Shown here: positions 1 to 53,202 of the stretch, one piece after another | How positions within the stretch are numbered: position 1 is the stretch's first letter | Layout: each line of letters starts with the position of its first letter | Source: an uncultured bacterium | GTDB lineage: Bacteria > JAAXHH01 | Direction of reading: 5' to 3' | Assembly (NCBI GenBank): GCA_913051705.1 | Contig: CAJXCW010000004.1 | Coordinates: 1-53,202 of the forward strand | DNA length: 53,202 nt | Notes under the pieces: generated by a model | Told to the model about the DNA's origin: nothing | Databases searched by the model: none | The model's input: the letters and a program-made list of their open reading frames with translations, nothing else | Made by a program: the position numbers and the translations under genes

Positions 1-2
1 AA

Positions 3-1166
3 GGCCGTACGCGGTACTTCATTGTATTTGATTTGGGTCAAAAATGGGACGATAAGCAATGCCTTTGGAGACGTAATCAGAAGTGGGAAAAAGTGCCCGC
101 CCCCGATACGAAAAAGCATGCTGAGGCATTGCTTGCGGAGCGCCTCAGCCAACTTAACAGGAGCGAATATCTGGAGCTGTCCAAAATCACGTTCGCAGAA
201 TTCCAGAATATCTGGATGGAGAAGTATGCCATCGGGGAAGGTCAGATAAGGCCTTCTACCTTGGTCCTCTACGATGGTCATTTTAGGAACCATCTGATAC
301 CGGCATTCGGCGGCACGGTGCTTTCCAAGATAGGTGTTGAGGACATCCAAGGGTTTAAAGCAGAAAAAACAGCATCCGGGTTGTCACCACAGACCGTTAA
401 ACATCTTCTCAGGTTATTACGCCAGATGCTTGACCATGCTATTGATTGGGGCTATATTCGTACGAATCCGGCCAAGAAGGTACGCAACCCGAGGATACCG
501 AGAAGGGATATGGATTGCCTGACTGCTGAGGAGGTCGGGGTTTTCTTGAATCACGTGCCTGATAAATGGTATCCGTTTTTTCTGACGGCGATCGTAACCG
601 GCCTTCGGGCAGGCGAACTGATTGGAATGAAGTGGAGGAATCTGGATTGGAACCGGGGTCAGTATTTCGTCAAAGAAACGTTTCTAAGGCCAAGAGGCGG
701 ACATCCAGCATGTATGGCCGAACCCAAGACGGATTCATCTATGGCGCCGGTTGACCTGACGCCATCATGTCTTGACGCATTACGCCACCATAGAGCCCGT
801 CAGAATGAAGAAAAGCTACAAGCAGGGGACAAATATCAGAATCAGGATTTAATATTCGCTACGCCGCTCGGAACGTGGGTACACCCATCGAATACAACAA
901 ATCGAGTATTTCACCCGACCCTAAAGGCGGCTGGTATCCGTCAAATTCGTTTCCATGATCTGAGACATACATGCGCGTCCCTGCTTATTGCTCAGAACGA
1001 ATCACCGAAATACATCCAGACGCAACTACGACATGCATCCTTTGAAATGACGTTCGATAGATACGGCCATTTGTTCCCGGACAGCAACAAAGAAGCGGCC
1101 TCCAGACTTGACCAAGCCATATTTGGCGGGGCTTCCCGGACGTCATTCGGTGGAAGATCCATCTAA
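3..1166 (+). CDS. Tyrosine recombinase (phage/ICE-type integrase), 5' partial
   Basis: Site-specific tyrosine recombinase that would integrate or excise a mobile element. The frame is open to the window edge and the residues before the first TTG (33) read like the N-terminal arm-binding domain of the family, so the true start lies upstream. A SAM-like core-binding domain follows (about 190-480). The catalytic set is visible: Arg in TGLRAGE (codon 606), HDLRH (His 954, Arg 963), His in LRHAS and the nucleophile Tyr in DRYGH (codon 1062). The C-terminus looks complete and the stop lies in a CCATCTAA repeat. The next gene is an epimerase missing its front half, which fits an element boundary here. 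No excisionase or cargo is visible because the element extends leftward. Confidence 0.93.
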   Translation, partial: GRTRYFIVFDLGQKWDDKQCLWRRNQKWEKVPAPDTKKHAEALLAERLSQLNRSEYLELSKITFAEFQNIWMEKYAIGEGQIRPSTLVLYDGHFRNHLIPAFGGTVLSKIGVEDIQGFKAEKTASGLSPQTVKHLLRLLRQMLDHAIDWGYIRTNPAKKVRNPRIPRRDMDCLTAEEVGVFLNHVPDKWYPFFLTAIVTGLRAGELIGMKWRNLDWNRGQYFVKETFLRPRGGHPACMAEPKTDSSMAPVDLTPSCLDALRHHRARQNEEKLQAGDKYQNQDLIFATPLGTWVHPSNTTNRVFHPTLKAAGIRQIRFHDLRHTCASLLIAQNESPKYIQTQLRHASFEMTFDRYGHLFPDSNKEAASRLDQAIFGGASRTSFGGRSI

Positions 1167-1212
1167 AGCCCATCTAACGTCCATCTAACGGAACAGGCCA
1201 AAACAGGCCAAA
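1159..1212. repeat. Short direct repeats at the integrase 3' end (possible arm/att sites)
   Basis: CCATCTAA occurs three times at exact 11-bp spacing (1159, 1170, 1181), and ACAGGCCAAA occurs twice in tandem (1193, 1203). The first copy contains the integrase stop codon. Iterons of about one helical turn beside an integrase gene often bind integrase or excisionase. That role is inferred; the repeats themselves are plain in the sequence. Confidence 0.6.
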
Positions 1213-1289
1213 AAGACAGAAATTAATATAAAGGCGAATCGCTCTAAAACCCATATATAACAAGCGGATACGAAACAATAGGAAATACC

Positions 1290-1820
1290 ATGAAAGGAGT
1301 GAAACAGCTTTGTGAGCAGGAACTCATACAGGCCGATACCGGCGATATGGTATGGACCATCGTTCGGCCTTGCCATATTTATGGGCCCGGATCAAAACTG
1401 GGCTGTCTGCCGCTACACGGGCGTGATCCGGATCTTCTCAGGAAAATGCGCGCCGGCGAGACGCTTCAACTGGTCGGCGCCGGTCATTTTCTGCAGCAGC
1501 CCATCCTGGTTCATGATCTGGCGGAGACGATCATCAGCATTGCAGGTCATTACACGGCGCACCGTGAAATTTTCAATATAGCGGGTCCTGATGTGATCGA
1601 ATCCCGGCAGTATTATCAGATCATCGCTGACAAACTGGTTGTTGAACTGCATATAGAAGAAATTTCCGTCAGATCGTATGCTGCACAAAATCCGGCCCAG
1701 ACGCCGTTCCTGTGCCATCGCATCTATGATCTCAGCCGTCTACAGGCCAGTGGCATGAAGGTGCCTTCTACCTCGATTGAGAAAGGGTTGGGGTTGCATG
1801 TGGAAGCTTTATTAGCTTAA
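1290..1820 (+). pseudogene. NAD-dependent epimerase/dehydratase, N-terminal half missing
   Basis: This encodes the C-terminal portion of an extended short-chain dehydrogenase/reductase. The IVRPCHIYGPGS segment is the usual RP..vYGPg motif, followed by substrate-domain sequence such as QPILVHDLAETI and FNIAGPDVI. Family members are about 300 residues; here only 176 remain and the Rossmann GxxGxxG is absent. The remaining protein starts at MKGVK, where the catalytic YxxxK should be, with Met in place of Tyr. The upstream sequence in frame is stop-bounded and AT-rich. An AGGA lies just before the ATG, so a truncated product might be made, but it could not bind NAD in the normal way. I infer disruption by the neighbouring integrase element. 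Confidence 0.75.
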
Positions 1821-1839
1821 AGGAAATAGAGAGAATGAC

Positions 1840-2223
1840 ATGGAATTAAAATTTATCGATCAGGCGCCTGAGGCGATCGGCCCCTATGCGCATGCCGTCA
1901 GAACAGGTCATCTGGTGATCTGTTCCGGCCAGACCCCGCTCGATCCTGACACAAGCGAACTGGTTGGTTCGAATATTCAGGAGCAGACTGAGCGGGTCTT
2001 ACGTAATCTGGCTATTGTCCTTGAAGGGGTGGGGTTAACGCTGAACGATGTGGTGAAAACCAATGTCTATTTAAAATCGATGGATGATTTTGACGGCATG
2101 AATGAAACCTATGCCGAAATGTTCGGCCTTCACAGACCTGCACGCACGACCATCGCCGTGAAGCAAAATCCCCTGGATGCGCTGGTGGAGATCGAATGTA
2201 TTGCAGAGATCAGGGAAGGATAG
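1840..2223 (+). CDS. ridA: RidA family enamine/imine deaminase (YjgF/UK114)
   Basis: A 127-residue protein of the usual RidA length, which as a trimer hydrolyses reactive enamines and imines (for example 2-aminoacrylate) released by PLP enzymes. Seen are the N-terminal IGPYAHAV, the SGQTPLD strand, VVKTNVYL, and the C-terminal PARTTIAV with the substrate-binding Arg, then VEIECIA with the conserved Glu. It starts 19 bases after the truncated epimerase, with a purine-rich leader. Several PLP enzymes a few kilobases away would give it a plausible job, though no operon links them. A true RidA rather than an Rid2-7 paralogue is likely from the Arg and Glu pair. Confidence 0.93.
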   Translation: MELKFIDQAPEAIGPYAHAVRTGHLVICSGQTPLDPDTSELVGSNIQEQTERVLRNLAIVLEGVGLTLNDVVKTNVYLKSMDDFDGMNETYAEMFGLHRPARTTIAVKQNPLDALVEIECIAEIREG

Positions 2224-2262
2224 CCTGGCGAATCAAATTTGGTCGGTGATTCAATCTCGAGA

Positions 2263-3216
2263 TTATCCTGCCTTTACTGAATATATATTCGGTAAATCTT
2301 CAGCGACCTTTGTCCAGGAGGCACCGGCATCGGTACTTTTGTGCAAGATACCGTCACGGCGACCGCAATAGGCATGATCGGCATGGGCTGTGGAGAAAAT
2401 GATGCAGAAGGTGTCGATCTCATCCGGACATTCGGCAGGGAGGCCGGCGGTGATTTTCATCCAGGTTCCACCACAGTCTTCGCTACGATACAGGGCAAAC
2501 CGCTTCCCATGCGTACGCCAGCCGCCCGGATTGGTCGGTGAGCCGCTAATGAGCATGATGTCGGGATTTTGAGGATGGATAGCGATGCCGCGGGTATACA
2601 GGTTGTCCAGCCCGGCGTTGCGCCGTTCCCAGTTGTCGCCTTCATCAGGGCTGTAGTAAAATCCATCGGCCGTCGCTGCATACACGGCATCAGGGTTCAT
2701 CGCGTGCGTGGCCACTTCGTGGACGTCCAGTTCCAGCCCATCGTTTGTCGGCGTCCATGTTTCTCCACCGTCAAGCGTCCGCATGATGCCGCCCACATGA
2801 ATATCGAGATACAGACCGCCTTCATTTGTTGGATGCGCCGCGACACTACGCACCGCCGCCAGTCCGCCCGGCGCATACCAGTCCTTCGCATACTCCCGGG
2901 CGTGCAACGGCTCCATCATCCACCACGTATCCTGATCACGCTGATACAACACCGGCGGCTCGCCCCCCAGGTAGAGATGATCCCCGTTAGCCAGGACCGT
3001 GGTTGGTCCTTCGTCATTATCGGGTGTGATTTCCGTCCAATCCGGATCAGGCAATCGCCCCGACCAGACACGCTGACCGCTTTCTACTGCCACGACTGTA
3101 TGATCCGATTGTAAAGTCAGATCGCGAATACGCTTGCCGTTCAGGCCGAGAGAGTGGCCTGTGTCGGTCTCCTCATTCCACTGGTATACACCGTCCTGGG
3201 TGCCGATAAGTAGCAT
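2263..3216 (-). CDS. BNR/sialidase-type beta-propeller protein (sortilin-like repeats)
   Basis: A 317-residue soluble protein with repeats of the Asp-box/photosystem-stability-factor-like fold. Repeated blades read GVYQWNEETD, GGIMRTLDGGETWTP, GFYYSPDEGDNWERR, LYRSEDCGGTWMKI and ILHKSTDAGASWTKV, each with the S/T-x-D-x-G-x-x-W Asp-box core. I chose the start at 3216 because AGGAG lies seven bases before it; a longer frame to 3258 has no such site. No signal peptide is visible, so it is probably cytoplasmic. Such proteins in these lineages are usually named exo-alpha-sialidase or WD40/YVTN-like, but no sialidase catalytic set is evident. Function unknown. Confidence 0.85.
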   Translation of the reverse strand: MLLIGTQDGVYQWNEETDTGHSLGLNGKRIRDLTLQSDHTVVAVESGQRVWSGRLPDPDWTEITPDNDEGPTTVLANGDHLYLGGEPPVLYQRDQDTWWMMEPLHAREYAKDWYAPGGLAAVRSVAAHPTNEGGLYLDIHVGGIMRTLDGGETWTPTNDGLELDVHEVATHAMNPDAVYAATADGFYYSPDEGDNWERRNAGLDNLYTRGIAIHPQNPDIMLISGSPTNPGGWRTHGKRFALYRSEDCGGTWMKITAGLPAECPDEIDTFCIIFSTAHADHAYCGRRDGILHKSTDAGASWTKVAEDLPNIYSVKAG

Positions 3217-3455
3217 GACAGGCTCCTTTGACTTGGGATATTTAACCACGGAGAGCATAGGGAATTTTTGGTTTAAAATGCTATTTTATATTGAAAACAA
3301 TTTGAATTTGAATAACAAGGTAAAAATGTTGGTATCCTAATTGAACATAGGTTACACTGTATAGGAAACGACGAAACAACGAAACGACGAATCACGAAGA
3401 CCATCACCGATATCGCTTTTGACTTTTAATCCGCACTCCGCACTCCGCAATCGTC

Positions 3456-3990
3456 ATGACTTTAGACCCCCATCAACTCATTAAAAAAATCCAGCAGACC
3501 TCAGATAATGGGAAAGATACACCGGCACGTAGGGCGGCGTTCTCTGAGCTGGCCGGTATCAGGATATGGCCCGGCCCGTGAGGCGCTTGAACAAGCCGAC
3601 GTCAAGCAGGATCTCTCCGCTTTGCTGGTGATAGGCGATTGGAAAGAAGCCCAACAGCACATCAAAGATAATCCGTCGATTCTGGAAGATGACGGACCTT
3701 ACGGCGCCGTCATCCATGTGCTTGCCCGGGAAGGATACACCGATGCTGTTCGTGTCCTTCTGGAATCAGGGGTCTCACCCAACAGACCCTGGTCCCGGCA
3801 ATACGGTCATACTCCGCTCTATATGGCCACCCTGTTTGTCGAGGCCGGCGCTCACATTAACCCGATCGAATACGCCCATTTGAATACCCCGCTCTCCTGG
3901 GCAAATTATAAAGGCCATAAAAAGATTGTCGATTATCTGGCGCAACATGGCGGCACGACTCATTCGGATGAATTTTATGTAATGCCTTAA
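3456..3990 (+). pseudogene. Ankyrin-repeat protein, frameshifted and internally deleted
   Basis: An ATG at 3456 opens a frame reading MTLDPHQLIKKIQQ, which ends at a TGA near 3579. A second frame (open from before 3508 to 3990) takes over at about 3550-3580 with GPAREALEQADVKQDLSALL and continues into ankyrin repeats (GAVIHVLAREGYTDAVRVLLESG; NTPLSWANYKGHKKIVDYLAQHG). The two halves fit one protein if one frameshift is repaired. In the second repeat HTPLYMAT runs straight into LFVEAGA, lacking about ten residues of the usual helix-turn-helix. No good ribosome site precedes either start. I read this as a decaying copy of the ankyrin family that also fills the next two genes. A shorter functional protein starting at 3508 cannot be excluded. 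Confidence 0.6.
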
Positions 3991-4013
3991 TGGCACAACA
4001 AAGGAGATATAAC

Positions 4014-4859
4014 ATGTCCCATACATCAAACCATTTATCTCGACGCACGTTCATGGGTATATCGATCACCGGCGTTACCGTTCTGGCGATCCCGCCGGTG
4101 ATGGCCCAGGAAGATGACATGAAGGCAACAACGGTTACGGCAGAGTTTCCCCGGCAGGATCTGGCAGCCGTCTATAGTGTGGTTGCGGCCTCGCATGGGC
4201 AATTTGATCGGGTGAAAGAACTGGTGACGGCCCGGCCAGCGCTGGCGAAAGCTTCCTGGGACTGGGGATACGGTGATTGGGAAAGCGCTCTGGGCGCCGC
4301 CTCGCATACAGGGCGAACCGATATCGCGAAAGTCCTCATCGAGCATGGCGCCCGACCGAATATTTTCACCTTTACTCTGCTCGGCAAGCTGGATGCCGTC
4401 CGTAGCATCGTCGAGGCCGTTCCCGGCATTCAACGTACCGCCGGGCCTCACGATATTACGCTTATGCAACATGCCCGCAACAGGCTGGTCCGCAAAGATA
4501 TTTCCGACCAGAATCGTGGAAAAATGGAAGCGGTGATCACCTACCTTGACTCTCTTGGAGATGCTGATGCAGGTGCGGTAAGCGAAGATATAACGGAAGA
4601 GCAGAAGACCATTTACCTGGGGAGTTATTCATTCGGTGCCGGATCTGAGAATACGTTCACCGTGTATTTGCATCGCCTCGGCTGGTTGTCCCTTAAAAGG
4701 GGCGATGAGAGCGGACGGCGGCTTAATCTCGTAGAGCCGAATACGTTTGCGCCAAGTGGTGCGCCAGCAGTCCGGGTTAGATTCGAGGTGGTTGGCGGAA
4801 GGGCGGCATCACTGACCGTTCATGATCCGATGCCTCTTGTAAAAGCTGTACGCATGTAA
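4014..4859 (+). CDS. Tat-exported ankyrin-repeat protein with DUF3471-like C-terminus
   Basis: A 281-residue protein. The start at 4014 has AAGGAGAT six bases upstream, better than the in-frame ATG at 3990. The N-terminus SRRTFMGISITG plus a hydrophobic run and AQ cleavage region is a twin-arginine signal, so it is exported folded. Degenerate ankyrin repeats follow (DRVKELVTARPALAKA; SALGAASHTGRTDIAKVLIEHGARPN; a broken third). The last 90 residues form a beta-rich domain (YLGSYSFG, LSLKRGDESGRRL, VRVRFEVVGGRAASLTVH) resembling the DUF3471 domain found at the end of serine beta-lactamase-like proteins. No catalytic residues recognised. It lies between two other ankyrin genes on the same strand. 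Confidence 0.82.
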   Translation: MSHTSNHLSRRTFMGISITGVTVLAIPPVMAQEDDMKATTVTAEFPRQDLAAVYSVVAASHGQFDRVKELVTARPALAKASWDWGYGDWESALGAASHTGRTDIAKVLIEHGARPNIFTFTLLGKLDAVRSIVEAVPGIQRTAGPHDITLMQHARNRLVRKDISDQNRGKMEAVITYLDSLGDADAGAVSEDITEEQKTIYLGSYSFGAGSENTFTVYLHRLGWLSLKRGDESGRRLNLVEPNTFAPSGAPAVRVRFEVVGGRAASLTVHDPMPLVKAVRM

Positions 4860-4882
4860 GGCGATTGTTGAATTATAAATTG

Positions 4883-4906
4883 TGAATTATGATTTATAAC
4901 CTTATA
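4883..4906. repeat. 24-bp AT-rich dispersed repeat, copy 1
   Basis: TGAATTATGATTTATAACC followed by TTATA; a copy with one mismatch occurs at 39125-39148 upstream of threonine synthase. It contains the heptamer GAATTAT and belongs to the heptamer-rich intergenic DNA of this window. No function can be assigned. Confidence 0.6.
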
Positions 4907-4957
4907 CATGGTCTATTGTATGACTATTGGTATAAGATCAATACGGAAGGAAAAGAG

Positions 4958-5155
4958 ATGACGACCATATCTCAGGAGCAGATCACCGCCGCCGTCCGGC
5001 ATGACCATCTTGATATGGTCAAATGCCTGCTCGAAAACGGCATAGACGATATCAACGTACTTAATTTTAATGATCAGATGTCGCTTCAAGCAGCGATTGA
5101 AAATGGAAATGAGGATATGGCGAAGATGTTAAAAGCATTTGGCGGATCGGCTTAA
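4958..5155 (+). CDS. Small ankyrin-repeat protein (65 aa)
   Basis: The start at 4958 is preceded by GGAAGGAAAAGAG, a usable ribosome site; the longer frame from 4889 has none. The product, beginning MTTISQEQITAAVRHD, consists of about two ankyrin motifs: HLDMVKCLLENGIDDINV and MSLQAAIENGNEDMAKML. It has no signal peptide and is too short to form a full ankyrin solenoid alone, so it may pair with another protein or be a remnant of a longer gene. Third of three consecutive ankyrin genes on the plus strand. Confidence 0.65.
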   Translation: MTTISQEQITAAVRHDHLDMVKCLLENGIDDINVLNFNDQMSLQAAIENGNEDMAKMLKAFGGSA

Positions 5156-5181
5156 AAGCTGGTAGATCGCCGCTGTTACGC

Positions 5182-5234
5182 CCCCTCTCAGCGGGACCGA
5201 AGGCAAAGCCTTCAGGGAGCCTTTGAGGGGTTTT
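5182..5234. terminator. Probable bidirectional terminator between convergent genes
   Basis: An outer stem CCCCTC (5182-5187) pairs with GAGGGG (5225-5230), followed by TTTT. An inner perfect hairpin GAAGGC-AAA-GCCTTC lies at 5199-5213. It sits between the end of the small ankyrin gene and the end of the minus-strand oxidoreductase. Confidence 0.6.
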
Positions 5235-6618
5235 AAGAGGGTAAAGGCATAATCTTGGGAATGTATTGAGGTTTGTCGCTAAACATCTTCTCCATGTTTC
5301 GCCGCAGTTTTATTATCGGGTCGGTCGCCTCATACATAATGTCCGACCACCGGACCGGACGTCCGGCAGCCACAGGACGGGCCAGCCTCATGCCGTGGGC
5401 CAGTCCAATGGGTAGATGGCCAGTCTTAAGGCCATCCGCTGCGGGTCGCAGGGCGCCGTAGACGAGATATCCCCCTTCGCCGTCCAGGACCTCACCCGCA
5501 GCCAGATCGCGCTTGGCTATGGTAACGATGTCCCCCAGAAAACCGGTGGGACAACCGGTCGCTTCACCGTTCAGGCCGGCGCGAAGCACACTGACGTTCA
5601 GTTCGAGGCCGACAAAATGAATGGGCCTGTACAGGAGGCCATATTGTCCGGTAGAATCCGTCTGCACCCCATACTCCCCGAAACACCGCTGGACATATTC
5701 GCTCGGCGCCGAAAAGGTAATATAAACGCCCCAACGCAGATCCCGTTCCACAGGACGGCCATCCCTATGCAAGCTTGATACCACCTCAACCGTCCCGGAA
5801 TGACTTAGGATTCCGCCGTCGGTTTCCGGGCGACAAATATTCGGGATATCGTCTATGCCGCCCGGAGGAAAACCGAGGCCATGCGGCTGCGGTTTCAACC
5901 CGGTGGCATTCGCTACGGCGGCCATCTCGATAGCGGCTTTGGTCCCGTCGAGAAACGAGTTAAATAAAATGGGATTAAAGCCGCCCTTCTCGATCTGTTC
6001 CGGGGTAAAACCGTAATAATCCCACACTGTATCCGGCGTGGAAGCGTGATATGCCGGCAAGAATTTATTGCCTTTACCGGCACACACCACTTCAAATCCG
6101 TTCATCCGTGCCCAGTCTATCAGTTCGCAAATTAAAGCAGGCTGATCGCCGTAGGCCAGGCTGTAGACGACGCCCGCTTTCTCCGCATTTTGTGCCAGGA
6201 GCGGTCCAACCAGCACATCCGCTTCTACATTAACCATCACGATGTGCTTGCCGTGATAAATCGCCGCCATCGCATGCCTGGCGCCGACGATGGGATCACC
6301 CGTCGCCTCGATGATCACCTCGATCTCATCCGCCCGGATGAGGGCCATACTGTCCTCGGTCTGCCAGGTGGCCCCCGTCTTGATCGCCAGATCCATATCT
6401 CGTGCATCCGTCTGTTCCTCAGGCCATTCAGCACAAAGAAACGCCTCACGAATACGTTCTTTCGACAGATCCGCGACCCCAGCCACATGCAGCCCCTGCA
6501 CTCGATGCGCCTGGCTCAAGTACATCGTGCCGAACTTTCCGGCCCCGATCAGCCCCACACGGAGGGGATGGCCGGCTTCGCTGCGGGTGTGGAGTTTGTT
6601 GAGGAGAGATGCGTCCAT
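5233..6618 (-). CDS. NAD(P)-dependent oxidoreductase with C-terminal SAF domain (homoserine-dehydrogenase-like)
   Basis: A 461-residue protein of the COG4091-type family. The N-terminal Rossmann fold carries GLIGAGKFG (residues 22-30). A central region (IIEATGDPIVGARHAM; GDQPALICELIDWAR) resembles homoserine dehydrogenase-like catalytic domains. The C-terminus is a SAF domain (AKRDLAAGEVLDGEGGY to LPIGLAHGMRLARPV). The start at 6618 is chosen because the extra 29 codons upstream run through repeat DNA and do not look coded. Family members act on small hydroxy or oxo acids, but the substrate is unknown. It is the downstream member of a minus-strand block of PLP enzymes, so it may reduce or oxidise a product of theirs. 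Confidence 0.8.
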   Translation of the reverse strand: MDASLLNKLHTRSEAGHPLRVGLIGAGKFGTMYLSQAHRVQGLHVAGVADLSKERIREAFLCAEWPEEQTDARDMDLAIKTGATWQTEDSMALIRADEIEVIIEATGDPIVGARHAMAAIYHGKHIVMVNVEADVLVGPLLAQNAEKAGVVYSLAYGDQPALICELIDWARMNGFEVVCAGKGNKFLPAYHASTPDTVWDYYGFTPEQIEKGGFNPILFNSFLDGTKAAIEMAAVANATGLKPQPHGLGFPPGGIDDIPNICRPETDGGILSHSGTVEVVSSLHRDGRPVERDLRWGVYITFSAPSEYVQRCFGEYGVQTDSTGQYGLLYRPIHFVGLELNVSVLRAGLNGEATGCPTGFLGDIVTIAKRDLAAGEVLDGEGGYLVYGALRPAADGLKTGHLPIGLAHGMRLARPVAAGRPVRWSDIMYEATDPIIKLRRNMEKMFSDKPQYIPKIMPLPS

Positions 6619-6641
6619 TGGTGATTTACTGATTGGTGATT

Positions 6642-6684
6642 GCATGTGTCCTGCGGACACGATGCGAGCCCTTCGGGGTTGACT
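6642..6684. repeat. 43-bp intergenic repeat, copy A
   Basis: This begins GCATGTGTCC and contains the hairpins GTGTCC-TGC-GGACAC and GCCC-TTC-GGGG-like, ending GGGGTTGACT. A near-identical copy lies at 6802-6844, about four differences apart. Both are in the leader of the SAF oxidoreductase gene. Confidence 0.7.
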
Positions 6685-6801
6685 GATGGATTTCGCTTCG
6701 CTCAATCGAAAGTTATGAACGCCTCTTCGAGGCTTTATTAGAACGCGCTACGCTTCGCTCGCTTTGCTTTTGGTGATTGACTGATGGGTGATTGACTGAT
6801 G

Positions 6802-6844
6802 GCATGTGTCCTTAGGGCACGATGCGAGCCTTTCGGGGTTGACT
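6802..6844. repeat. 43-bp intergenic repeat, copy B
   Basis: Second copy of the element at 6642-6684, preceded by tandem TGGGTGATTGACTGA units (6769-6800). Together with copy A it fills most of the 280-bp gap 6619-6897, where I see no gene. The stem-loops suggest either structured RNA or a small mobile palindromic repeat. Confidence 0.65.
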
Positions 6845-6897
6845 TGTTTTTGCCTTTTCAATCACCACATCACTAAATTACCAAATCACCATTTCCC

Positions 6898-8358
6898 TCA
6901 GTCCCCTAGCCCCGCATACTTACAAACGATCTCTACAGCTTTAACCAGCGTTTTCGCACCGAGGGTGGCATATTCTTCGATCAGATTGCCTTCGGCATCG
7001 AGGGTACCCATACCGGGGCCGAGAAACATCTTACCGCTGTATATCGTGGCGGGTTCGACACCCATGTGTTCCTGGGCGGTCACGATGGGGTTGGTGTTAG
7101 CCCAGAGGTCTTCCAGGTTGAAGATCGGTATGCCGAATTCGCCGTCTTCCCAGGTCCGCTCGTAGTTCAGTTCTGTACCACCTAATTGATAGGTTTTGGC
7201 GAAGATGAGCTTGTCACGGAAGCGGGCGGGTTTCATCTGCTTGAATTCTTCTACAAAAATCTCGTGAAAACGATCGATAGGGTCGGTGACCAGATGCGGC
7301 TGATCACGCAGGACCTTCAGATAGGCGGTCAGGCCGACCACCGTATCGCGGCCCGGATCGCAGAAGGTATACACGGCTTTACCATGCGACGACAGTTCAC
7401 CGTAGCGCTGACCACCCAGGCCCATCCCTTTACGGATCGGATTGATGATTTCTTCCTTGCCGATCAGCAGGCCCGAAGCGGGCGCCCGGCCCGGTTTGTC
7501 CATACTGTAGGTGATGATGTCGCAATCGATATCGCGGGGATCCATACCGACGATAGGGATCGAGCCGCCGGTATCGACGATATAAGGTACATCGTAGTCG
7601 TGCGCCACTTCAGCCAATTTTTTCAGCATGATGGGCGCGCCGTTTTCGTCCTGTTCTCCGAGGCCGTAGCTGGGCGTGTCGTATCCGACGGTTGCGATGC
7701 CCGTCAGCAGGGACGCGTTACGGTAGGCCGCCTTTTTAACATTTTCAATCGTCTCGTCCACATCTACCTGTGTCAGCAGAGAAGTGGGATTGTACCGGAT
7801 GCCGTGGGGTTCGTATTTGGCCCCGGCCATGCGGACGTAAAGGGTTTCCAGGTTGGCCAGACTTTTGTTCTCGACACCTAATTCGCCTCCAGCGATGGTG
7901 CGGTCTACGAGTAAATTCTTATACTTGGGTGGAAAGGCACGACCATATCCGCCCAGCCATTCGTAATCTTCGCCGTACGGCATCAGCAAGCGACCGCGAT
8001 ACATATCGCCATGCCGCATGGTCGGCGGAGCACATAAGGTTTCCAGCGCAATACGAAGGACCGCCTCACAGGTATTGGCGACCACGGCATCATACGCATC
8101 CCCGTACACATCTTTGATGACTTCTCGAAGTTGATCCTCGATGACCCGCACCGGGTACGTCTTGCCGCTTCGATTGGCTTTGACGATCTCGTCAAGAACA
8201 TAGTCGGGCAGGTTACCGGGGCGCGCCGAACTCCCGGCATACAGGCCGATGTCTTCCTTCAATTTGTTGATACCGAGCTTCTCGCCGTATTGGCGTGCCT
8301 CTTCGTTGATTTTGGACATGTTGTCGTAGATCGATTGATACCATTGGTATTTATACAT
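6898..8358 (-). CDS. PLP-dependent fold-type I enzyme, SelA/aminotransferase-like, specificity unknown
   Basis: A 486-residue protein. The start at 8358 has TATGGA about six bases upstream. Key parts are an N-terminal helical region (MYKYQWYQSIYDNMSKINEEARQ), a PLP-phosphate region near ANTCEAVLRIAL, Asp of PYIVDTGGSIP (pyridine-N binding) and Lys of ITYSMDKPGRAPASGL (Schiff base), then GLLIGKEEIINPIRKGMGLGGQRYG. This last segment resembles selenocysteine synthase (SelA) and its non-SelA relatives. It is not SelA itself, as no selenium genes are nearby and the N-terminal tRNA-binding domain is not evident. It lies between a SAF oxidoreductase and a class V aminotransferase on the same strand, suggesting a shared amino-acid pathway. 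Confidence 0.75.
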   Translation of the reverse strand: MYKYQWYQSIYDNMSKINEEARQYGEKLGINKLKEDIGLYAGSSARPGNLPDYVLDEIVKANRSGKTYPVRVIEDQLREVIKDVYGDAYDAVVANTCEAVLRIALETLCAPPTMRHGDMYRGRLLMPYGEDYEWLGGYGRAFPPKYKNLLVDRTIAGGELGVENKSLANLETLYVRMAGAKYEPHGIRYNPTSLLTQVDVDETIENVKKAAYRNASLLTGIATVGYDTPSYGLGEQDENGAPIMLKKLAEVAHDYDVPYIVDTGGSIPIVGMDPRDIDCDIITYSMDKPGRAPASGLLIGKEEIINPIRKGMGLGGQRYGELSSHGKAVYTFCDPGRDTVVGLTAYLKVLRDQPHLVTDPIDRFHEIFVEEFKQMKPARFRDKLIFAKTYQLGGTELNYERTWEDGEFGIPIFNLEDLWANTNPIVTAQEHMGVEPATIYSGKMFLGPGMGTLDAEGNLIEEYATLGAKTLVKAVEIVCKYAGLGD

Positions 8359-8387
8359 GGGTTTTCCATAGTTAATGATACATGAAG

Positions 8388-8415
8388 ATAGGTGCACGGC
8401 ACGCCGTGTACCTAC
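8388..8415. repeat. 28-nt palindrome, GTAG/CTAC type, copy 1
   Basis: Two 13-nt arms around a 2-nt centre; the core is ACGGCACGCCGT. On the minus strand it opens with GTAGG and closes with CCTAT. It lies between the class V aminotransferase stop and the start of the SelA-like gene. A second 28-nt element with the same core lies at 42437-42464. Confidence 0.75.
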
Positions 8416-8423
8416 TATGGGAA

Positions 8424-9575
8424 TTAATCGGAGGCCAATACATGCAGCACCCGGTTCACATCTTCTAAACGATTGTACAAATGGGGCGAAAAACGGACCA
8501 CATCGCCCCTCAGGGCGACTCTGACGTTGGCATCTTTCAATTTCTGTGCGATATCGGCGGCCTCCTGACCGGGGAAACGGGCCGTCACAATGGCCGAGCG
8601 CTCATTCGGGTTGCGAGGAGAGGTCACGTCCGCGCCGAGGGTTTCCAGCCCGACTATAATCGCGTCTGCCAGAGATTGATTATACGTGAATATACGATCG
8701 ATGCCAATATCAACCAGGTAGTCTATCGATTTGGTCAGACCGACCGCGCATCCGTAGGCCATCGTGCTGAATTCGAAACGAGATGCGTTATCCGCATAGG
8801 TCAGATGATCAGCCCTGATGTCCCACATATCGGCATGACTGCGGAATCCGACCAGGCCGGGGTCGAGTGACGTTTGAAGAGGCGGCGCCAGATACATGGC
8901 CGCGGCCCCGAATGGCCCGCACAACCATTTATACGCCCCGGTAACGATGGCGTCAACCCCCATGCCCGGCGCATCGATGGGTACAGCACCGGCGGATTGC
9001 GTCGCATCAACCACCAGCAGGGCGCCGTGTTGATGCGCCAGTTCGGCATAGGCTGACAGGTCGTATCGCTGCCCGCTGCGAAATTCGACATGGGACAGAC
9101 AGACCACGGCGGTCTGATCGTCGATCAGATTGGCCAGTTCATCCGGATCAACATACCCATCATGCGCCTTTGCCAGACGAATCTCACAGCCTGTAAGTCT
9201 GGCCACCCGGCTCCAGGGATACACCGCCGCTGGAAAAGTGATATCGGCCCCGCTGACCACGTTGGCATCGGGGCCCGGCATCACGGCCCAGGCCAGCGAA
9301 CTGAGTAACTCCGTTGCACTGGAGCCGACGGCGATATCGGGCGGCGTGGCGTGAAATAATCTGGCGGCGGCCTGATGCAAATCATCGAAGACGGCATCCT
9401 CCGCGGCCTCATTAAAGTTATTGCTGCCGTTCTCGGCTACATCCTTGTACCAGGCTGTGATCACCCGCTCCGTATCCCGGCACATCAACGCCACATTGGC
9501 CGCATTGATATAGGTGCAGGTGCGGGTAGCAGGAAAATCGTCGAGATCAACCAGTGGCTTGTCGTCTTTGGACAT
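8424..9575 (-). CDS. Class V aminotransferase (NifS/isopenicillin-epimerase-like)
   Basis: A 383-residue PLP enzyme of the cysteine-desulfurase-like superfamily. Seen are GSSATELLSSLAW (phosphate binding), LSHVEFRSGQRYDL, Asp of VVDATQSAGAVP (PLP ring) and Lys of GAYKWLCGPFG (Schiff base). The cysteine-containing loop of true desulfurases is not recognisable, so a role in amino acid or amine conversion is more likely than sulfur transfer. I prefer the start at 9575 (CAGGA upstream) over 9617. It heads the left part of the minus-strand PLP block, and the restriction-modification module begins immediately upstream on the other strand. Confidence 0.85.
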   Translation of the reverse strand: MSKDDKPLVDLDDFPATRTCTYINAANVALMCRDTERVITAWYKDVAENGSNNFNEAAEDAVFDDLHQAAARLFHATPPDIAVGSSATELLSSLAWAVMPGPDANVVSGADITFPAAVYPWSRVARLTGCEIRLAKAHDGYVDPDELANLIDDQTAVVCLSHVEFRSGQRYDLSAYAELAHQHGALLVVDATQSAGAVPIDAPGMGVDAIVTGAYKWLCGPFGAAAMYLAPPLQTSLDPGLVGFRSHADMWDIRADHLTYADNASRFEFSTMAYGCAVGLTKSIDYLVDIGIDRIFTYNQSLADAIIVGLETLGADVTSPRNPNERSAIVTARFPGQEAADIAQKLKDANVRVALRGDVVRFSPHLYNRLEDVNRVLHVLASD

Positions 9576-9690
9576 AAAAATCCTGATTTTATTGAGGGTT
9601 AAACTGCTTGACTCCATTAGGATGAGAACATAATTAGTGTTATGAGATCAGAGGTTGTCAACCTACTTTAGAGTGCTGCAGAAAGAATAA

Positions 9691-10875
9691 ATGAGAACCA
9701 CGATTAAAACCCTATCAGGATCAGCTACTGATCTATCTATGATCGCCGATGAGACGGTAGACTTAGTCGTCACCTCACCGCCTTATCCTATGATCAAAAT
9801 GTGGGACGATGTGTTTATCAGCATGGATTCAAGTATCCGCTCTGCACTGGAGCATGATGAGGGCCTATCCGCTTTTGAGCGTATGCACCAAATACTGGAC
9901 GCTGTATGGGAGGAAGTATTCCGGGTGCTTGAGCCTGGAGGGATCATCTGTGTCAATATCGGCGATGCAACGCGAACGATACATGGCGAATACAGGTTGT
10001 ATTCGAATCATGCACGTATTCTAACGACCTTCATGCGTCTGGGATTCGTCACATTGCCGGATATCTTATGGCGAAAACCGACCAACGCGCCCAATAAATT
10101 TATGGGCTCCGGGATGTTACCCGCCGGGGCTTATGTCACCTATGAACATGAGTACATTCTCGTAGCCCGCAAAGGCGCCCGGCGTATTTTTCAAACAAAG
10201 GATGAAAAACAAGTAAGACGTCAGAGCGCCTTCTTCTGGGAAGAACGAAACCATTGGTTCTCTGATGTATGGACTGATCTTAGAGGGACGAAACAAAAAC
10301 TCCAAAATAAAGATATTCAACGACGCTCAGCAGCTTTTCCTCTTGAATTAGCCTATCGGCTTATCAATATGTTCTCCGTCAAACAAGACATCGTACTCGA
10401 TCCATTTTTAGGCACAGGGACTACCTTAGCTGCGGCAACGGCGTCAGGCAGGCATGGGCTCGGAGTCGAAATAGATGAGCAGTTTTTTAACACGGCCTGC
10501 GAATTGCCTCAGGCAGGAATTGAGACATTTAATCAATATAACATGGAGCGACTGAACAGGCATGTGTCGTTTATTGCTCAACGTACACAAGAGGGAAAAT
10601 CTACAAAGCATACCAATACCCATTATGGCTTTCCTGTTGTAACAAAACAGGAAACAGAATTGATCATACATGAGCTAACTTCTATTGAATGTAAAAACAG
10701 GGGAGAATTCGATGTCATATATTCGAACGAACCTCAAAGAGGCTATTCAAAAAAATGGCCTGGGGAAAATTCAGATGAAGATAAAGTAGATAGTGATTCT
10801 AATTGGTCAAAAGAAGAAGTGATCTATTCAAGTAGTTCAGAAAAAATTCCTCCCCAAACTCAATTACCGCTTTGA
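9691..10875 (+). CDS. DNA methyltransferase, beta-class N4-cytosine type (M.MjaI-like)
   Basis: A 394-residue modification enzyme of a type II restriction-modification system. Motif IV is TSPPYP (SPPY at residues 29-32), the form usual for N4-cytosine methylation, and the SAM-binding motif DPFLGTGTT (237-245) follows it, giving the beta-class order. The neighbouring nuclease is of the MjaI family, which recognises CTAG, so that target is inferred. The last 90 residues (from about 300) are hydrophilic, AT-rich and without recognised motifs. It converges on the nuclease with a 12-base overlap of 3' ends. Its composition is richer in A/T than the flanking operons, which supports recent acquisition. 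Confidence 0.88.
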   Translation: MRTTIKTLSGSATDLSMIADETVDLVVTSPPYPMIKMWDDVFISMDSSIRSALEHDEGLSAFERMHQILDAVWEEVFRVLEPGGIICVNIGDATRTIHGEYRLYSNHARILTTFMRLGFVTLPDILWRKPTNAPNKFMGSGMLPAGAYVTYEHEYILVARKGARRIFQTKDEKQVRRQSAFFWEERNHWFSDVWTDLRGTKQKLQNKDIQRRSAAFPLELAYRLINMFSVKQDIVLDPFLGTGTTLAAATASGRHGLGVEIDEQFFNTACELPQAGIETFNQYNMERLNRHVSFIAQRTQEGKSTKHTNTHYGFPVVTKQETELIIHELTSIECKNRGEFDVIYSNEPQRGYSKKWPGENSDEDKVDSDSNWSKEEVIYSSSSEKIPPQTQLPL

Positions 10876-11474
10876 TACCAAAAATGGTCTATTATTGAAA
10901 ATCATATTCAAATGTGATACCATCTGATTTTTTTCATAATAGATAATTTCAGCTTCTATCTTTTCTATTAACATATCTTTTGTCTTATAAGTGATCGGTT
11001 TAATCGATATCGGTCTTTCTCCAATATAGCTGTCAATTCCACGCGATTCCACCTCTGGTGTCGCAAGACGATATTCGGCATGCTGTTCGGAAGCAATTTT
11101 CATCAATATTACTTCCTGAAAGCGAAGACCAAGGAAGGTGTTAGCTAATACAAGATCTTCCACCCATTCCCGAACCATATCTTGATCAATTTTTTCAATA
11201 GCATCTTTTAACTTGAGTATCATATCAAAAACAAGGTCAGAAACCCTATCTATTGCTTGAGGCTTCTTTTCAAAATACCACGATTCCCATTCTACATATT
11301 TTTCCCTTTAAATTCCTGTATGAGTTCTGTCATTTGGCCAACAATTTTTGGGCGAGTACCCTGTGCATTCCGATTCGCCAGATTAATTAACTGAGTCGTG
11401 TATTTGGGAAACTCTTTTGTGCGCCCAATAACTTCATAGGCTAATTCATCATTTTTTAGTTTAACGCGTTTCAT
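10864..11474 (-). pseudogene. MjaI-family type II restriction endonuclease, frameshifted
   Basis: The N-terminal frame (ATG 11474, GTG 11480 possible) encodes FPKYTTQLINLANRNAQGTR and ends at TAG just after FKGKNM. The continuation lies in another frame: YVEWESWYFEKKPQAID, then MVREWVEDLVLANTFLGLRF, YRLATPEVESRGIDSYIG and SIKPITYK, ending at 10864. Both parts match the MjaI endonuclease family (Pfam RE_MjaI, recognition CTAG, from memory). The shift falls in a run of five A (minus strand, about 11300); a sixth A would restore one protein FKGKKYVEWESW of about 200 residues. So the nuclease is inactivated, is switched by slippage, or the base is missing from the assembly. Its cognate methylase is intact. 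Confidence 0.85.
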
Positions 11475-11592
11475 GTCCACTCAGTTATTATTTGAATTAC
11501 CTATTGTGTTATTGGTTAGCCAAATATAAGAACAGACCAGCCCATACGTCCACCTTACCCTCGAATGTAAAATGCTCCTGGTTTTACCTTTC

Positions 11593-11748
11593 TTACCCTC
11601 CGTAAAACACCTTTTCACTCAGATCCAGTAGCCAGAGTATCGCCTCATCCGCCCGTCCTTCAGGTTCCTGGCTCACCCCGGTGCCGATCACTTCTCCAAT
11701 GAAAATCTGTCCTCCTGAGAAAGTTACATGGACATGATCTGGACGATA
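11593..11748 (-). pseudogene. Unassigned gene remnant (about 51 codons)
   Basis: An open stretch with coding character and no start codon: PDHVHVTFSGGQIFIGEV, then EGRADEAILWLLDLSEKVFYGG and a stop. It is bounded upstream by a TGA. It lies between the restriction module and the class I/II aminotransferase, in the same direction as the latter. It could be the 3' scar of a gene lost when the restriction genes arrived. I do not recognise the family. Confidence 0.35.
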
Positions 11749-11765
11749 TCACTAATCCGCAATCC

Positions 11766-12929
11766 TTATGCTCCCGCCGCCGTGCTGGATCCTTCTTCCG
11801 CCGCGACCTGTCGCAGGAAATCGGCGATGCGTTCCAACCCCGGGTTCAGATAATCAGGCGGTAGGCCGTAGCTGATCCGAATATGATTCGGCACACCGAA
11901 GTAATCGCCGGGGCCGATGAGCACGGATTTTTCCCGGATCAGACGATTGACCAGTGTGACGGAATCCATATTCAAATTGTATCGGACTAACGAGATCGCC
12001 GACGCTTGTGGAGATACCAAACCGAGGATATCTTCGTTCTCTTTCAACCAGGGTTCGTAATTGGTCCAGCCGTTACGGATATACCGCCGCGTCCGCGCAA
12101 AAATCTGTTCACGCACGTCGGGTCGAAGCGCCAGCGGCGCGAGATGATGATTGGATAAGATGGCGGTACTGAGCGTAAGGTATTCATGCCGCGTCCATAA
12201 TTGGCTGATCAGATCTGTAGGTCCGACCAGCCAGCCCACACGCAGCCCCGGCAGGCCATACGATTTGGACATGCTGCCCGCCGAAATCACCCGATCATGA
12301 CGACCGTAAAATGTCGACGTGACGTCATCGGTTTCGCGCTCCGCCCCCGCATAGATCTCATCCGCCAGCAGATAGGCGCCGCTGTGCTCGACAGCCTGAA
12401 GGACGGCGTCCATCTCCACTTCCGTCAGAATCTGCCCGGTCGGGTTATTCGGATTGCACAGGGTGATCAATTTTGTTTGATCTGTCACCGCAGCATTCAT
12501 CTCATCTATGTTCAACGCCCATCGGCGATCCGGATCGAGAGAAAATGTCTTTCGCGTCGCCCCCAGATTCTGAGCAATCCCCCAGCCCTGGAGGTAATTA
12601 GGCACCTGTATCGCCACCTCATCCCCTGGTTGTAACAGGGTTTGATACGTGATATAATTGGCTTCGATACACCCAATGGTGACCAACACATTATCGGACG
12701 TAGCCCCTGGATAATACTGCGCGATGGCTTCACGGAGTTGCGGCGAACCGTTAGCCCAGCCGTAACCAAGTTCCGTTTCCAGCATGTGATCCATCAAATC
12801 GGGATCATACGCCAGCAACTCTTTCAGCTTCATGGGATGCGCGCCGCTCTCGGACAGGTTGTATTCGACCACCTGCTCCCAATCCGACATAATCCGTTCC
12901 AGATCGAACGGCTGGAAAGCCTGTGACAT
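11766..12929 (-). CDS. Class I/II aminotransferase (fold type I)
   Basis: A 387-residue PLP aminotransferase. Seen are YGWANGSPQLREAIA, TLCNPNNPTGQ (NPNNPTG), LLADEIYAGAE (Asp and Tyr binding PLP), Lys of SAGSMSKSYGLPGLRVGW and the carboxylate-binding Arg in HIRISYG. The start at 12929 is fixed by AAGGAGG six bases upstream; other in-frame ATGs at 12935 and 12953 are badly spaced. It lies in the same direction as, and 36 bases after, the ornithine-cyclodeaminase-like gene, with a palindrome between them. Substrate unknown. Confidence 0.9.
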   Translation of the reverse strand: MSQAFQPFDLERIMSDWEQVVEYNLSESGAHPMKLKELLAYDPDLMDHMLETELGYGWANGSPQLREAIAQYYPGATSDNVLVTIGCIEANYITYQTLLQPGDEVAIQVPNYLQGWGIAQNLGATRKTFSLDPDRRWALNIDEMNAAVTDQTKLITLCNPNNPTGQILTEVEMDAVLQAVEHSGAYLLADEIYAGAERETDDVTSTFYGRHDRVISAGSMSKSYGLPGLRVGWLVGPTDLISQLWTRHEYLTLSTAILSNHHLAPLALRPDVREQIFARTRRYIRNGWTNYEPWLKENEDILGLVSPQASAISLVRYNLNMDSVTLVNRLIREKSVLIGPGDYFGVPNHIRISYGLPPDYLNPGLERIADFLRQVAAEEGSSTAAGA

Positions 12930-12943
12930 GTGCATCCTCCTTA

Positions 12944-12969
12944 GTAGATGCAAGATCTTGCATCTCTAC
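12944..12969. repeat. Palindrome with GTAG/CTAC ends, copy 3
   Basis: It contains the perfect 20-bp palindrome AGATGCAAGATCTTGCATCT (12946-12965) flanked by GTAG and CTAC. The TAG stop of the ornithine-cyclodeaminase-like gene (12966-12968, minus strand) is part of the terminal CTAC. The core differs from the copies at 8388 and 42437 but the ends match. Confidence 0.7.
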
Positions 12970-13913
12970 TTGACTGCGTGGTATACCGCTTTTGAAATCT
13001 GGATATCCTGGACGGCTACGCCGGTCAGGTCGGTGATAGTGGTCTGATCATCCGACGTGCGACCAAGCGATGGATCTGCAATCACGTTGCCGAGTTCGAT
13101 CACGCGGTCCGGCGTAATGGCGCCGGCTTCGGTTGCCCGGGCAATCTCGCCGCGAGACGCGCTCTGCGGTATGCTGTCTACGACAATCACATCTGCATTG
13201 GCCAGGATAGCCGGATCGAGCTCAATTTTATCCGGCGTGTCGGAACCCATCGCAGTAATATGCGTGCCCGGCTTGATCTGACCGGCCCGCAACAGCGGCT
13301 CTTTGGACGGTGTGGACATCACGATAAAGTTGCTGGCAGCGGCGACTGCGCCCGGATCGGTCGTCGTCTCAACCGAATACCCCTGCGCTTCCATGTCGCT
13401 CTTATAGGAAGACATACTCTCTTCGGAACGTCCCCAGGCGATGATATCCGTGCAGTCGACAATACCCTTGAGATATTCAATCTGCATGCGGCCCTGCACA
13501 CCGGTGCCGAAGACGCCTATTCGATTTACGTTTTTCGGCGCCATGTATTTCGCAGCCACCGCACCGGCTGCTGCCGTACGCACGTTGGTAAGATAGCCCT
13601 GGTCGAGCAGAAAAGCGATCGGCTCCCCCGTCTTCTGACTGAAAATAAGCATCATGCCCTGAATACGAGGTATGCCCAGTAAAGGATTGTCGGCGAATCC
13701 GGAGGCCAGCTTGATGACGTAATAATCGTCCCCGTTGATGGCACCATACTTGATATGCACATCTCCGGGCGGATCTTCGAAGATTAACTCACCCACAGGC
13801 GGCACCTGTACCTTGCCCTGAGAGTAAGCGACAAATCCATCTTCAATATCCTGAATAACTTCAATACCTTTTACAGCTTCTTTGATACGATCCAATTCAA
13901 CGACGAGCGGCAT
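12966..13913 (-). CDS. Ornithine cyclodeaminase / mu-crystallin family protein
   Basis: A 315-residue NAD(P)-binding protein. Seen are the N-terminal PPVGELIFEDP, Lys of YYVIKLASGF, Arg of YLTNVRTAAAGAVAAKY and the Rossmann motif GVFGTGVQGRMQ. The family includes ornithine cyclodeaminase, L-alanine dehydrogenase, ketimine reductase and lysine cyclodeaminase; which it is cannot be told here. The start at 13913 is chosen because AAGGAG lies seven bases upstream; the ATG at 13919 is too close to it. Probably the first gene of the amino-acid block running down to 5233. Confidence 0.9.
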   Translation of the reverse strand: MPLVVELDRIKEAVKGIEVIQDIEDGFVAYSQGKVQVPPVGELIFEDPPGDVHIKYGAINGDDYYVIKLASGFADNPLLGIPRIQGMMLIFSQKTGEPIAFLLDQGYLTNVRTAAAGAVAAKYMAPKNVNRIGVFGTGVQGRMQIEYLKGIVDCTDIIAWGRSEESMSSYKSDMEAQGYSVETTTDPGAVAAASNFIVMSTPSKEPLLRAGQIKPGTHITAMGSDTPDKIELDPAILANADVIVVDSIPQSASRGEIARATEAGAITPDRVIELGNVIADPSLGRTSDDQTTITDLTGVAVQDIQISKAVYHAVK

Positions 13914-14088
13914 GATCATGCTCCTTCTGGCAAGAATGAACAAATTGCAAATGGGTAAATGGCAGAATGATTAGTAATAAATATATCAGTGAAATATGAA
14001 GTTTGATAAGTGGTCATTCTAATGATAAGAAACGATAAAGTCAATTAAAACAAAGCACAAAACACAAAGTGTAAAACGCATATAATAA

Positions 14089-14117
14089 TTGACAAAACGA
14101 CCTTTGCATCGCACAAT
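14089..14117 (+). promoter_or_regulatory. Candidate sigma-70-type promoter for the ABC ATPase gene
   Basis: A perfect TTGACA at 14089-14094 is followed after 17 bases by CACAAT (14112-14117, four of six -10 matches). It lies about 45 bases before the start codon. The rest of the gap 13914-14162 is AT-rich with no other clear signal. Confidence 0.45.
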
Positions 14118-14162
14118 ACAGGCATCCCGTTAAAAAACGTAATCTATTGGAGGAACATGCGT

Positions 14163-15266
14163 ATGGCGGACGTCGTATTAAAAAATGTAAACAAGGTCTT
14201 TGAGAAATCCGTGCCGGCCGTCCGGAATTTTAATCTGAAAATTAAAGACCGGGAATTTGTCGTGCTGGTCGGCCCGTCCGGGTGTGGGAAGTCAACCACC
14301 CTGCGTATGATTGCCGGGTTGGAAGAAATCACCGATGGTGAGATTCATATCGACGACCGTCTCGTCAACGACGTACCGCCGAAAGACCGGGATATTGCGA
14401 TGGTATTTCAGAATTACGCGTTGTACCCGCATATGACGGTTTACGATAACATGGCCTTCGGACTCAAACTGCGAAAATATCCGAAAGCAGAGATCGAAGC
14501 GCGCGTCAACGAAGCCGCCGGTATTCTCAGTATCGGTCATCTGCTGTCACGTAAGCCGAAAGCGCTGTCCGGCGGTGAACGCCAACGCGTGGCCGTAGGC
14601 CGCGCCATCGTACGGAAGCCCAAGGTGTTTCTGTTCGACGAACCACTTTCCAACCTGGACGCCAAATTGCGCGTCCAGATGCGTACGGAAATCAGCAAGC
14701 TGCATAATAGTCTTGACGCCACCATGATTTATGTCACACACGATCAGGTGGAAGCGATGACGATGGGCGATCGAATCGCGGTGATGAAAGATGGTGAGTT
14801 GCTTCAGGTCTCCGATCCCATTCATCTGTATGAAAACCCGATTAATAAGTTCGTTGCCGGATTTATCGGCAGCCCGGGCATGAATTTTATGGAAGGAAGA
14901 ATTGTAGCGCACGAAGGCAAACTGGTATTCAACGAAGGACATCTGCTTCTAATCATCCCCGAAGAGATGCAGGAGGTGATGACCGCGTTTCAGGACCAGG
15001 AGGTAACCTTCGGTATTCGACCGGAAGATGTCGCAGCAGAGGGCACGGTCAAGGACTGGTCCACCGTGCAGGCTATCACCGCCACGGTGGAGGTGGTGGA
15101 ACCGATGGGCAGTGAGACGTTCCTCTACCTGACTACCGGAAAACATCCATTCATCGCCAAAGTAGATGCCCATGTGGAACTGAAAATCAATGCGGAAGTG
15201 CCGCTGATCGTCAATATGGCCAGGGCGCATTTTTTCCGAAAGGATGATGAAACGACGATCGTATAG
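14163..15266 (+). CDS. ABC transporter ATP-binding protein, sugar type (MalK/UgpC/MsmK-like)
   Basis: A 367-residue ATPase that would energise import of sugars, oligosaccharides or glycerol phosphate at the inner face of the membrane. Seen are Walker A GPSGCGKST, Q-loop MVFQNYALYPHM, signature LSGGERQRV, Walker B VFLFDEPLSNLDA and switch His VTHDQVEAM. A C-terminal TOBE/OB domain of about 120 residues follows, including FGIRPEDV. The ATG at 14163 gives the usual MADVVLKNV start and nine bases from GGAGG. No permease or binding-protein genes lie beside it, so it probably serves several transporters, as MsmK does. Confidence 0.92.
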   Translation: MADVVLKNVNKVFEKSVPAVRNFNLKIKDREFVVLVGPSGCGKSTTLRMIAGLEEITDGEIHIDDRLVNDVPPKDRDIAMVFQNYALYPHMTVYDNMAFGLKLRKYPKAEIEARVNEAAGILSIGHLLSRKPKALSGGERQRVAVGRAIVRKPKVFLFDEPLSNLDAKLRVQMRTEISKLHNSLDATMIYVTHDQVEAMTMGDRIAVMKDGELLQVSDPIHLYENPINKFVAGFIGSPGMNFMEGRIVAHEGKLVFNEGHLLLIIPEEMQEVMTAFQDQEVTFGIRPEDVAAEGTVKDWSTVQAITATVEVVEPMGSETFLYLTTGKHPFIAKVDAHVELKINAEVPLIVNMARAHFFRKDDETTIV

Positions 15267-15268
15267 AA

Positions 15269-15403
15269 TTTTTGAATGATGATTTTTGAATGATGATTTT
15301 TTATAGATATATCGAACTGTTTTCTGTAACTTAGCGTATATATTATTCAGGTAAGTGCTTTATTTTCTTCATGTAACATTGTTTTTCAATCATCATTCAA
15401 AAA
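15269..15403. repeat. Tandem and inverted 14-16 bp repeats upstream of lptD
   Basis: TTTTTGAATGATGA occurs twice in tandem (15269 and 15283; 14 bp = 2 x 7). Its reverse complement AATCATCATTCAAAAA lies at 15388-15403, so the 16-bp arms could pair across about 90 bases. The unit sits between the ABC ATPase stop and the lptD start. Confidence 0.6.
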
Positions 15404-15420
15404 TAAACATTCATTTCTCT

Positions 15421-17886
15421 ATGTTCCGCTTTGCCCTCTTCCTGACGGTCTCCCTGCTTTGCCTCCCTTATCTATCTTCCGCCCAAATAGATCAAGCGCT
15501 GTCTGACAGTACGCGGATCAGCAGTATATCTGATACTTCCATTGTTTCTGAAATCGATACTTCGGTCATTCCGACGGCGGATTCCTTATCCGATATATTG
15601 TCTGATTCACTTGCCACCACGGCGCGTGATACCACATTAGCCACGGCGGAAGGGGGTACCTCGTCTCAACCTGTCGCGTCGATTCAATATACAGCAGATA
15701 ATATTATCTACAGTTTTAACGACAGCACCCTGGTTCTGTCCGGTCACGCTGAGTTTCAGTATGGTAATATCAAGCTGAAAGCCGGGCGGATAAAATATCA
15801 CACCTATTCTGAAATGATCACCGCAGATTTTCTACCGGACACGACGGGTTTTCCCAGTGGAGCCAATACAGAACCTGCCCTAATAGACCCGCAAGGAACG
15901 CTGGTCGGAGAACGTATGCAGTATCATCTGCCTTCTCAGCAGGGCCGTATTCTACGTGGTCGTACGAAATATGATCAGGGTGTTTTTGAAGGACAAGAGT
16001 TACGAGTAGATAATGAGCAAACACTCAGGATCAACCTGGGTTCCTACTCAACCTGCAATAACCCGGACCATCAACATTACTATCTGAAAGTCAAAAAGAT
16101 AAAAGTGATTCCGAATGACAAGGCCATTGTTAAGAACGTGGTTGCTTATGTCTATAACGTCCCGGTCTTTTACCTGCCGTTCTATGTATTTCCCCTCAAG
16201 CAGGGTCGTCAATCCGGGTTTACAACCCTCAACTACGGTTCGGGCGAAGCGCAAGGGACCTATATTCGAAATCTCGGCTATTACTGGGCGGCCAGTGACT
16301 ACTGGGATTTTAAAGTCACTACCGATATCGAGTCAAAAAAAGGGTTTTTACTCAGACCGGAATTTAAATATGCGAAAGATCGCAGGCTCAGGGGTTCTGT
16401 ACGGGGTTCCTATCAATCCGAATTCGGCCTGAAGACGACCGGATGGGACTTTTTCGCCACCCACTGGCAGCAACTCCAACCCGATTTCACGATAAGCGGC
16501 CAGGCGCAATTCGCCCAATCGCTAAAATTCGTCCAATCCACTACCCGGGGCGTTGATCCGGGCCAATTGCAATCCTCCTTACGATCCACCTTTACGGCAA
16601 ATAAGAGGTGGGGGCAAAACAGCCTTAATCTGTCGGTTTCGGAATCCAGCCCGGACGGCAAGCCGATTCGGCCGACCTCTTCATTAGGATTCCGGTTTGG
16701 AACGCGCCCGATTTTTAAAACGCCTCAGACCCGACGTATCAACAGCATGCCGGATTTCAGCGAAAGATCGAATGAACCCGACGAATCGGCCTGGTATCAT
16801 TCTATTTTGTTTGGCTTCAGCAACAACCTTCGGGACCAACGATCCTCGGATACTACTACAACGCAGACCTTAACGAATAATTTCAATCTGTCTTCGCAGC
16901 AGAACCTGTTCGGCTGGTTAAAAATCCAACCCCAATCCACCTATTCCGAAACATGGAACCTAAAAACAGACGAGGGGCTTGACCGGAAAAACCAGTACAC
17001 GGTGGGCATCGCTGCCAATACCACGTTATATGGCCTTTTTCAACCTAAAATCGGACGCCTTACAGCGATACGACATGTGGTGACCCCCCGGATATCGTTT
17101 ACGCAGTCCGGACCGAAAACCGTTGCTCGTCGGGCGAATTTCTCACTGAACAATATTATTCAAGCCAGGACAGAACATGACGATCAGGAAAAAAAATATA
17201 ATTTATTATATGTCACCCTGTCGAGTTCCTATAATTTCAAGGCCACGACCAGGTCTCTTTCGCATCTGACGACCAGCATTCGGGCACCGGGCCAACGATT
17301 TGAAATAAATGCCACCCTGACGCATGACTTCTATGATCCGACGACCATTGCCTTCCGGAAGCCCTGGCTCGAACGTGGCGACTTAAATACGTCCATAAAC
17401 CTGTTAGGCGCCTCTTCCTCTCGCTCAGGCAGCTCAGGCAGCAGTTCATACAGCAACTATAGCGGGCGAAGTTCGACCGGTTCCGGATATGACCGATATG
17501 ATCAAGGGTTTGACCAGGTCAAGGGGCCCTGGACCTTGAAACTCACCCACCGTTACTCTGCCCACCGTAGCAAGCCGGATACCAACTTCAGTACCTCCAC
17601 GCATATTCTGTCGGCAACAAGCCGATTTAATATGAAGACCCTGACAGATGTATTGCACATGTCCAACCCGTTGACGAACAAATGGCGTGTGCAGCATAAT
17701 TTCAACTTAGACTATCGCCGCCGTGAAATCGTGGCGCATAGCTTCGACTTTTATCGCACGCTGCATTGCTGGGAGTTTCAGGTTCGCTGGACGAGGAACG
17801 GCATCAATAAAGGCATCTACTTTCGCCTTAATATCATTGCCCATCCGGAGATTAAGATTGAGCAGGAACGGAGGAGTTCGGGGTAA
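15421..17886 (+). CDS. lptD: LPS-assembly protein LptD (OstA), Bacteroidota-type
   Basis: An 821-residue outer-membrane beta-barrel that inserts lipopolysaccharide in the outer leaflet. The start at 15421 gives a clean signal peptide (MFRFALFLTVSLLCLPYLSS, cut near SAQ); the frame extends upstream but would spoil it. After a Ser/Thr/Asp-rich linker comes the periplasmic OstA-like domain (IIYSFNDSTLVLSGHAEF, IKLKAGRIKY), then the family signature around YNVPVFYLPFYVFPLKQGRQSG, and a long barrel of alternating strands. A low-complexity Ser/Gly/Tyr loop occurs near residue 665. Ends within a repeat that also holds the stop of the convergent DUF58 gene. Confidence 0.88.
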   Translation: MFRFALFLTVSLLCLPYLSSAQIDQALSDSTRISSISDTSIVSEIDTSVIPTADSLSDILSDSLATTARDTTLATAEGGTSSQPVASIQYTADNIIYSFNDSTLVLSGHAEFQYGNIKLKAGRIKYHTYSEMITADFLPDTTGFPSGANTEPALIDPQGTLVGERMQYHLPSQQGRILRGRTKYDQGVFEGQELRVDNEQTLRINLGSYSTCNNPDHQHYYLKVKKIKVIPNDKAIVKNVVAYVYNVPVFYLPFYVFPLKQGRQSGFTTLNYGSGEAQGTYIRNLGYYWAASDYWDFKVTTDIESKKGFLLRPEFKYAKDRRLRGSVRGSYQSEFGLKTTGWDFFATHWQQLQPDFTISGQAQFAQSLKFVQSTTRGVDPGQLQSSLRSTFTANKRWGQNSLNLSVSESSPDGKPIRPTSSLGFRFGTRPIFKTPQTRRINSMPDFSERSNEPDESAWYHSILFGFSNNLRDQRSSDTTTTQTLTNNFNLSSQQNLFGWLKIQPQSTYSETWNLKTDEGLDRKNQYTVGIAANTTLYGLFQPKIGRLTAIRHVVTPRISFTQSGPKTVARRANFSLNNIIQARTEHDDQEKKYNLLYVTLSSSYNFKATTRSLSHLTTSIRAPGQRFEINATLTHDFYDPTTIAFRKPWLERGDLNTSINLLGASSSRSGSSGSSSYSNYSGRSSTGSGYDRYDQGFDQVKGPWTLKLTHRYSAHRSKPDTNFSTSTHILSATSRFNMKTLTDVLHMSNPLTNKWRVQHNFNLDYRRREIVAHSFDFYRTLHCWEFQVRWTRNGINKGIYFRLNIIAHPEIKIEQERRSSG

Positions 17887-17946
17887 GAACGGGATGGAAG
17901 GGTGGAAAGGGGTTCGCTTGATCCCCATCCTCCCAACCCGTTCTTA
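17884..17946. terminator. Shared inverted repeat between lptD and DUF58 genes
   Basis: TAAGAACGGG (17884-17893) and CCCGTTCTTA (17937-17946) are perfect inverted repeats, with inner pairs GGATGG/CCATCC and GGGG/CCCC. Each arm contains the stop codon of one of the two convergent genes. Probably a bidirectional terminator. Confidence 0.6.
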
Positions 17947-18843
17947 TCCGAGTTTCGCTCGTTTACTGAGGAAGGACAGCAGGGCGTAGTCGAAGGGGGT
18001 GGCGGTATCGAGGGTGAGGTAGTCGGCGGCATTTTCCCGGCAGACGCGGCTGTACAGTTCATTCTGCTCCTGCAGATGGGCCAGATATTCGTCCCGTATT
18101 TCGCGTGGATGGGTGAACACTTCCTCGCCTGTTTCCATATCACGAAATTTAATTGGACGTTCAAAGGAAAATTGCTGCTCGGCGGGATCGAGCAGGCGGA
18201 AGACGATCACCTCATGCTTGCGGTGACGAAAATGCTTGATGCTGGATACGATGTCTTCGGGATTGTCGAATAAATCCGAGATGATCATGATCAGGCCCCG
18301 ACGTGTGATGCGTTCTGCCAGGGCATGAAATGTCGCCCGGCTGCCGGTGGTCGAACCGGGCTCAGCCTGGTGGAGATGCTGGAGTATGGTATGGAGATGA
18401 TTGTTGATGGAACGGGGCGGGATATATTGCCGGATACGCTCATCGTATAATATCAGTCCCACCGAATCCTGCTGAGTCAACATGAGGTAAGTGAGCGCCG
18501 CCGCCAGGTATTTGCCGTATTCCAGCTTACTGATGCCACCGGATGTATAGCCCATTGACGCACTGACATCCAGAAAGATATACGCCTTCAGATTTGTTTC
18601 TTCTTCGTATTCCTTGATATAAAATCGGTCAGACTTTGCGAAGGCCTTCCAATCAATGTGTTTGATCGGATCCCCCGGCATATACTGCCGATGCTCCGCA
18701 TACTCCACGCTAAAGCCGTGATAGGGGCTGCGGTGCAATCCGGCGATAAACCCCTCTACAACCAATCGGGCTTTCAGGTCCAGACGCCCTAGTTTGGATA
18801 TGGTGGTCGGGTCGAGATACTTTCGGTAGTTGGGTGTATTCAT
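17944..18843 (-). CDS. DUF58 domain protein (vWA-like), MoxR partner
   Basis: A 299-residue protein. Seen are FSVEYAEHRQYMPGDPIKHIDWKAFAK, the DUF58 signature, and a von Willebrand A-like MIDAS motif DVSASMGYTS. It contains no membrane segment, so it is cytoplasmic. DUF58 proteins are nearly always encoded after a MoxR AAA+ ATPase, as here, and are thought to act with it in remodelling or metal insertion of client proteins. The usual further BatA/BatB-type membrane vWA genes are absent, since lptD converges from the other side. Confidence 0.92.
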   Translation of the reverse strand: MNTPNYRKYLDPTTISKLGRLDLKARLVVEGFIAGLHRSPYHGFSVEYAEHRQYMPGDPIKHIDWKAFAKSDRFYIKEYEEETNLKAYIFLDVSASMGYTSGGISKLEYGKYLAAALTYLMLTQQDSVGLILYDERIRQYIPPRSINNHLHTILQHLHQAEPGSTTGSRATFHALAERITRRGLIMIISDLFDNPEDIVSSIKHFRHRKHEVIVFRLLDPAEQQFSFERPIKFRDMETGEEVFTHPREIRDEYLAHLQEQNELYSRVCRENAADYLTLDTATPFDYALLSFLSKRAKLG

Positions 18844-18933
18844 AAGGGGGTGAGGCGAGTGGAACGGTGGAACGGTGGAAGTGGAAAATTTGCATGACTT
18901 TCCCTCCCTCCTTCCACCCGCCCACCCTGCTCT

Positions 18934-19944
18934 TTACTGCTCCTCCGTCATCTCCTGTACCAGTTGATTTATAATTTCCTTCGTGTCTACACCATCGGCG
19001 TCGGCGTTAAAATTGGTGACGATCCGGTGACGGAGTACCGGTAGAGCAACGTTGCGCACGTCTTGCGGTGAGGGGGTGTAGGAGCCCAGAAGGACGGCCT
19101 GCGCTTTGGCGCCTAAAATCAGATATTGAGAGGCCCGCGGCCCCGCGCCCCAGCTTACCCAATCTTTGATAAACTGCGGCGCATCCGGTTCGGCGGGACG
19201 GGTCTTACGAACCAGTGATACCGCATATTCAACGACATGGTCGGTCACCGGGATACGCCGGATCAGCTGTTGCAGTTTTTTAATATCTTTACCGGTCAAA
19301 ATATGTTGTGGCATCTCATTTTGAACACTAGTCGTACGCTTCACAATTTCGATTTCCTCATCCCGTGACGGATAATCCATATAGATGCTGAACATAAACC
19401 GGTCCAACTGGGCTTCCGGCAACGGGTACGTGCCTTCTTGCTCGATCGGATTTTGCGTCGCCAGCACGAAAAATGGCTCGTCGAGCTTCATGGAATCTCC
19501 GGCGGCGGTCACCTCGTGTTCCTGCATCGCCTGAAGCAGGGCAGCCTGGGTTTTCGGTGGCGTCCTATTCACTTCATCCGCTAAAACCACATTGGCGAAT
19601 ATCGGTCCACGTATGAATTTGAACTCCCGATGACCGGTTGACTTTTCCTCTTCCAGAATTTCCGTCCCGGTGATATCAGACGGCATCAGATCAGGCGTAA
19701 ACTGAATACGGCTGAACTTCAAATCAAGCGTACTTGCCAGCGTATTGATCAAAAGCGTCTTGGCCAACCCCGGCACCCCGATAAGCAGGCCATGTCCATT
19801 CGACAACAAGACAGTAAGCAATTGTTGTATGACGGTCTTCTGCCCGATGATTACTTTCGATATTTCCTGCTGAATACGATCCTGTGCCTCTTTTAATTCT
19901 TCAACAATCTTCAGATCGTCCCCGTTCTGTCTTTCGTCTGTCAT
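18934..19944 (-). CDS. MoxR family AAA+ ATPase
   Basis: A 336-residue chaperone-like ATPase. Seen are Walker A GVPGLAKT, Walker B LADEVNRTPPKTQAALLQAM (with the family's typical NRTPPKTQ), sensor 1 ATQNPIEQEGTYPLPEAQLDRF, and the C-terminal lid with GAGPRASQYL. The start at 19944 has AAGGAA six bases before it; the longer start at 19959 does not. The DUF58 gene follows 90 bases downstream, after a tract of GGTGGAAC-type repeats (18855-18880). Confidence 0.94.
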   Translation of the reverse strand: MTDERQNGDDLKIVEELKEAQDRIQQEISKVIIGQKTVIQQLLTVLLSNGHGLLIGVPGLAKTLLINTLASTLDLKFSRIQFTPDLMPSDITGTEILEEEKSTGHREFKFIRGPIFANVVLADEVNRTPPKTQAALLQAMQEHEVTAAGDSMKLDEPFFVLATQNPIEQEGTYPLPEAQLDRFMFSIYMDYPSRDEEIEIVKRTTSVQNEMPQHILTGKDIKKLQQLIRRIPVTDHVVEYAVSLVRKTRPAEPDAPQFIKDWVSWGAGPRASQYLILGAKAQAVLLGSYTPSPQDVRNVALPVLRHRIVTNFNADADGVDTKEIINQLVQEMTEEQ

Positions 19945-19986
19945 GTGTGGTTCCTTCAAATGTGAAATTATGAGGTTTTACACCAT

Positions 19987-21180
19987 TTATTTCTTCTGCA
20001 ACTCAGCGGCTTTTTCTGTCCAACCACGGGATTCGTATTCGGTGATCAGAAATTCACGCAGCCGGGGGTAGGCCGGCCAGGAAATGATTCTATTCCTTGC
20101 TCTGCCCACGAAAGCGCCTGTTCATCCTGTCCGGCCTCTTTATATAACTCAGCAAGGATTAGAAAGGAAGCCGGTTGTGATAAATCCTTGCGTTTTATGG
20201 CAACCCGCCCTTCAAAATCATTGGCCTGCCTGGCCGGTTTGCATGATATACGCGATGCGAAACCGCCGTCCATATCGTTCAGGCGGCTGATCACCCGGTT
20301 CCAGTGCCGGTTCGTTTTCCCAGGCTTCTTCAGCCAGCAGCCGATACATTCTGAGACCATGCTCCCCAAGCACGTCTGCGTACGTCGCCATCACATCAGG
20401 AAACAGGTCTCAATGTGGATTCAAGCGCCATTCAAGCAGCTGTTTCGCCAGGCTTTTAAATACACATTCTGAAGGCGATCCAGCGCCCCTCGAAGTGCTA
20501 CCATATCCGTATCCGAGTCTATCGAGGCCAATAGATCTTCCATCCTGTTCAGCGTATACTCCGAAAGATGTTGTGCCTCTTTCGTATATCCTTCCTTAAT
20601 CAGAGACGATAGCGCGTCAAGCAATTGATCCAAACTATCCGCATAACCGTTCGATGTTGGATCATTCGCCAATAGCAGATCGGTATATTATTTGAAGCGA
20701 TCCTGCTCGATTTCCTGGGATCGGGATCGAGTGCTTTTAAACAATAATTGGTTGCGGTAACCGGGTATTATGTCTGGTCCCTTCCAAAATGATATCTATC
20801 AGAACCGGTCAATCCTGAGTAGCCAGAAACGTTGTGATGGTCTTGATCGGATCAAGTTCACGCTGAAGAGCATCAGGAGAGACAGGCACCGTATTCCTGT
20901 CACTCAACCAGGTCAACGCCACAGCGACGCCATGTTTACATATATCTTCCCCTTGACCGACAGGACAGGAGCAGGCATGCCCCATGACTACCCCGTCGGC
21001 CCATAGTTTCACATGATATTCGTGCAGACCGAGCACTTTGGCCGAAACCGTATCGTCTATCTCTTCCAGACCGTATACCTGGTCCGGTTCGAAATAGGTA
21101 TGCCCGTCACGAAAGGCACGGAATCCAGCCATATCACGGAGTGCGTCATTGGTAAGCACCCGATCTAAAGCGGAAGACAT
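19987..21180 (-). pseudogene. SWIM zinc-finger protein gene, broken by several mutations
   Basis: The 5' part (21180 to about 20809) encodes MSSALDRVLTNDALR and a SWIM finger CSCPVGQGEDICKHG (CxC...CxH), then stops after FLATQD. Coherent family sequence continues in changing frames: LDQLLDALSSLIKEGYTKEAQHL (20421-20672), a frameshift near 20460, a TGA at about 20411 in place of a codon after LNPH, YADVLGEHGLRMYRLLAEEAW, then VAIKRKDLSQPASFLILAELYKEA (20046-20369 frame), and a final LREFLITEYESRGW ending at 19987. Joined up, this is one protein of about 400 residues. The several independent lesions argue for true decay, not a sequencing slip. Confidence 0.78.
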
Positions 21181-21280
21181 ATGTATCGGTTCCTTTGCTG
21201 ATATCAATAGTCAGTACATTTGGCGCTTTGTACTTGGTTTCTATACAAAATATAAGGCCAGGCTATGATCCTTCAAGTCT

Positions 21281-22372
21281 TTATTTAGACCATTCTACAC
21301 GGGGACCGTCCACATAATCCAGAAAGCGGTTGGCGATGTCCGCCTGCTGCGTATTACCCGTGTGAATAACGACGCGCCATCGGAAGGTTATAGTTTCTTC
21401 GGCAGCCAGATGATGGTCGTCTTTAAACATCCAGCAGTTCGGGGCGAACAGGCCGTAACCGCGCACGTGCCAGGTGGTCGGATATCGAAAATTATCCGGA
21501 TGATCAAAGATGGCAAAACCGGTCACCTCATCACCGACCGGTCCGTAGTAATCCATCCAATGAGCCGGCTTCGACCAGCAACCGATCTCATCTGTCGCCC
21601 CATACGCATTCTCCATCTGTCCGCCGGCAGCTGCATCCATCGTTGGATTGACACGGATACACAGAAACCCGCCTTCTTTGGTCGCTCCGATGGTGATGGG
21701 ACCTTGCGAAGCTTCCAACATGAGGGTGACATCTAATACAACCGCCTCGCGCGGGGTGTCGAAGAGCCGGTACGAACGGCGATCGGTCATCAACGGTTTT
21801 TCCTTCTCATACCAGGTATTGGTGGTCGCAATAACCGTGGACAGCGGCCCCTGTCCGATCTCCATCGTATCCTGAATCGTACATCCGAATCCGGGTTGAT
21901 TCTGTTCATTCCAGCAATCCACCCCGTTTATTGCCCCCTGCATCAGCGTGAGTCCCCGTTGCCAGGGATGCTCGCCGTCCTCATAGGCTGCCATCGGCTC
22001 TCGTAGCATATTGATACCGCCGGGTGTCAAAAGCGGGTTTATGACCGGCTTGGGATAGGCTGTACTATGGTGAAAAGTCATAAACGGAGCGCCAGCCAAC
22101 GTGACATTGACTTGTTCATTTTCCTGGGTATGTCGAATGCCTGGGGCAGCTTGCGGCTCTTCCAGAGGAGACACATCGCAGGTCATCTCCTGGCCTGCAG
22201 TCAGATTCGGTAGATGTACATAATACACTGGTACGCAAGGGTCACGCTCAGCGATGTATTGTAAGCCATCTTGAGTGACCAGAAGTAAGGCGGCTGCTTC
22301 ACAGCCCTCCGGGGCAGGTATGCTGGTCAGATGTTTGGTCCTTGATCGAGGTAAGGATAGGGTCAATTTCAT
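21281..22372 (-). CDS. DUF6807 / PmoA-like family protein
   Basis: A 363-residue protein of the family named PmoA-like (methane oxygenase PmoA) in databases, though unrelated in role to particulate methane monooxygenase. Typical segments are FHHSTAYPKPVINPLLTPGG, GEHPWQRGL, GATKEGGFLCIRV, NFRYPTTWHVRGYGLFAPN and an ending with FLDYVDGPRVEW. The fold is a beta-sandwich. Start at 22372 supported by GGAGA six bases upstream. In related genomes such proteins sit in sugar or sulfated-glycan catabolic clusters. Here it is the last gene after a sulfatase on the same strand. Confidence 0.85.
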   Translation of the reverse strand: MKLTLSLPRSRTKHLTSIPAPEGCEAAALLLVTQDGLQYIAERDPCVPVYYVHLPNLTAGQEMTCDVSPLEEPQAAPGIRHTQENEQVNVTLAGAPFMTFHHSTAYPKPVINPLLTPGGINMLREPMAAYEDGEHPWQRGLTLMQGAINGVDCWNEQNQPGFGCTIQDTMEIGQGPLSTVIATTNTWYEKEKPLMTDRRSYRLFDTPREAVVLDVTLMLEASQGPITIGATKEGGFLCIRVNPTMDAAAGGQMENAYGATDEIGCWSKPAHWMDYYGPVGDEVTGFAIFDHPDNFRYPTTWHVRGYGLFAPNCWMFKDDHHLAAEETITFRWRVVIHTGNTQQADIANRFLDYVDGPRVEWSK

Positions 22373-22439
22373 CAGGTCTCCAGGTGGTTTTAGCAGGGTA
22401 ATATAAATAAGGCTTTAGCGCTGTAGTAACAACACCTCA

Positions 22440-23903
22440 TTACTCAAAAGCAATCCCCGGTCCCCAGGGTGCCATAGCGACCGTCGCATACGGATTTGAA
22501 ATAATATCCTTCTCCGCCAGAGCGGTACGCCACATACGGCGCACCAGATCCTGCTTGATATCCTGATATTCAGGCCGATCAGAAACATTGGTCAGTTCGT
22601 GAGGATCCTGTACCAGATCATACAGCTCGTCAAAGTCAAAGCCGTTATAGATATACTTATGCGTCTGGGTCTGCACCATCCGCTGGGTATAATAAAGCTC
22701 CACCCCGTTAAATTGGGTATACAGGGTATCACGCCAGCTGGTCGGTGAACTCTCGTTAAAAAAGGGCGTCAGACTTCTGCCGGCCACCCCTTCAGGTATC
22801 GGGCCTATGTCGGCCAGGTCCAGCAGCGTCGGGGCGATATCCATAATACTGATCAGCGCATCCGAGTCTCTGCCCGGCTGAACAATACCCTTCGGCCATC
22901 TCGCCATAAGCGGAATATGGTAGGCCTCCCGAAAGGCCGGCACGCCCTTGCAGTAAAGTCCATGCGCGCCACAATAGTCCCCATGATCCGACATACGCAA
23001 CACCAATGTGTTTTCTGCTGCACCGCTGGCCTCAAGCGCGTCAAGCACCTCACCGAACATCTCGTCCATCATGGTGCAATAGCCCCAGTAATGGGCAATG
23101 GATTCCCGAACCTCGGCCTCGGAGAGCTGATCCCAGTACTGACGCCGCTGCCGCTGATAGATCCGAGGTTTATCCTCCATCTGATCATGATAGCTGGGCG
23201 GCAGCGCAATCTGATCCGGATCGTACATATCGGCAAATCGCTCCGGTATGTTAAACGGGTCATGCGGTCCATTAGGACCGATGTACAGACACCAGGGCGT
23301 ATTCGATTCAGTCAGATCCGGCAAGACCTCTTTCGCTGCGGTAACAAATTGATAGTCCCGATCATTCTCATATCCTTTAGGGCCTTGATCGGGATACGTA
23401 TCGTAGACCTGATAATGGCCCCATCCAGGTCGCAGAATCTGACCACGCCCTCTCGTGTCATTCGATACCTTTGCCGCCTCTTCCCATCGAGCAGTCGGCG
23501 GGATGCCGGACTGCCGATCACCCGGCGAGCTGACGATCAACTCTTCCCATCCCCGGTCACACGGATTCTCATGATTGGATATATGCCATTTTCCGGAGAA
23601 CAGCATTCGGTATCCCGCCTCGCTTAATAATTCAGAGAAGGTGATCACGCCGTCGTTAAGTCCCCGATGGATAGCCGTGTGGGTATTGACATTGTTGTAG
23701 ACGCCATGGCGGCTTGGATACAACCCCGTCATAAAACTTGCCCGGGCAGGGCAGCAATGCGCTGCAACCGTATAGGCGTTTCTGAATCGGACGCCCTCGC
23801 CAGCAAACTGTTCCGTACGGGGCATAAGGCACGGATGCTCAGGAAAAGATACCTGCGCCTGCTCCTGATCGGTCATGTAGATAAGAATGTTAGGACGAGA
23901 CAT
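22440..23903 (-). CDS. Type I sulfatase (formylglycine-dependent)
   Basis: A 487-residue arylsulfatase-family enzyme. The start MSRPNILIYMTDQEQ leads into the N-terminal metal site. The sulfatase signature is C50-C51-P52-A53-R54 followed by ASFMTGLYPSRHG; Cys50 would be converted to formylglycine, needing a maturase not seen in this window. Further metal residues lie in MSDHGDYCGAHG. No signal peptide, so it is probably cytoplasmic, acting on an imported small sulfated compound. The in-frame extension to 23963 runs through repeat DNA and is not used. Followed by the DUF6807 gene, preceded by a class III aminotransferase. Confidence 0.93.
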   Translation of the reverse strand: MSRPNILIYMTDQEQAQVSFPEHPCLMPRTEQFAGEGVRFRNAYTVAAHCCPARASFMTGLYPSRHGVYNNVNTHTAIHRGLNDGVITFSELLSEAGYRMLFSGKWHISNHENPCDRGWEELIVSSPGDRQSGIPPTARWEEAAKVSNDTRGRGQILRPGWGHYQVYDTYPDQGPKGYENDRDYQFVTAAKEVLPDLTESNTPWCLYIGPNGPHDPFNIPERFADMYDPDQIALPPSYHDQMEDKPRIYQRQRRQYWDQLSEAEVRESIAHYWGYCTMMDEMFGEVLDALEASGAAENTLVLRMSDHGDYCGAHGLYCKGVPAFREAYHIPLMARWPKGIVQPGRDSDALISIMDIAPTLLDLADIGPIPEGVAGRSLTPFFNESSPTSWRDTLYTQFNGVELYYTQRMVQTQTHKYIYNGFDFDELYDLVQDPHELTNVSDRPEYQDIKQDLVRRMWRTALAEKDIISNPYATVAMAPWGPGIAFE

Positions 23904-23921
23904 AGGGAAATGGTGATTGGG

Positions 23922-23983
23922 TGATTGTCTGATTTGTATTAAGGTTGTCTTTTCAATCAACAAATCAACAAATCAGACAATCA
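23922..23983. repeat. 16-bp perfect inverted repeat at the aminotransferase stop
   Basis: TGATTGTCTGATTTGT (23922-23937) and ACAAATCAGACAATCA (23968-23983) are exact reverse complements, 30 bases apart. The right arm contains the TGA stop of the class III aminotransferase. It may act as a terminator or RNA-processing stem between that gene and the sulfatase gene; no T-run follows. Confidence 0.65.
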
Positions 23984-25351
23984 TTTCAACAGGGCAATAA
24001 TTTTATCTTTCACCATGGAGCGGATGACGTCCTGGAAGATGTCCAGGGTGTTTTGAATATCTGTTTCTGTGTGGGCAGCTGAGGTGACGCCGCCGGTGTA
24101 GGAAACCAGGTCTACGCCGCGTGCCAGGAGTAACTTCTGGAAGGCGGACACCACCTCTTTGGGGATGCCTTTCAGTATACCTGCCTCACTGGTGATCAGG
24201 TCCTGTCGCCGGGCAGCGCCCGTACCGGGATGGGCTTCCAGATATATGTGGAAGATGGATACATCGCCATAGACATAACCGGCGACACGCTCCTGATACA
24301 GGATATCGTCCATCCCCTGACGCAACACGGCGGCCATGCGATCTGCATGTTTATGAGGCAGACCGGTGGCGATCCGCTTCAATGTAGCGATGCCGGCTGC
24401 TGCGGATACAGGATTGGCGTTAAAGGTGCCGAGATGATGCACACGCTCATATCGATCGTGATGCGGGTCGCCTGTATAGTCGAATACCTGCATGATATCC
24501 GCACGGCCTGTTACAGCGCCCCCCGGTGTGCCGCCGGCGATGATCTTGCCGTGGATACTCATATCCGGGGTGAGGCCGGCATATTCCTGATACCCACCCG
24601 GTGCATACCGGAAACCGGTAATGACTTCATCATAGATGAGCAGCACACCGTACTCCGCCGTCAATCGGCGCAATTCACGGTTAAATTCCACCGTCAGCGG
24701 AACCGTACCCCACGAGGCGCCGGATGGCTCCAGCATCACCGCAGCCATGTCGGGATCGGTTTTAAATACCTCCTCCACACGATGTAGATCAGCGGGTATC
24801 ACCTTGATGGTATCCAGAGCGCCTTGCGGAATGCCCGCCGACACCGGTTCATCGAAGGGGATCATGGCCCCTTTGCCGACGCCGTCGTGCCAGCCGCTGA
24901 AATGCCCTTCGAATCGCAGCATCTTCATCTTCCCGGTAAACGCCCGGGCGATACGCAACGCCAGCATGCTGCCTTCCGAACCGGAGTTCACAAATCGGAT
25001 GCGGTCGGCACATGGCACGAGCGCCTGAACCAGTTCGGCCCATTCCACCTGCAAAGGATGGTCATTACCGAAATGAAACCCGCTGTCGAGCGCCCGATGC
25101 ATCGCTTTGAGCACTTCCGGCGGCGCATGCCCCAGAAAAATTGCCGTATTCCCCATACCGTAGTCGATATATTCCCGGCCGTCCGCATCCCATTTATGAG
25201 CGCCTTCAGCATGGGTAATATACAACGGCAAAGGATGCCCCATGCGCAGATCATGACCGACGCCGCCAGCCAGAGACGACAGGGATTGGGTATAAAGATC
25301 TACCGCACGCGGCTGGGTTTCTTTGTAGGCGTCAAACTGTGTATCTGACAT
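23981..25351 (-). CDS. Class III aminotransferase (glutamate-1-semialdehyde-aminomutase-like)
   Basis: A 456-residue PLP enzyme. Seen are FVNSGSEGSMLALRIARAFTG, LLIYDEVITGFRYAPGG (Asp binding the PLP ring), Lys of HGKIIAGGTPGGAVTGR (Schiff base) and HHLGTFNANPVSAAAG. These are the HemL-type features. It is somewhat long for HemL (about 430), and the setting in a catabolic cluster argues against heme synthesis and for an amino-group transfer on a substrate released by neighbouring enzymes. Start at 25351 has GGAGA seven bases upstream. Confidence 0.9.
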   Translation of the reverse strand: MSDTQFDAYKETQPRAVDLYTQSLSSLAGGVGHDLRMGHPLPLYITHAEGAHKWDADGREYIDYGMGNTAIFLGHAPPEVLKAMHRALDSGFHFGNDHPLQVEWAELVQALVPCADRIRFVNSGSEGSMLALRIARAFTGKMKMLRFEGHFSGWHDGVGKGAMIPFDEPVSAGIPQGALDTIKVIPADLHRVEEVFKTDPDMAAVMLEPSGASWGTVPLTVEFNRELRRLTAEYGVLLIYDEVITGFRYAPGGYQEYAGLTPDMSIHGKIIAGGTPGGAVTGRADIMQVFDYTGDPHHDRYERVHHLGTFNANPVSAAAGIATLKRIATGLPHKHADRMAAVLRQGMDDILYQERVAGYVYGDVSIFHIYLEAHPGTGAARRQDLITSEAGILKGIPKEVVSAFQKLLLARGVDLVSYTGGVTSAAHTETDIQNTLDIFQDVIRSMVKDKIIALLK

Positions 25352-25384
25352 GTAGAATCTCCGATGCAGAATGGCATGGTGATA

Positions 25385-26827
25385 TCAAACATTCAATTGA
25401 TCCAGCAAGGCCAGTGTTCGATCGATGACCTGTTGTTCTGAATCCGGATGGATGGCGGTGGGTAAACTGTAGGCCTGGAATAAAAGATCCGGCACACCGT
25501 ACCATCGCTTATGGATGTCCCATCCGCCCGGCGGAAAATCTTCTGCGCGGGGTAGATAAGACACACAACCATTGCTATAGCCTAAAACCTGGGTATAAGG
25601 AAACGGCGATCGGGCTTTGATAGTCAAGCCCGTTTCAAATAAAGTCTCGGTACTACTGTTGGCCAGAACGATGTCATTGATCCGAATAGCCTGGATACTG
25701 ACATCGAGCGTTTGTCGATTGGTCTCAATCGCCTCGACCAGTTTATCACTCCAGTCGGCAAACCGGGTGTTGACGTTGATTTCCCAATCCCGAGCACCGC
25801 TTGTTCTGGCTGTATCAAGCGCGTCGTGGCATTCATCCCGGATGACTTTGGCCTCCTCCAGGGAAGGCATCTCGATAAACCGTAAAGGCAAGACCTCCTC
25901 TACAGCCCCAAGATAGGTACACGAATCCCCGGTGACCGGTTCCCAGGGCCAGACGCTGATTTTAGAGAGCGACCCCATCACCGTACGTTCGCCACGTTGT
26001 ATATGGGTACGAATGGCCGAAGCAACTTTAACTACTTCTGCCCCCAGCATTTGACCGACTCGGGTTTTTTCATCGCGGCAGTCGATCGCCATATTCAAAC
26101 CGCCCTGCGGCATGATATTACCGCCACAGGCCTGTAAGAACATAGCTTTGCCGCCGATACTATTTTCTATAAGCGCTCTTGAGGCGCCGGGAAAATCAGG
26201 TGAGGCCACAAGGGCGCGTGGACCGATAGTCACCGTATGGCATCCGTAGCTGAACAGAGTAGCAAGTGGCTGACCGTTCAGATCGTCCACGCGGATGACG
26301 CCGACCGATGTGTCAATCGGATGATCCGGCACTTCACCCAGAAATACGTTACCGTCGGCATCCTTTTCACGCCGATAGACGCCGATATGACTCTCACCCC
26401 AGTCGGCGCCGATACGGGCCGGTTCCAGACATTCGTTCGCCTTCTCTGCCGCTTCTATGATCCATCGACACAGGTCATCCTGATAATTTGACTGCAGGGC
26501 AATCTGATCCGGTTCGTCCGGGCACCACGCCGGCATGGAGGGCGAACTGTGTGTATGGTTGAGGTTGATCATCACATGGGAGGCAGGCGTACCAACTGCT
26601 TCGCCGACTCGACGCCGTAAGTCGTTCATCACCTCCCACGCCAACCAGCCTGTATCTGTGGCGATGATTACGACCCTGGCCATTTCGTCGGATAACACAA
26701 GCGCCGTGGCGGACAGATCGCTTTCGATGGCCTGTACGACGCCTTCACGCGAACTGAATCCGAAGGTCTTGATGCCCAGTGGCGGATTGATGATACGTCG
26801 ACCGACCCCGGCGTGTAAGGTGGGCAT
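25385..26827 (-). CDS. Neutral/alkaline ceramidase-like hydrolase, cytoplasmic
   Basis: A 480-residue protein resembling the N-terminal catalytic domain of neutral ceramidase. Seen are GVGRRIINPPLGIKTFGFSSREG, ATDTGWLAW, NLNHTHSSPSMPAW (zinc His pair), FSYGCHTVTIGP and FLQACGGNIMPQGG. True ceramidases have a signal peptide and a second domain of about 150 residues; both are missing. Such short forms are common in sulfatase-rich genomes and act on unknown amide substrates. The leader shows no Shine-Dalgarno site and contains TTGGTGA-type repeats. Same strand as the flanking aminotransferase and isomerase. Confidence 0.85.
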   Translation of the reverse strand: MPTLHAGVGRRIINPPLGIKTFGFSSREGVVQAIESDLSATALVLSDEMARVVIIATDTGWLAWEVMNDLRRRVGEAVGTPASHVMINLNHTHSSPSMPAWCPDEPDQIALQSNYQDDLCRWIIEAAEKANECLEPARIGADWGESHIGVYRREKDADGNVFLGEVPDHPIDTSVGVIRVDDLNGQPLATLFSYGCHTVTIGPRALVASPDFPGASRALIENSIGGKAMFLQACGGNIMPQGGLNMAIDCRDEKTRVGQMLGAEVVKVASAIRTHIQRGERTVMGSLSKISVWPWEPVTGDSCTYLGAVEEVLPLRFIEMPSLEEAKVIRDECHDALDTARTSGARDWEINVNTRFADWSDKLVEAIETNRQTLDVSIQAIRINDIVLANSSTETLFETGLTIKARSPFPYTQVLGYSNGCVSYLPRAEDFPPGGWDIHKRWYGVPDLLFQAYSLPTAIHPDSEQQVIDRTLALLDQLNV

Positions 26828-26900
26828 GGAGGAGGTTAATTGGTGAGTTGGTGATTGGTATGATCAGGCTGAAGTATAGGTCGAACGATTAGCATCCATA

Positions 26901-27755
26901 TTACACGGGCACGTGGCCCTGTAACAGGTCCTTCACAAATATGGTTTCTGTCAGGCAATCGACCTGATTACAGTCGTACCAGGTCATACATACGAATTCG
27001 ACCGATAGACAGCGTTGATAATTCAGCGCCTTAAGCCGGTTAACGATATCGACAAAGTCGATGGTATTTTCGTCCAGCCGTGATTGCAACTTACCTGGCC
27101 GGGCTGGACGAATATGAAAATGATCTGTGTGGGCCAGCAGAGGATGTATACGTTCGTCCGGTATGTATTGCAAGGTAAAATGGGAATAATCGAGGGTTAC
27201 AGTAGCATGCGGCGTCCGTTCCAGGAGCGCCAGTGCCCGCTCGGGCGTGTCGACGACAGACATGACATGGGGTTCGAAACGCACAGTAATATTCTGCTCA
27301 CCGGCTATATCGGTGAGCGCATTCAGGGCTTCGGCCGTCGTATCGAGATTTTCATTATAGGAACGATCCGGATGGTGCATGCCGGGACTGATCGTAAACC
27401 CGGGTATACCGACCAGTTTACAGAATGTGATAATCCCCTGAAATGCCGTCTGATTTTGCTGCCTTACAGCAGGGTCAGGTGAATTGAAAGCCCGTTCATC
27501 CAGCGAGGCACCGAACTGAGGAAAAAAATCAACGGCCTCTAATTCGTACTGATCCAACAGTCGATTCAATCGATCGGCATGGCTCCGCGGGTCGGCAGCC
27601 ACCTCGTCCGGTTCCAGGCTGCAACGTCCCCGATTATGAAACCCGGCGATATCCACGCCCTTAAATCCCATCGCCTTCGTCAAGGCCAGTGTGCCTTCCA
27701 GATCCAGATATTCGAATGCATGATTGCTTACGGTCAGGCGCATCTTAAAACTCAT
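26901..27755 (-). CDS. Sugar phosphate isomerase/epimerase-like TIM barrel
   Basis: A 284-residue protein of the AP-endonuclease-2/xylose-isomerase-like superfamily. Seen are LTVSNHAFEYLDLEGTLALTKAMGFKGVDI, VRFEPHV (metal Glu), LDYSHF (metal Asp and His), DHFHIRPARPG (metal His) and LSVEFVCM (metal Glu). These give the usual divalent-metal site for an isomerase or epimerase acting on a sugar or inositol-type ketose. ATGs at 27755 and 27743 are both possible. Part of the sulfatase/PhyH block; exact substrate unknown. Confidence 0.88.
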   Translation of the reverse strand: MSFKMRLTVSNHAFEYLDLEGTLALTKAMGFKGVDIAGFHNRGRCSLEPDEVAADPRSHADRLNRLLDQYELEAVDFFPQFGASLDERAFNSPDPAVRQQNQTAFQGIITFCKLVGIPGFTISPGMHHPDRSYNENLDTTAEALNALTDIAGEQNITVRFEPHVMSVVDTPERALALLERTPHATVTLDYSHFTLQYIPDERIHPLLAHTDHFHIRPARPGKLQSRLDENTIDFVDIVNRLKALNYQRCLSVEFVCMTWYDCNQVDCLTETIFVKDLLQGHVPV

Positions 27756-27812
27756 TTAGTTATAGATATTTAACCGTGGCTTTCGCCTGGCAATTGGTAT
27801 AACGCCTGTAAA

Positions 27813-28478
27813 CTATCTCTCTGCTGCCAGAGCAACCACATGCGCCAGTGGGACGTCCGATAGCGCATTCAGATGCAGGTGACCGTGGTCGAAGGGCAGT
27901 TGGGCGGTCAGGGGATTCGGTACCACGACGCAGAATGTCCCGGCGTCATGGGCGGCTCGGGCGCCGTTTGGTGAGTCTTCCAGTACGATGGTTCTGGCCG
28001 GCGAAGCATTCAGGCGTGCAGCGGCTGTGAGGAATAATTCCGGATGCGGCTTTATATTTTCAACATCCTCGGCGCAAACCACTACTTCAAACTCATGTAA
28101 AAGGCCCAGACGCTCGAGGTTGCCGTCTACCCATGCATGATCTGAACTGGAGGCCACGCCGACTTTAATGCCCATCTCTTTGGCCTCTTTTATATAGTCC
28201 TGTACCCCAGGGAGGATGGGTTGTTCAAGTATGATCTCGCGTGCCCGCGCTTTATACCGCGCCTTGACCGCATCCCGATCGATAGAACATCCGAGAAGTT
28301 CTTCAAGATGATCGTAGGGATTATACCGGCTAAGCCAGGAACCGCCGACATTCTGGGCCCAGAGCGCTACAGTCAATTCATGGCCGTAATCCGAATAGAC
28401 TTCCTTCCAGCCCTGGAAATCCGGCGATTCGGTATCGAGGATCAATCCATCGAAATCGAAAAGAAGGGCTTCAGTCAT
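27813..28478 (-). CDS. HAD-superfamily phosphatase (beta-phosphoglucomutase-like)
   Basis: A 221-residue hydrolase. Motif I is FDFDGLILDTE (nucleophile Asp and acid/base Asp), motif II VGVASSS, motif III Lys near VENIKPHPELF and motif IV VLEDSPNGARAA. The cap is the C1 helical type. It probably dephosphorylates or mutates a small sugar phosphate. The start at 28478 lies six bases inside the 3' side of the PhyH gene (stop 28484-28486), so the two are tightly coupled and probably co-transcribed. Confidence 0.92.
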   Translation of the reverse strand: MTEALLFDFDGLILDTESPDFQGWKEVYSDYGHELTVALWAQNVGGSWLSRYNPYDHLEELLGCSIDRDAVKARYKARAREIILEQPILPGVQDYIKEAKEMGIKVGVASSSDHAWVDGNLERLGLLHEFEVVVCAEDVENIKPHPELFLTAAARLNASPARTIVLEDSPNGARAAHDAGTFCVVVPNPLTAQLPFDHGHLHLNALSDVPLAHVVALAAER

Positions 28479-28483
28479 GGGGA

Positions 28484-29260
28484 TTACGTCGCTTCTCCCA
28501 TGAGGTGATTCCAGCATTGGCGGCGTATCGTCCGTTCTTTGTAGTGGTCGCTCTGAGAGACACCGATCGGATTGCCGAAGGTCAGGATATTATGCGCGTC
28601 TTCTCTTTTCCCATTCCAGTCGGTCGGATGATTGAGCGCCTCGGGATCGTGGCTCCAGGTAGGGGCTGCATTGTCCTTTGTGCGCCGGAAAAGAAATTTG
28701 ATCATATGGCGTTTGATCGAGGAGCTGTTGGCTGCTGTGCCATGCCACAGGTCATAATGCGTGAACGCCATGGTACCGGCTTTGACCACGAGAGGAACCT
28801 GGCCTCGGATGTTGGAGTAGGTCGACATGCGATCTGTCGGCGCGTTACGAAACTGCGTACCGGGGACGATGACGGTAGGCCCCATATCCGGTGTGATGTC
28901 GGTCGGATAGTACAGACCGAGAAACCGGTTAATGTGAATATCTCTATTGTTGGTGCTGTCCTGATGCCAGTTCATATGCCCCGAACCGGGCTGTTTGCAG
29001 TGCCAGTGGCGATGCGACTGCACCTCGTAGTCTTCACCAAGGAGGCTGAGGAGCACCCCCTGAACCGCCGGATGATCGAGCGCCTGCCACAATTCCGGCA
29101 CAACGTCTGTGATGGCGTCGCCGGGATTCGAATCCAGATTATCTAACTGTTCAGCAATATGTTCATTCAGGCCATCCGGCAGATCCAACTCGAGCAGGTG
29201 ATAACCATTCACGACAAATTTGGCGACGTCTATATCCGTCATCAGATAGGAGCTATCCAT
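28484..29260 (-). CDS. Phytanoyl-CoA dioxygenase (PhyH) family Fe(II)/2-oxoglutarate enzyme
   Basis: A 258-residue oxygenase. The iron triad is His and Asp of MNWHQDS and the distal His of YDLWHGTAANSS, with the 2-oxoglutarate-binding Arg in IKRHMIKF. PhyH proteins are strongly expanded in Latescibacteria, Poribacteria and related groups, where most substrates are unknown. Its start overlaps the stop of the 101-aa gene by eight bases (ATGGATAG), which suggests translational coupling in the order 101-aa protein, PhyH, HAD phosphatase. Confidence 0.92.
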   Translation of the reverse strand: MDSSYLMTDIDVAKFVVNGYHLLELDLPDGLNEHIAEQLDNLDSNPGDAITDVVPELWQALDHPAVQGVLLSLLGEDYEVQSHRHWHCKQPGSGHMNWHQDSTNNRDIHINRFLGLYYPTDITPDMGPTVIVPGTQFRNAPTDRMSTYSNIRGQVPLVVKAGTMAFTHYDLWHGTAANSSSIKRHMIKFLFRRTKDNAAPTWSHDPEALNHPTDWNGKREDAHNILTFGNPIGVSQSDHYKERTIRRQCWNHLMGEAT

Positions 29261-29558
29261 CCTGTACTACCTCCATCTTCTGTAGAATAAACTCATAACC
29301 AACGACATCGAGATCGTGGTCGTCAAACGGCGCCTGCAGATGAGGAAACTGCACGATCTGCCAGCCTTCGACCAGGGCATCATGTATCGTCTTGTAAGGC
29401 CATTCCTGTACCTCTGCCGTGATTTCTACCCGGTAGTTCTTGACCGGCTCGATAGGCGTATAGCCCAGAATGTCTGAAAAAACACTTGAGGTACGCGCAT
29501 GGAGGTACAGCAGTCGCTGCCGCGGCTGAGTGGCTATGTCGGATGAAGAAGGAGGCAT
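29253..29558 (-). CDS. Uncharacterised 101-aa protein coupled to PhyH
   Basis: Start at 29558 with AAGGA six bases upstream; the longer frame to 29678 would run into the dockerin gene and is rejected. The sequence has no signal or membrane segment. Its middle (YRVEITAEVQEWPYKTIHDA) and end (FDDHDLDVVGYEFILQKMEV) suggest a small alpha/beta domain rich in acidic and aromatic residues. I do not recognise the family. The eight-base overlap with the PhyH gene downstream is the strongest clue to its role. Confidence 0.7.
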   Translation of the reverse strand: MPPSSSDIATQPRQRLLYLHARTSSVFSDILGYTPIEPVKNYRVEITAEVQEWPYKTIHDALVEGWQIVQFPHLQAPFDDHDLDVVGYEFILQKMEVVQDG

Positions 29559-29566
29559 GTTGGTCC

Positions 29567-32500
29567 TTATTTTAATAGGGTCATGCGCCTTGTCTCGGTA
29601 AAACCGGTTTCCGATGTAAGGCGGTAAAGATAAACGCCCGAGGCCACCGAATGACCCTGCGTATTCGCGCCGTGCCAATCCACCGTGTAACGTCCGACTG
29701 CCTGAACCCCATCGACCAGTACCACTACTTCCTGGCCGAGCAAATTATAGATGGTCAGCCTGATCCGAGAGGTTTGCGGCACATCGTATGATATGCGTGT
29801 ACTGGGATTAAACGGGTTAGGCGCATTCAATCCCAACGTGAAGGACGTGGGCGTCTTCGAGACCTTCACGCTACCATTCGTGATGGATAGGGTTACACCT
29901 TGGGCCTGAGGGTCAGCTATAATAGCTTGTTCGACGGAAATAGATCCACCGCCATTACCCCGGAATTCGACAGGGATGTTGAGCAGGGTGTTCAGCGATG
30001 GGGATTGAAATGTACGGCCATCCACACTGTAAATGATGATATGGATCATGCCATCTGAAACAGACTGTTCCACGGTCATGCCGTCAAGCAGTGCCGTGGG
30101 TTGCACATCACCGATGCGGATCATCGCCGGATCATACTTCAGGATTAACTCCAGCCCGGCTACAAACCCGGCGAACTGCGACTTGATGGGGAGCATCAGT
30201 CGCCCCTCATCTCCGGATTTCAGATCGCTCAGGTGCAGCACCGCAGGCCCGGTTGATGCGGCAATCTGTTTCGACACCGCCTTACCTATGACTATGTTCA
30301 CCGCCCGGACGACATCTATGATGTTGATGGATCCATCGCCGTTGAGGTCGGCCAGGAAATGCTCAAACGTGCCGGCGTCAGGCACCGGAACCTTTCTGAT
30401 AATGATTTTGATGAGAAAGACAATATCCGTGACATCAATCACGCCGTCATTATTTGCCAGGTCGCCTTTAATACCGACATCGATGTGTCCGTTTTGAACG
30501 GTATTGTGGGTTATGGGCCCACTGCTGTGATTGGAAATAACACTCTCCGATAACGTCAGGCTGATTCGCCTTCCGAGACTCACGGTATCATCCACTTGGT
30601 ATACCAGCTGCATCAATGTGGTGTTCCCGCCCGGAATGGAGTTGCCTCCAGAATTTAAGATGTGGAATCTAACACCGCTCGAATCAGGAGCAAAAGAGAT
30701 GGAGAATCCGGATAGGTGGCTCACGACGCCCTGGAAGGTCGCGCCGGGGCCAGTCGCCACGTTGAATTTAAGGTCTGCCGCTGGCTGGGCATCTTGGTTT
30801 TGCAGGAGGACCACCTTGTTCGTCACGGTCTTTCCCGGCTTACCGTGCCCTGGGTATAGTGCTATGGTGGTTGAAAAAACAGGGACACCGGTTGTATTAA
30901 TTTTGTTGCTCCGTCCCAGGTCACCTTGGTCGTCTCCATTCGGCCCGCCGAGGACACTCAAGCGCGCATAGTACGAGCCTGAAAAATCGCTGTCCAGAGC
31001 ATCACCTGTTATGTTGCTGAAATCCTCGGGGCCGACCACAAAACCCGCGTTCCACACCGAATCTGGAATGGTCGGCGCCCCTGAATTTGTCGGAACGAAT
31101 GACAGTAACAGGCTCATTGGTTTATATTCCGCCCCAGTTGTATCCTGACCATCGTCTACAAAGGGAATCTGGAAATCGGCGATCATGTGAAACACGTGAC
31201 CCTGATCGGGGCGCACGGCTTCAAACATGCGCGTCGTCCAGCGGGACCCCTTAACATGGAAGTCCGCCAGCGTAGAATCCTGCTGAACATTACCATTATC
31301 GCCATTTTGACCATCCCCATTATCTTCATTGAAATCGACTACCTCGCCATTATCTTCAATCAATTGCAATACCGTATCGAATTCATTGAAATCGGCATTG
31401 AATTCCGTGTTCAATGCCGGGAATGTCCCATCGGTCAGGAACTGGGCTCGAACCCAGTAGTCGCCGGAAAAACTGTCCGGAAAAGCGGCGGAATTCTGAG
31501 TGGGTTCCCAGCCCTGCGCATCCGTGTGGATAGTCAGGGCAGACCACAACGTAGACAGGCCGTGTAGAGAATCGAATGGTACGGTCTGGGGGATCATTAA
31601 ATAATGAAGGTGAATGTCGCTTCCGCCGACACCAGCTTCCCCTATCTTTGCCACGAGATTCCAGCCTTTTTTTGTCTCGTCGGATTCACTATGAATCGGC
31701 CATATTCTGCTTTCCCACTCCGACTCACCCGTCACGTTGAGTGTGGGCCCCTGTAAACTTAAGCTATCAATTAAGAGATAATGGGGATCTATTATTGCGT
31801 ACGTTTTGGTGAGGAAGGCCTGGTCCTTGACGGTAAACGTGACTTTGAATTTTCGAACCTCAAGCGTGTCCTCGCGCGCCACCGTAATCTTTATGTTAGA
31901 ATTGACGCCGTCCAACGTAACATAAACCAGGTGTGAACCACCTGCTACCACATTAATATCCACGATTTTGGGCGTAATAGAACCTGTATCGGCCCGCAGG
32001 CGGATCTGATGATTGAAACTCGTAGGATGCCCTATCTGGTTTTCAACGCGTTGCACTGGGGTAAGGAAGATAGGAAAAGGCACGTTGGGATTGGCCATGT
32101 AGGGGACGGAAATTTCAACACCCGTGGTTGAATTGCCGAAACTCGCGCTGTCCAACACTTGAGTACTGCTGGCATTGCCGCCGAAGTGAGGCAGTCCATT
32201 TCCGTGCGCCTGTATGAATATCTCGGTACCGCTGGTAAGGGATCCCAAAGTTATTTCAACCTCGTCTAAACCGCTGCCAGATGCCTGAAATGACGACGGC
32301 GCAATAGAAACCGAGTCCGCATCCCCAGAGCTGTTGGCTATAAAGGCCTTGAGGGTAACGGTCCCAGCGACGCCCGAAACGATAGGCCGCCCTACCGAAT
32401 CGATTTCCATGACGACGATCTTGAATGGGGTTTCGTTTTCAACTATCCTGGGCGCCACGACCGAAAAATCAGCAACGATGGGTTCCGCCTTGACGCTCAA

Positions 32501-32569
32501 GGCTGCAACGCTGCAAAGCATCAAGAGGGTACAGTATACCAAATTATGGGTTTTCAAGATGGTCTCCAT
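29567..32569 (-). CDS. Secreted cohesin-dockerin-cohesin protein with FlgD/T9SS-like C-terminus
   Basis: A protein of about 1000 residues. A signal peptide (LVYCTLLMLCSVAALSVKA) is followed by several beta-sandwich regions with no recognised enzyme motif. A cohesin-like domain (PGHGKPGKTVTNKVVL to GHIDV) leads into a type I dockerin pair: GDLANNDGVIDVTDIVFLI and ADLNGDGSINIIDVVRAV, two EF-hand-like calcium loops. A second cohesin-like domain follows (SGDEGRLMLPIKSQFAGFV), and the end carries APNPFNPSTRISYDVP and SGVYLYRLTSE, the FlgD-like/type IX-type sorting repeat. An Asp/Asn/Gly-rich stretch near residue 418 resembles a flexible linker. It is probably on the cell surface. Start could also be at 32587; neither has a clear ribosome site. 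Confidence 0.85.
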   Translation of the reverse strand: METILKTHNLVYCTLLMLCSVAALSVKAEPIVADFSVVAPRIVENETPFKIVVMEIDSVGRPIVSGVAGTVTLKAFIANSSGDADSVSIAPSSFQASGSGLDEVEITLGSLTSGTEIFIQAHGNGLPHFGGNASSTQVLDSASFGNSTTGVEISVPYMANPNVPFPIFLTPVQRVENQIGHPTSFNHQIRLRADTGSITPKIVDINVVAGGSHLVYVTLDGVNSNIKITVAREDTLEVRKFKVTFTVKDQAFLTKTYAIIDPHYLLIDSLSLQGPTLNVTGESEWESRIWPIHSESDETKKGWNLVAKIGEAGVGGSDIHLHYLMIPQTVPFDSLHGLSTLWSALTIHTDAQGWEPTQNSAAFPDSFSGDYWVRAQFLTDGTFPALNTEFNADFNEFDTVLQLIEDNGEVVDFNEDNGDGQNGDNGNVQQDSTLADFHVKGSRWTTRMFEAVRPDQGHVFHMIADFQIPFVDDGQDTTGAEYKPMSLLLSFVPTNSGAPTIPDSVWNAGFVVGPEDFSNITGDALDSDFSGSYYARLSVLGGPNGDDQGDLGRSNKINTTGVPVFSTTIALYPGHGKPGKTVTNKVVLLQNQDAQPAADLKFNVATGPGATFQGVVSHLSGFSISFAPDSSGVRFHILNSGGNSIPGGNTTLMQLVYQVDDTVSLGRRISLTLSESVISNHSSGPITHNTVQNGHIDVGIKGDLANNDGVIDVTDIVFLIKIIIRKVPVPDAGTFEHFLADLNGDGSINIIDVVRAVNIVIGKAVSKQIAASTGPAVLHLSDLKSGDEGRLMLPIKSQFAGFVAGLELILKYDPAMIRIGDVQPTALLDGMTVEQSVSDGMIHIIIYSVDGRTFQSPSLNTLLNIPVEFRGNGGGSISVEQAIIADPQAQGVTLSITNGSVKVSKTPTSFTLGLNAPNPFNPSTRISYDVPQTSRIRLTIYNLLGQEVVVLVDGVQAVGRYTVDWHGANTQGHSVASGVYLYRLTSETGFTETRRMTLLK

Positions 32570-32814
32570 TTTATACTGTCTTGCCATGCGTTCGGTAATG
32601 GGGGGAAAAAAGAGTTTGTGGCACGGTGTTCATGGAAGGCCCTCGTTGCGCCGATTTTCATATTGTACAGACGGGTTGATGGTCATTTTCTACATGTCCC
32701 GGTTAAATGTATTCTAATTCATGTGTAACATATGGCAAGGAGATGCCTACAGCAAGCATGATTTATTGTTTTTGACACGGCTTACCCGGTCAGAATGGGA
32801 TTTTGACCCTATTT

Positions 32815-33720
32815 CTATCCTTTCCGAAATCGTTCTACCTCCGACAGACCGGCCAGGGTGCAGTTCAAGCCGGCGGTCCAGCTTGCCAGTTGAGTGGCGC
32901 TGACCGGATCTCGGGTGACCAGATAGTCGGTCAGGAATCCAGCGGCAAAAGCATCACCGCAACCGGTAGTATCAACAACCTCTTCTACCGCTTCCGGTGG
33001 GCTTATGAATGTTTTGATTTCATCGGCGTCACGATACACGGTGACGGAACCAAACCGACCGCGGGTAGCGATATAGATAGATGGGCCCAGACCAAGGATC
33101 ATTTTGCCGAATGCGATAAAATCCTGGTCTGTTTCTATCTCTCTGTCCGCTAACAGAGCCGCTTCCACCTCGTTCATCTGGACTACATCGACCCATTCCA
33201 TCCATTCATGCCAGCGGTCCTGCGCTCTATGGAAACGGTGGCCCTGCTCATCAATCCCCAGGCATAGATTGTGCACATCGAGGTAGATGAGACCCTGAGA
33301 CCGGGCGCGTATTTCCCGCATGGTTTCCCGACTGATATCATCTCCAACAATAAAATTAATCAGAATCGCATCATGATTCAGAAACGGCTCAATCTGATCA
33401 AACGGAATACTACCAATGTGATTGGTCAGACGTTCCACCTTCTCCATCGAGGCATCATAACGGATGGTGTTGCAGCTGGTCCCTTCCGGTGCGATGGCCA
33501 CCCCGCAGAGGTCCACATTGGGATAGGACGCCAGGATGTTGGTCATCATATCATAACAATCTTCACCGATCCGCGTCACCGGAAAGAGCGAAGTCTGCTC
33601 ATCCACCATATTAGCCAGCACGGCGGTGTTATATAGAATACCGCCCAGGTCCTGTAGCTCCTGACCGTTGGCCATAGCGATAGTGTCGTGATTGATGATG
33701 CCGATGATGGCAATGCGCAT
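32815..33720 (-). CDS. PfkB family carbohydrate/nucleoside kinase
   Basis: A 301-residue kinase. Seen are the N-terminal substrate region LGGILYNTAVLANM, the DVHNLCLG strand, and the C-terminal PfkB signature DTTGCGDAFAAGF with the catalytic Asp. It phosphorylates a sugar or similar alcohol with ATP; specificity is not readable. The ATG follows directly on five copies of a 7-bp repeat, with no Shine-Dalgarno sequence, so translation may depend on coupling to the upstream heptosyltransferase gene, whose stop lies inside the same repeat. Confidence 0.88.
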   Translation of the reverse strand: MRIAIIGIINHDTIAMANGQELQDLGGILYNTAVLANMVDEQTSLFPVTRIGEDCYDMMTNILASYPNVDLCGVAIAPEGTSCNTIRYDASMEKVERLTNHIGSIPFDQIEPFLNHDAILINFIVGDDISRETMREIRARSQGLIYLDVHNLCLGIDEQGHRFHRAQDRWHEWMEWVDVVQMNEVEAALLADREIETDQDFIAFGKMILGLGPSIYIATRGRFGSVTVYRDADEIKTFISPPEAVEEVVDTTGCGDAFAAGFLTDYLVTRDPVSATQLASWTAGLNCTLAGLSEVERFRKG

Positions 33721-33721
33721 G

Positions 33722-33756
33722 GGGTTCAGGGTTCAGGGTTCAGGGTTCAGGGTTCA
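33722..33756. repeat. Heptanucleotide tandem repeat (GGGTTCA x5)
   Basis: Five perfect GGGTTCA units followed by a partial one. The tract provides the leader of the PfkB kinase and the last codons plus TGA stop (33740-33742) of the heptosyltransferase-like gene. A change in unit number would alter spacing between the two genes and the length of the C-terminal tail. Confidence 0.9.
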
Positions 33757-34771
33757 GGGTTTGAAGCATAGAGGATGTGGTTTTCATAACCATATCCGTG
33801 GTGATTTCTTTCATGCAGGCATGAGTACCTATGGGGCATTCGGGGCCGCCGTGCGTGCCGCATGGACGGCAGGGTAAGGCTCGTTCTATGACCTGATGGC
33901 CATTGCCATAAGGAGTAAATCCTAAGGAGGCTACGGTCGGTCCGAACAGGCTGATCACCGGCGTGTCCATTGCGGCGGCGATATGAGCCATACCGGTATC
34001 ATTTGATATCATGACCGCACATCGTGAGGCCAGGGCCGCTGACTGAAGTAAGGATAGTTGACCTGCTGCATTGATCGGGGATACGCCGGATTGTTCCGCA
34101 ATCTGTCGGCAGAGCGCTTCATCATCGGCGCCGCCGAACAGGACCACGCGTCCCGTATGTTCGTCCGTGAGTCGTTTTGCGCTTTCGGCGAAGCGGTCCG
34201 GCAGCCAGCGCTTCGTCGCCCACACTGAACCGGGACTGATGCCGAATAGTATCTCATCCGGTCTGACGTCGTGGCGTTTTAACAGATTATCCGCTGCGGT
34301 ATGGTCCGTATCATCCGGGTACAACTTCGGCTTAGAACTTAATGGGGCTGAGGTCAAAGGACTGAGAAGCCTCAGATTGCGTTCTACCTCATGCACCGCC
34401 TGATACGGCACCCGATGCGTCAGCAGCCACCGTCCGGAGCTCGTGTCGAACCCGACGCGTACAGGAATCCGCGATAGCCGGGCCAGCATCGCGCTACGGA
34501 GCGAGCGATGCGGTATCAGCGCTGCCTCAAAATGCTTCTCACGAAGACGGCTCCCCAGACGAATCAGCCCTTTTAAACCCCGATCAGCACCCTTCTTATC
34601 AAATGGAATAATCTCATCTACCGCTGGGTTATTATACAGCACCCCAACCGCATCAGGCCGTACAACAGCGGCGATATACGTGGCCCCAAGTTGCTCCCGC
34701 GCCGCCTGTAATAACGGCGTTGCCAGCACTACGTCGCCTATGAAGGCGGTTTGTATGATGAGCAGGTTCAT
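33740..34771 (-). CDS. Glycosyltransferase family 9, ADP-heptose:LPS heptosyltransferase (WaaF-like)
   Basis: A 343-residue GT-B enzyme that adds heptose to the lipopolysaccharide inner core. Seen are LLIIQTAFIGDVVLATPLLQ (N-terminal glycine-rich loop), the central GISPGSVWATKRWLPDRF, VVLFGGADDEALC, and the donor-site motif MISNDTGMAHIAAAMDTPVI followed by LFGPT. It fits with lptD and the acyltransferase elsewhere in the window. The final residues LNPEP come from heptamer repeats, so the natural C-terminus is variable or has been lengthened by repeat growth. Confidence 0.88.
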   Translation of the reverse strand: MNLLIIQTAFIGDVVLATPLLQAAREQLGATYIAAVVRPDAVGVLYNNPAVDEIIPFDKKGADRGLKGLIRLGSRLREKHFEAALIPHRSLRSAMLARLSRIPVRVGFDTSSGRWLLTHRVPYQAVHEVERNLRLLSPLTSAPLSSKPKLYPDDTDHTAADNLLKRHDVRPDEILFGISPGSVWATKRWLPDRFAESAKRLTDEHTGRVVLFGGADDEALCRQIAEQSGVSPINAAGQLSLLQSAALASRCAVMISNDTGMAHIAAAMDTPVISLFGPTVASLGFTPYGNGHQVIERALPCRPCGTHGGPECPIGTHACMKEITTDMVMKTTSSMLQTLNPEP

Positions 34772-34792
34772 GGTTAAGTTTCAAATTTCAAA

Positions 34793-35845
34793 CTATTTTT
34801 TCCAGGCTTGCCGAAGCAACCGGAGCCAGTTGCCGTGCAGAATGGCGGTGACGTTATCGTCGCTGTAGCCCCGGTCGGCAAGGAGATCGACAAATTTCTG
34901 TTCGTCTGCGATGGTATCCAGGTCGTGCGGGGACTGTTCTCCGCCGAAGCCGCCGTCCAGGTCGGAACCTATGGCTGCGTGGCGGGCATTGCCGGCAAGC
35001 TGACAGATATGGTCCATATGATCGACCAGGGTGTTAAGAGATACGACGCGGTTGCCGGGCTTTTCGACGGTCCATCCCGGATGCAGCATCCAGCAATCGA
35101 AGGACGCACCGATGACCCCGTCGCGTTCGATGATGGCGCGTAGCTGGTCGTCGTCGAACTGGCGCTGATGTGGGACCAGGACGCGACAGTTATTGTGGCT
35201 GGCCAGCACGAGGCCCGAATAATGATCGAGCGATTCCCAGAAAGCGCGATCCGAACAATGGGTCAGGTCGAGCAGAATACCGAGCCGCTCCATTTCTTTG
35301 AGTAAAGGCGGCGCCAGATCGGTCAATCCATCTTCGACACCAGTCCCGCCGGCATAGCGTCCCGGTCCGTAATGTGTGAGGCCCAGCAGCCGCAAGCCAT
35401 CCTGATACCAGGATTCGAGATGAGACGCGTCAAAGATCGAATCCACGCCTTCCATACTGATCACAAAACCGAGTGGTGGTGGGTCGCCGTCCTCATTTGC
35501 CTCCCAGGCTTCCCACGCCGCCCAATGGCTATCGAGGCTACTTCGGTCCGTGATGATACGAACGTGGCCTTCCTGCTCCAGAGCGCGATAGTAGGCGAGC
35601 TGGCCTTGAGTCACGCCATATGCCTGCGTCGTAGAGCCATAGTCGGCATGGGACGTCACTTGCCCTGTACAACGACCGAAAAGCGTCGCCACACTCAGGG
35701 CGATCCGCCCCTTGCGCATCTCCGGCAACGCCACCGTATTCTGCTTTCGTTCCCTGGCTCGGATCGTATAGGTGGAATCCAGCAGGTTACGGTTGCCCTG
35801 GATCGCGTTCCAGGACAGGTCCAGATGGGCATCGATGATCAGCAT
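34793..35845 (-). CDS. Membrane dipeptidase, peptidase family M19
   Basis: A 350-residue zinc dipeptidase (renal-dipeptidase-like), cleaving dipeptides, often D-amino-acid-containing ones. Seen are H7-L-D9 (metal ligands), SMEGVD (bridging Glu), LLDLTHCSDRAFW (His), VLASHNNCR (His) and AIGSDLDGGFG (Asp). No signal peptide, as in most bacterial M19 enzymes. Start at 35845 has AAGGAA upstream. Its gene lies just upstream of, and in the same direction as, the heptosyltransferase gene. Confidence 0.93.
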   Translation of the reverse strand: MLIIDAHLDLSWNAIQGNRNLLDSTYTIRARERKQNTVALPEMRKGRIALSVATLFGRCTGQVTSHADYGSTTQAYGVTQGQLAYYRALEQEGHVRIITDRSSLDSHWAAWEAWEANEDGDPPPLGFVISMEGVDSIFDASHLESWYQDGLRLLGLTHYGPGRYAGGTGVEDGLTDLAPPLLKEMERLGILLDLTHCSDRAFWESLDHYSGLVLASHNNCRVLVPHQRQFDDDQLRAIIERDGVIGASFDCWMLHPGWTVEKPGNRVVSLNTLVDHMDHICQLAGNARHAAIGSDLDGGFGGEQSPHDLDTIADEQKFVDLLADRGYSDDNVTAILHGNWLRLLRQAWKK

Positions 35846-35923
35846 GGGGTTCCTTTCAGAGCATTGAATGAGAAGGTACGGTCACTCCCACGAAAGGGAG
35901 GTATATGTTTAACATATGTCCCG

Positions 35924-35960
35924 GTTTGTCATCCCGGCGAAGGCTGGGAACCAGTGTCTT
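35924..35960. repeat. Intergenic GTCATCCCGGCGAAGGCTGG-type repeat
   Basis: This sequence has the form of the common dispersed repeat built on CATTCCCGCGAAAGCGGGAAT found between genes in many bacterial genomes, with an imperfect stem CCCGGCGAAGGCTGGG. It lies between the M19 gene and the DUF2442-like remnant (gap 35846-36024). Confidence 0.5.
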
Positions 35961-36024
35961 TTGACAACGTTTGACAAGTTGAATACGCCGGATATTTTTT
36001 CACGAAACCCTTCATTCCCTATCT

Positions 36025-36225
36025 TCAAATTCCCTGATCCAGTTCTGGACGACCGTGATCGGTGGTCATCGGACTCGCTTCGCCCACCCGCTGGACGGTG
36101 ATAAACGCTGCCCATCGGGAATTTTGAATTGTCCTGTCATCACTCAAATCGACAGTGAGGGCCTCATCATCGATGGTAACTTGCTGCCCTTTAGGTATTT
36201 GATAGTCAGTCTTGAAAGTACTCAT
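36025..36225 (-). pseudogene. DUF2442-like protein, shortened remnant
   Basis: A 66-residue frame. QQVTIDDEALTVDLSDDRTI matches the N-terminal strand pair of DUF2442 proteins, and the end EASPMTTDHGRPELDQGI resembles the family's ASPEER...IHWPELDEDI with about ten residues missing. The middle no longer matches the typical LAWYPRL segment. DUF2442 proteins are small and often paired with a DUF4160 partner in toxin-antitoxin-like loci; no partner is seen here. I read it as degraded, though a short functional protein is possible. Confidence 0.5.
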
Positions 36226-36264
36226 TCCATACTCATAAAAACTGTTCTATTTGCCTTTCATGCT

Positions 36265-36909
36265 CTACTTCTTCAGTGAGCTTAATAGCGCCTTGATCTC
36301 CTCTTCAGCGGCGTCGATGGTTTTGGCTGGGCCGGTGATTTTTATGAATACATTGCCTTCAGGCGCTTCGATGATGGCGCCGGCCATCTTGTAGCCAGAC
36401 TTTTTGGCCGCTCCCGACTGGAACATGGGGCCCATGGAGGCCATATAGGTACCAGCTACGGATACGGTGGTTACGGTCAGGCCGTTGATGGTCGATTTCT
36501 GCTGGTTCAGCGCAGCCGATTTTCCATCGGCTGATTCGAACTGATCTCGCCACCGTGTTATATTCAACTCGATGCTGCCGCCCTGGCCGGTGCCGAAGAA
36601 AAACACTGCGCATTCACCGGATTCCGGATCGCCTTCAGCCTGTGGTATGGCATAGGTCGCGATGCGCATGGTGCGAGGCCCCTGGACTTGCCAGCGGCCT
36701 GGTACATTCCAGGATACGCCCGCGGCCATACCGGTAGCCGAAGATTCTGTCGCGGATTGCGAAGCAGCGCTCGTCTGCGGCTGGTCCGGCGCGGAACTGG
36801 CCATCACTTCGGATTGTGACGCCTCTGTGACCGGCTCGGTATTTTGACCGCAGGCTACGACCAGTAAGCCGATACTTGTACAGATGGTGAATAGATAGGG
36901 TAGACGCAT
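36265..36909 (-). CDS. Lipoprotein of unknown function (214 aa)
   Basis: A type II signal peptide ends in LLVVAC with the lipidated Cys at residue 20. A Ser/Ala/Gln-rich linker (about 21-60) precedes one compact domain: GVSWNVPGRWQVQGPRTMRIATY, ECAVFFFGTGQGGSIELNITRW, and EGNVFIKITGPAKTIDAAEEEI near the end. The W-x-VPGRW and final helix with LLSSLKK recall a small fold for periplasmic proteins predicted to bind hydrophobic ligands, but no family name is certain. Probably anchored in the outer membrane. Confidence 0.85.
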   Translation of the reverse strand: MRLPYLFTICTSIGLLVVACGQNTEPVTEASQSEVMASSAPDQPQTSAASQSATESSATGMAAGVSWNVPGRWQVQGPRTMRIATYAIPQAEGDPESGECAVFFFGTGQGGSIELNITRWRDQFESADGKSAALNQQKSTINGLTVTTVSVAGTYMASMGPMFQSGAAKKSGYKMAGAIIEAPEGNVFIKITGPAKTIDAAEEEIKALLSSLKK

Positions 36910-36983
36910 GGGTGTTGGCTCCTTATGGTTTGGGTTTCAGTTTGGGTGTTAAAATATAATATAATATGTTGTTTATCAATCAT

Positions 36984-37874
36984 TTATACGGCGGGCGGTC
37001 GTGTTTTCCATCGGCGGTGGACCCAGAACCAGTGATCCGGATACATACGGACATACCGTTCCAGCACGGCCGTATAGGCCTGGGTATAACGCTGTATGTC
37101 GGCGGTTTCATAACCGGACGGCACGGCTTCAATAGGTGATTCGAAGACGACCCGGTGGCGCTCGGCGCCTTCACGAATGATAAAGCAGGGAATAATAGGG
37201 GCGCCGGAACGCAGGGCGAACAGCGCCGGCCCCTGATAGGTCGAGGCCTCTAAGCCCAGAAAATCCACGAAGGTGCCACCGGGCCCCGCATCCTGATCCA
37301 TCAGCAGACCGACACATTCATTACGGCGCAGGGTCCTCATAATTGCATGCGTCGCCGCGGCCATCGAAATGACCTTCATGCCTAATTTTTCCCGGCCTTT
37401 TATAATCAAGGCGTTGACCGCAGGATTGTGCTGATCCTTAGCGACGACGGCCATCGGATAACCCAGCGCCGCCACGCTCGCGCCCAACAGTTCCCAGTAT
37501 CCAAAATGTCCGGTGACCAGAATCACGCCCTTGCCCTGCCGGCGGGCTTGCGCTATATGGTCGTAGCCGATCACCGTAATACGATCCCGAATGTCCGTTG
37601 TCTCCGCTGCCAGTAAACGCGCGTGTTCCGTGGCCAATCGCCCTAACTGGCGATATACGTTCCGGGCCAGCTTGTGCAGCGCGTCCGGCTCATATTCGTT
37701 CCCGAATACCCGGCCCAGGTGCTGCTTCACCAGATCCCGCCGCTTCCTGACCAGATCGAAGGCCAGATCGCCCATGCGTTCCCCTATCCAGACACCTCTC
37801 GATGGGGACAACAAGCCGGCTATATGCATCAACAGGCGTACGCCTGTGTATTCGATGTGATGTTTAAGGGTCAT
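36984..37874 (-). CDS. Lysophospholipid/lipid A acyltransferase (LpxL/HtrB family)
   Basis: A 296-residue inner-membrane-associated acyltransferase that adds a secondary acyl chain to lipid A or a related lipid. The catalytic His-x4-acid motif is GHFGYWELL (His and Glu), followed by MDQDAGPGGTFVDFLG and PALFALRSGAPIIPCFI (substrate pocket), and an ending with HWFWVHRRWKTRP, all typical. A hydrophobic N-terminal helix (GVRLLMHIAGLLSP) would anchor it. Fits with the LPS genes elsewhere in the window. Confidence 0.92.
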   Translation of the reverse strand: MTLKHHIEYTGVRLLMHIAGLLSPSRGVWIGERMGDLAFDLVRKRRDLVKQHLGRVFGNEYEPDALHKLARNVYRQLGRLATEHARLLAAETTDIRDRITVIGYDHIAQARRQGKGVILVTGHFGYWELLGASVAALGYPMAVVAKDQHNPAVNALIIKGREKLGMKVISMAAATHAIMRTLRRNECVGLLMDQDAGPGGTFVDFLGLEASTYQGPALFALRSGAPIIPCFIIREGAERHRVVFESPIEAVPSGYETADIQRYTQAYTAVLERYVRMYPDHWFWVHRRWKTRPPAV

Positions 37875-37895
37875 CCTTAAGCGTACTCATTTATA

Positions 37896-39086
37896 TTAGG
37901 TCTGATCATCGACCTTTAATCCACTCATATTATCTACGTATTTATGGCCGCTTCCGGTGTTAAAAAGAACCACCTGTTCGGATCGGTCGACCCGGCCATC
38001 GTTGAGCATGGTTTTAAGCGCCGCCAGCACGGCGCCGCCTTCGGGGGCGGCGAAGATTCCCTCGGTGGACCCGATTTCCCGAACGCCGCCGATCATCTCC
38101 TCATCGGATACAGCGATGGCACAACCGTCGCTTTCCCGGATCGCGCGCAACATCAGGAAATCGCCCACGGCCCGCGGTACACGCAGACCGGACGCCAGCG
38201 TATGTGCATTTTCCCATTCGGGGGCGTCTTCCCAGTTCTGTTCGTAGGCCCGTACAATAGGCTGGCATCCGGTAGCCTGTACCGCGACCATCCGGGGCCG
38301 TTTCGGCCCGATCCAGCCCAGCTCTTCCATCTCGGCGAAGGCCTTCCACATACCGATCAATCCGGTGCCGCCGCCGGCCGGATAGAAGATCACGTCCGGC
38401 AGTTCCCACCCAAACTGTTCTGCCAGCTCATAGCCCATGGTTTTCTTGCCTTCAATGCGATAGGGCTCTTTTAATGTAGAGACATCGAACCAGCCTTCCT
38501 GATCTTTCCGCTCGGCAACAATCTGGCCGCAGTCCGTAATGAGGCCGTCTATCAATTCCACATGGGCGCCGTGGGCATAACATTCGATAATAAAGGCCGC
38601 AGGCGTATCCCGAGGCATGAATACGTAGGCCGGCAGACCGGCTTTGGCGGCATAGGCTGCCATGGCGCCCGCTGCATTACCGGCGGAAGGGATGGCCAGC
38701 GCTGTTGCCCCCAGTTCCGCCGCACGAGAAACCGCCATACACAAACCCCGCGCTTTGAACGAGCCGGTGGGATTCAGGGACTCGTCTTTGATATACAACG
38801 CATCCATGCCGAGCGTTTCGCCCAGCCGGTCCGTGTGAACGAGCGGGGTGCCCCCTTCGCCGAGAGAGACGATATAATCATCTTCCCTGACCGGCAACAC
38901 CTCCCGGTATCGCCACAGGGTCGGCTCGCGAAGTTCGAGGGCTTCTTTCGTGAGCGTCTGCCCGGCTGAGGTCAGGTCGTACCGCGCCAGAAGGGGCTTG
39001 CCGCAGGCAGGACACAGATTTTGCAATTCATCGGCCGCATGGTGTTCGCCGCAGGCGCCACATTCCAGATCAATTAGAAAGGACAT
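37896..39086 (-). CDS. thrC: Threonine synthase
   Basis: A 396-residue PLP enzyme making threonine from O-phosphohomoserine. It has an N-terminal zinc ribbon (CGACGEHH and CPACGKP), the PLP Lys in NPTGSFKARG, SAGNAAGAMAAYAAKAG, and the phosphate-binding glycine loop PAGGGTGLIGMW. This is the short ribbon-bearing type found in many bacteria and archaea. The start at 39086 is chosen over 39098 because it gives the normal MSFLIDLECGAC beginning; the leader consists of TGGTGAT repeats and shows no clear ribosome site. Confidence 0.92.
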   Translation of the reverse strand: MSFLIDLECGACGEHHAADELQNLCPACGKPLLARYDLTSAGQTLTKEALELREPTLWRYREVLPVREDDYIVSLGEGGTPLVHTDRLGETLGMDALYIKDESLNPTGSFKARGLCMAVSRAAELGATALAIPSAGNAAGAMAAYAAKAGLPAYVFMPRDTPAAFIIECYAHGAHVELIDGLITDCGQIVAERKDQEGWFDVSTLKEPYRIEGKKTMGYELAEQFGWELPDVIFYPAGGGTGLIGMWKAFAEMEELGWIGPKRPRMVAVQATGCQPIVRAYEQNWEDAPEWENAHTLASGLRVPRAVGDFLMLRAIRESDGCAIAVSDEEMIGGVREIGSTEGIFAAPEGGAVLAALKTMLNDGRVDRSEQVVLFNTGSGHKYVDNMSGLKVDDQT

Positions 39087-39100
39087 GAGTAATACCAAAT

Positions 39101-39130
39101 TGGTGATTGGTGATTGGTGATTGGTGAATT
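39101..39130. repeat. Heptanucleotide tandem repeat (TGGTGAT) upstream of threonine synthase
   Basis: Three TGGTGAT units and a TGGTGAA unit in tandem, running into a GAATTAT heptamer pair and the second copy of the 24-bp AT-rich repeat (39125-39148; copy 1 at 4883). Lies 15 bases from the threonine synthase start. Confidence 0.85.
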
Positions 39131-39234
39131 ATGAATTATAACCTTATAATTTTCTGTAAGTTTAGGAGATGTAAAATATAGTGGGATTTACCAAGCGCCA
39201 AGTACCAAATACAAAGTACAAAGCACGTTACCTT

Positions 39235-39425
39235 ACGCATCAGTGCGTGTAGCGGGTGGCTTATAGCCGATCATATACACAAAGAGATAGGATGATGAAT
39301 CTCCGGCTATCCCATATAGGACGTTGGGTTAGGCGTCTATTATTCTGATCACCATGACCATCAGACGACCTGCTACCCGCCACAGGCCACCCGCGCTGAT
39401 GTTGCGCTGCTTGCTGCGTAACATC
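39235..39425. other. Structured intergenic element with nested inverted repeats
   Basis: In the 340-bp gap 39087-39427 no gene is seen. The perfect hairpin ACGCA-TCAG-TGCGT lies near 39235, GCGGGTGGC (39252-39260) pairs with GCCACCCGC (39386-39394), and TAGCCG (39264-39269) pairs with CGGCTA (39304-39309). The ends also share GCATCAG/CTGATG. It could be a structured RNA, a decayed small transposable element, or a terminator complex behind the DUF1207 gene. Confidence 0.4.
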
Positions 39426-39427
39426 AG

Positions 39428-40240
39428 CTATAAATCAAAAAACAGGCCCAGGCCCATATATTGATCGTTCAGGTCGTGAAACTGGCCGTGTTCGTTGCGG
39501 CCGGTATGTACAATAAGGGCCAGACGCAGACCGGTTCGGGCGGTGTTGTGAATCAGAAAGCCGGCTTGTATGGTTTGATTGGCTACAGCGCCGTTATCCC
39601 GGAAAAATCGAAGATCATAGGCGATATAACCTCGGGGGATATGACCGAACAACCGCCCGGAGATCAGCTCACCGCCTGCTTGCAGACGCCACCTTCTGGT
39701 GTCGGGTATGGCATGATTTGACAGGCGCAGGCTGGTGTACAGGCGGATATACGGCCACTGATACGCACCGTATAGCGTGAAATATTCTCGGCTATAGGTG
39801 ATCGATGGACGTGTTCCTTTGAATCCGTCGGCCAGATGGGCGCTGACATGGGTAAATTCGAACCGGCCTGTAAACAGCCCCCGTTGCACATCCGTATGGA
39901 TGCCGATCAGAAAGTCGACCGTATCGAGGGGGTAGGTCACCCCATCTTTACGGAGGAGGGTAAACACACCGGCGTGCAATCCGAATCGCAGACGGGTTTG
40001 CTGTGAATCATCCCAGGATACGTCGAACGCTTCCCAGGAGCCGCCGATATCGCCTTCCAGCCGATTTTTGTTAAGATAAGGATAAAAACCGAAACGTGTT
40101 TCCGTCGGATCGGCCAGCAGGGGGCGGAATAGCCGGGTTTGCGGCGAGGCAAAGCGCCAGGTGGCGGCATCAGCAGAGGCATGGCTGATCAACAGCATGA
40201 TCACAGAACATACCATAAGGAGGCGGAGAATCGGGGTCAT
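39428..40240 (-). CDS. DUF1207 outer-membrane beta-barrel protein
   Basis: A 270-residue protein with signal peptide (LLMVCSVIMLLISHASADA). The mature part alternates hydrophobic and polar residues as in a barrel of about 12 strands and ends in Leu. Typical DUF1207 segments are RLFRPLLADPTETRFGFYPYL, FTGRFEFTHVSAHLADGF and YIRLYTSLRLSNHAIP, and the end reads DQYMGLGLFFDL. Function of the family is not known. Its ATG overlaps the TGA of the small upstream gene by four bases (ATGA), so the two are probably co-translated. Confidence 0.85.
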   Translation of the reverse strand: MTPILRLLMVCSVIMLLISHASADAATWRFASPQTRLFRPLLADPTETRFGFYPYLNKNRLEGDIGGSWEAFDVSWDDSQQTRLRFGLHAGVFTLLRKDGVTYPLDTVDFLIGIHTDVQRGLFTGRFEFTHVSAHLADGFKGTRPSITYSREYFTLYGAYQWPYIRLYTSLRLSNHAIPDTRRWRLQAGGELISGRLFGHIPRGYIAYDLRFFRDNGAVANQTIQAGFLIHNTARTGLRLALIVHTGRNEHGQFHDLNDQYMGLGLFFDL

Positions 40241-40425
40241 CCGCTTTCTTCTTCGTAGACGTTAATGTGGACGGCATATTGACTATTGTCAAGCCTTTGG
40301 ATCCGATATCCGTTACCGCATTCAAAGGTGCCGGCGATGATAACGTGCTCATCTTCAAAGATTCGATCAGGCAGCGCCTGACGGGTGGTATCCCAGATGG
40401 GATTGTAATAATCAATAATGGGCAT
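40237..40425 (-). CDS. Small uncharacterised protein coupled to DUF1207 (62 aa)
   Basis: Reads MPIIDYYNPIWDTTRQALP through HVIIAGTFECGNGYRIQRL to VYEEESG. No signal or membrane segment. AGGAT lies about eight bases before the ATG. The four-base overlap with the DUF1207 start supports a real gene. Upstream on the same strand a strong AAGGAGG site precedes a six-codon reading frame (40444-40464), which may be a leader peptide. I do not recognise a family. Confidence 0.55.
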   Translation of the reverse strand: MPIIDYYNPIWDTTRQALPDRIFEDEHVIIAGTFECGNGYRIQRLDNSQYAVHINVYEEESG

Positions 40426-40443
40426 GAGGCTATATCCTAATAC

Positions 40444-40464
40444 TTATTTTGATTGGTTTTTCAT
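40444..40464 (-). other. Possible six-residue leader peptide (MKNQSK)
   Basis: AAGGAGG (40471-40477, minus strand) is placed six bases before ATG, the best ribosome site in this stretch. The frame ends after six codons, 18 bases before the 62-aa gene. It could prime translation of that gene by reinitiation, or be the remains of a lost gene. The rest of the gap 40465-40796 shows no gene; a TTGACA at about 40603 has no convincing -10. Confidence 0.35.
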
Positions 40465-40796
40465 TCGTATCCTCCTTGGGCGTTTCCTCTGGATGATACA
40501 AATGGATAATAGGTCTGTCAAGGTATGGTTATTGAGACGTTGAACCCGATGACTTATATATACTAAGTCTTAATACTCATTATTATTATGTAGCGGATTA
40601 TACTTGACAGATGTGTAGGAGATGATTAGGTTGCGGGGCGATAAAAGGATGGTGAAAAGTGAATGTTCAAAGGCGAAGAGCAGACCGCCCTTCGTCATAA
40701 ATCCTCATTCGTCTTTTCTGATCTCTGTGGTCTCCAGCAAGCGCTGCACGGTTCCTCTTCGCTATTTGTCATTCATCTTCCAGGGAGTGGTCTATT

Positions 40797-42440
40797 ATGA
40801 GTGAAGAACCAACTCAAATCGGTGTCATTACCAAAGGGGCGCTGATTGAAGGGTTGGAGATGAAACTGGATGTGTCCCAGGATATCGAAGATATCAAGGC
40901 CGGCAAATTTGTGGTTATCAGAGGGAAGAAGAACGAATTCTTTTCCATGATCACCGATATGAGGCTGGATGCGACCAATCCGGATATTCTGATCAATCCC
41001 CCGGCCGAAGAAGATCATCTGGTGCGCGAAGTGCTGAGTGGTCACAGCACCTTTGTGACCGTCAGTCTGCGTCCGATGCTGATGCTGGGCCTTGAAGAGC
41101 GGCTGACCGGAGACGAGGGCGCCAAACCGGTTAAGGCCATTCCCGCACACTTCTCGACGGTGTATGACGCGGCGGAAAATGATGTCAGTCGCGTCTTCGG
41201 TGCCGAAGGAGAAGACGGTCGGTTTTTCAACATGGGATCGCCGCTGGATATGGAAACGCCTGTCTGTATCAACCTGGACAGGCTGGTGGAACGAAGTAAC
41301 GCCGTATTCGGCAAGACCGGTACCGGTAAGACGTTTTTGACCCGCTTGCTGTTGTGCGGCTTGATCAAAAATGAAAAAGCGGTCGCCTTCATCTTCGATA
41401 TGCACAGCGAGTACGGTTGGGGCGGCCGCAAGGAATCGAGCAGCGGCGTGACGTTTGTCAAAGGGCTGAAAGAGTTATTCGGTAATCGCGTGGCCGTGTT
41501 CAGTCTGGATCCAGAGGCGACCCGGGCGCGCGGCGCGCAGGCGGACCATGAGGTGCATATCTCCTACGATCAGATCTGGGTGGATGATATTCTGTCGTTA
41601 CAGGAAGAACTCAGGCTCCATCCGACGGCACTGGAAGCGGCGCATCTGATCGCTAATAAACACGGCAAAAACTGGCTTAAAACGTTGCTCGACGAAGGGG
41701 AGTATGACATCAAGGCTTTTGCCGAAAGCGTCGGTGCCCATCCCGAGTCCATATCTGCGCTCTACCGCAAGCTGTCGCGTCTGAAGAGTTTCCCATTTCT
41801 GACGGAGACGAGGCCCAGCACGAACGTCATCAAGAAGATGATGGATTATATCAACAACGGCACGAGCATCGTCCTGGAATTCGGAAAGCAAACGAGTCTG
41901 CTGTGTTATCTTTTGATGGCCAATATTATTACCCGACGGATTCACCATGAATATGTATCTCGTAGCGAAAAATATTTTGCCACGCGGGACCCGGCGGACA
42001 AGCCGAGACATCTGGTGATTACCATTGAAGAAGCCCATAAATTTCTCAACCCTTTAGCCGCCAAGCAGACGATCTTCGGTGTTATTGCCCGTGAGATGCG
42101 AAAATATTTTGTTTCGCTGTTGCTCATCGATCAGCGACCGTCCGGCATCGATGAGGAAGTCCTGTCGCAGGTCGGCACCAAGGTCATCGCCCTGCTCAAC
42201 GATGAAAAAGACATCACGGCCGTGTTGGCCGGGGTGAGTAATGCATCTGGCCTGAAAAGCGTGCTGGCCAGTCTGGACTCGAAGCAGCAGGTCCTGGTGA
42301 TGGGCCACGCCGTGCCGATGCCGGTGGTCCTTCGCGCCCGGGAATACGATGAGCAGTTTTATCGCGACATGGGATGGATGGATAAGAAAGAGAGCAAGGT
42401 ACGCGCTGAAAAAGATACATTGGCGCTGTTTGGAGAGTAG
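40797..42440 (+). CDS. HerA-like FtsK/HerA-superfamily ATPase (DUF87)
   Basis: A 547-residue DNA-pumping or helicase-type ATPase. An N-terminal HAS-barrel ([18 protein letters not shown]) precedes Walker [26 protein letters not shown] after it, Walker [13 protein letters not shown], and the arginine-finger region [22 protein letters not shown], all as in HerA. HerA hexamers normally work with the NurA nuclease in end resection or in defence operons, but no nuclease gene is adjacent: aconitase follows after a palindrome. Start at 40797 has AGGGAG upstream. The stop codon TAG lies in the palindrome at 42437. Confidence 0.88.
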
Positions 42441-42464
42441 ACACACGGCACGCCGTATGTCTAC
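42437..42464. repeat. 28-nt palindrome, GTAG/CTAC type, copy 2
   Basis: Thirteen-base arms GTAGACACACGGC and GCCGTATGTCTAC (one mismatch) around AC. Same length and core as the element at 8388-8415. The first TAG is the stop codon of the HerA-like gene. Could fold as a terminator stem, but lacks a T-run. Confidence 0.8.
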
Positions 42465-42513
42465 CCTACCCTATATAATTATAAAACATATATATCGACA
42501 CACGGAGTACGCT

Positions 42514-45279
42514 ATGGCCTCAAATAATTTGAACAGTTTCGGTGCGCGGACTGAGTTGACGGTGGGAGCCCGGACCTATACCTATTATTCGCTCGAGACG
42601 GCATCTCAGGCGGGTTTGGGAGATCTCAGCAGATTGCCGATTTCGTTAAAAATCATGCTTGAGAATATGCTTCGGCATGAAGACGGTATTTCGGTCGGCC
42701 GGGAGGACATGGAAGCGATCGTTCAGAGCGCTGCGGGCGGTCGTTCAGAAAAAGAAATCGCTTTTCGACCGGCACGGGTGCTTATGCAGGATTTTACCGG
42801 GGTGCCGGCGGTGGTGGATCTGGCGGCGATGCGGGATGCCATCAGGCAACTGGGTGGCGATGCGGATCGTATCAATCCGTTACAGGCGGTCGACCTGGTC
42901 ATCGACCATTCCGTACAGGTCGATGAATTCGGTACCCCACGTGCCTTTGCAGCCAATGTAGAACGGGAATTTGAACGTAATCAGGAACGCTATCTCTTCC
43001 TGAAATGGGGACAGAACGCATTCAATAATTTCCGTGTGGTGCCGCCGGGAACGGGCATTGTCCATCAGGTCAACCTCGAATACCTGGCTAAAGTGGTTTA
43101 TACGCAAGATCAGGATGGCGTTACGATGGCGTATCCCGATACGCTGGTGGGCACCGATTCTCATACGACGATGATCAATGGAATCGGGGTGGTTGGTTGG
43201 GGAGTTGGAGGGATAGAGGCAGAGGCTGCGATGCTCGGGCAGCCGGTATCGATGCTGATACCGACCGTCGTCGGATTCAAATTGTTGGGTGAATTGCCGG
43301 CCGGGGCGACGGCGACCGATCTGGTATTGACCGTGACCCAGATGCTTCGTGCGCATGGCGTGGTCGGTAAGTTTGTCGAGTTCTACGGCCCGGGGCTGGA
43401 CAGCCTGAGCCTGGCCGACCGGGCTACCATCGCCAACATGGCCCCGGAATACGGGGCGACGGTGGGCTTTTTCCCCATTGATGCGGAAACGCTGGCCTAT
43501 ATGGATCTGACCGGCAGGGACGAGGACATCATCGCCCTGACGGAAGCCTATATGAAAACGCAGGGGCTGTTCCGCACCAATGAGACCCCCGATCCGATCT
43601 TTTCGGAGACGCTGGGACTGGACATCAGCACGGTCGAGCCGAGCATGTCCGGCCCACGCCGCCCGCAGGACCGGGTGGCGCTGACGCAGTCCAAACGGAC
43701 GTTTCGTCGGGAACTATCGTCCATGCTGGCTGATGAAAACCAGGGGCTGACGGCGGATGCTATCGATCAGTGGATCGATGGCAATGGACATACGCCGGAT
43801 TCGCTGGGCACGTTGACGAAGACCACGACCGTCCATCTCAATGACGGACCGCACGAACTTGAGCACGGTTCTGTGGTGATTGCAGCGATTACGAGTTGTA
43901 CCAATACCTCGAATCCTGCGGTCATGGCTGCGGCCGGCTTGCTGGCCAAAAAAGCGGTGGAGCGGGGTCTGTCGAGTAAGCCGTGGGTGAAGACCAGTCT
44001 GGCGCCCGGCTCTAAGGCTGTGACGAACTATCTAAAAGATATGGGGCTTCTCGCCTACCTAGAGCAGTTGAATTTCCATGTGGTCGGCTATGGTTGTACC
44101 ACCTGCATCGGCAACAGCGGTCCGGTGCCGGCGCCGATATCAGATGCGATGATGGACGCGGATCTGGTGGCTGCGGCCGTGTTGAGCGGCAACCGCAACT
44201 TCGAAGGGCGTATAAATCCGATCGTCAAGGCCAACTATCTGGCCTCACCACCGCTGGTGGTCGCCTATGCGCTGGCCGGTCGTATGGATTTCGATCCGTA
44301 CAGCGAGGCGATCGGCACGGATCAAGAGGGGAAAGAGGTGTACCTGAACGACATCTGGCCGACCTCTCAGGAGGTGCAGGATGCCATCCGGAACTCTGTA
44401 AAACGGCCGTTATTTCAGTCTATATATGCCGACGTATTTACCGGCGATGAGCAATGGGGGACGCTGGCCTCACCGTCTGGTGAATTATACGCGTGGGATG
44501 ATGTATCGACCTATGTGAAGCTGCCACCGTATTTCGAGGGTATGTCGCTTGAGCCGCCGGAAATTGAAGATATTCGCGGCGCCCGGGTGCTGGCAATCGT
44601 CGGCGATTCGGTCACGACAGATCATATTTCTCCTGCCGGCTCAATCCAGAAGGACAGCCCGGCAGGCCGCTATCTGATAGAACACGGCGTAGAGCCGAGG
44701 GCGTTTAATTCATATGGCGCCCGGCGCGGCAATCATGAGGTGATGATGCGCGGTACATTCGCCAACATCCGTCTGCGCAACCTGATGGCGCCGGGCACCG
44801 AGGGTGGCTGGACAAAGCTATCCTCCGATGCTGAACCGGTGACGATTTACGATGCGGCGATGAAATATAAGGAAAACGGCACGCCGCTGGTCGTCATTGC
44901 CGGGAAGGAATACGGCATGGGTTCATCGCGGGACTGGGCGGCCAAAGGGCCGAATCTGCTCGGTGTGAAAGCTGCTATCGCCGAGAATTACGAACGGATT
45001 CACCGTAGCAACCTGATCGGTATGGGCATTCTACCCCTTCAGTTCAAAGACGATGAAAACCGGGATACGCACGGTCTGACGGGCTTTGAAACGTTCGACA
45101 TCGAAGGCATCGCCAGCGGCATCACGCCGGGCCAGGATGTTACCGTACGCGTCACGGCCGACGATGGTTCGACCAAAATATTGACCGTGACGGTGCGCAT
45201 TGATACGCCGGTGGAGGTGGAATACTATCGCCACGGCGGCATCCTGCAATATGTGCTGCGTGGATTGTTGAAGGGATAA
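42514..45279 (+). CDS. acnA: Aconitate hydratase, AcnA type
   Basis: A 921-residue [4Fe-4S] enzyme of the citrate cycle, interconverting citrate and isocitrate. The cluster cysteines lie in [10 protein letters not shown] and [11 protein letters not shown], and substrate-binding [23 protein letters not shown] and [13 protein letters not shown] are intact. Length matches bacterial AcnA/IRP1-type aconitase. The start at 42514 gives the usual N-terminus; the open frame upstream runs over the palindrome and HerA end and is not used. Ribosome site CGGAG is nine bases away. GAPDH follows 52 bases downstream. Confidence 0.95.
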
Positions 45280-45286
45280 ACCGTAA

Positions 45287-46330
<1,044 letters not shown>

Positions 46331-46336
46331 TTTACC

Positions 46337-48802
46337 ATGACCATCTCCCATCTGCTGGATGAACTGATTCATAGTACCTACTACCGCGATCAAGTCGCCT
46401 GGATCGAGCGGCTGCCGGAGCGGCCAGCGCAGTATGCCGAGCCGAAACAGCCGCTGCATCCTACCTTGAAGTCTATCCTCGAAGCGCTCGACATCCGACA
46501 ATTGTACACGCACCAGACGATGGCGCTCGATGCGGTCCGGGCGGGTGGGCATGTGGTCATCGTGACCTCGACGGCCAGCGGTAAAACCCTCTGTTACAAT
46601 ATTCCCGTTTTAGAAACGATCCTCGAACATCCTGGTACGAGAGCGCTGTACCTGTTTCCTACCAAGGCGTTGGCGCAGGATCAGCTTAAAGGGCTACTTC
46701 GATATCGTGAGGTGCTGCCGGACCTGCCGCTTCTGGCCGGTACCTACGATGGCGATACACCGCCGAACACCCGCCGCAAGCTTCGGGATGAGGGCAACAT
46801 CATCCTGACCAACCCGGATATGCTTCATCAGGGTATTATTCCGAATCATACCCGCTGGGGCGAGTTCTTTTCCAGCCTGAAGTATGTTGTTATCGACGAG
46901 ATTCACGCCTATCGAGGCATCTTCGGATCCAATGTCGCTAATGTGATTCGCCGGCTGACGCGCATCTGCCGGCACTACGGGACCAATCCCCAGTTTATCT
47001 GCTGTTCAGCCACTATTGCCAACCCGCAGGAGCTGGCCGAAAACCTCACGGGTGTATCGTTGACAACGATTACCGGCGATCATGACGGCTCGCCCAAAGG
47101 ACCCAAGTCGTTTGTCCTTTGGAATCCGCCGTATCTGGATGATTCCATGGTGGAACGCCGGGCGGCCAACAGTGACGCCCGGGATTTGATGGTGGAACTG
47201 ATCCGCCGCCGTTTTCCTACGATCGCTTTTGTACGGACCCGTAACGGGGCCGAACTACTTTACCGGTATTGTCAGGAGGGATTACAGCATCATAGTCCTT
47301 CTCTGGCCCGTTCGATACGGGCATATCGCAGTGGTTATCTGCCGGAGGAACGCCGCGAGATCGAGCGTCAGCTTTTCGAAGGAGAACTGTTAGGTGTCAC
47401 GAGCACCAGTGCCCTGGAACTCGGGATTGATGTCGGTTCGCTGTCGGCCAGCCTGATGGTCGGCTATCCGGGTACGATTTCCAGTACATGGCAGCAGGCG
47501 GGCCGGGCGGGCCGGGGAACGGAGGAGAGCCTGGCTATCCTTATTGCGCACAACACGCCGATTGATCAGTATCTGATGCAGAACCCTAAATATTTCTTTG
47601 GTGAATCGCCTGAAAATGCGGTCATCGATCCATCCAATCCGTATATCGTCCTCGGGCATTTGCGTTGTGCCGCCCGCGAGTTGCCCATCGGCGTAGAAGA
47701 CGAAACGCTCTTCGGCGAATATGCGCCGGCCGTGCTCGACATCCTCCAGGAGAGCGGTCAGGTACGACCGCTCAACGGCAAATGGTACTGGACCGGCGGC
47801 GGTTACCCGGCTTCCGAGGTCAGCCTGCGTAATATCAATGACAATACCTATACCATCGTCGATACAACGGGCGATGAAAATCAGGTCATCGGCTCCATCG
47901 ACGAGATCGGCGCCTTCACACAGACGCATACCGAGGCAGTGTATCTGCACGATGCGGAGACCTATTTCGTCGATAATCTGGATCTGGCTCAGCGTATCGC
48001 GTATATCCGTAAGGCGGATGTGGATTATTATACCCAGTCGATCACGGAAGCGAACATCCGGGTCGATCAGGAAGAGGTACAGCGGAAATGGAATAAAACA
48101 GGTGTACACTTTGGTGATGTCACCGTCACCACGACCGTGTACATGTTCCGCAAGATCAAGTTCGGATCGCGTGACAGCATTGGATACGGCAATCTGGATT
48201 TACCGCCGCAGGATCTGCAGACCAATGCCGTATGGCTGGTGCCGCCGTTGGGGACATTAAAGAAGGTCAAAGAGGCCGGACGTTTACCGGTTGAAGGTAT
48301 GCTGGCTATCGCGAATGTTATTACAGAAGTTATTCCTTTATTTTCCATGTGTGATGTGGTGGATATCGGCGGTACGGTGGATTCATCCAATACTGGTGTG
48401 CCCACCCTGTTTGTATATGATAAATACCCCGGCGGCCTGGGGTTTGCCCAGAAGGTGTACGACATTATGGAACAGGTCGTCGAAGGGTGCTGGACGCTGA
48501 TTCATGCGTGCCGATGCGAAGACGGCTGTCCGTCGTGCGTCGGTTCTCCGGTGCCTATCTATGTGCAGCACGGGCCGGATACGGAGATTAAAGGGCGGAT
48601 TCCGGATAAAGAGGCTGCGCTGGTGATCTTACACGATCTGCTTGGTAAGGAACCCTATATTCCCAAGCCCGTCACACATCCGCGTGTAAGTACGGTCGAG
48701 GTAGCGGCTAGGCCGGAAGCACCCAAGCGGGAGGTGAAACCGCTACCCGAATCGGTGGAATTGCGTATTCGGCAGCGCGTGCAGGGGATGAAGAAGAAAT
48801 GA
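46337..48802 (+). CDS. DEAD/DEAH-box helicase with DUF1998 zinc domain (MrfA/YprA-like)
   Basis: An 821-residue superfamily 2 helicase like MrfA, which repairs mitomycin-type DNA adducts. Seen are the Q-motif region YTHQTMALDAV, Walker A TSTASGKTL, Walker B VIDEIHAYRGIFGSN, motif III CCSATIANP, and motif VI QAGRAGRGT. The C-terminal DUF1998 domain has the four-Cys cluster CRCEDGCPSC (about residues 722-731). It begins six bases after the GAPDH stop with no visible ribosome site, which suggests coupling. MrfB, the usual exonuclease partner, is not next to it. Confidence 0.92.
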   Translation: MTISHLLDELIHSTYYRDQVAWIERLPERPAQYAEPKQPLHPTLKSILEALDIRQLYTHQTMALDAVRAGGHVVIVTSTASGKTLCYNIPVLETILEHPGTRALYLFPTKALAQDQLKGLLRYREVLPDLPLLAGTYDGDTPPNTRRKLRDEGNIILTNPDMLHQGIIPNHTRWGEFFSSLKYVVIDEIHAYRGIFGSNVANVIRRLTRICRHYGTNPQFICCSATIANPQELAENLTGVSLTTITGDHDGSPKGPKSFVLWNPPYLDDSMVERRAANSDARDLMVELIRRRFPTIAFVRTRNGAELLYRYCQEGLQHHSPSLARSIRAYRSGYLPEERREIERQLFEGELLGVTSTSALELGIDVGSLSASLMVGYPGTISSTWQQAGRAGRGTEESLAILIAHNTPIDQYLMQNPKYFFGESPENAVIDPSNPYIVLGHLRCAARELPIGVEDETLFGEYAPAVLDILQESGQVRPLNGKWYWTGGGYPASEVSLRNINDNTYTIVDTTGDENQVIGSIDEIGAFTQTHTEAVYLHDAETYFVDNLDLAQRIAYIRKADVDYYTQSITEANIRVDQEEVQRKWNKTGVHFGDVTVTTTVYMFRKIKFGSRDSIGYGNLDLPPQDLQTNAVWLVPPLGTLKKVKEAGRLPVEGMLAIANVITEVIPLFSMCDVVDIGGTVDSSNTGVPTLFVYDKYPGGLGFAQKVYDIMEQVVEGCWTLIHACRCEDGCPSCVGSPVPIYVQHGPDTEIKGRIPDKEAALVILHDLLGKEPYIPKPVTHPRVSTVEVAARPEAPKREVKPLPESVELRIRQRVQGMKKK

Positions 48803-48824
48803 CAACCTGTTTGGATGGAAACTT

Positions 48825-51242
48825 ATGCGTTTGATTATACACCTTTTTCTTCTCACACTATCTGTAGTCGGAACAGTATCTGCCCAACAGGCGGAACTGC
48901 CGAAGTTGCTGGTGATTGATTATGCTATGGGGTATCCGGAGCAGAATGCGGGCGTGATGAGCGTATTTACGGAGGCGGGGTTCGAGGTCCATTATCGTCC
49001 GTATTATCCGGCGATGACGGGGTGGGATGTGTTGACGTACGATGTCATTGTTCTGATGGGCGGCGGTGATCCGGGCATGAGCCTATTTGAGACGGAGTTG
49101 GCAATCAGCTTTGTTGCGCGGGGTAAGGTTTTGATTCTGGCGACGCCGGCTGACTCGGAATATGGAGGGGACAGGAAGGTCAATCCCGGTATTCACGACC
49201 GGTTCATGTTCAACAGGCTGATGAACCGGCTGAATATCAGATTGTATGCGGTCGGTAAGACAAACGACACCAGTGTTGCATTAAGCCCTGTTGTCTCTTT
49301 TGAACCAGCTCCGGATCATATCGTAGGGGAGGGTTTGGCCGGTGCTGTTTCAGTGCGGGCGAGCACCCGTATTCTGGTCGGCGTCTATGCCGAGCCGTTG
49401 CTGGTCGAGCCGGAGATGGACGAGGCGCCTGTGGCGACAGAAACGACGATAACCGAAGATCCAGAAGTGAAAATGGTTCGCCGCCGTATTCGCGTACAGG
49501 CCTCGGAAGCCATCCCGGATGAAGAGATCGAACTGCTGCTACGAGGGCCTCAGCAATTACGGGCCTGGTTGTATTATAAAAATCGGGCGCAGCCCACCCC
49601 GACTGACTGGACGCCTTCTGAATTTAACGGTCGTGTCGTCAGGGCTACGCCTGATACGATCACGGTTCGTGTCTCCGGCAACCGCTGGGGCTCTGAGTAT
49701 GGCCTTGTCGGGGTTCCGGTCCCGGTTGTTGCCGTGACCTTCGTCAAACGAGAAGTACCGGAAGACATTGAATCGGATGAAGACCTGGCATCGTTGTTGG
49801 CCTCAAGCGATGATGTGGGGCGATTGGCTGTGGCGGCTGTAGGACGCACCGACCGTTTGCAAAAGGGATTTGTCGTGGCGGTTGATCGCCATCTCCTGAA
49901 TACCTTGAGTCGCCCCATGCCCCCTATCGGTATCACCCCGCTCACGCGTGTCGATCAAGCGCGCCTGGCTGACTTTCTGGTCCGTTTGGGACGGTATATT
50001 CGCACCACCCTGCTTGAACAACCTGATACCTGGTCGCCGGAACATCCTTTTCCAGTACCCCGTATTCCCGGGATTCAAAAACCGAAATTCCGGATCAGTG
50101 AGACGCCGGTGCTCAGTACGTTGCCTGAGCGCGTAACCGTACTGAGCAATCTAAAACATCCTGCGGATCTCATGAGGCCCCCTGCTGCTGGAATGCCTAC
50201 AGAACCTCTGCACGGGATCTGGGATTATGTATTCCGGCAGGATGATCGTATCACCTCTCTGGTTACCTCTCTGTCTGATCTGGGTTTGAACTTTTTATGG
50301 ACGGTCGCTCCAGTAGCCAGTTATGATCCGGGCTCTCCATCGGCGCAGAGTATGTCTCTGGATACATGGGGCCAGTCTATAGCCGATACATTGGACGGCT
50401 CATCCGTCGCCTGGTATGCCGGCTTGAGCATACCCGAGGACATGCAGGACGTATATCAAGAGGCCGTGGATACCCACGGTGATCCGATCGGGCTGCCGTC
50501 CTGGTTCGATATGTCCTATTTAAAGCGATACTGGTTCGACCCATCCCGGACGATCGCAAGATACAGCCAGGACCATCCTGCATTAAAAGGGATCATCCAT
50601 GACTGGGATGCGCATATCAACCGGGATGCCCGATCCTATAACAGGACCGATGCGTTTGAGGATACGCACTTTCTTTATTTTGTCCGCTATCTGGCGAAAA
50701 ACGGATTCTATCGCGGTGATGATTTTAATACGATGAAGAGATTGGAGCGGAAGGACCGATTTGAATGGTTGATGAAATCGGGGTATCTTGAAGCATATTA
50801 CCAAATTCTGGAATCGAATGCCGAGAGGCTGGGTAGACTGTATCGGCAGGCCATGGACGAAATAAATCCGGCCCTGCATCATGGCGCTTTTATCCGCACT
50901 TTGGAGCCGTCGTGGTTTCAAATCGGTTTCTGGCGTGGCGTGGGCACCCCGGAGCGCCCGTTTATCGTGCTGACTTATGAACGTCCGCCCGACTGGTACA
51001 ACAAGTTTCTACGTGATCGCGGCGTTTCAGTTCGCCTGGTTCCGATCGGTCTTTTAGGGCTTCTGAACGAAGAGAATGTCACAGATGTCCTCCAGGCCGC
51101 CGCCGGACATGGGAGTTACGGTCTGGAACGCGGGATCTTTCTGGTCGCTGATCCGGAAAGCGAGCAGGATTTGAGTTCACCGCCTGAAAGTTTGCCGCGT
51201 ACACTGTTGCTGGACAGCATTCGGGAGGCGAATAGGAAGTAG
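48825..51242 (+). CDS. Secreted protein of unknown function (805 aa)
   Basis: A signal peptide (LIIHLFLLTLSVVGTVSAQ) precedes an N-terminal GATase/ThuA-like Rossmann segment (LLVIDYAMGYPEQNAGVMSVFTEAG to YDVIVLMGGGDPG). The middle contains a charged, acidic stretch (about 190-235). The second half (residues about 450-770) resembles a TIM-barrel glycoside-hydrolase-like or DUF4434-type fold: DRITSLVTSLSDLGLNFLW, DMSYLKRYWFDPSRT, KGIIHDWDAHINRD, AMDEINPALHHGAFI and PFIVLTYERPPDWYN. No family is recognised with confidence and no catalytic pair is proven, although IIHDWDAH and LTYERPP hold candidate acids. Probably periplasmic or extracellular. Confidence 0.75.
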   Translation: MRLIIHLFLLTLSVVGTVSAQQAELPKLLVIDYAMGYPEQNAGVMSVFTEAGFEVHYRPYYPAMTGWDVLTYDVIVLMGGGDPGMSLFETELAISFVARGKVLILATPADSEYGGDRKVNPGIHDRFMFNRLMNRLNIRLYAVGKTNDTSVALSPVVSFEPAPDHIVGEGLAGAVSVRASTRILVGVYAEPLLVEPEMDEAPVATETTITEDPEVKMVRRRIRVQASEAIPDEEIELLLRGPQQLRAWLYYKNRAQPTPTDWTPSEFNGRVVRATPDTITVRVSGNRWGSEYGLVGVPVPVVAVTFVKREVPEDIESDEDLASLLASSDDVGRLAVAAVGRTDRLQKGFVVAVDRHLLNTLSRPMPPIGITPLTRVDQARLADFLVRLGRYIRTTLLEQPDTWSPEHPFPVPRIPGIQKPKFRISETPVLSTLPERVTVLSNLKHPADLMRPPAAGMPTEPLHGIWDYVFRQDDRITSLVTSLSDLGLNFLWTVAPVASYDPGSPSAQSMSLDTWGQSIADTLDGSSVAWYAGLSIPEDMQDVYQEAVDTHGDPIGLPSWFDMSYLKRYWFDPSRTIARYSQDHPALKGIIHDWDAHINRDARSYNRTDAFEDTHFLYFVRYLAKNGFYRGDDFNTMKRLERKDRFEWLMKSGYLEAYYQILESNAERLGRLYRQAMDEINPALHHGAFIRTLEPSWFQIGFWRGVGTPERPFIVLTYERPPDWYNKFLRDRGVSVRLVPIGLLGLLNEENVTDVLQAAAGHGSYGLERGIFLVADPESEQDLSSPPESLPRTLLLDSIREANRK

Positions 51243-51276
51243 ATGGTGTATGTCGTCAGAATCCAGGTCTATTACA

Positions 51277-53202
51277 TCACTCATACCGCAACGTCTGTAC
51301 CGGGTTGGCCAGGGCCGCGCGTATCGCATGATAACTCAGGGTCGCCAGCGCGATAAGAATGCTCGACAGGGCCGCCAGCAGAAACGTCCATGGGCCGATA
51401 TCAATACGGTAAGTGAACGCCGCCAGCCACCGGCTGATGCCGAAATACGCCATGGGCCAGGCGAATACCGCAGCGATCGCCACCAACTTGATGAAGTCTA
51501 TCGATACAAGCTGGACCATATCGGGTACGGACGCACCGAGTACTTTCCTGATGGCGATCTCTTTGATACGATTGGTGACCGCCAACGTGGCCAGGCCGAA
51601 CAGACCGAGACAGGCGATCAGGATGGTCAGTGCCGATGCATATCCTATGATCTGACTCCATCGTTCCTCCGCCTGATACTGATTGGCGATATCGTCATCA
51701 AGGAACGAATGGAAAAACGGCGTCTCGGGTGCCACCAGCCCCCATTGTTTTTCGAGCAGCGCCATCGTATCGGATATTCTGCGCGTTCTGACCTTGACTA
51801 GAATAGCGCCGATGCTCCTTGATATTTCGGATGCATCGTCATGATAGCCGGCCGGACAGGCACGTGAAGTGATTCGAAATTAAAATCCCTTACCACGCCG
51901 ATGATGACTGGCGGTGCCTCCATGAACCCATCCCCCCAACCGACAAGTTTATGGCCGATGGGTTGTTGAAGATCGAATTCCTTGACGAGAGCTTCATTGA
52001 CCAGTAAAGAGGCGGTAGGATCGGTCGTCAGGTCTCGCGAAAAATCCCGGCCGGCGACCAGTTCCATGTTCATAAGGTTAAGATAATCGTAATCTACGCC
52101 GAACGCCCAGGCCTCTCGTGGCACACGGTCTGCATTTTGCCAGGAGCGACGGTCGCCGCCGCGGGTGAATGAATAGCCAACACCCACCATACCGGCAATT
52201 TCATCGTAGTCCTGCAGGGCATTTCGATACCTTTCAAGTAATGGCCATGACCCACCGCTACCGGCCTGAACGACTACGATGTTTTCATTTTCATACCCCA
52301 GATCTTTCGATAGAAGATACTCCAGTTGCTGCCCCATCAGGCCGGTGCCTATCATGAGCGCAATGGAAAGGGTGTACTGAACGACGACCAGACTGCGGAT
52401 AAGCCTGTTCTTTCCGCCGGTCTTTTCAGATCCTTTCAATACCGCGAACGGCTGGAAACGGGACAGGACAACCGCCGGATAACTGCCTGCAATCAGCCCG
52501 ACGAACAGGAGCAGACCGAGCAGCGCAAGAAGGCTGGCTCCGTTGCCAAGATAACTGATATCGAGATTCTGTAGCGTCAACTGGTTAAATAACGGCAGAA
52601 TCGCCGCAGCCATCAGCACCCCCAGAATGAGGGCTATGCCACTCATCAGAACGGCTTCGCTCCAGAACTGCCGCATCAACTGCCGCCGGTGTGCGCCGAA
52701 CACCTTACGGATGCCCACTTCCAGCGCCCTGCCAGCCGATCGGCCCACCGCCAGGGTCATGAAATTGATACAGGCGATAATAAGGATCAACACGCCAATG
52801 CCCGAAAGAACATAAGAATAGAGTGGATCGTGCGGTGGCACTTCGTAATTGGTACGGATTGCGGGGGTAAGATGTAGTTCCCGTAACGGTTGGAGCTTCA
52901 GTTGAAAGTCATCAGGTTCATCACCGATATACCCGCCGTTTTGTCGGCCTACAATTCGGTTTGCATACTGGACGGCTGTAAATGGGGCCAACGTCCGTTC
53001 GAGTACCTGTGGATCCTGGCCTTCCATCAACTCGATATATAAAGAATTTTTGCTGCCCCAATCGTTGCTTCCGATACGAAGCTTACCGTTCTCGAAGTTT
53101 TCGAAGGAGATGACGAAATCCATCTGGAGACTGGAATTATCGGGTATGTTCTGCATAATACCGCTGATGGTAAATAGGTATTCCGTATTATTGCGCTTGA
53201 TC
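51277..53202 (-). pseudogene. FtsX/MacB-type ABC permease, frameshifted and cut by the window end
   Basis: The 5' part (open through the right window edge; the last ATG is at 53156 but coding begins earlier, NTEYLFTISGI) holds the MacB periplasmic domain, membrane segments (VLSGIGVLILIIACINFMTLAVGRSAG; ALLGLLLFVGLIAGSYPAV) and a second periplasmic region, stopping at 51798 after KYQGASALF. The rest continues in another frame from ILVKVRTRRISDTM to the final helices (IGYASALTILIACLGLFGLATLA; IAIRKVLGAS) and ends at 51277. One missing base (GCG-CT for GCGGCT, about 51805) would rejoin them. Typical full length is about 780-800. Exporter or lipoprotein-type function inferred. The clean single break could be an assembly error. 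Confidence 0.85.

Follow-up and report, generated by a model that had tools for sequence, protein, structure and literature searches.

What do eight consecutive genes on one strand of an uncultured bacterium's DNA do together, and how many of them belong to a common pathway? The first-pass annotation had read the row as a single catabolic cluster for a sulfated amino compound. It lies within a window of 53,202 nucleotides (the whole stretch of DNA analyzed) from a Latescibacterota metagenome-assembled genome. All eight ORFs are present as annotated, between positions 21,281 and 29,558, each beginning with ATG and read from the minus strand. Listed from the first gene to the last, they are:

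29253..29558, minus strand: P101, a 101-residue protein and PhyH companion (42 invariant columns among 12 aligned orthologues)
28484..29260, minus strand: PhyH-family Fe(II)/2OG oxygenase of a P101-linked clade (PF05721, 9e-16; clade tree)
27813..28517, minus strand: HAD hydrolase, β-PGM-like, accessory (Pfam HAD_2, 1.5e-31)
26901..27755, minus strand: xylose-isomerase-like TIM barrel (TIM), core (PF01261 AP_endonuc_2, 4e-25)
25385..26827, minus strand: CER, a neutral-ceramidase-like metal amidase, cytoplasmic, core (profile match to 2zws, 5.5e-10)
23981..25351, minus strand: AMT, a HemL-like class-III aminotransferase or aminomutase, not HemL, core (Aminotran_3, 5e-50)
22440..23963, minus strand: SULF, a sulfatase with a CxPxR formylglycine-type motif, accessory (PF00884, 1.5e-46, plus SGSH_C); an internal ATG at 23903 was taken as the likely start
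21281..22372, minus strand: DUF6807 protein, the usual last core gene (PF14100, 2e-55)

The 3′ end of the P101 gene lies 8 bp inside the PhyH gene. The shared strand of the eight genes is, taken alone, weak evidence, because every called gene between 17.9 and 40.2 kb is on the minus strand. Likewise, the genome (5.45 Mb) contains ~150 PhyH and ~66 sulfatase matches, and thus the presence of one of each among eight genes is unremarkable. A promoter and terminator scan returned promoter-like sites at chance level (16 compared with 14.3 in shuffled sequences) and was given no weight. None of the eight genes encodes a transporter or regulator, which counts against a catabolic operon. None of the eight proteins has a hydrophobic N terminus, the maximum KD(12) value being 1.4 compared with 2.5 for a secreted neighbor at 29567; this check is crude and did not use a signal-peptide predictor.

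Comparison of the locus across 16 genomes of the phylum shows that the eight genes are a real row, yet not one conserved set. The CER gene is present in 14 of the 16 genomes, and in 13 of these 14 the TIM, CER, and AMT genes are adjacent and in the same order; in the remaining one the locus is cut by the contig end. P101 and PhyH are located upstream of this core in 13 of the 14 genomes, and DUF6807 is found downstream of AMT in 11 of the 12 genomes in which this could be tested. Thus, the expectation that the gene set would be conserved holds for six genes and fails for SULF and HAD, while the annotated picture of a cytoplasmic set with hydrolytic, PLP-dependent, isomerase-type, and oxygenase functions is borne out by the conserved core gene order and the N-terminal check. 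The search for related genomes, which used exact peptide patterns, returned only two close relatives, both Latescibacterota.

Could this adjacency simply mean that unrelated genes of one family have stayed side by side through inherited synteny? The MoxR-DUF58 flank is syntenic as well, as is PfkB-GT9 in some genomes, and adjacency within the family is therefore partly inherited synteny; gene content also varies at both ends of the row. However, the TIM-CER-AMT order is kept in a genome of a second family (G015) with changed leading genes: here P101 and PhyH are on another contig and an unrelated PhyH occupies their slot at the locus. We therefore regard an absence of any common pathway as improbable. 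In other phyla, a class-III aminotransferase gene adjoins a CER gene in 2 of 15 distant CER neighborhoods; this link was treated as weak, the two cases being a genuine hemL and a GabT. No CER gene was found in 10 fetched neighborhoods of AMT relatives from outside the phylum.

The two genes that depart from the conserved pattern are SULF and HAD. SULF is found at the locus in only two genomes, that of the window and G015, and the other 14 of the 16 genomes contain no match to it anywhere at E ≤ 1e-70. HAD is confined to the locus of the window genome, being absent from all other loci examined. SULF itself scores above the cut-off of PF00884, the S1 sulfatase family (159.5 bits), and its CxPxR motif reads CCPAR at position 70; identity as a choline sulfatase was rejected, the TIGR03417 score being 213 bits compared with an equivalog cut-off of 433. 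A single pathway in which all eight genes handle a sulfated amino sugar after its import would be consistent with two observations: SULF comes directly behind AMT in two distinct families, and the two SULF proteins are 82% identical over 127 shared residues (AMT, CER, and TIM are 66 to 75% identical in the same genome pair). Against it stand the presence of SULF in only 2 of 16 genomes and of HAD at one locus, and the ~66 sulfatase matches in the genome make a chance neighbor possible. We consider this reading unlikely. SULF and HAD look like accessory additions to the core and, given their presence in two genomes and one, respectively, "sulfated" is not a core property of the cluster.

None of the enzymes in the set resembles a solved protein closely enough for a substrate to be specified. 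CER scores below the Pfam gathering threshold for PF04734 (29.8 compared with 32.1 bits) and was not accepted as a true ceramidase on that account. A profile of CER orthologues nevertheless matches neutral ceramidase 2zws, the Pseudomonas aeruginosa enzyme, at 5.5e-10. The two share the HTHS motif, and CER has a counterpart for each of the four zinc ligands: its residues H91, H197, E394, and Y424, invariant in 15 sequences, correspond to H97, H204, E411, and Y448 of 2zws. The structure prediction for CER was too poor for use (pLDDT 48). The TIM barrel is 75 to 82% identical to 10 orthologues, and its E161, D189, H214, and E253 are invariant. AMT retains the PLP lysine motif (GKIIAGG at 268) and has a GGVGHDLR motif at 29. 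It scores far under the HemL equivalog cut-off (TIGR00713, 283.8 compared with 527.3 bits), and HemL identity was not accepted. Its best solved relatives are D-phenylglycine aminotransferase (5e-73) and GSAM, with which it shares the class-III PLP fold. A second AMT paralogue, at 41 to 43% identity, is present in 15 of the 16 genomes, and the window's own copy of this paralogue is also below the HemL cut-off.

These relationships bear on the suggestion that the substrate is sphingoid-like, which gains little from them. Degradation of a sphingolipid or sulfonolipid by a ceramidase-like enzyme and a FumI-like aminotransferase would account for the relationship of CER to neutral ceramidase and for the occurrence of aminopentol aminotransferase (6hbs) among the solved relatives of AMT. 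However, 6hbs is far down that list, at 5e-21 compared with 5e-73 for D-phenylglycine aminotransferase; CER has 480 residues compared with 646 for 2zws and no visible export signal; and no lipid enzyme is adjacent. This reading is very improbable.

Collectively, the data suggest that the gene row probably degrades a small amine-containing molecule. Our preferred reading, to which we assign a probability of roughly 0.4, is a lineage-conserved cytoplasmic operon with a TIM-CER-AMT core, normally led by P101-PhyH and closed by DUF6807, whose most likely role is to degrade a small N-acylated compound, either an amino polyol or an amino sugar. The genes would be cotranscribed. The CER zinc amidase would free the amine, which AMT, as a PLP enzyme, could convert to a carbonyl or shift; the TIM barrel would then isomerize or dehydrate the keto product, and the P101-PhyH pair may contribute a 2OG-dependent hydroxylation or oxidative demethylation. 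Addition of SULF and, in the window only, of HAD could let the pathway accept sulfate or phosphate esters.

The same enzymes could be arranged in the opposite direction, in a biosynthetic or modifying operon for an amino sugar, aminocyclitol, or small natural product, in which AMT installs an amine or acts as an aminomutase, PhyH hydroxylates, and CER trims an amide. Near-universal retention of the cluster in the family beside general-purpose neighbors, the lack of a transporter, and the presence of GSAM, an aminomutase, among the best solved relatives of AMT all point this way. However, a zinc amidase, a sugar-isomerase barrel, and, in two lineages, a sulfatase are hydrolytic or isomerizing functions, and a biosynthetic scaffold enzyme is absent. 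A biosynthetic role appears less likely than a degradative one but deserves consideration beside it.

The 101-residue protein had been counted as a member of the cluster proper. It is not confined to this cluster, however, since it accompanies PhyH genes in other gene contexts too; rather than being an enzyme specific to the row, it probably serves a PhyH-type oxygenase as partner subunit. For P101, dN is 0.01 to 0.18 compared with dS of 0.23 to 2.8 where computable. It has no convincing match in Pfam (13 of 73 members match DUF4082, best 0.0026), PHROG (best 0.018), or PDB profiles (best 0.29 with alignment A1 and 0.51 with the deeper A3); the first alignment, of 12 close orthologues, was too shallow. 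Its structure prediction was too poor for use (pLDDT 54). In a first survey, a PhyH gene starts directly downstream of 68 of 76 P101-like ORFs. The 76 include a match in G044 (E 1.2e-3, within a 421-residue ORF) that looks false; a match with two stops (G006:C83) yielded no ORF and is not among them, and two pairs of loci representing the same places (L009/L028 and L010/L034) were each counted once. In a second phylum, PhyH is directly downstream of P101 in all 30 top loci returned.

In the first survey, all P101-linked PhyHs group in a single clade; the P101-less PhyHs in this tree are a biased group, because they were drawn from fetched neighborhoods rather than whole genomes. Some members of the clade carry fused C-terminal HEAT repeats instead of P101. 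The window PhyH scores well above the PF05721 cut-off (59.3 compared with 22 bits), and its Fe/2OG residues H99, D101, H173, and R184 are invariant in 20 of 20 clade members. We tentatively propose that some PhyH-type Fe(II)/2OG oxygenases form a two-component class in which P101 is a required noncatalytic subunit; it would bind PhyH and position or recognize the substrate, as the fused HEAT repeats may do in sister enzymes. The class would occur widely, in Latescibacterota as well as in a second PhyH-rich phylum, and would have been plugged into many operons, including this cluster. No prior description of the P101-PhyH pair or of a HEAT-fused PhyH was among the matches listed in searches of the open-license literature.

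PhyH oxygenases are unusually numerous in Latescibacterota and Poribacteria and mostly of unassigned function. If a PhyH subclass needs a small partner, assays of the lone oxygenase would fail, and the cluster offers a concrete metabolic neighborhood for one P101-PhyH pair. The division into core and accessory genes also means that "sulfated" should not steer the choice of substrates.

The window PhyH has no solved relative at E ≤ 1e-3; EctD, KanJ, PHYHD1, and TlxJ-TlxI are remote profile matches, with which it shares the HxD...H motif and the arginine. Entry 7vbq contains both TlxJ and TlxI, as the chains of a heterodimer; TlxI is itself PhyH-type, whereas P101 is small and unrelated. The phyH section of a study of Poribacteria (PMC3909097) makes no mention of a small companion protein. 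According to that study, PhyH accounts for >1.9% of genes in this sponge-associated lineage, a massive family expansion of the kind seen here.

The eight open reading frames (ORFs) that the first-pass annotation had proposed, all together, as a catabolic cluster for a sulfated amino compound lie where it placed them, at 21281-29558, every one on the minus strand by ORF coordinates. Their order is P101 (a 101-aa protein), PhyH (an Fe(II)/2OG oxygenase), HAD (a HAD hydrolase), TIM (a xylose-isomerase-like barrel), CER (a neutral-ceramidase-like amidase), AMT (a class III aminotransferase), SULF (a sulfatase) and DUF6807. P101 runs 8 bp into PhyH, and the remaining intergenic gaps are short. In a crude hydropathy test, none of the eight proteins showed a hydrophobic N terminus, which was present in the secreted neighbor at 29567-32587. 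This neighbor, a 1006-aa protein, carries a dockerin, a weak cohesin match and C-terminal sorting domains of the FlgD/T9SS type, and its gene stops 8 bp before P101 begins. The window forms contig C4 of a genome of 5.45 Mb. When matched by exact peptide patterns, the two closest named relatives of this genome are MAGs of Candidatus Latescibacterota.

Comparison of 16 genomes of the phylum revealed CER orthologues (E<=1e-60) in 14, and the regions around them were fetched and compared by tblastn and phmmer. TIM-CER-AMT are adjacent and codirectional in 13 of these 14; the exception is G009, in which CER is cut off by the contig end and another contig begins with a fragment of AMT. P101-PhyH precedes TIM in 13 of the 14, including G012, where P101-PhyH and TIM sit on a second contig. 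In 12 genomes the contig extends far enough to test for DUF6807 after AMT; it is there in 11 and missing from this position in G001. HAD, which separates P101-PhyH from TIM in the window, occurs at the locus there only; G001 has a 0.7-kb gap at this position with no HAD match. SULF is at the locus only in the window and G015, and the other 14 genomes contain no SULF relative at E<=1e-70. CER and AMT orthologues were not found in G013 (87% complete) or G014 (83% complete). The alignment of the G010 AMT (L033:11069-12473) is split into two segments, which may reflect a frameshift or an error of assembly.

Most CER loci also keep the flanking MoxR-DUF58 genes, and several keep PfkB-GT9, so inheritance accounts for part of the shared gene order within the family. 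G015, being from another family, provides a better test of linkage. There, TIM-CER-AMT-SULF are still together, and the leading slot holds a different PhyH (PF05721 at 1.5e-35), placed outside the P101 clade in the PhyH tree. The G015 P101-PhyH pair, with 66% (P101) and 70% (PhyH) identity to that of the window, lies on another contig beside other genes. P101-PhyH and TIM-CER-AMT are therefore separable units. The PfkB kinase and GT9 glycosyltransferase genes upstream in the window (32815-34771), syntenic in several relatives, are possible extra operon members; PfkB of G015 lies directly beside the PhyH slot.

The P101 profile has matches in 20 of 288 genomes, with at most eight per genome. 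In a first survey, loci were fetched for all listed P101 places; at E<=0.01 they gave 78 matching ORFs, or 76 once repeats were counted a single time. PhyH directly follows P101 on the same strand in 68 of the 76; for scale, PhyH matches number about 150 across the 5.45 Mb of the window genome. P101 loci lacking a downstream PhyH are:

L081, L101: contig ends
L083: 468 bp of contig left
L086: same-clade PhyH divergent next door, 45 bp
L127: same-clade PhyH divergent next door, about 530 bp
L084 (4744-5100, G014): no PhyH, inside a glycine-cleavage-like gcvPA-gcvPB operon (names by reading sequence)
L088: PhyH absent

The L095 match, also with no PhyH directly downstream, is probably false. At L080, P101-PhyH comes directly after a gcvPB-like gene, and in G199 (L078:9344-11827) a gene reading like a GH29 alpha-L-fucosidase comes after the pair (both by reading sequence). 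In a second phylum, at a guess Poribacteria, the deeper profile A3 detected P101 in 77 of 84 genomes, and PhyH starts -8 to +88 bp from the P101 end in all of the best 30 loci, two of which (L253, L269) repeat earlier places. The P101 family has no convincing match in Pfam or PHROGs and no solved relative.

A FastTree tree was built of 111 PhyHs taken from the first-survey loci, in which the unlinked PhyHs are not a genome-wide sample. One clade of this tree gathers all 70 PhyHs that neighbor a P101 (68 lying downstream of it, 2 divergent) plus a single unlinked one, and the linkage label needs two changes, compared with 33.5 in shuffles. P101 distances track PhyH distances across 23 representatives (Spearman 0.53, permutation p 1e-4), which indicates joint descent, not binding. 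The clade profile finds 11 PhyHs in the window genome at E<=2.4e-43, the next match being at 2.9e-22. P101 is adjacent to six of them (upstream of five and divergent from one), four have HEAT repeats fused at the C terminus and no P101, and one has neither. The sole unlinked clade member of the tree is a HEAT fusion too. Clade PhyHs with fused C-terminal HEAT repeats (PF13646) and no P101 of their own are:

L221
L222
L223
L224
L087:3889-5241

The CER profile matches the neutral ceramidases 2zws (5.5e-10) and 4wgk (5e-4). CER residues H91, H197, E394 and Y424, each invariant in 15 sequences, align on 2zws H97, H204, E411 and Y448, which we take to be zinc ligands; the E394-Y424 stretch is weak alone (2.9 bits). 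A second CER paralogue (L037, G000:C283; 52% identity) lies apart from the other core genes, adjoining genes that read as NHL-repeat-like, FAD-oxidase-like and cupin-like. AMT contains the GKxxxGG lysine motif, scores far below the HemL cut-off, and has D-phenylglycine aminotransferase and GSAM as its best solved relatives. A second AMT copy (41-43% identity) is present in 15 of the 16 genomes, with none in G012 at E<=1e-90; that of the window genome is likewise under the HemL cut-off. TIM E161, D189, H214 and E253, kept in 11 of 11 sequences, are putative metal ligands. SULF carries a CxPxR motif. Related lineages commonly carry sulfatases, which are interpreted there as tools for sulfated polysaccharides (PMC7081726, PMC4454575); this fits SULF coming and going at the locus. 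A single paper was found to name DUF6807, and its mention describes no function (PMC10971088).

The chemistry of each enzyme is taken from family knowledge; the cluster substrate, the step order and the P101-PhyH complex are inferred. PhyH-family substrates include 2'-O-methylated nucleosides (PMC12709175), and also ectoine and kanamycin, by the molecule names of structure matches. These are so different that family membership does not define the PhyH step. Searches of open-licence papers showed no prior description of the P101-PhyH pair; the TIM-CER-AMT catabolic core is an operon of an ordinary kind.
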